Source of the DNA: Chromera velia
Lineage: Eukaryota > Sar > Chromeraceae
Reading direction: 5' to 3'
Length of the DNA stretch: 33,264 nt
NCBI GenBank assembly: GCA_018398765.1
Contig: JAHBMJ010000679.1
Span: 7,553-40,816, forward strand
Shown: positions 1 to 33,264 of the stretch, one piece after another
Layout: each line of letters begins with the position of its first letter
Position numbering within the stretch: the first letter of the stretch is position 1
Translations under genes and position numbers: made by a program
The notes under the pieces: model-generated
The model's database searches: none
What the model saw: the letters and a program-made list of their open reading frames with translations, nothing else
What the model was told of the DNA's origin: nothing

Positions 1-7
1 CCCCCTC

Positions 8-11
<4 letters not shown>

Positions 12-38
<27 letters not shown>
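12..38. repeat. (TG)n microsatellite in intron
   Basis: An uninterrupted TG run lies in the intron just upstream of the first exon. No coding potential. Confidence 0.9.
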
Positions 39-78
39 ACGTGCGTGGGTGCGCGCGTGTGCGTCTGCTGTTCTGCAG

Positions 79-210
79 GCCCTCCAGGAGGAGAATGACA
101 GGCTGCGGCAGATGTTGAAAGCTGCCGGTCTGGATCCGGGATTTTCTTCTTTGCCTGGTGGCAACGCACAGGAGGCAATCGCAAAAGAGAAGTCTGCTGC
201 TGAAAGCTAG
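79..210 (+). CDS. 3'-terminal exon of an unidentified gene (coiled-coil-like C-terminus)
   Basis: The exon follows a clear acceptor (pyrimidine-rich, ending TTCTGCAG at 78) and reads 43 codons to TAG at 208-210. The first residues (ALQEENDRLRQMLKAAG) have heptad-spaced Leu and Glu/Arg content typical of a coiled coil or the end of a leucine zipper. The remainder is Gly/Ala/Lys-rich and low complexity. The rest of the gene is left of the window, so no function can be assigned. The upstream intron carries a (TG)n tract. If TAG were read through, the frame would stay open 37 more codons to TGA at 322-324. I see no reason to prefer that, but note it because TAG codons are odd elsewhere in this window. 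Confidence 0.6.
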   Translation, partial: ALQEENDRLRQMLKAAGLDPGFSSLPGGNAQEAIAKEKSAAES

Positions 211-1201
211 GCTGCAGGAGGCCCCCCCCCAAAAGGAAGCCATACACAGATCCAACTTGAAAGTAAAAAGGTTGTCTCATTGTGCCAATCAAGAAACCGT
301 GCATCGATCAACAAACATAAATGATTCATCATCACCACCACCATACTATTACCAATTTCTATTACCTAGGCGTAGGTAATTAAGAAAAACTTCTGAAAAA
401 GGGATTAAATCTACGTTAATTTTCCATTTTTATCTTTATTTACATTTTTTAATTATTTTTTTCTGATTAATTTTCTATAAGATTTTATAGAAGATCCGTC
501 ACTGTGACCTAGACTGTGATACCCAGATCAAGATGCCAAAGGGCAACAAATGTTTGGTAAAGGGTTAGACTAAGGGTTAGATAACTTTAAAGGGAACCCT
601 AGAGGGAATCAATGAATCATGAAAGTTTTAGCTAGATTTTTGGAAGATGATGCATGGCATCAGGCCCCCCCGGGTGGAAAAGTGATATGAACTTTATAAA
701 AAATTAACTTTTAAATTTGAAGACATCAGAATTTCATGTTTATAAAAACTGAAAAATATGTGTTTAATTTTTTTGTATGCTAGTTTTTTTGTGGCAATTA
801 ATATTTGTGGGGCTGGTTTTTAAAGTGTAGTGTTGTATATTTTTTGAGATAACCCCCCTAATAAATGAGACTTTTAAATCTTGAACTACCTTGAACCATA
901 CCTTGAACTTCTACTATAACATAAATAAGTGATACGAGATGAGTGATTTACTGGATCGCTAAAGCACTGCATGTCAGCGTTTTTTCTTGTATAGGTGGCC
1001 CTCATTCACAATCAGTATTATTTGAAGCTTAAGTGTCGATATTGATATTTATACTGCCTATGACATTCAGCAGCTATGAACAGCTATTAACAACTTTACC
1101 AGGATCCATGAAATTTTTAGACCCCATGTTAGTAGCCTGGTGGCGGAGCCTTAGAGCCCTGGTTCCCCAGAGGTAGTTGAATGAATACATGAACGAATAA
1201 T
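211..1201. other. AT-rich intergenic region, no gene seen
   Basis: Downstream flank of the first gene. It is AT-rich with many stops in all frames and no exon-like stretch. A 22-bp string at 499-520 recurs exactly at 13339-13360 inside the inverted-repeat element at 13055-14026, so part of this stretch may be a decayed relative of that element. Nothing else is recognisable. Confidence 0.6.
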
Positions 1202-1307
1202 GATGATCGAGGATTTTGTTATGCATGCCGTGTCCCCACATATGAGGGGCGGATCTAGCCTATAGTTGATGATCGAGGGTTTTTTTATGCATGCCGCGTC
1301 CCCATAT
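1202..1307. repeat. 66-bp tandem duplication (second copy interrupted)
   Basis: Copy 1 is 1202-1267. Copy 2 starts at 1268, runs to 1307, and resumes at 3170 after the LTR element, with a few mismatches. The two halves of copy 2 match copy 1 on both sides of the insertion, so copy 1 acts as an empty-site reference for the LTR element. Confidence 0.85.
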
Positions 1308-1690
1308 TGTGAAAAGTTCGGCCCCAGCGGACCGAAGTCTCAGTGTCCGGCCGCCGCATAATATCAAGCGACCAGGAACTATCGCGAGTGCGTGGACCAT
1401 GAGCGTTATACAGATAAATGCGTGTAAGCACGTATGATCGAATTGATTGATGCATCACTATGGGAAAAACAGACAAGCCAAAAATAAGTTCAGAGTATGA
1501 GAGTAGCTCTGAAGTGACCAGATCATACCCGACTGTATATGGCTTGTGCATGATGGTTGTGACTCTATGAAGAGTGAGTGACTGCATTGGACAGACTCTC
1601 AAGAGACGTTTCTATATGTTGCATAGCATCATATTTCTGTATTTGCACCTTCTAGCTTCAATCTACCAGAATGGACCCAATCTTTCTAGT
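1308..1690. repeat. Left LTR of the non-autonomous element
   Basis: 383 bp, preceded by target duplication CATAT; pairs with 2782-3164. Confidence 0.85.
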
Positions 1691-2781
1691 GGTGCTCCTT
1701 GCGTCGGGCAAGAACTGGAGCTTTCAGAATTAGACTGATGGCATGTTCTGGCCACTGAGCAGGGAGAAGAAGAAACAGGTCTGGCGGCAAGGTATGCATG
1801 TGAGAGATGAGTGGAGTGATATGGAGTGACTAATCTCGGATTGATCTTTGACTACCCCTGCGACTGCCCCCACAACAGAAGAATGGAAAGGATTGGGAAG
1901 GAGAAGGAAGTATAGAAGGAAAAGAGAAGAGTGAAAGAGAAGGAAAGGAAAGATGAAGATGAAAAGGAAGAGGTAGTCGCCTCACTCACAGAAGATCTAC
2001 ACAAACATGCATGCAGAGATGAGGAAATGGCTAAGACACCCGCACAGAAGCAGCAGAAGATGATACATAGCATCAGAGCCCAACAAGAAGAAGCAGCTAT
2101 AATTGGAGCAAAGTGAGTTGCAAGAGTTGACAGATATTTGTGAGGCAACCTGGTTGAGACTGCAACTGAGATAGACAGATTCAGTGTGGCTGGAGAGGAG
2201 TAAAGATGGCCAGTCGTCTGTAGCCTCCGACGGAAGGAAACGAAAAGGGGGATTAGATCTTGCCCTGGCTAACGGAAGTGAATGAAAGGCAGAGGGGCTT
2301 GACACAATGAACCACCAGATCATTTCCAGTACTCGCAGGTGTTCGCGCGGATGTTTGAAGACTGATGGACCAAGGAGAGAGGCCAAAGCACACTTGGTGA
2401 CTTGACTGACCTGCATATGAATTCGGTTCCCGATGCTTAGATTGTTAGCTAGGAATGGGGGTATCCTGATAAAGACGCGGGTTCTGCTTTCACGTACATA
2501 AGTATTGAAGCCGACTTGTGAGAACAAGCAAGGATTCCAGAAGAGAGAGAATCACACTTCTAAGAAAAAGACGATTACACAAATAAGATGGAAAGATCGG
2601 AAAGAAAAGAAAGGGAGAGAAAAAGTAGAGAAATAGAAGGTGTCAGTGGTGATTTCAACTGATGAGTGGGTGATGATGGGGGAGTAGAAGTGAGCACAAA
2701 TTTGCAAGAGGTTCCCCGAGAGATGTTCAAGAGAAAAAAAAATAAAAGGGGATGAATGGTGAGTCACCGGGACAGGAGGTA

Positions 2782-3164
2782 TGTGAGAAGTTCGGCCCCA
2801 GCGGACCGAAGTCTGAGTGTCCTGCCGCCGTATAATGTCAAGCGACCAGGAACTATCGCAAGTACGCGCACCACAAGCGTCATGCAGATAAATGCGTGCA
2901 AGCACGTACGATCGAATTGATTGATGCATCACTATGGGAAAAACAGACAAGCCAAAAATAAGTTCAGAGTATGAGAGTAGCTCTGAAGTGACTAGATCAT
3001 ACCCGACTGTGTGTGGCTTGTGCACGATGGTTGTGACTCTGTGAAGAGTGAGTGACTGCATTGGACAGACTCTCGAGAGACGTTTCTATATGTTGCGTAG
3101 CATCATGTTTCTGTATCTGCACCTTCTAGTTTCAATCTACCAGAATGGACCCAATCTTTCCAGT
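2782..3164. repeat. Right LTR of the non-autonomous element
   Basis: 383 bp, followed by target duplication CATAT at 3165-3169; pairs with 1308-1690. Confidence 0.85.
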
Positions 3165-3169
3165 CATAT

Positions 3170-3638
3170 GAGAGGCGGATCTAACCTAGTTTGTCGATTT
3201 GTTCCGTCCTAAGACTACCAGCGACGAATCCTGTTAGTTAAACCGCTAGTTTTCCGAACCGTATATACCCTTGTTTTTTTTCATAGGTGCGGCTAGGGGC
3301 CTTAACAGATACCATGGCCGGGGGCCACGGCACGGCATTCGCTGACTTTGGGCCGCACAAACCGGATCAGCTGGTGGCCTTGTTCGGTTTTTACTGCATG
3401 GTTCTTTCAGTATGCTGGGACGTGCTATGAACACCCGAACCTCTTTCAGACGTACGTGCACTCGAGAAAAAATAATCCGGTCCTCGTCATGATGTTCTCG
3501 TGAAATTAAAGTGAGGGCATGTGAGGGCGTTGTTTGCACAGCAACAGAATTCAAACCTTCTCTGGCTCACCGATACCTTCCAGTCTGCTTTCCTGGTCTA
3601 TCCTCAAGCCTTGAAGGCCTCTTGACAATACCAAGGGG
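3170..3638. other. Flank and presumed 5' region of the kinase-ankyrin gene
   Basis: The first 20 or so bases are the interrupted end of the 66-bp duplication. The rest has no recognisable exon; a 38-codon open frame from about 3314 resembles nothing I know. A TATA-like string (GTATATAC) lies at 3261-3268, about 370 bp before the ATG, and is weak evidence for a promoter. An in-frame TGA at 3612-3614 shows that the kinase reading frame does not extend upstream of the ATG at 3639 on contiguous DNA. Confidence 0.4.
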
Positions 3639-5278
3639 ATGAGTTACCACTACCCTCACTATCCCGCTCCTCATGGGTACCACCACCCTGCATATCCCCC
3701 TCCAGCAGGAGCCCACTCCCAATTCCCTCCTGCAGCAGCCGCTCCAGGGCAAATTCACTTAGGCTCTCCTTCACCTGCACCCGCCCCTCGGCCTGTCGAC
3801 CACAGCTTGAACGAAATCTCGTTGGAGTACACGTATGCGGTCAGCAAGAGGGGGTGCTTTTCAGCTCACTAACCTGTCTACGAGCTCGGAGACAGAGAAA
3901 ATTTTTCCTGTTCCCGTGAGAATTTCCTTCAGAGAAGAGGACCAGTCCTCCCCTGGCTGTCTGGACTGGTTGCTGTACTGTGCATTCTCCTCTTCCCTGT
4001 CTTCCTGAACGTCTGTGTGCCCCCCAATCCCCTGTGTCCCTTCTTGCAGGATCTCCGCGAGTCAACCAACAACTTCGACGAGAAGTGCAAACTCGGGCAC
4101 GGGGCCTACGGATGCCTCTTTAAAGGAGTCCTCAAAGATGGTCAGCCTGTCTTCTTCGTTAAGCTGGACTCTTCAAAGCATGATACGATGAAAGCAGCCA
4201 GGCTGGCTCTAAGTTTGTGTGGGCCACAGGTTCCCTCAGTCTGCCACCTTTGTCTGTGGCGAAGAATCGTCTGACTGGACTTCCAGATTTCTCAGCTTTC
4301 GACTGCTCATGTGCGGAGACGGAAGTCTGAGGAACGTTCAATGAGTTGACGGGGGAGACAGGGAGGAGACAGACAGGGAGGGAAGATGAATTAATACGCG
4401 TGCCAGGTTCGACAAACAATGAGAATCAGAAGGGCCATGCTTTGCTGTTTGGAATTCGTTTTTGAGGAGACGGACGAGCGGACCGAGAGGGAAAAGGAAA
4501 AGCCGAACCCTTGGTTTCTCTCCGTCTTTTCCGCTCGGTGCTTTGTCTTCCCTTTCCTTTCACCCTTCATCTTCGCTCTTCTGCTTTCCGCCCCATGCTC
4601 TCCTTTTTTCTCTTTTTTGGACCGGGAACAAAGGTACCAACAACGGTCTTGCAGCCCCCCCCCATGAGGTAAATGTGTACATGTCTGTTGTTGCCTTTTC
4701 TCTTCCCCCCCCCAGGAACGGAAGTGGCCATCAAGGTCCTACAGAAACCCTGCATGCATTTATTTTCGTACAGAATTCTTTTTCATACAGACTAAATAAA
4801 TAATATTTTGTATGAAAATAATTCTGTATGAAAATAAATGCAGGAACGGAAGTGGCCATCAAGGTCCAACAGATCCCAAAGGAAGCCGGATTTGAGGAGG
4901 TGAAGGTGCTGTCGAAATTTTGACACCCGAACCTAGTCATACTCATGGGGTTTGCAAGAAATGGGGCTCAGAGACTGCTGGTCTATGAGATGCTTCCGGG
5001 CGGGGATGTCAGCAATCGACTTGCGTCAGGTCGGTCAGTCTGCCAGTCTGCCTGTGTAAGAAGGAGGAAAAGGAAAGAAACAATGAATTCTCGAATGAGT
5101 CCGTCCAGACTTTTGTTGCCCTTTCTTGCGTTAGTTTGTCCACAAGTCGTGTTGCGCTCCTTGTCACAGCCTCCAGCATTGAAAGGCAACCCTGCGTGCG
5201 TTTACGTGTAGGTGTATGGGGGCGGGGGTGGGTTGTGTCTGTGTATGTGTGCATGTCTGTGTGTGTGACTGAGTGTGG

Positions 5279-5346
<68 letters not shown>

Positions 5347-7764
5347 AAGAGGATACGTAGATGCGTGAGGGTTGCGCGTGCACATAATCGGGGCATGAAC
5401 ATCTTTGTTTGCACTTGTCTGTTCTTCTTTCCAGGTCCAACGTTGAGTTGGAAGCGTCGACTGACGATTCTTCTAGATGCTGCGTGCGGGGTATCTCACC
5501 TTCACAACGCCAAACCGAAAGTCTTCCATAGAGATATCAAAACCGCCAACATCCTCCTAGACCGTAACGGCACCGCCAAGATAGCAGACTTCGGTCTCGC
5601 CTGTCTGATGCAAGCAGGTCAGTCGATCAGCACGAATTAGACGGAAGCTAGTCCTTCTCTTTTCTCTCCTCCTTTCTTCTGTTGATGAGTTCAAGCTGCG
5701 ATCGAGCCCGTCTCTTCTCGTCTTAAAGCCGCACCGAGGTGCCTGCATGCCTGCATGCCTGCCTGCGTTCGTGTCTGCCATGCAGCCTTTGAAGACACTT
5801 GATGAGATTTGATCTGACGGAATTCCAATAGCTTTTTTTTCGAACACAGCACATGCTCTCCGATCCCCCTTCTCTGAGTCATGAGGGTGCATGAAGGCTG
5901 TCTGTATGTATGTAAACATGTGTATCCGTCATTTCTGTAAGGGAGGGCTCAGACAGGCATGCAGACCTGCATCAACTCTCCCACCCTGCCTGCCCGCCTT
6001 CTGTCTGCCATGTGAGGGAACCCCACAGCTCACGACCCGAATGGCACTGCCGGGCCCTCATCGTCCCAGTCCTACAAGGTCCAGCAGACGGCATTTATTT
6101 TCATACAGAATTCTGTATGAAAAAAAAAGTAAGAAAATAAATAAATGCAGGGCCCTCATCGTCCCAGTCCTACAAGGTCCAGCAGACGGCGGGAACGATC
6201 GGATACGCAGACCCGCTTTACATCAAAAGGGCAGTCAGTCAGTCAGTCTGTCAGTTAGTTTTGCTGCTGCATGACCCCACTGCTTCTGGTAAGTGAGTAA
6301 ATCCGGAGGGGGGGGCAGAGACGAAGGTGAAGGAGAGAGGGGGGGGGAGGTTTCTGAAGCGATTGATTCGATCAGCGTAGGGGACAATGGTCGTCACAGC
6401 CTTGCAAGGGTTTCTTCACACTGCTCACGCATCGCTCGGTTCCAATTTGATCCCTCTGCCTGCCGTTAGATCTCTTTCCACTGGACAGACGTACACGCTT
6501 TTTTCTTCCTCTCCTCTGTTTCCATGCAGAGCTCTGGTGAATGAGAAAACGGAAGTTTACAGTTTCGGAATGGTCATTCTGGAGCTCCTCACTGCCAAGC
6601 CGCCTGCCGTACAAGTCAGTCGGCAAAGAAGCGAAGTTTTGATCTTGCATCCATGGGGTCCGTTTTGGCCTGCCCTGCCTGCCTGTCTTCCTTCCTTCCT
6701 GTGTGCCTGCGTGCTGTCTTTTTGCTTTGCATGGCTCTTCTTTGTGGAGTCTTGTCCTGACCCTAGAGACATTAGGATGCACAGCAAGGAGAGAGGAAAG
6801 AAGACGAAACAAGATTGGGACACTGAACGGAATAGTGGAGTCGATGGGTGGATTGGTGATGAATATATTGGAAAGGGGGATAGATGGAGGTCGGTCTGTA
6901 TGTCCATGGTAGAGCGAGGTGTCACGTGCGTGGTGGAGTATTTCTCTTTTGATCTTTTCTCTTCTCGGATGCCTAAAGATGCTGCCTGCCTGGCTGCCTG
7001 CCAGAGTCCAATGGAAGGAAAGAAGAAACGGACAACCATGCGTATGGTTTTGTTTTCTCTTGTGTACAATCAATGAATTAATTAATCGATTGGTTGATTG
7101 ATTGCAGAAGTCTAACGGTGGCATCGAGTAGCTTGCCCACTCGATTGGGAAGGACGTGGGGCTGGTGATGGGCCTCCTGGACCCCAACGCGACGTGGCAC
7201 GAGGGGTTCGCACACCAACTGGCTGTCAGTGCTTTCGAGTCAGTCACTCAGTCAGATAGCATGGGCGTGTGTGAAACGGGGGGGTGAGAATGAGGAGAGT
7301 GAAGGGATTTTTTCCTTCTTTCCTGCACGTGAGTTGAGTTGACTCAGCGGCGAGGTTGGAGGGAGAGACGTTCTCCTGGCGATGAGTGCGTGCACTGCAG
7401 TGGACTCTATACACCCCACTGCAGTGACTGGATGTCTCTCTCTCTTGGTTCTTCTCTATTCAGTTGCCTGCCTGCTTCCTGCCTACCTTCCCCGTTGCCT
7501 GGTTTCCTCCTTGATTGTTTTCCCTTTTTCTTTCTTTCTGTCCCTCAGTGATGCTGAGTAAGAGCAGAGTAGTTTCTTGGGCCCTTGCATGCTCTGCATG
7601 AGGAGAATTAACGCGCTTGCATTCATTGTGCTTCTTTCGAGTGAGATTTTTGCGTTTTGTTTTCTTTTTCTTTAATGTGAGCTCAGGTGCATTCAAGACA
7701 TTGAGAGCGCCCGTCCAGACTTCAAAACTCTGGTGAAGCGCATCAGAAAAATGGTTAACGAAAC
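3639..7764 (+). CDS. Kinase-domain exons (exons 1-8)
   Basis: Exon 1 is low complexity (MSYHYPHYP...) and ends EYTYA, which joins DLRESTNNF in exon 2, a juxtamembrane-type motif of plant RLK/Pelle kinases. Exon 2 holds the glycine loop (LGHGAYG); exon 3 the VAIK lysine, the alpha-C glutamate region (FEEVKVL), an in-frame TGA, and LVYEMLPGG of the hinge. Exon 4 holds HRDIKTANILLD and DFGLA, both intact. Exon 5 holds the activation segment ending GTIGYADPLY (ADP in place of APE); exon 6 EVYSFGMVILELLTAKPP; exon 7 LLDPNATWHEGFAHQLA; and exon 8 LRCIQDIESARPDF, the C-lobe Arg region. As a family these are Ser/Thr kinases; HRDxK with Asp, Lys and Asn suggests the ancestor was active. No transmembrane segment or signal peptide is visible, so a cytoplasmic kinase is likely. 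Exons 3 and 5 carry introner-like insertions. Confidence 0.8.
4713..4873 (+). mobile_element. Introner-like hairpin insertion 1 with 33-bp direct duplication (kinase exon 3)
   Basis: The sequence from CAG plus 30 bp of exon 3 occurs twice (4713-4745 and 4841-4873) with one mismatch. Between them is an 88-bp near-palindrome (4755-4842) starting TGCATTTATTTTC and ending GAAAATAAATGCA, with inverted arms of about 38 bp. The normal mRNA can be made in two ways: the second copy is preceded by ATGCAG, a valid acceptor, or the AAG|GT inside each copy can act as donor (4735|4736) and acceptor (4863|4864), removing 128 bp. Either gives identical coding sequence apart from the one mismatch. Confidence 0.8.
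5282..5343. repeat. (TG)n-(GA)n compound microsatellite in kinase intron
   Basis: A TG run passes into a GA run within intron 3; open frames here are repeat translation only. Confidence 0.9.
6052..6190 (+). mobile_element. Introner-like hairpin insertion 2 with 41-bp direct duplication (kinase exon 5)
   Basis: An identical 41-bp exon segment occurs at 6052-6092 and 6150-6190. The insert between shares its ends with insertion 1 (GCATTTATTTTC...AAATAAATGCA) and contains a 26-bp perfect palindrome centred on GAATTC at about 6107. Read straight through, the insert would break the frame. Splicing from AAG|GT in the left copy (6078|6079) to AAG in the right copy (6176|6177) removes 98 bp and restores the activation-segment codons (SYK|VQQTAGTIGYADP). 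A new mini-intron is the simplest reading. Confidence 0.8.
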
Positions 7765-8177
7765 GTCAGTCAGTAGCCTGCCTTATGCACGAACAAACAC
7801 GCACACACAGAGAGAAAAAGAGAGATCGCAGGAGAGAGTGGCGTCGGTGAGAGATTGTCCGTCTTTTTGTGCACAGGACAGAAGGAACCAGCGAGGGAGA
7901 GGAAGGGAGGACGACGTGTGTCACTCCGAGTCGTTGCTTTAAAGTCCTTTCGAGTCGCATCCATGCACGTGCGCAGGCAGGTTTTCTTCCTTCCTCGATC
8001 CTCTCTCTCCTTCCTTCTCTCTTCTTCCAACCTCGATCTAGGGAGACAGCAAAGGCCTTCGGGTGCATGTAGTGAAAAGAATTAACGTGCGTGTTTCCTT
8101 TCTTCCGCACTCGCATCGATCTCCTTCCTATACCTTCATGCCCACCCCCCCTATTCTTTCTTTCTTTCTGTATGCAG

Positions 8178-9633
8178 TGACTCCCACCCCGACCCAGAGG
8201 TGCGTCCCCATACGCACATCTCCCCTGCGGTGTTGCCAGACGAGCTCCAAAGAGCCAAGCAGGTCGCCCACCAATTCCACATAAAGCAGCAACAACAAAA
8301 GCAGGCTGCCGCTGCTTCCCACTCACCACCCCCAGTAGCAGGACAAAGGCGACAACAAGTGGGTACATGTACATGTGTATTGATATTCATCTGTATGTGA
8401 AGAAAAGGGCAAGCTGGAAGTGGCGGGACGGGGGGTTGGAAGTAAGACAAGACAATACAAAAAGTCAAAAAAGAGGTTCGTCTCGGTTCAGTGCGAAGCG
8501 ACAGAGGGAGAAAATTAATCAAACACTAACTAACTCTTCTGACTTTCGGTTGTCGGTGTCACGAAACCCTCGCGACCCCTGTTTCTCTCCCTAGCTCTCT
8601 ATCTCTCTGATCTGTACACATGTATGCTAGAAGTGTACTCACCAAGAACTTCACACACTCTCTCTCCCTCCGCGTGCGTCTGTCTCTTCTCTTCTCCTCT
8701 CTTCTGTTCTTTTCTCTTCTCAGGAAGGTGTCTCCTCCTCAAGAGAGGCCGCCTGCTCCCCTGCTGGGTACGGCCACCATCACCAACAGCAGCAGCAGCA
8801 GCAGCAGCCCGGAGCGATGGGAGCAGCACCCGTGCAAGTCCATCAGCAGACTGCACACACACATGAGGGGGGGCAGATAGACCACCCGCACCTGAATGCC
8901 CATGCAGATGCCGCCCCTGCCGCTGTGTACAGGTCCCACACACCAGACGTCTATGGCGGTGGTCGCACAGAGTCGCCTGACGGTCAGTCAGTTATAGAAA
9001 ACGTTGACTCATGGACCTCGTGTTGAGGTTCTGATGTTTTTGTCGAAGTTCATCGTTCTAAACAGAGGTGGGGCGTGCAGAAGGTCTCCATGGCACATTG
9101 ACAGGTAGATGCCAGAAAGCCAGTCCATGCTTGGATAGGGGGGGATGGCAAGCGTAGTGCTGTCCGATTATATATTTATTGCATGTTTAATTTTAAACTA
9201 AATCCGTCGGACCGGCTCCTTTCTTTTTTTGCGTCATTTATGCCTGACTCAGGCTGTATATAATTGAGGAACGAAAGCCAGAACGTGCGCTGTTGAGTTC
9301 AAATCGCAGCAGGGGCAATGAACTGAACAACAAGTAGTGGTTGCATTGTCTGTCCAGAGTTTGATTTACTTTGTGTCTCCTGTGATCTGGCTGCATTCAG
9401 AGAAATCCCCGCAGCGGTGTGAGCACAGAATGAGCTTAAACGAATCGGAACTCGACAGTGCGGGTGGCGTCCGAAACGGTAAAGAAATTGAGGAGACAAG
9501 TGGTGAGGGAGTCGACAACGGCGGTCTTCCGTGCTTGTCTTCCTCTTCCTCTTCCTTGCCGTCTCCTAAAGCCGCTGCCGCCCTTCAGGTGGAAAGCGAG
9601 AAAAAAAAGCGACAATGGAAGGACCTGCCAAAG
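8178..9633 (+). CDS. Gln/His-rich linker exons (exons 9-11)
   Basis: Exon 9 (8178-8358) encodes a Gln-rich helix-like stretch (AHQFHIKQQQQKQAAAA). Exon 10 (8724-8982) has GYGHHHQQQQQQQPG from a CAG run and a Pro/His/Ala-rich segment. Exon 11 (9401-9633) is acidic then Ser-rich and ends KKKRQWKDLPK. The junctions are in phase: exon 10 ends with one base (G) and exon 11 supplies AG to complete Glu. Exon 10 could instead read to TGA at 9024-9026 and end the protein there; in that case the ATG at 9430 (MSLNESELD) would start a separate ankyrin gene. No known domain is seen. Confidence 0.55.
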
Positions 9634-10100
9634 GTGAGTGAGTTAACGAACGTCGCTTAAGGAAGCTTCTACGTCAGCACATATAGCCCCCCCCCTGCTT
9701 CTTCGACGTCTACCGTACATTAACGGACAGTGGCAGCTCAGCACAGTCAGCGGTCACGCATGCACTTACATGACGCAGACGGACTTCAGGCCAATGATGT
9801 GCAGACAGGCGAATTGAAAGAAATGGACTGGAAGTATCAACGCTTTCATGTTTTTTCTTCCGTTGTCTTTCTTTCTTTCTTTCTTTTGCGTCTTTCTTTC
9901 TGCCTGCCTCCCTGTCTGTCTGTCTCCATCCATGCATCCATCCATCGGCTGCAGGGAGTCTGGGCCCACATCCGAAGATTTCGCCCCGTTGATCCGGTCC
10001 GTCCGTCTTCATTCCCGCCAAGTGCCCGTTTCTCCGCACCTTTTCGTTTTCCTCGTGGTTTCTTTCTCGCCTGCTGGCCTGATGGCCCTCTTTTTGTCTC

Positions 10101-10102
<2 letters not shown>

Positions 10103-10153
<51 letters not shown>
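10103..10153. repeat. (CT)n microsatellite in intron upstream of ankyrin exon 12
   Basis: An almost pure CT tract. A long plus-strand open frame crossing it (9848-10564) is an artefact of the repeat. Confidence 0.9.
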
Positions 10154-10328
10154 ATATCTTTTCCGTTTGTGCACTCACTCACGCACTCACTCTCTCAGTT
10201 GATTCCTCCATTGGCAATCATCCCGTCTCTTTGTTTGCAATCTCGAACATTCATCCCTGGAGCTGTGCGTGACCTGCATCTGATGCCGTCCCCCCCCGCT
10301 TCTCTTCTGTTCTCTTCTATGCCAACAG

Positions 10329-13060
10329 GACCAGATACGGAAGTATGCATTGGAGGCGTCTCGCACCGGCGGGCAGGAGGCAATCAAGGAATTTCACAAT
10401 TTGATGCTTCTCGGTGCGGACCCGAACGCTTCCGTGGTCGGTCCATCCATGAGCCTCCACCGCTAAGGGTTGCTTTTCTCTTTTCTTACCATTCAAGACT
10501 CTATCCCTCCCTTTTTCCGGCACTAACACATGATGTTCTCACTCATTCTTCTTTTGCTCCTTAACTTGATACTTGACAATGCTCACATCTTCCGGCGGAC
10601 ATGTGTGTGTCGGCTGAAGAATGCCGAGAAATGTCAACATCTTCAGACGCTCCCTCTCAAAATGATTTCCCACTTCTGTTTGCAGAAAGGCGATCCGCTC
10701 CTCCACTTTGTTCTCCGTCAGGTTGAGGCCGACCCAAGCACCAGTTCTGCACTCGTCAAATTGCTTATCAAGTGCGGCGCTTCGCCACTACAGCCTAACA
10801 AGGTCTGTTGTTCTCGGGCCCTTCAGCATCACTTTTGTTATTTTCTTCTGCCGGCTTGATGGTCTCCTTGCCGCTGTCGAGCTCTCCTTTAATCTGCTGG
10901 TCTCCCTTGTCTTCTTCCCGTTTTACGCGCATACCATTCTCAGCCTTCTAGCGAGAAAAGTTGATGCCTTGTTTCGGTCTGCGTTCCTTCGATCTTTCAG
11001 TGTCTGACGACAAGTCTGCGTAACATGTGTCCGTCCTTTCTTCACCCGACCTTTCAACAATGCTCAGAGCGGAAAAAAACAAGGCATGCATGGATTCATG
11101 GTAAGAATTTTGTATGAAAATGACTCCATTCAAGAAGGTTTAGGGCGGAATCGTTGTGAGTCCTCTTCTTCCTCTTTCCCTTCATCCTTCTCGACGCATA
11201 CCTGTATTCTGCATCTCCGATTCTGCTGTTCTCATTTTTGTCGTTTGAAGTATGTGAGATGTTGTTTATTTCTTTGTCAGAGTTCCTCGGTCCTTCCATG
11301 AATAGCTGATGGATCAAACAAACAGTCAGCAGATTGCGTTGGGTGACACTGGCACGTTCTGTCCAAACTTTCTTCGATCTTCTTGGAGTGTGCTTACAGT
11401 GTTTCGATTTGTCATCCTGACGGATGCTATCTTTTTGCTGCTGCAGATATGTGGGCGCACGCCACTCTACGCCGCCGCTCTTGAAGGCCGCGATGCGGTC
11501 GTCTCGATTCTGGTTGCGGCAGGGGCGGATAAGGACAAGGCAGACCGCGTGAGTCTTCTTCTTCATCCAGTTTCTTCCTGTGCTCCGATCGGATTCCCAG
11601 TTTGTGGCTGATTGTCTGAACAGAGACCTTTTTTTGGTTTGGACTCTGGAGTTTGCCTATCTATTCCTCTCGGTGGATAATCCCTTTTGTTCATGCATGC
11701 AGTCTGGGGAAACTCCGCTCTACGTCGCCGCTTTTGGAGGCCACGATGCGGTCGTGTCGATGCTTGTTTCGGCAGGGGCGGATAAGGACAAGGCAGCCAA
11801 TGTGAGTCCTCTTTTTCCCCGTTGCCATTTCTCGACGCGTGTCCTTTTTCTTCAAGCCCGCTTCTTTCTTCTCATTTTTTCTACTTCAAATATGAGGAAT
11901 CATGTTGCTTTTTCTTTATGAGAGTTCTTTGGTCCTTCCATGAATTGCTGATGGATCAGACAGACAATCAGCAGGTTGCGTTGGGTCACAGTGGCTGGCA
12001 CGTTCTGTCCATCCAATCAAGATTGTTGCGGCATGTAGGGGCACATAAGGAGAATTAAGGCAGAAGAATTAAGCGAGTCTTCTTCCTCTTCATTCACTGC
12101 ATGTGTGTAACAGTTTCTTTCTGTGCCCCGTTCCCAGTTTGTGGCTGATTGACTGAACAGAGACCTTTTTTAGGTTTGGACTCTGGGGTGTCCCTATCTA
12201 TTCCTCTCGGTGGACATTCCCTTTTTATCGTGCATGCAGTCAGGGGAAACTCCGCTCTTCATCGCAGCTCAGCGCGGCCACGGTACCGTAGCGTCGATTC
12301 TGCTTGAGGCAGGGGCGGATAAGGACAAAGCAACCAATGTGAGTCCTCTTTTCCTCTTTTCCTTAATCTTTCTCGATGCGTACCTGTATCCTGCATCTCC
12401 GATTCTGCTGTTCTCATTTTTGTCGTTTGAAGTATGTGAGATGTTGTTTATTTCTTTGTCAGAGTTCCTCGGTCCTTCTATGAATTGCTGTTGGATCAAA
12501 CAGACAGTCGGGTGACAGTGGCACGTCTTCCTCTTCCTTCGATCTGTGAATTTACAGTATGCTTACAATGTTTCGATTTGTCAGCCTGACGGATGATATC
12601 TTTTTGCTGCTGCAGACTGGGCAGACGCCACTCTACGCCGCTGCTTCGCGGGGCCACCGTGCGGTCATGTCGATTCTTGTTTCGGCAGGGGTGGATAAGG
12701 ACAAGGCAGAAGAAGTGAGTCCTCTTTTTCCCCTTTAATTCCATGAAACTGGCTCGACGCGTACCTATATCCTGCATCTCTGATTCTGCTGTTCTCATTT
12801 TTGTCGTTTGAAGTATGTGAGATGTTGTTCATTTCTTTGTCGGAGTTCTTTGGTGCTTCCATGGATTGCTGATGGATCAAACAGACAGTCAGCAGATTGC
12901 GTTGGGTGACACTGGCACATTCTGTCCAAACTTTCTTCGATCTTCTTGGAGTGTGCTTACAGTGTTTCGATTTGTCAGCCTGGCGGATGATATCTTTTTG
13001 CTGCTGCAGTATGGGCAGACGCCGCTCTACGCCGCCGCGAGATACGGCCCCGATATATGA
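10329..13060 (+). CDS. Ankyrin-repeat exons (exons 12-18), last one truncated
   Basis: Exons 12 and 13 encode divergent ankyrin units (LLGADPNASV joined to KGDPLLHFVLRQ...LLIKCGASP). Exon 14 (34 codons) and exons 15, 16 and 17 (33 codons each) each encode one full consensus repeat (GETPLYVAA, GHDAVVSMLVSAGADKDKA), all in phase 0. Exon 18 (13010-13060) starts another repeat (YGQTPLYAAARYG) but runs into non-homologous DNA and a TGA at 13058-13060 after about 15 codons. Ankyrin repeats are protein-binding modules; the array probably recruited targets for the kinase. High identity between exons, and between their introns, shows recent tandem duplication. The family normally ends with a capping repeat, which is missing here. 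Confidence 0.85.
11086..11160 (+). other. Hairpin-family fragment next to a remnant ankyrin exon end
   Basis: Within the intron before exon 14, GAATTTTGTATGAAAATGAC (from about 11106) matches the inner arm of the hairpin elements at 4755-4842 and 6091-6149. It is followed by AGGGCGGAATCGTT and then GTGAGTCCTC at 11155, the same donor context that follows exons 15-17. This looks like the last few codons of a lost ankyrin exon with the hairpin fragment sitting where the exon body should be. No clear flanking duplication is visible. Confidence 0.45.
11157..13009 (+). repeat. Tandem exon-intron modules of the ankyrin array
   Basis: Two intron types recur. Type X (contains GATGGATCAAACAGACAGTC and ends TTTTTGCTGCTGCAG) precedes exons 14, 17 and 18, with a related copy after exon 15. 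Type Y (contains CTGAACAGAGACC and ends GTGCATGCAG or TTCATGCATGCAG) precedes exons 15 and 16. Intron sequences are almost as similar as the exons, so duplications were recent and the duplicated unit included exon plus intron, at times two exons. Confidence 0.8.
12024..12080 (+). pseudogene. Decayed ankyrin exon inside the exon 15-16 intron
   Basis: This stretch (GTTGCGGCATGTAGGGGC... then AAGCGAGTCTTCTTCC) aligns with the 3' end of exon 14 (GTTGCGGCAGGGGCGG... and its GTGAGTCTTCTTC donor), but has small insertions, a TAG and a mutated donor (GCGAGT). It sits between a type X and a type Y intron remnant, where the module order predicts an exon. I infer a dead repeat exon now spliced over. Confidence 0.65.
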
Positions 13061-14026
13061 ACTACACTGAAACTATAGTGTGACATAATTCAAATTGTGA
13101 TACAATAGTAACAATACCCTATGCATTAGTATCAGTGACACAAATAATTGTGTCACAATAGGTGTGATGAAATAGTTAGGGTAAGTTAGGTATGATGAAA
13201 TTGTCAGATCGACAACAATTGAAGTGATCATCCTAGACTTTCAAAGTGACTTGAAGTCTTCAGAGTCGTTGAAGTTCACATTATTCCTAGGAGGCTAGGA
13301 CTATTCTTTTATATTGGCATTCACTCACAGTGACTCACTCACTGTGACCTAGACTGTGATTCACCCATTCACTCACGTCACTCACTCACCTCATTCATTC
13401 ACTCACTCACTTTAACACTCACTTATATATATACATTACTCCTTCTCACCCTAGTTCTCACCAAGTCACCATCTCATCTTACTGCATGTAAGGAAGAGCG
13501 GAGAAGAAACGCACAAAAGTTCAGGCACATTTCAGGCATAAACTACTATTGAGGAGTCTTACAATCTCAAGAGTAATGCTGCTAATCTATAATGAGCGAT
13601 AATAAGGCGGGACATATGGCTTTAAAGTTGATGGTTTCAGCTTGGATGAGGTTATACTATAGCATAGCTGTATATTAACTTTCTGTAGGGCCATGCATGA
13701 TTTGTTTATGCATATACAGGGTCCGCGCAGCCCGTAGCGGCTATGACACTACCCTTTGGGCCCCCCTCGACGCGTGTAGAGCTGCACCAAACACCGTACG
13801 TAAACACACGATTTACAACTATTTTTTCACAGTCTAGAATCACAGAATAACACAGATAAATGTGAATAAATTAAATCAGTCAAAAGATCTTAAAATCACA
13901 ATTATTGTATCATAAGTTATTGTAACATAAAACGTTCTAGAAATTTTTATTGTGGCACACTAAAGTTCCCTAGATAGTTCCAGTGTACTTTGAACTTAAA
14001 GTGTCCGTTTAAAAAATATACCTTAT
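13055..14026. mobile_element. AT-rich inverted-repeat element interrupting ankyrin exon 18
   Basis: The coding match to the ankyrin repeat ends at about 13054. The first bases after it (TACACTGAAACTAT then AGTGTGACATAAT, near 13065-13094) match, in inverted orientation and with a 12-bp gap, the stretch around 13948-13988 (TACACTGGAACTAT then AGTGTGCCACAAT on the reverse strand). Further inverted partners lie inside (13345-13365 against about 13828-13845). A block of CACT repeats lies at about 13320-13430. No open frame of note. I infer a non-autonomous foldback or MITE-like element; its exact ends and target duplication are not resolved. Confidence 0.5.
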
Positions 14027-14053
14027 GCTGTTAGGAGTAACCAACTTACTTTA

Positions 14054-14086
14054 GTTACCGAGGCGGCCGTTAGGCCGCTTGGTAAC
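14054..14086. repeat. 33-bp hairpin near the left end of the TIR element
   Basis: Arms GTTACCGAGGCGGCC and GGCCGCTTGGTAAC pair around a GTTA loop with one bulge. It is the first of the GGTAAYC-type subterminal repeats. Confidence 0.7.
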
Positions 14087-14542
14087 CATTTTCATGGTTA
14101 TAGTAATCGTGCAGAGTCATATTGATTACCGTTGTTTCGGTAACCAAAACAGTGGTAATCGTTCTTTTAAGCAAAAGAAACTAGTGGGTAAATCAAGTAC
14201 CGAAGATAGATTTATAAAGTTCTTTTATGTTTAGAACTATGTGTAAGTATGTGTAAGTTAAAGTAAAGTTCTTGATATTATAGAAACAACTTAGACAAAA
14301 AAAGTTTAAAAATGATATAAAATAAGATTTTTTACGTCGTATACTGTACTCGTACACAGTTTTTAAAGATGCGTTTCTCCTATATTAATATTATTAAATC
14401 TCGATGCAACACATTTATAGACAGATACAGCCAGATTACCGCAATAGTGGTAATCCCTTCAGACCCCCCTAGTTACCAAGTTTTGGTTACCAATTTGATG
14501 GTAATCTAGATGGTAACCAAAAGCTTTCTGAAAAAGGCCGGT

Positions 14543-14843
14543 TGAAGAGAACTAGAATGATCCAGTTAAGGATATCAGTTTAGTCGCTTACACGGTTCTC
14601 TATACAGGAATAATAATGCAAGATGTTTGTCCGGCTTCTGCTCTCATCGATCGAGAGTTGTTCCATCGAATCACACTGAGCATTTCACTAAGCAATTTCA
14701 CAATATGGATTGACGCATGCATTTTCTCCGTCTCCGTAATGTCTCAAGCCGCGCCGCACCGATAGGCAACGCAGCAGCACGGGATCGGCCAAGTCGGGCC
14801 GACCAATGCACACCCGTCTCCTCTCTATAAGTGGCTGATTACA
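14543..14843 (-). repeat. 3' LTR of the copia element (left in window)
   Basis: 301 bp, TG...CA in plus orientation, preceded by CCGGT. Confidence 0.92.
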
Positions 14844-14872
14844 TGCATTCCTTTTTTTTTTTTTTTTTTTTT
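14844..14872 (-). other. Polypurine tract of the copia element
   Basis: The minus strand has a long A run followed by GGAATGCA directly before the 3' LTR. The pol stop codon TAA overlaps the start of the A run. Confidence 0.6.
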
Positions 14873-16980
14873 ACAGGACAATCAGAGATGGGGTCGACGT
14901 GACAGAAGGAGAGGAGTGAGAAGTGAAAAAATGGAGTAAAAGCTCAATGAACGTTGGCTTTGTCAAAGGGTCAGCCATGTTGGAATGGGAACGGACGAAC
15001 GAAAGGCGGATAGAAGCTTCATCCAGCGCATCACAGAGGGAAAGGGTGTGTAGGACGAGTGTGCAAGGCGATTTTTCGATGATGCAGAGCTGAAGTGACT
15101 CTATGACGGATTGGAGGGCATGCTCGGTCGGACGGGGCATCTCACTGGAAACCAGCTTCAGCAAGTCATTGGAGTCTACCCCTACTTCAGCCATAACTCC
15201 CGCTTTCCAGACGCACCTCAAGACAGGCAAGAGACACTCTAAGAAATCAACAAGGTCATGAGCAGCGTAGAGTTCAGCTCGGGTAGAAGACCGGGCGACT
15301 CGCTTTTGGGAAAATGCCCGCCAGTGTAGGATGGTAAACTTCAAAGTGAAGAGCCACCCAGACTGTGGATGCGCATTTCCGGCAGACCCCAATGCGGCAT
15401 CGCTCCATGACTTAGTGGAGAGGGGGGATGATGTGGAAGGGACGTCAGAGCGAGAGATACGGAGGATGCGGGAGGTGGCGGTGCGTCGGGCATAACGGAG
15501 AAAGGAAAGGAGATAATCAGCATCTGTGTGAGTGGGAGCAGAGGAATGACGGCTTAGTTGATTGCACCCTTGTGACAAGTCGGGGCGAGTGTCTCGTGCA
15601 ACCCACGAAAAACACCCTAACCTTTCACGAAAGGCTTTTCCTTCCTGGGTTGTCAAGAGACGGAGCGGTTTAGAGGGAAGCTCGCGAGACGATGGGGGGA
15701 GGGGGAACAAATCAGGAGGGGGAGTGGGGACAGAAGAGGGAACGGAAGCAGAAGAATCTGCAGAATCCTCCATACCCTCAGGGAGGGGGAGAGACAGGAG
15801 GTACTCGGTTTGGTGGATGTGCACGGAGTTCCGTGACACATTAAAATCCACCCCTGCCCAGCGGAGGGTTCCGTTCTCAGGTTTGGTGATCTTCATCTGG
15901 TAACCTCCTTTGGCTGCAATCTCGCGTGCTAGCTGAACTGCAGACCGACTAATAGGCAGGATGGCAAAGTCGTCAACAAACGTGGGAAGGATACCAAGGA
16001 GATAGGAAGTGGGGGCCTCAGGCTTACCCGTCCATTTCCACCACATTCCTCAAACAGAGCAAGGCACCCACCCTGCTGCTGCGAGCGTCTTGTTGCGAGA
16101 GCGGTCCCACAAATTTCCAGAGTCGCGGAGCCCGTAAAGCGCACGGTTGAGGAGCCACAGGAACTTCCCATGGTCTGGGTGATCTTTCGGGGGATGGACA
16201 TAAAGGGAATCGGAACGGAGAGCCGTGAGGTACGCTGTTTTCACATCGGCCACAACGATTTCACGGGGGTCAAAGTCGGAGTGAGCAAAGGCCATGGCAA
16301 GGGCAATGCGTATGGCAGACTGCGAAGCAGTAGCGCAGGACGTTGTGACTCCTTCACGGTGGTCGAAAAAAGGAGTGCCATCAGCAACGACTCGAGACTT
16401 GTACTTCTAAGAACCTTCCTCGACACGCTTCTTGGTGTCAACAAAATGGGTGGGCACAGCAAAGCGGCGGTGCTCGGCGTCTACTTCTGCGATTGGGACT
16501 CGCTTGTATGCATCATTGTCAGCAATTAAGTGACTGCAACTCTGCGGCACGGGACTTGGCTCGCCCGTCGAGCTGTTCTACTATGAGCCCCCGGTGTGGG
16601 AGAGGAATGTAAGTTGTGGCAGCTTGGAACGCACTGGGCCCCACCTCAGTATCCTCGTTCCACAAATACACAACAGACGCACCTGCAACTGGAGTCGGGT
16701 GGGGGGGAGGAGGGAAGATGGCAGCCACGGCTGCTGAGGAGGCAAGTGAATCGAAAGACAGCCGATCGGTGGGGAACACTGTTTTTGGGCTTGCAAGGAG
16801 AACACTTCGGTAAGTATCACAGAGGTGGGAGGGGAGAGTCCCCTCGGCAGAGACGACAATGTTTCGCTCAACAACCTCTTCTGGGACTAGAAAGCAAAGC
16901 TCGGGCCCACACCCAGAAGGTTTTTGTGCACCGTACAAAAGTTTGGGGCGGCCCCTGAGAAGGCACCATGCAGGCTGCAT
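14871..16980 (-). pseudogene. copia reverse transcriptase and RNase H region
   Basis: After a linker (16519-16980) a one-base shift near 16530 moves the frame. RT motifs are KYKSRVVADG, VADVKTAYLTAL, LLNRALYGLRDSGNLW and FVDD (catalytic aspartates, in TFVDDFAIL). RNase H shows SWSDAALGS, SSTRAELYAAHD and a later Asp (VGVDSNDLL), the usual D-E-D set. Breaks are TAG at 16407-16409 and TGA at 16050-16052. The region from 16046 to 14871 is one uninterrupted 391-codon frame ending in TAA. Confidence 0.9.
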
Positions 16981-17016
16981 GTGTCGGCTTGCAAGAGGCT
17001 GCTTACTGTGTGATCC

Positions 17017-19221
17017 CTATGCCTGAACCTCAACCCGTCCCTCACCTTCAAGGTCGACAGTACGGACACTACCAAGGAAACAGCGGCCTGTGTTCTCATC
17101 CCGCCAAAGAATGAGCTCATCTTTGCCAAAATCAGTGATGTCAAACTTGGGAGAAGGCGGCTGGTCAGACGGATACTGTATGTTTGAAGACTGTTGCGGT
17201 TGCTGCTGTTGCGCCTGGTGAGGAGACCCAATGGATGTGTCCGGGCGCTCGGAAGGGGAGTCCAACGGCAACGGAACGACATAGACAGGGTCTGGGTGGG
17301 GGCTGTCATTGGGACGGATGCACCAGCGATGCGACAGGATGGGCCGTCCAGAAGGAAGACGCAATCGGAACACATGCTCACTTATGCGCTGCAGAACAGT
17401 CGCAGAAGTGTAGAGGGGTGCAAGCTTAGCGCGGGGATGGTCAGGGTGATGGTAGAGGACGGACGAGCCAATAGGGAATGGGGACATCTCGGCAGAGGGG
17501 CGACGGGAGGTCTAAAGGAGGTTACGCAGGGCGTCGATGGGAGGACTGGGTGGCTGGGCACCCTAGCGTCGCTCGAATGGGCTCTTGTGAGTGGATTCTC
17601 GAGGCTGACGATTGTATTTAGCTGTGGCAAAGGAAGCAAACTCCTTCCAATGCGAATCGTCAAGACCTCGATCTCTGAGAATGCCCCGCAAAATCGTGAG
17701 CCACTCACGATGGGAACGCTCTGTTTTGCCGAGAGAGTGGTGGCTGCCTAGAGGGGTCAAGGGGTTTGTGGCTTCCCGCTTAGCCAACCACTCACACCAA
17801 TCACCTTGAAATTCGATCCCGTGATCGGTTATCACCTCAGGGGTGAGATTACCCTCCAGACTGCGGGACCAACAATCATAGACGGCACGGATTGTGGCAG
17901 AATCTTTTGTTTCGACTACCTCTTGAGCAAGCCAGTCATCATGCTGGTCTTGGATGTGCAATGAATACCCCCCTTTCAACCCCATCACAAGGTCACAACA
18001 TACTCGCTACCTAGGGCGATCGACCTTCAAAGACCTCCGGGTGCCGTCTCCCCCATGCCTCAGCTTCACATGCGCACACATACCCCCTCGGATGCATGGG
18101 AGCAGGGCGCGTTGAACGGCATGGTAGGAAATGCTGCTACGACCGGGAAGAAGGTCAGAAAGTGACGCACAGAGGGAACGCCAAGTGGCCTCGATGCCTG
18201 CGTGTCCTAACCATTCGTGATATGCGCGGATGAGTTCATCAACAGTGGCTTTAATGGAGATGGGGGGGGGGTGCTGTGAGAAAGAAGATTTTGGTTGCTG
18301 AGAAGGAGGCTGATCGGAGGCTGAAGAACTGTTACAAGATGATGAAACGGGGGGAGAGACAGCGGATTCTCTCGAATGAGTTTTCATAATATGAGACTGG
18401 GTGCGATTTCCTTGATGCTGCTTCTTCTTTTTGGTTGCCTTCAAACGAGCGGGGAGGTGTCCATTTGCGAGGACAACCGGAAAAGGAGACAACGGAGGGG
18501 ATACAGGCGATGCAGGGTCCACCGCAACGGCCGCTGGAGACACAGAAGGAGAATTCAAAACGGGTGGGGACTTGGGCGGGGAAGTCCCATCTATCTCCAG
18601 AGGCAGAAAAAATAGATCATTTGCTGTATGGAGAAAATTGATAACGGTGGAGGGGAGTTCCAAGGATCCAGTCCGATAGTCAAATCGCGCGCCTAGTTTG
18701 ATGAGACGCTGATTGCTGATGAGTGAGAGGATGACTGCTTCTGTTTCTATGATGGACGGTTTCAACATAGCAGGCTGCCCATTTAGTTTGCAAGGAATGG
18801 TGGCACGGCGCCGCATCCTCACTTTTGTTCGACAAGCAGTAACAACGGAAAGAGGTGTCGGCAAATCAGTCTCAGTCCATTGCAACCCTGACTCTTCAGC
18901 ATGCTTGTTCAGCCAGCCACGAGTGCACGTAGTGCCACTTGCACCCAGATCAAGCAAACACATAAAACCGTCAAAAGAAAAACTAGAAGAAACAGGAAGA
19001 GAAAAAGCTGACTGTGATAAATGCCCTACAGCGGCAGCTGCAGGGGAGGCCTCCGAATCTGCATCCGATGCCTCTAACTCATTCATTTCGCCAGTTAGAG
19101 CCCCTCCCTGCTGACGAGTTTGCCCTTTTCCTGATCCTGTAAACTGTCTCCCCCTCTTTCCCTGCCCGCCCCCATTCCCGCCGGACCCGCCCCCGCCTCC
19201 ACTGTAGCCGTAGGCCCTCAA
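17017..19221 (-). pseudogene. copia protease and integrase region
   Basis: An aspartic-protease-like motif reads LLDLGASGTT near 18950, with Leu where the family has Thr or Ser (D-T/S-G), so the active site may be damaged. The GAG-pre-integrase His pair is in YHEWLGHAG near 18220, with downstream Cys residues (CIRGGMC). The integrase core follows, with CDLVMG, ITDHGIEF (second Asp) and GKTERSHRE (Glu). A Pro/Gln-rich tail ends the segment. In-frame TAG codons are at 18007-18009, 17563-17565, 17512-17514 and 17017-17019; all flanking sequence stays in one frame. Confidence 0.85.
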
Positions 19222-20280
19222 GAGGGCAAAGTGGTCACAGGCGAGGTCACAGTCACCAGTCTTGTGTCCCCAGTGATCACAATCGCTACAGTACTGCTAT
19301 TTCAGGCTACAGTAGTGGGTCTTGTGTTCATAGTGAGGGCGCTTTCGAGACGGTCCACTCACACGGGGCCGAGGGTGGCCAGTGGAAGAGCGACCTATTA
19401 GCTGCACGCCGTATGTTTGTGCGGGAATGGATGGATTGGCAGGGAGACGGGAAAAACAAGAGGGCTGGGCAAAGTGGTGGAATTTGGCTACCGCACCATC
19501 ATTTCCATCAAAAGGCATATGGGGGGCGATGCTGCTCTCAACATTCGTACACACAGTGCTGTCGGAAATGCCGTTGATGAGGACCAGGGAAGTGAGCTGC
19601 CCCTGACGGCAGGTGAGCGGGTCAAGGAGGGGAACGAGCTTCTTCTCCACCCTCCAAGTGCTGAAATCGGTTTTGTCTCCCACTCCGGACCACACAGGGA
19701 CAATCTCTTCCTACAACGAGAGACAGGAAATTTCTCGGCAGGCTGCCCTCACCGTCTCGATGTACTTCTCAACGTTGGAGGAGTCGGAAGTGGACAGAGT
19801 AAAAAGAAAGCGGAAGTTTGTGAACATCCGCTTATGTTCGGTTTCCCCCGATAACTGCAAGATGACATTCTTGCAGTGTTCGATATCATCAGACTTGGGG
19901 GGGGAGAGATCTGAGACAAGATCGTAGAGCTTAGGGTATTTTTGCAAACCCTGGCAGAATGCTGCTGCACGGATGTCTGACGGCGCACTCACAGGCTGCA
20001 ATTTGCAGTGGTCTTCAAACGCCTTGACAATCGTGACTCTACCCCCGTGAGTATTCTTGAAGGGGAGCTCGCACTTCCATGGGGCGAATTTCCCCATGTC
20101 AGTGGTGGGGGTGGGAGTGACTGTCGGAGATGGAACAGAAGTGGACTAAAAAAGAAATAACTGCGCCAATTTGTTGACATTGGCGGTCAACAAGTCCAAG
20201 TCAGAGAGGCTGGGGCTTTGATCAGAAGGGCCTTTGGAGATAAAACGGCCATCGGCCCCTCGAGGTTGGTCTCCGTCCAT
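19222..20280 (-). pseudogene. copia gag region with CCHC zinc knuckle
   Basis: The likely start is the ATG at 20280 (MDGDQPRGADGRF). The frame then runs through the capsid-like region to a Gly-rich, basic tail beginning near 19205. A CX2CX4HX4C knuckle (YCSDCDHWGHKTGDC) lies at about 19249-19293. The single frame is interrupted by TAG at 20146-20148, 19711-19713 and 19297-19299, with no indel between them. Gag packages element RNA in the cytoplasm. Downstream pol is in the same frame, so this is one gag-pol polyprotein. Confidence 0.8.
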
Positions 20281-20341
20281 CAGAGAGGGAAAGCTACACT
20301 CTGATACAGACCAACAGACCCTGAGAAGAAAGAGGAAAGAA

Positions 20342-20354
20342 CCAATTGCTACCA
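20342..20354 (-). other. Primer-binding site of the copia element
   Basis: Immediately inside the 5' LTR the minus strand reads TGGTAGCAATTGG. TGGTAGCA is complementary to an initiator-tRNA-like 3' end (TGCTACCA), the usual primer for copia elements. Confidence 0.65.
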
Positions 20355-20655
20355 TGAAAAGAACTAGAATGGTCCAGTTAAGGACATCAGTCTAGTCGCT
20401 TATACGGTTCTTTATACAGGAATACTAATGTAAGATGTTTGTCCGGCTTCTGCTCTCATCGATCGAGAGTTGTTCCATCGAATCACACTGAGCATTTCAC
20501 TAAGCAATTTCATAACATGGATTGACGCATGCATTTTCTCCGTCTCCGTAATATCTCAAGCCGCGCTGCACCAATAGGCAACGCAGCAGCACGGGACCGG
20601 CCAAGTCGGGCCGACCAATGCACACCCGTTTCCTCTCTATAAGTGGCTGATTACA
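20355..20655 (-). repeat. 5' LTR of the copia element (right in window)
   Basis: 301 bp, TG...CA in plus orientation, followed by CCGGT. Confidence 0.92.
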
Positions 20656-20676
20656 CCGGTAGTTACTCCTAACAGC

Positions 20677-21332
20677 ACAGTGTAAAAAAATAAATTAAAA
20701 AATAAAAAATAAAAGTGATTTTGAGCAATTTACTTTTTTATTTTTTTATGTATGGGGAGCCTTAGTAGAGCTTTTAGCATGAGCCAGCGATTTCCCCTTC
20801 TCCCTAGCTCCCTCAACTATCTCTCAACTGTCTTCCTACTTTCATCTACTTCCATTTTAACTTTCATCCCTTTCAAGATGGTCTTCTAATGACTTGTGAA
20901 TGAATGAATGAATGAAGTTGGCTTTGCTAGAGTATATTTTTTTTTTCTTCTTTTCGTTCCTCCGCTTGAACCGCTTTTTTTTATAATCATTCCGTTATAC
21001 ATTCCGTGCTTCTGTATGAACACTGTTTCATCCAACGAGGCTTAAATTAACGAGCTTCCAGGTGTATACCTCCCTAAATGATTGTACGTTATCAACATAG
21101 GCAACAGGCGGTGTGACCATTCTGAGCCCGCAGTGGGCCCTAGACTGACCCATTGAAAGTTTTAACGTGAGTAGTAAAAAGCTGGACAAACGTATATATA
21201 AAAGTACATGGAACTAAGAGGTCTGTCGAAGCCCTCTTGAATCAAGTAACACATAGAACGCCATACAATTACGGAGATCGAGAGTCAACACGGAGCCTTC
21301 GATCAATCAAATCGTTAAAGAAAGGTGGACAG
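20677..21332. other. Region between the TE nest and the M16 gene; no gene seen
   Basis: AT-rich at first (runs of A and T to about 20750), then a short (GAAT)n tract near 20900 and unique sequence. It should contain the 3' UTR of the M16 gene and the lost right flank of the kinase-ankyrin gene, but no further ankyrin exon is recognisable. Confidence 0.6.
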
Positions 21333-22681
21333 CTAGTCCTTGGCATCTGTGCTTGGCCGGTCTATGGCCGGAGTGCTCGAGGGGGCACTAGCAGGTGGGG
21401 GGGAAGAAGGTGGGGGTCGGGGGGAGGGGGGGTGGAACCTCGGGGGGTCCCTCAACCAGGGCCTGCCCGCCCTCCACCAGTCGATGTCGGACGGCGAAGA
21501 GAGCAACACCACTGAGGGGCCGTCCTGCCAGACGGTGGAGCGGAGTGAAGAGACAAACTTTTTGTTGGCCGGAGACGGAGAGGGGTGTGTACAGTTGGCA
21601 GGTACAGGTTGAAGTTCACTGCCTCTCTGATCATCTGCCGCCGAATCTGTAAAGGACTTTGTCTGGTCGCTCGACGGGACGGTCACCGTGGCTGTGTGAC
21701 TGTCACTGTCACTGTCACTGTCACTGTCAGTCGACTTGACGCTGGAGGAAGGGTCAGCGGGAAGACGTTTGGATGTCTCACTTTGTCCGCCTGAAGAAGA
21801 AGAAGGCGAAGGAGAAGATGGCGAAACTGCAGCTGTCACTGTCGGCGCAACTTCGGCGGCCTTCTTTTCCTTCTCCTTCTCTTTCCGCAGGGCGAGATGC
21901 CTGCTACTCCACGCCTGTACACTGAGTTTTCTTCGGTCAGAAAGAGGAAGCGGACCATGTTGCTGGTGGTGGTGGAGGGGTCTCAGGGACTCAGCAGAGC
22001 CGGGCCGTGCGTCTGATGCAGGCTGACTTAGAGAGTCGCTCTCTCTGTCGGTCTGTACCTGGGCGTCTCTTTTTCCTCCTGCAGAATCAGAGTTTTCTTC
22101 TTCTTGTGGAGGTTCCACAAAATCTTCTGGCAGGGGGGTGGGGTGACGAAGGTACCTGCATGCAGGCGCGCTTGTACGGAGGCAGGCACCGTAGAAGCAC
22201 AGAAAAAATGTATGCAAACGCGAATGCAACGAACCAACGAACCAACCAATCAATGAATCAAATAAAAAAGCAAAAATGGTATGCAGACAGACGGAGTCCT
22301 CTCTCACCGAAATGCGATCCTTCCGTACTGGGAAAAAAGCAAGGAAGTAAGGACGGAAGGAAAGAAAATCAGATTATTGCGTCCTTTCGGTACTCATCTT
22401 TGAAGTACAGAGAGCACCTGCCTGCTTTGCTTCCATCCTGTCTGCCTGTCTGAGCCTCCCTGGCCTCTTCCAAAGCAGTCTTAGAGAGGAGAGGAGAGTA
22501 GAGGAGAAAAGAGAAAGGCAGGGGAAAATCAAATCCGTTTGCAGGTGGAGCGCAAGAGAAAAAGTCAAGAGGCGCATCAAAGAAAGGGAGAGAGGCACCT
22601 TGTTACCCCGCATGAATGAAAAAAACGACACTCACTCTCTCTCTCTCACACACACACAGAGAGAGAGAGAGAGAGCGAGCG

Positions 22682-22757
<76 letters not shown>

Positions 22758-22766
22758 CGAGAGAGA

Positions 22767-22806
<40 letters not shown>

Positions 22807-25289
22807 CAACGGATGACAGACATGCCACAGCAAAAAGCAAAGAGGGAAACGAACGAACGAAGGGAGGAAGGAAGAGAAGAAGCCCAGAGAAGTAAAACGC
22901 ACTTATCGAAGAATTGTAGTAGTTTCGCTTTGTTCACCGAGGACCTATCGCGCGCAACTGTAGACAGACGGGCGCCCCTGCAAAGGTATGAAAGAAGGAA
23001 CGATTCCATGTCGATGCAAGTGCTTCGAGTTCATCAATTGAGCCATCCATGCGCAGCCTCTCAGGACCTTTCCTCCTTCCGCCATTCCATTCTTTTCTTT
23101 CTTTCGTACACCGCAGACAACAACTTGCATCTCAAAGCAGGACAAGACAAAACGACAGGAGACACGCAGTCTCGCATTCCCGCACGAGAGAGAGGAAAAG
23201 CAAAAAGGAAGGGAGCGTGCCCACTGCGGCCTCCATGCATGGACAAACACACACACAACTCGAAGAATCCCTTCCAAAGTACACATGCGGTCTCCCTTGC
23301 TGCTGCATTCCCTGTCGCTCTCTCTTACGGTTCCACCTCCCCTCATTCACAAACAGACAGGCCGACAGAGACATACAGAGGGGGAGACAAAATGGTTCTT
23401 CTTGTTCCGCAAAGAAACAAAAGGGAGACAGAAAGACAAAAAACCAAAAAAGGGAAAAGAAGAAAGGAAAGAAGAAAAAACACAAAGAACATGAAGTCAT
23501 CTAACCTCTCGAAGTCAAAAGAGCCCAAAACGATCTCTCCCCAGAACCTAGACGCGCTCTGCTCCAGACTGCAGTGAGACAGACAGGCAATCGCACACAT
23601 ACAAATGCACTCACGAACACACAAACACACACACACATACATACATACATACATACATACACACATACACATACTCCCCCCCATACGCGCAGTCACCCAC
23701 TCACACGTTCTCACGTGCGAGCAAGCACCCACAAAAAGATCTGCAACTGTACACACACAAAACAAACATGAACCCACCTCTTGTCTGCGAGTGAATATTT
23801 GGAGGCAAGTCCGTTGGCCGCTTTGTCAAAGTCTTCGTCGCTCATCTGATCGAGCTCCTTGCTGCATCCATTTATTTACACATATTTGTTTAGATACATT
23901 TACAGAATTCATCTGATCGAGCTCCTTGCTGCATGCATGCAGTTTTTTTTTTCTTTTTTTTTTCTTCTTCAAGCTCCTTGCTGCATATGCGCATGCAGTG
24001 AATTATTTGAGGGGCAACGGGAGATCGGGTCTGCATGTGTGATTGTTTTCTCTTCTTCTTTCCCCCCTTCCTTCACTGACGCACGCGAATAATTGAAGCT
24101 GTCCAGCACGCACGGACGGACGAAACGAAGGAAGGAACAAAAGACAGGAAGCTTCCAAGAAAGAAAGAGCGCAGGCAGAGAAACTACAAAAATCAGGGAA
24201 AACAAATTGTTTTCTTGAAGAAAAATAAGGAGGAGAAAAGGACGACCGAAAATCCCTCCCCTTCTTCCACGCGCGATCAATTTGACCACCGCTATCCCCC
24301 CCCCCCCGTTGCCGGGTGCCACCTCACCAACCGGAAGCTCTCTAGCCGCTGCTCGATGTGTATCTCCAGGTCCATGCATTCTTTTTCACTCACATAATGC
24401 ATGCATGCACCAACCGGAAGCTCTCTAGCCACTGCTCGATGTGTATCTCCAGGTCCACAGGGTCTGCCACTGTGCTCTGCACCACCACCGAGAGCCCTCT
24501 GTGTCCTCCGGTGCTACGGACGAAAGCGCTGACGATATATCTGCATTCATTCATTCATTCATTCGTTCGTTCGTTCCTTCGTTCGTTCGCTCATTCATTC
24601 ATTCATTCATTCATTCATTCATTCATTTCTCTCCCATGTCGTTGTATAAGTATATGCATGTCTTTCGGTGTCTCTCTCCCGGGTTCTTCTCTCTACTCTC
24701 ATGTTCTTTCCTTCGTTCTCCTTTCGTCACTTCGCCAGGCGTCCCATGGGCAACAAAATAAAACCCACCCAAAGGAAAGGAAAGGAAGCGAAAAAAAAAG
24801 GATATGCGGGAGGGAGGGAGGGAGAGGGAAAATTGTGAAGAAAGGTGCAGAACATAGAGCCGCGCAGACAGAGCGCTCGGAGCAAGTGTCTGTGGATTAA
24901 CGCAGGCAAATTAGAAAGGAAGAAAAGTCAAAGAGAAGAGGATCACAGGAGTCCGCGGCTTTCCTCTTCGCTTCGTTTCTGTCTCTTTCTCTCTCTCCTT
25001 CTGACAGACATGTAGACCGTCTTTTCTTCTCTTCTTCTATGGACACTCACCCGAGTTGTTTTTGCGTCCGCATTCGGTAGAACGCAGACCTGCACAGATG
25101 CGCGATATATGTGAACACACTTATGAGACTTCCAGTAAGGAAAAGAGGGGGGGGCGGGGGCAGGCCACAGAGAGTGAGGAAAAGAAGCAGGAGAAAGAAC
25201 ATTAAGGCAGGTCACGTACATATTCAAAAGAGCTGCATAAAGTGCACCTACTTATATCCACACACTTACACATCCATAGATAGACATAC

Positions 25290-25332
<43 letters not shown>

Positions 25333-25553
25333 AATGAACATGAAACCGCTCCATGCAACCATTCCTTTGCGACTTTGCTAGCTGACCTGCTTGCCAGCTG
25401 CTGAGTCAGATCCAGCAGTACGACCTGAATGTCTTTTTCCTTCGGTCTCTCGCTCCCTCCGCTCTCTCCGGACCTTCTGAGTGCCTGGAGGTCATATTCG
25501 TTTTCCTCTTCCGCCACCTGGACGCATGGTGATGCAACCGTGTTTCATTTCAT

Positions 25554-25590
<37 letters not shown>

Positions 25591-26270
25591 ACACGTGCAC
25601 GCAGACACCCGTCCATCTGTCCTGACTATATGACAGATCGACAGGCAGCCTTTTCTTCATATACACAACAGACAAAAACGAAAAAAAAAACAAAAGACAG
25701 GCAGAATATGTGACCTATTTTTTTCTTTTTTCTACAGACAGACTGTATGTTTCTTTTTCTCCCTTCTTTTACTTCATCATGTACAAACAGACAGACTATA
25801 TCGTCTTTTCTTTCCTTTCTCTTCCTTTGCTTGAGAAGACAGACAGACTATATGTTTCTTCTTCTTCTCCCTCTTTTTCTTTGTAAGACAGACAGACAGA
25901 CAGATAGACAGACAAAGAGGCAGACGGGCAGATGGACAGACCATATGTTCCTTCTTCTCCCCCCTTTTCTTCATGTACATAACAGACAAATGGACAGACA
26001 AAGTTCATGGTTTTTCTTCTCCCTTCTTTTCTTCGTGTGCACAACAGACAAACAGACACAGACAGACAGACAGACAGACAGACAGAGAGACAGAGACCAT
26101 ATGTTTCTTCTTCTCTTTCTTTTTTTCAGGCAGGCAGACAGAAAAAGAGACGAAGAGAGAGACAAAGAGACAAACAGGCAGACCTGCAGGTGGAGTTCGA
26201 GAGCGGAGTTAGGGTCGCTGGCCCGTGCGAGCTGACGCATCGTCACCACCCGCCCGGGGTGCTTCGGAAG
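21333..26270 (-). CDS. M16 domain-4 exons with a low-complexity C-terminal extension
   Basis: Exons from 26270 down encode LPKHPGRVVTMRQLA, NSALELHLQ, a short acidic insert, VVLLDLTQQLASR|SAFYRMRTQKQLG|YIVSAFVRSTGG, then ELDQMSDEDF, RFWGEIVLGSFDF and NKAKLLQFFDK. These follow the fourth M16 domain without a gap. The terminal exon (22155-21333, 273 codons) inserts an acidic Pro/Gln/His-rich segment before RRKLSVQAWSSRH, then adds a 160-residue tail rich in Ser, Pro and Asp, including (SD)n from a GTCACT repeat at about 21706-21730. Exons at 24540 and 23857 are each flanked by introner-like duplications. Confidence 0.8.
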
Positions 26271-27528
26271 CTGGACACACCTGCAGGGAGGCAGGCAGGC
26301 AGGCAGGCAGGCAGACGAGGAGGCGGAAGGATGCACGCTTGCTTTCTTTCTGTCCGTTGCTTTATTCGTTTGTTTGTACACCCCTGCAAACTGAACGTGT
26401 GTCCTCTCCATACACGTGCGTGTGAATTCAGTTACGCATTCGATCATTCAATTCGCCTGAAAGAAAGAAAGAATAATCAATCCAGGGGGGCATGAGGCAT
26501 GAGGCAGGCAGGGGGTCTGCAGAGGACCCGAAAGGGGACCGAGGGAGCGGGGGAGAGAGACGGGAGAGAAACTGACTCAGGGCTACGACACCCGCATCCC
26601 ATACAGCCAGCCTTCCTCCTCCTTCCCGGTGACCCACCGACCAACCGTATCGAGCGCCTCTCCCCCAATCCCGACAACGCCCTCCCGCCCTGCAGCCAGG
26701 GCCCCAGTCCCGTCTCTCCCTTCTCTCCTCCCAAGAGGCCCCGAACCGCGGATTCCGCACATTCCAAGTCAATCGCACCCCCTGCCTGCAAAAATGGTAC
26801 GTTGGTTCAAGAGAGGATAAGCCAGGATGGATACACAATCAATCCTGCATGCAAGGTCGCAGTAGTAGAAGAAGAAGTACATGCATGCAAGCACGAGAGG
26901 GTAGCTGGCATGGCATCGCATGCAGAGAGAGCAGAGAGAGATCCATTGACAAACAAAGGTCGGAGGGAGATCCGCATGCCAACAAACCAAGTGACAGACA
27001 GACAGACAAACAGAGACAGCCAGCATGCAGCAAATCCAGTCACAGTAAGCAGAAGAGAAGAGAAGCAGGCCTATCTGTGTTTACCCATGAACGCACCAAC
27101 CATGGCAGAGAGATCAGAGGCCCTCAGAACATCACGCGCCACCTCCGCAACCCTTTGGAGGTTACATGCCTGCATGGAAGAAAGAATTTCTTTGGTCAAC
27201 AGCAAAAGGCCATTTTTGAATCTTGGTTGAGTGACTCTTCTGTTCTCTTCTCGTGCATGTCTCGATCAAATGGAGAGACTGAAGCCAAAAGAGAGAAAAG
27301 AGGGGCACTGAACCGGCCAGACAGACAGACAGACAGACAGGAGATGCAGGCAGCGATACAGTCATGTGGCGGTGTATTGCAAGCAAGGGGCCAGCCAAAT
27401 CCCTCTCCTTCCTCTTCTCTCCTTAATTCGCCCAGATGATCCCCAGAAGAGAAAAAAAGAAATCAAACCGCAAACTTCTGCGTCCATTTTTGTTTTCTCT
27501 CTCTCCCTCAAACACAGCCAACGCACGA

Positions 27529-27559
<31 letters not shown>

Positions 27560-29566
27560 CCCAAAGCAACGTGCGTCACAGAGAGAGAAAACACACACAC
27601 AGGGAGAAAACCGACCCACCGACCGCATCGTCTTGCAGCACGGCCAAGACAGCCTCGTTGTCGAAGTCCTTGTTCATCAACGTGTACGCCGCCCAGGTCC
27701 TGCAGACAATCAACGATCGAATGAAGCGATGATTCACAGCAGCCAGCAAGCCAGTAGATTGATCGATTGATTGATTGAGAAGATTATCCGCGTGAGAGCG
27801 AGTCGCTGTTTCAGCTGCAGACCCGTGCAGGCAAAAACGAATCCCTTCACACATCTTTCTTTGCAGTTTTCTTTGCAAACGGAGAATCGAGAAGCGTGGA
27901 CCGAGTGAGTGAGTGAATGAGTGCGTGTGTCTGTGAGGGATCGCCCCAATCGATTCGTTCCCTGTATGCATACAAGCATGGTTCCTTGGTTCGTTGGTTG
28001 GTGCATCACATCACATCACATCATGGGACTGCATGGGAGGGGGAGGAGTGCACCATCATCATCACATGGACTCAAGGGGGCGTTTCCTTCCCCCATGCCT
28101 GTATGCTCCTTTTGGAAGGATCGATCCTGCCTGCCTGCCTGCCTGTATGTGCAACCACACCTTCAACCACTGGGCTGGCTCGTTTTCTTTCCTTGAAAGT
28201 AAGTACCGTTCTGTACATTTGATTTGATGCGCGCGAACTTTTTTTATGCAGCCGTGAAAAGATTCAGAGTCTTCTCCTTCCTTACTTTGTGTGCATAGAA
28301 GGAAATTAAGCATATAAGCATAGGGAAAGAGAAAGAAATGTCTGGATGGATGTGTTTGGTTCTCTGAAGCTCTTTTACGTGTTTTGTGAAGTTCATAATT
28401 GTAAGGCAAAAAAACGACATGAATAGTCCCAGGGACACATTTTCGCCTCCATTTTCAATCTACAGTTGGTTCTCCAGCGAATGGAAGACGCCTGAGGTGC
28501 CCATCCCCTCTTCCTTCCTCTTTTCTTTCTGTTCATTCAACTGTTTGACTGCCGGTCTGACTGATCTATACAGACAGTATGCGGTCAATGAAGAACAAGG
28601 AAGAAAGGCCTTTGAAGGAACGAACAGCGTGACCCTTCCATTGCGATCATGACTCTGTGCGATTCCAACTCTGTGAAAGAAACCGCTTGCACGACAATCC
28701 GTCCCCACTTCTCTACACGAGGCATTTCGCCAATAAAGAAACCAACAAACGAACAAAGAACAAGGCAAGCAAGCAAACAAACAAACCTGACGGTGCTGCT
28801 TCTGGTCTTCGATCTCGGGGTCCTGCTGCCCCCCCCCTTCGCTCTCTCCATTTCCTCTCTTCCCCTACTCCTCCTTCCTCCCCAACACCTCTCTTCACAA
28901 GAACAGCAATCGCAAGGAGATAGACACACACACGAGGCCTCACTGTCCTCAGTCAGGGCATCCCTCTCTCTCTCTCCGAGAACACTCGAAAAGGACAGAG
29001 GACACTCAAACCGACAGCAGTCAGAGTGATGGGAGTCAGACACAAATTCTTCCTTCTCTCCATGCGATGCCGATGCAAACCCGCAAGGCTCAGCCGTCCA
29101 GCAGTCTGTTTGGATGCTGTCGCGAAGATCCATTTCGGTCTCTTTTTCACACAGACAGCAATGGGAATTTTGCTGAGCAAATGCAACAGCTGCGTCCTCT
29201 CTTTCCCCTCCCTCCCCTGTCTCAGATATGCACATGTTGCCCCAGTCTGAAAGCCCCTCTCCATTCTCACCCAGGCTCTGCAGCTGAGTCATGAGACCAC
29301 TTTGGGGTGCCACCCGGCCCCCCGTCGATTCATTTTCTTCTTCTTCTGCTTGTCTCCGCTTCCCCTCACGCAGGAGCCCCTTTTCCTTTTTCCTGTTCAG
29401 CAAGAGAGCAAGCGTCCACAAAACCCTTTCAACACGTGCATACCGATACACTCCACCACCCACGCATCCATCCACTTGATTGAAATACCCAGACACCAAA
29501 GTATGTTTTCACTTGATTTTTGAACCGCGCGTCCACATACACAAACACATAGACAGACAGACAGAC

Positions 29567-29601
<35 letters not shown>

Positions 29602-30023
29602 GAGGAAGAGGAGGAGGAGGACCAGGGACAGTCCTTCGATCTCCTTTGAAGTCGACACAAGGGGCTCCTCTCTCTCTCAATCGAGCATTGAGTGAGTGAG
29701 TAAGTGAGCAAGCGAGCGAGTGAGTAAGTGAGCAAGCAAGTGAGTGAGTCAGCGAGTGGGTGTACTTATTCACATGCGTACAATCTACATGCATGCATGA
29801 GGAGCATCAATTGTCTTCTCTCTCCGCACATCCAGCCCGGCATACTGGACCGACCACATCCAAACACCCAACCAACCAACCCCACGCTCCCCTCTATCGA
29901 CCGACTTCTCCGAGGCATCACATGGGGGGATCGAGAAGACAAGAAGTGATGTGAAGAAGAAAAAGACAGCGGACGCATGCATGAGTCATCCATCAGACTG
30001 CTGACACGCACACACACACACAC

Positions 30024-30060
<37 letters not shown>

Positions 30061-30699
30061 GAGAGAGAGAAACAGAGACAGACAGAGAGGTCGGGAGTCT
30101 TCCTGCACAGCCTCTTGCTGTACAGAATGGCTTCTCCCGTTTGAACTACCTCACTCAGTCATTTACTAAATTCCTAGTTGATCGATCGATAAATTGACTG
30201 ACTGACTGGCTGACTGACTGACTGGCTGACTGACTGACTGACTGACTGGCTGGCTGACTGACTGACTGACTGACTGAGCAGTAGGAGAGGCCCCGTTCTT
30301 CTTCCTGTTTTCATACGCCCGGATAAGTCGTTTCCTGCATGCAAGGCGTGGGTGGGTGGGTGCAAGAGGAGAAGTAGACTGACAGAAAAAGAAAGAAGCA
30401 GTTAAGATAACGTGAAAGTGATAGGAAAAGAAGGAAACGGCTTTGTGAGAGCAGCAACGCAAAACGCAAACGGAAGGACGTGGACAAACGGGCATTGTAC
30501 CCAGATCTAATTTGACTGACTGACAGTTTGACTGACTGACTGACTGAACGAACAAACGAAGGAACAAGATGGCCGGCCGGACGGTTCCTTGACTGCTTAA
30601 TTGCTTAACACGATGGGGTCCCCGTTGGGTCGGGTCTCTCTCCCTCCCTCCGTCCCTCCCTCAAGTGTCTCGTCTCGATTGCCTACAATTGTTTTATTT

Positions 30700-30737
<38 letters not shown>

Positions 30738-32309
30738 CCTGCCTTGTATAGCATGCCAATAGTACCACGGCATCATTAGGTTCCACACTGAAGCGATAAT
30801 TATTCGTTCTTTCTCTCCCCCCTTTTTTTGGCTTCTCCTTTTCTTTCTCTCCTTGCTTTTTTTTTTTTTGGCCTTCGTCCATGCAGTCAGTCAGTCAGTC
30901 CGTTTGTCTTTGTGCACCCTCCGCCCATGCATTCTGCTTCTCGATCTGTATGTTTCTGTCTGTGCTTGTTTCTTATTTCGACTCACCGAGTTGCCACAAA
31001 TGTTTGAATTACTTCTTCCAACTCTTCTCTTTCGAGGACCATCTCTCGCTCTCTGCCTCGATGCTCTGAATTTCCGTCTCCCTCTCGTGAAGAAGAAAAC
31101 ATTTTTGTCGACGAAGAAGATGAAGAGGGCCAAAGACGCCGTCTCTGGAGCATCTCTCTCATCGTCCCAAAAATCCCCCTCGTGCTCTCTTCCGCTTCCC
31201 TTTCAGACCTCAATGCCGTCTGTTCTCTGCAGAGCAAGCATGCAAACGAAAAAGAAAAAGGAAAACAAATGACCAAAGAAGCATTCTTCCGGACCCATTT
31301 CACGTTTCCCCAAGCCAGACAGACCATTTGTTTTCTTTCTGAAATCATCAACCGATCGGACTGCCTTGCACGTCCTTCCTGCCAGAAGAAAAACTCGAGA
31401 GCTAGAAAAAACTCTTGGAACCAAGAAAATGGCTGCACCACTTGCGATCAAATTGTGTCGCCTTTCACGAAAGAATGGCAGGAAACTAATTCAACAAACA
31501 AATCAGTCACTTAAAAAAAAAAAAAACAGAAAGGATTGACGTACAGCGAATTGCCCAGACAGGATAAACCTCTCCTCAAGGGTTTCGCAGAGGCAGACAC
31601 AAAACAAAAAAAGGGGATTGGTGAAAAACATTCGCAGAAACACACATGCAAAGGCATCGCTTCCTTACTTCCTTCACTTGCTCACTCACTCCCTAGCTTG
31701 CTTGCTGTGTCTGTGAGACAACGCCTTCTGATGGATATGGGATACACTGATTCTCCGATCCGTCCTGATTCACTGGCCCTCAGCATCATCCTCTGACCTA
31801 CCCCGTCTCCGTCTCCTCCGCCAACCTCGCCGCCCTCTCGCAGAGATCCACAGTCCGACCAAACTCCTCCCCGACCCTCACAGCCAAAACAGGAAGTTTG
31901 GGCGCGAACCCCCCGAACAAGAAATCCAGACTGCCGCTGGCACCAGAGCACCGGACCAGACAATCAAGACCTGCGGGTGCATGCATGTGGTTACATGCAT
32001 ACATGCATTCACGTGGTTTTATTTACGCGTTGATTATCTTTCTGCATCTGTATTCCTTTGGCAGGTCGGGACAGCACTCCTCCATCCGAACAAGATCGCA
32101 TCCCATGCACACGACAACGAAGGAGGTGCGAAGCAACACGCGCGAAAGGAAATGTCAGAGGGGTCTCTCACGTCCCCCCGGCAGAGAGAACAAAGAAAGA
32201 AAGAAAGAAAGAAAGGAAGGAAGGAAAGAAAGAAAGAAAGAAAGAAAGGAAGGAAGGAAGGAAAGAAAGAAGGAAAGAAGGAAAGACGGAAAGAAGGAAA
32301 GAAGGAAAG

Positions 32310-32347
<38 letters not shown>

Positions 32348-33179
32348 CACTTGCGTGCACGCCCGCTCTCGTGGCATGACGGAACCAACCAACCAAGCCT
32401 TATCGATCCTTCCGAAATCAAAAACACAAACCTCCGCTCATACACACGACAAAAGAAAAAAGAAACCACAACGATTCCTTCCAAGTTCAGCAAGCAATCG
32501 AGCAAGCATAGTGAGAGTGTCAGTGACCTGCTCTCCCGGCGTCGTAGAGCGTCTCTCTCAGTCTCTCGTCGAGGATTTCGAGGAGGATGCGGAGGAGAAT
32601 GGCGGTGTCGGCCGAGTGCCCCAAGTGACAAGAGGTCAGACGGAGGTTCAGGGCAGACTTGGGGACTTCGTGTTGGGGGGCGACGAAGTGGTACACCTCC
32701 GCCTGCGTGCACACAGCGTTTGAGCAAGCAAGCAAGCAAGCAGGCGATTAATCATGCATGCAGGGACCAAGTAGCTCACAAACAGACGCGCACCCAGGTC
32801 TTCTCCAACTGGATGTGCAAGAGCCGTTGCGAGTTGGGTCGGCAAATGAATGAAAAGAGAAGCGTTCGGAGGAAGGGTGCATGTATGCATGCATGGATGG
32901 CTCTCTCAATTTCTCTCTCTGCATGACGACCCCATGCCTTGACTGCCTGACTGACTGACCTTTCTGCCCCCCACTTCGATGAGTTTGCGTTCTGGCAGAG
33001 GCACTGCTTTCTTCTTCTTGTCGATCATCTCGTTGGGTCTTTCCGTTTCCTTTGGGAGCACTTCTTCTTTTTGGTCTTCCGGTAGCGCTTCGAGAAGTTC
33101 AGAAGGCACAAATGGGTTGGGAAGAGGCAGGAAGAGCGACGAGGGGGCGCTCTCTGCATCTGCACTCAGGCCCAGGAGC
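21333..33179 (-). CDS. M16 (insulysin/IDE-like) zinc metallopeptidase gene, C-terminal half
   Basis: Minus-strand exons in order: 33179-32960, 32702-32528, 31970-31802, 31226-30987, 27699-27624, 27169-27085, 26781-26642, 26270-26184, 25517-25387, 25089-25051, 24540-24411, 23857-23778, 23568-23506, 22977-22903, 22155-21333. Every junction is GT-AG and in phase. The order of motifs follows insulin-degrading enzyme: LPLPNPFVPS linker, FVAPQHEVPKSALNLRL, RAGLDCLV, GGFAPKLP, then NSALELHLQ, RTQKQLGYIV, FWGEIV and RRKLSVQAW. In IDE the Arg and Tyr of RTxxQLGY contact substrate; both are present. The zinc site (HxxEH) lies in the N-terminal domain, outside the window. The role is likely degradation of short peptides in cytosol or an organelle. 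TAG ends the frame at 21333. No in-frame stop was found, so the gene looks functional. Confidence 0.85.
22634..22802. repeat. (CT/CA)n-(GA)n microsatellite, about 165 bp
   Basis: A long GA tract with occasional C, inside the last M16 intron. A 325-codon plus-strand open frame crossing it is not a gene. Confidence 0.9.
23632..23672. repeat. (CATA)n / (CA)n microsatellite in M16 intron
   Basis: Tetranucleotide run within the intron 23777-23569. Confidence 0.85.
23842..23986 (-). mobile_element. Introner-like insertions 4a/4b: exon start present three times (M16 exon 23857-23778)
   Basis: The exon start with its acceptor occurs in full at 23842-23867, as a 26-bp identical copy at 23909-23934, and as a shorter copy at 23972-23986. 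The 41-bp insert between the first two (23868-23908) has CCATTTATTTAC and TTTACAGAAT, close to the hairpin family arms. The insert between the second and third is a T-rich tract plus TGCATGCATGCAG on the coding strand. Only the innermost copy continues into coding sequence; the others give cryptic acceptors (GCAAG|GAGCT). Confidence 0.7.
24325..24457 (-). mobile_element. Introner-like insertion 3 with 50-bp direct duplication (M16 exon 24540-24411)
   Basis: A 50-bp segment covering the end of the exon and its donor occurs at 24325-24374 and 24408-24457 with one mismatch. The 33-bp insert between has ends TGCATT...AATGCA plus an extra TGCATG. On the coding strand the first copy ends FRL followed by GTGCATGC, so the insert itself supplies the GT. 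The second copy, with the presumed original donor GTGAGG, is left inside the intron. The coding sequence is unchanged by the insertion. Confidence 0.75.
24545..24627. repeat. (ATTC)n/(GTTC)n microsatellite abutting an M16 acceptor
   Basis: On the coding strand the (GAAT)n run leads directly into GCAG and the exon at 24540, replacing a normal pyrimidine tract. Confidence 0.85.
25286..25332. repeat. (CT)n-(CA)n microsatellite in M16 intron
   Basis: Dinucleotide runs within intron 25386-25090; a second (CA)n run lies at 25556-25589 in the next intron. Confidence 0.85.
25734..26135. repeat. Minisatellite in M16 intron
   Basis: About six or seven units, each a CAGACAGAC-type core followed by ATATGTTTCTTCTT and a pyrimidine-rich arm ending TTCATGTACAA or similar; unit length about 50-80 bp. 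It lies wholly in the intron 26183-25518. The many open frames here are repeat translations. Confidence 0.7.
26642..33179 (-). CDS. M16 domain-2/3 exons
   Basis: The first exon (33179-32960) carries FLPLPNPFVPSELLEALP, which in IDE-type enzymes ends the N-terminal half, followed by a Lys/Glu-rich linker. Exons 2-3 carry the first strand-helix unit of domain 3. Exon 4 (31226-30987) has FGTMREMLQRRRLWP, at the position of the IDE helix before the YxxA segment, then a family-atypical Ser/Arg/Glu insert of about 50 residues. The next three exons (TWAAYTLMNKDF, VLRASDLSAMVGAFM, GAIDLECAESAVRGLL) fit the end of domain 3. Exon 4 joins the exon at 27699 in phase across a 3.3 kb intron. Confidence 0.75.
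28585..29499 (-). CDS. Open frame inside the long M16 intron; possible cassette exon
   Basis: 304 codons, rich in Glu, Ser, Cys and Gly, with no recognised domain. An acceptor (CTGAACAG) ends at 29393 and a GTCAGG donor starts at 28791, bounding a 601-bp exon-like segment (28792-29392) in this frame. Its end phase does not match the next M16 exon, so it would need another exon to join. It may be an alternative exon, a nested gene or chance; codon content is not clearly protein-like. Confidence 0.25.
   Translation of the reverse strand: MVSGYFNQVDGCVGGGVYRYARVERVLWTLALLLNRKKEKGLLREGKRRQAEEEENESTGGRVAPQSGLMTQLQSLGENGEGLSDWGNMCISETGEGGEREDAAVAFAQQNSHCCLCEKETEMDLRDSIQTDCWTAEPCGFASASHGEKEEFVSDSHHSDCCRFECPLSFSSVLGERERDALTEDSEASCVCLSPCDCCSCEERCWGGRRSRGREEMERAKGGGSRTPRSKTRSSTVRFVCLLACLVLCSFVGFFIGEMPRVEKWGRIVVQAVSFTELESHRVMIAMEGSRCSFLQRPFFLVLH
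29565..29600. repeat. (CAGA)n-(GA)n microsatellite
   Basis: Inside the long M16 intron, followed by GGA/GAA triplets to about 29620. Confidence 0.85.
29689..29759. repeat. (GAGT)n/(GAGC)n degenerate tetranucleotide repeat
   Basis: Units of GAGT, AAGT, GAGC and AAGC alternate over about 70 bp inside the long M16 intron. Confidence 0.8.
30007..30071. repeat. (CA)n-(GA)n microsatellite
   Basis: CA run followed by GA run inside the long M16 intron. Confidence 0.85.
30194..30277. repeat. (GACT)n/(GGCT)n tetranucleotide repeat
   Basis: About twenty units inside the long M16 intron; the complement is (AGTC)n, the same motif seen at many 5' splice sites here. Confidence 0.85.
32191..32345. repeat. 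(AAGA)n/(AAGG)n-(GA)n purine tract, about 150 bp
   Basis: Nearly pure purine on the plus strand within the M16 intron 32527-31971; overlapping open frames of 120-340 codons on both strands are repeat artefacts. Confidence 0.9.
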
Positions 33180-33264
33180 CTGCAGGACCAAACGAACCAA
33201 CGACAGCAACACAAAAAAGGAAATATAAGGAAATGTAATTAATCAAAGCATTTTTGGGGGGGGG
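33180..33264. other. Upstream M16 intron at the window edge
   Basis: On the minus strand this is intron leading to acceptor CTGCAG at 33180. The exon that precedes it, and the catalytic N-terminal half of the enzyme, lie right of the window. Confidence 0.6.

What the first reader, a model, noticed from the sequence alone, without database searches (positions are those of the whole stretch)
6052..6190. A new intron apparently created inside kinase exon 5 by a hairpin insert with a 41-bp target duplication
An exact 41-bp exon copy lies on each side of a 57-bp hairpin insert. Each copy contains AAG|GT, so using the left copy as donor and the right copy as acceptor removes exactly one copy plus the insert and restores the conserved activation segment. 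This matches the proto-splice-site (AGGT duplication) model of intron gain. A 41-bp duplication is far longer than the 2-11 bp that DNA transposases leave, so the mechanism may be paired-nick or break repair with filler DNA, or a new class of introner. The perfect identity suggests a recent event.
Basis: partly seen in the sequence, partly recalled or inferred. Interest (0 to 1): 0.9.

Follow-up and report, generated by a model that had tools for sequence, protein, structure and literature searches.

The report
Hairpin insertions that capture splice sites
A short DNA hairpin, one of hundreds scattered through this single-celled eukaryote's genome, landed in a kinase gene, duplicated 41 bases of the exon and supplied a splice site that a matching transcript record uses, so an existing intron grew longer instead of a new one being born.

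Summary
In detail: a 57-bp hairpin (6093-6149) between exact 41-bp copies. A paralogous locus on contig C320 has this site, and a second one at 4713-4873, empty with each duplicated stretch once. Both are insertions with 41- and 33-bp target duplications.

The proposed intron 6078|6177 is not what the RNA-derived record shows. P0008 (sources MMETSP and JGI) equals, 137 of 137 residues, the splice 4945-5029|5435-5617|6151-6296. The exon is entered at an AG formed by the element's last A and the right copy's first G, so intron 4 grows by 122 nt and eight codons are lost. The gene copy itself is decayed.

The element is dispersed: 2030 arm matches, 20 in the control. Its duplications are long (median 38.5 bp, n=78), border coding and non-coding sequence more often than controls, and favour TGCAG edges. 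No two of 78 elements exceed 86% identity, although 23 have identical duplications. That fits assembly at insertion better than copying from a master. This mechanism is inferred.

The parts
4713..4745 (+). left copy of the 33-bp target duplication of element 2 (spans the acceptor of the exon that starts at 4715/4716)
   Evidence: single copy in paralogue L086 915-947
4746..4840 (.). element 2, hairpin with reiterated arm modules
   Evidence: 4752-4842 folds at -39.7 kcal/mol
4841..4873 (+). right copy of the 33-bp target duplication of element 2
4945..5029 (+). coding part of the first kinase exon covered by P0008
5435..5617 (+). kinase exon; donor 5617|5618
5618..6150 (+). intron 4 as implied by P0008 (the old intron would be 5618-6028)
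   Evidence: inferred from a protein record, nucleotides of the transcript not seen
6029..6052 (+). 24 nt of the old exon 5 start that P0008 lacks (AHDPNGTA)
6052..6092 (+). left copy of the exact 41-bp target duplication of element 1
   Evidence: single copy in L086 2096-2136
6093..6149 (.). element 1, 57-bp hairpin insert
6149..6150 (+). AG of the 3' splice site: A from the element, G from the right copy
6150..6190 (+). right copy of the 41-bp target duplication
6151..6296 (+). exon as in P0008, read through the old exon-5 donor region to a stop at 6294-6296

Best explanation
The feature is one member of a dispersed family of short (about 30-125 bp) AT-rich hairpin elements whose outer ends are TGCATTTATTTTCATACAGAATTC on both sides and whose insertion duplicates about 40 bp of target. 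Shown: insertion with a 41-bp duplication; dispersal; long, variable duplications; non-clonal interiors. Shown at the level of a matching RNA-derived protein record: the element's TGCA end, followed by the G of the duplicated target, acts as a 3' splice site, so element and left copy become part of the upstream intron. Inferred: two opposite-strand nicks some 30-46 bp apart, often at TGCA(G); each 3' end is extended by copying one short template of about 24 nt, sometimes repeatedly; the two tails join in the middle; gap filling makes the long duplication. An insertion is tolerated when the duplication spans a splice junction or supplies one, because an intact exon copy is left outside the element.
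For: Empty paralogous sites. P0008 137/137, and no AG at that spot in the paralogue. Family counts 459 v 10, 115 v 0, 2030 v 20. Direct repeats of score >=16 at 56 of 85 clusters v 7 of 95 controls and at 44 of 51 further loci. Pooled singles n=78: median 38.5 bp, IQR 30-46, range 17-67, 23 identical. Nearest-neighbour identity of the 78 elements median 0.76, maximum 0.86; a 62-nt element with a perfect 49-bp duplication has no other full-length copy. Exactly one coding flank in 31 of 47 and 17 of 30 v 36% of control windows. TGCA at 35 of 156 outer edges v 6.7%, followed by G in 23 of 35 v 27%. Second locus: P0121 is uninterrupted across the L104/L144 element.
Against: No nucleotide transcript was seen. 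Only 25 of 48 set-A elements have a recognisable arm at both ends, 23 at one end. 29 of 85 and 7 of 51 loci gave no repeat of score >=16; some are chance word matches, a few (L103, L118, L126, L140) show 11-15 bp repeats, L135 a lone arm. Loci with coding sequence on both flanks are not rarer than controls in set B (7 of 30 v 11%) nor in set A with 48-nt flanks (12 of 47 v 17%), so purging of exonic insertions is not shown. No template RNA and no enzyme was found or looked for systematically. In P0121 the upstream junction does not show a clear GT donor.
Confidence: 0.7

Rival explanations
1. A new intron 6078|6177 inside exon 5, made by AG|GT in the two target copies.
For: AAG|GT is in both copies; 27 of 78 duplications hold AGGT on one strand or the other, and in set A 19 of 48 v 0.20 of controls. 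Removal would restore the frame.
Against: P0008 lacks the eight residues this splice keeps. The enrichment of AGGT is also expected if duplications simply span existing donors.
Confidence: 0.06
2. A MITE (non-autonomous TIR DNA transposon) moved by an unknown transposase that cuts with a stagger of about 40 bp.
For: Hairpin with matching ends, dispersed copies, duplications, TGCA target preference.
Against: Duplication length varies 17-67 bp; arms missing at one end in 23 of 48; no near-identical siblings even among insertions with identical duplications; no longer element met in the loci read.
Confidence: 0.2
3. Target-primed reverse transcription by a LINE, SINE or Penelope-like machinery in which both 3' ends prime on the same RNA 3' end, so that the hairpin is two truncated copies of one RNA end joined.
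For: Variable duplication length; same sequence read inwards from both ends with fidelity falling after about 22 nt; TGCA at the target edges could pair with the RNA end; reiterated modules.
Against: No body of a retroelement with this end was found; a single-locus DNA search gave only arm matches. This is a special case of the best explanation.
Confidence: 0.25
4. Ordinary break repair at paired nicks with filler DNA, without a mobile element.
For: Long tandem duplications with filler are what paired distant nicks can give (recalled; one search saw listings only).
Against: The same filler sequence recurs about 2000 times as arms against 20 in the control.
Confidence: 0.05

Closest known systems
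Introners (Gozashti et al. 2022, PMC9860276; passages seen)
   Same: Short dispersed elements in genes, some with TIRs and TSDs; in Symbiodinium microadriaticum the introner carries its 3' splice site.
   Different: The passages give 3-9 bp repeats for characterised families and 4 bp for Symbiodinium; here median 38.5 bp. Here the record shows lengthening of an old intron, not a new intron.
Amoebophrya introner elements (Farhat et al. 2021, PMC7789003; passages seen)
   Same: Hairpin-forming inverted repeats with direct repeats, in an alveolate.
   Different: Direct repeats of 3-5 nt and non-canonical introns; here tens of bp, and an AG acceptor.
Intron gain by tandem genomic duplication with AGGT (review PMC3443670, passages seen; potato RdRp case PMC4974935, listing only)
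   Same: A duplicated exon stretch containing AGGT.
   Different: The copies are separated by a dispersed hairpin, and AG|GT is not what P0008 uses.
MITEs (class known in general; PMC7789003 passage)
   Same: Small, hairpin, no coding capacity.
   Different: Long variable duplications and no clonal copies.

Membership tests
Introner | dispersed repeated sequence within genes | tested here: met
Introner | insertion creates a new spliceosomal intron | tested here: not met
   Two loci with RNA-derived records (P0008, P0121) show an existing intron lengthened, none a new intron; others not testable here
Introner | copies of one family are similar end to end | tested here: not met
   nearest-neighbour identity at most 0.86 among 78
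MITE / TIR DNA transposon | terminal inverted repeats at both ends | tested here: inconclusive
   both arms in 25 of 48, one arm in 23 of 48
MITE / TIR DNA transposon | short duplication of fixed length | tested here: not met
   17-67 bp, median 38.5, n=78
MITE / TIR DNA transposon | cognate transposase | not tested
   no search for transposases was made
LINE/SINE (target-primed reverse transcription) | duplication of variable length | tested here: met
LINE/SINE (target-primed reverse transcription) | polar element with a distinct 3' end | tested here: not met
   the same end sequence is read inwards from either side
Tandem-duplication (AGGT) intron | splicing at AG|GT in the two copies | tested here: not met
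   P0008; protein level only

The most novel reading that the evidence does not exclude
A machinery in this eukaryote makes a staggered break of about 40 bp, often at TGCAG 3' splice sites, and writes a new hairpin into it each time by repeated copying of one short template from both 3' ends. The hairpins are not copied from one another; they are written anew, and their TGCA end hands the gene a ready 3' splice site.
Probability: 0.35. Interest if true: 0.92.

Novelty: new variant of a known kind. Interest (0 to 1): 0.76.

Why it matters
It gives a natural series of dated insertions, with an empty paralogue for two of them, in which one can watch how inserted DNA is taken up by splicing: by moving the 3' splice site of an old intron, a step between transposon insertion and intron gain. 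If the hairpins are composed anew at each break, that is a mode of insertion unlike cut-and-paste or copy-and-paste, and the combination of long variable duplications with non-clonal inserts makes it testable by sequencing alone.

Tried and rejected
My own first reading of many duplications as splice-junction-spanning was by eye from ORFs and splice signals; the controlled test is. One search had a counting error in its 'both flanks' column, corrected. The coding score was trained on 1042 codons from exons that I chose by eye, own locus left out; controls for set B come from set-A loci, and control windows of one locus are not independent. Coding on both flanks was not depleted in set B (7 of 30 v 11%) or in set A with 48-nt flanks (12 of 47 v 17%). 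My exon start for the SPT-like gene was wrong (P0121 lacks YNDNR). A search with the L108 exon found nothing; five window ORFs had no Pfam match. Species: size and contig number would allow Chromera velia (193.66 Mb, 5953 scaffolds in passages of PMC4501334, v 177.8 Mb, 4040 contigs), but no protein named Chromera was among the 120 listed of 427 or 120 of 1112; left open. Literature on long duplications: eight paper searches; nothing matching in the listings, which is no proof of absence; supplements could not be read.

Rows dropped: L003, L007 and L084 (overlaps); for the n=78 set, clusters with score under 17, repeat length outside 17-70 or gap under 25 (L134, L137, L143, L096, L102 also excluded by name) from 85 + 51.

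Full report
What is there. The window holds a 57-bp hairpin between exact 41-bp copies at 6052-6092 and 6150-6190, and a second, 95-bp one between 33-bp copies at 4713-4745 and 4841-4873, both in exons of a plant-type (TKL-like) kinase gene. The word GCATTTATTTTC occurs 459 times in the 177.8-Mb genome against 10 for the pattern read backwards; the 22-mer arm 115 against 0; the 18-mer arm with up to two mismatches 2030 against 20. Matches are arms, not elements, and include tandem arrays, so the number of elements is smaller and was not counted.

Insertion is proven by a paralogue. A protein search of the own genome led to C320, 83-90% identical in DNA to the window over the best three aligned pieces (80% in a fourth), introns included. 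It aligns to window 4745 and 4841 with the 33-bp stretch 915-947 once, and to window 6092 and 6150 with the 41-bp stretch 2096-2136 once. The window copy has in-frame stops at 4921-4923 and 7129-7131 and has lost the exon-5 donor (by eye; the paralogue was aligned over the first stop and the donor only). It is a decayed but apparently transcribed copy.

What the RNA record shows. P0008 (sources jgi and mmetsp, two member sequences) was found with the kinase exons. Joining 4945-5029, 5435-5617 and 6151 onward gives it letter for letter, 137 of 137, including read-through to a stop at 6294-6296. The splice enters at AAATAAATGCAG|GGCCC, where A belongs to the element and G to the target copy. I saw only the protein.

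A second record. L104/L144 is a serine palmitoyltransferase-like gene (Pfam PF00155 on P0121) with a 53-bp duplication, two mismatches. P0121 (jgi, contig 3302 bp, 531 aa) matches four stretches of this locus exactly and runs on without the element. Residues 315-325 fit either copy; those after fit the downstream copy only. The simplest reading is entry into the downstream copy, with upstream copy and element in the intron. The upstream junction shows no clear GT donor at protein level; this is unresolved.

The family. Of 85 word clusters (set A), 56 have a flanking direct repeat of score >=16 against 7 of 95 control points; of 51 further loci at arm matches (set B), 44 do. Pooled single insertions (n=78 after the filters listed under Tried and rejected) have duplications of median 38.5 bp, IQR 30-46, range 17-67, 23 of them identical, mean divergence 3.9%; inserts have median 65 bp. 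Arms read TGCATTTATTTTCATACAGAATTC inwards with 73% or more agreement to position 18 and then scatter (73 of 96 ends recognisable). In 23 of 48 set-A elements only one arm is recognisable.

Not clonal. The nearest neighbour of each of the 78 inserts has median 0.76 and at most 0.86 identity, while the duplications that date the same insertions differ by 3.9% on average. A 62-nt insert with a perfect 49-bp duplication has no other full-length relative. Units of the arm recur head to tail in L068 and as an 18-nt array in L134. I infer synthesis at the break from one short template with re-priming; no template or enzyme was shown.

Where they sit. With a codon-usage score (own locus left out), exactly one flank is coding in 31 of 47 set-A and 17 of 30 set-B duplications against 36% of 1864 control windows at 66-nt flanks; left-right asymmetry p=0.0007 and 0.0003, at 48 nt 0.012 and 0.0049, at 90 nt below 0.0001 and 0.014. 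Coding on both flanks is not depleted throughout (3 of 47, 7 of 30; control 11%). TGCA lies at 35 of 156 outer edges against 6.7% and is followed, reading into the duplication, by G in 23 of 35 against 27% (p=1.8e-6); YAG at 41 of 156 against 12.8%. Element-borne ATGCAG at an inner junction: 27 of 156 ends, 11 where the host already had TGCAG, 16 where it had not. Whether this is targeting of 3' splice sites or survival of harmless insertions is open.

Compared with the known. Introners (PMC9860276, passages) share dispersal, occasional TIRs and a carried 3' splice site; their reported duplications are 3-9 bp in the passages seen. Amoebophrya introners (PMC7789003, passages) have 3-5-nt direct repeats. 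I file it under none of these: defining features were tested and not met. It works like an introner that carries a 3' splice site, and it looks like a MITE.

Certainty. Insertions with long duplications: near certain. Dispersed family: near certain. Use of 6150|6151: likely, protein-level evidence. Composition at insertion: suggested by non-clonality, not shown.

Noticed in passing
G000:C3687:11290-14612 (L132, L142, L143): 24 listed arm matches spaced 119 bp apart in two blocks: a satellite-like array whose unit holds an arm and a non-arm stretch.
   Followed up: partly
L134 (G000:C3413:67450-67850): An 18-nt unit ATTTTCATACAGAATTCT (with variants) repeated head to tail, continuing to about 67936; possible relic of repeated template copying.
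   Followed up: partly
L108 (G000:C1529:8780-9450): Two elements at one open stretch of about 61 codons, one duplication spanning its likely acceptor and the other its likely donor (by eye); no homologue found.
   Followed up: partly
L008, L016, L036, L039, L048, L057, L059, L096, L097, L102, L139, L141: Target copy plus element repeated two or more times in tandem.
   Followed up: no
window 5280-5345: Adjacent (GT)n and (GA)n microsatellite runs inside a kinase intron, shorter in the paralogue.
   Followed up: no
window 14874-16046 and 18010-19293 (-), 22351-23571, 26633-27433, 31769-32920 (+): Long open frames without a Pfam match; the first two look retroelement-like by eye.
   Followed up: partly
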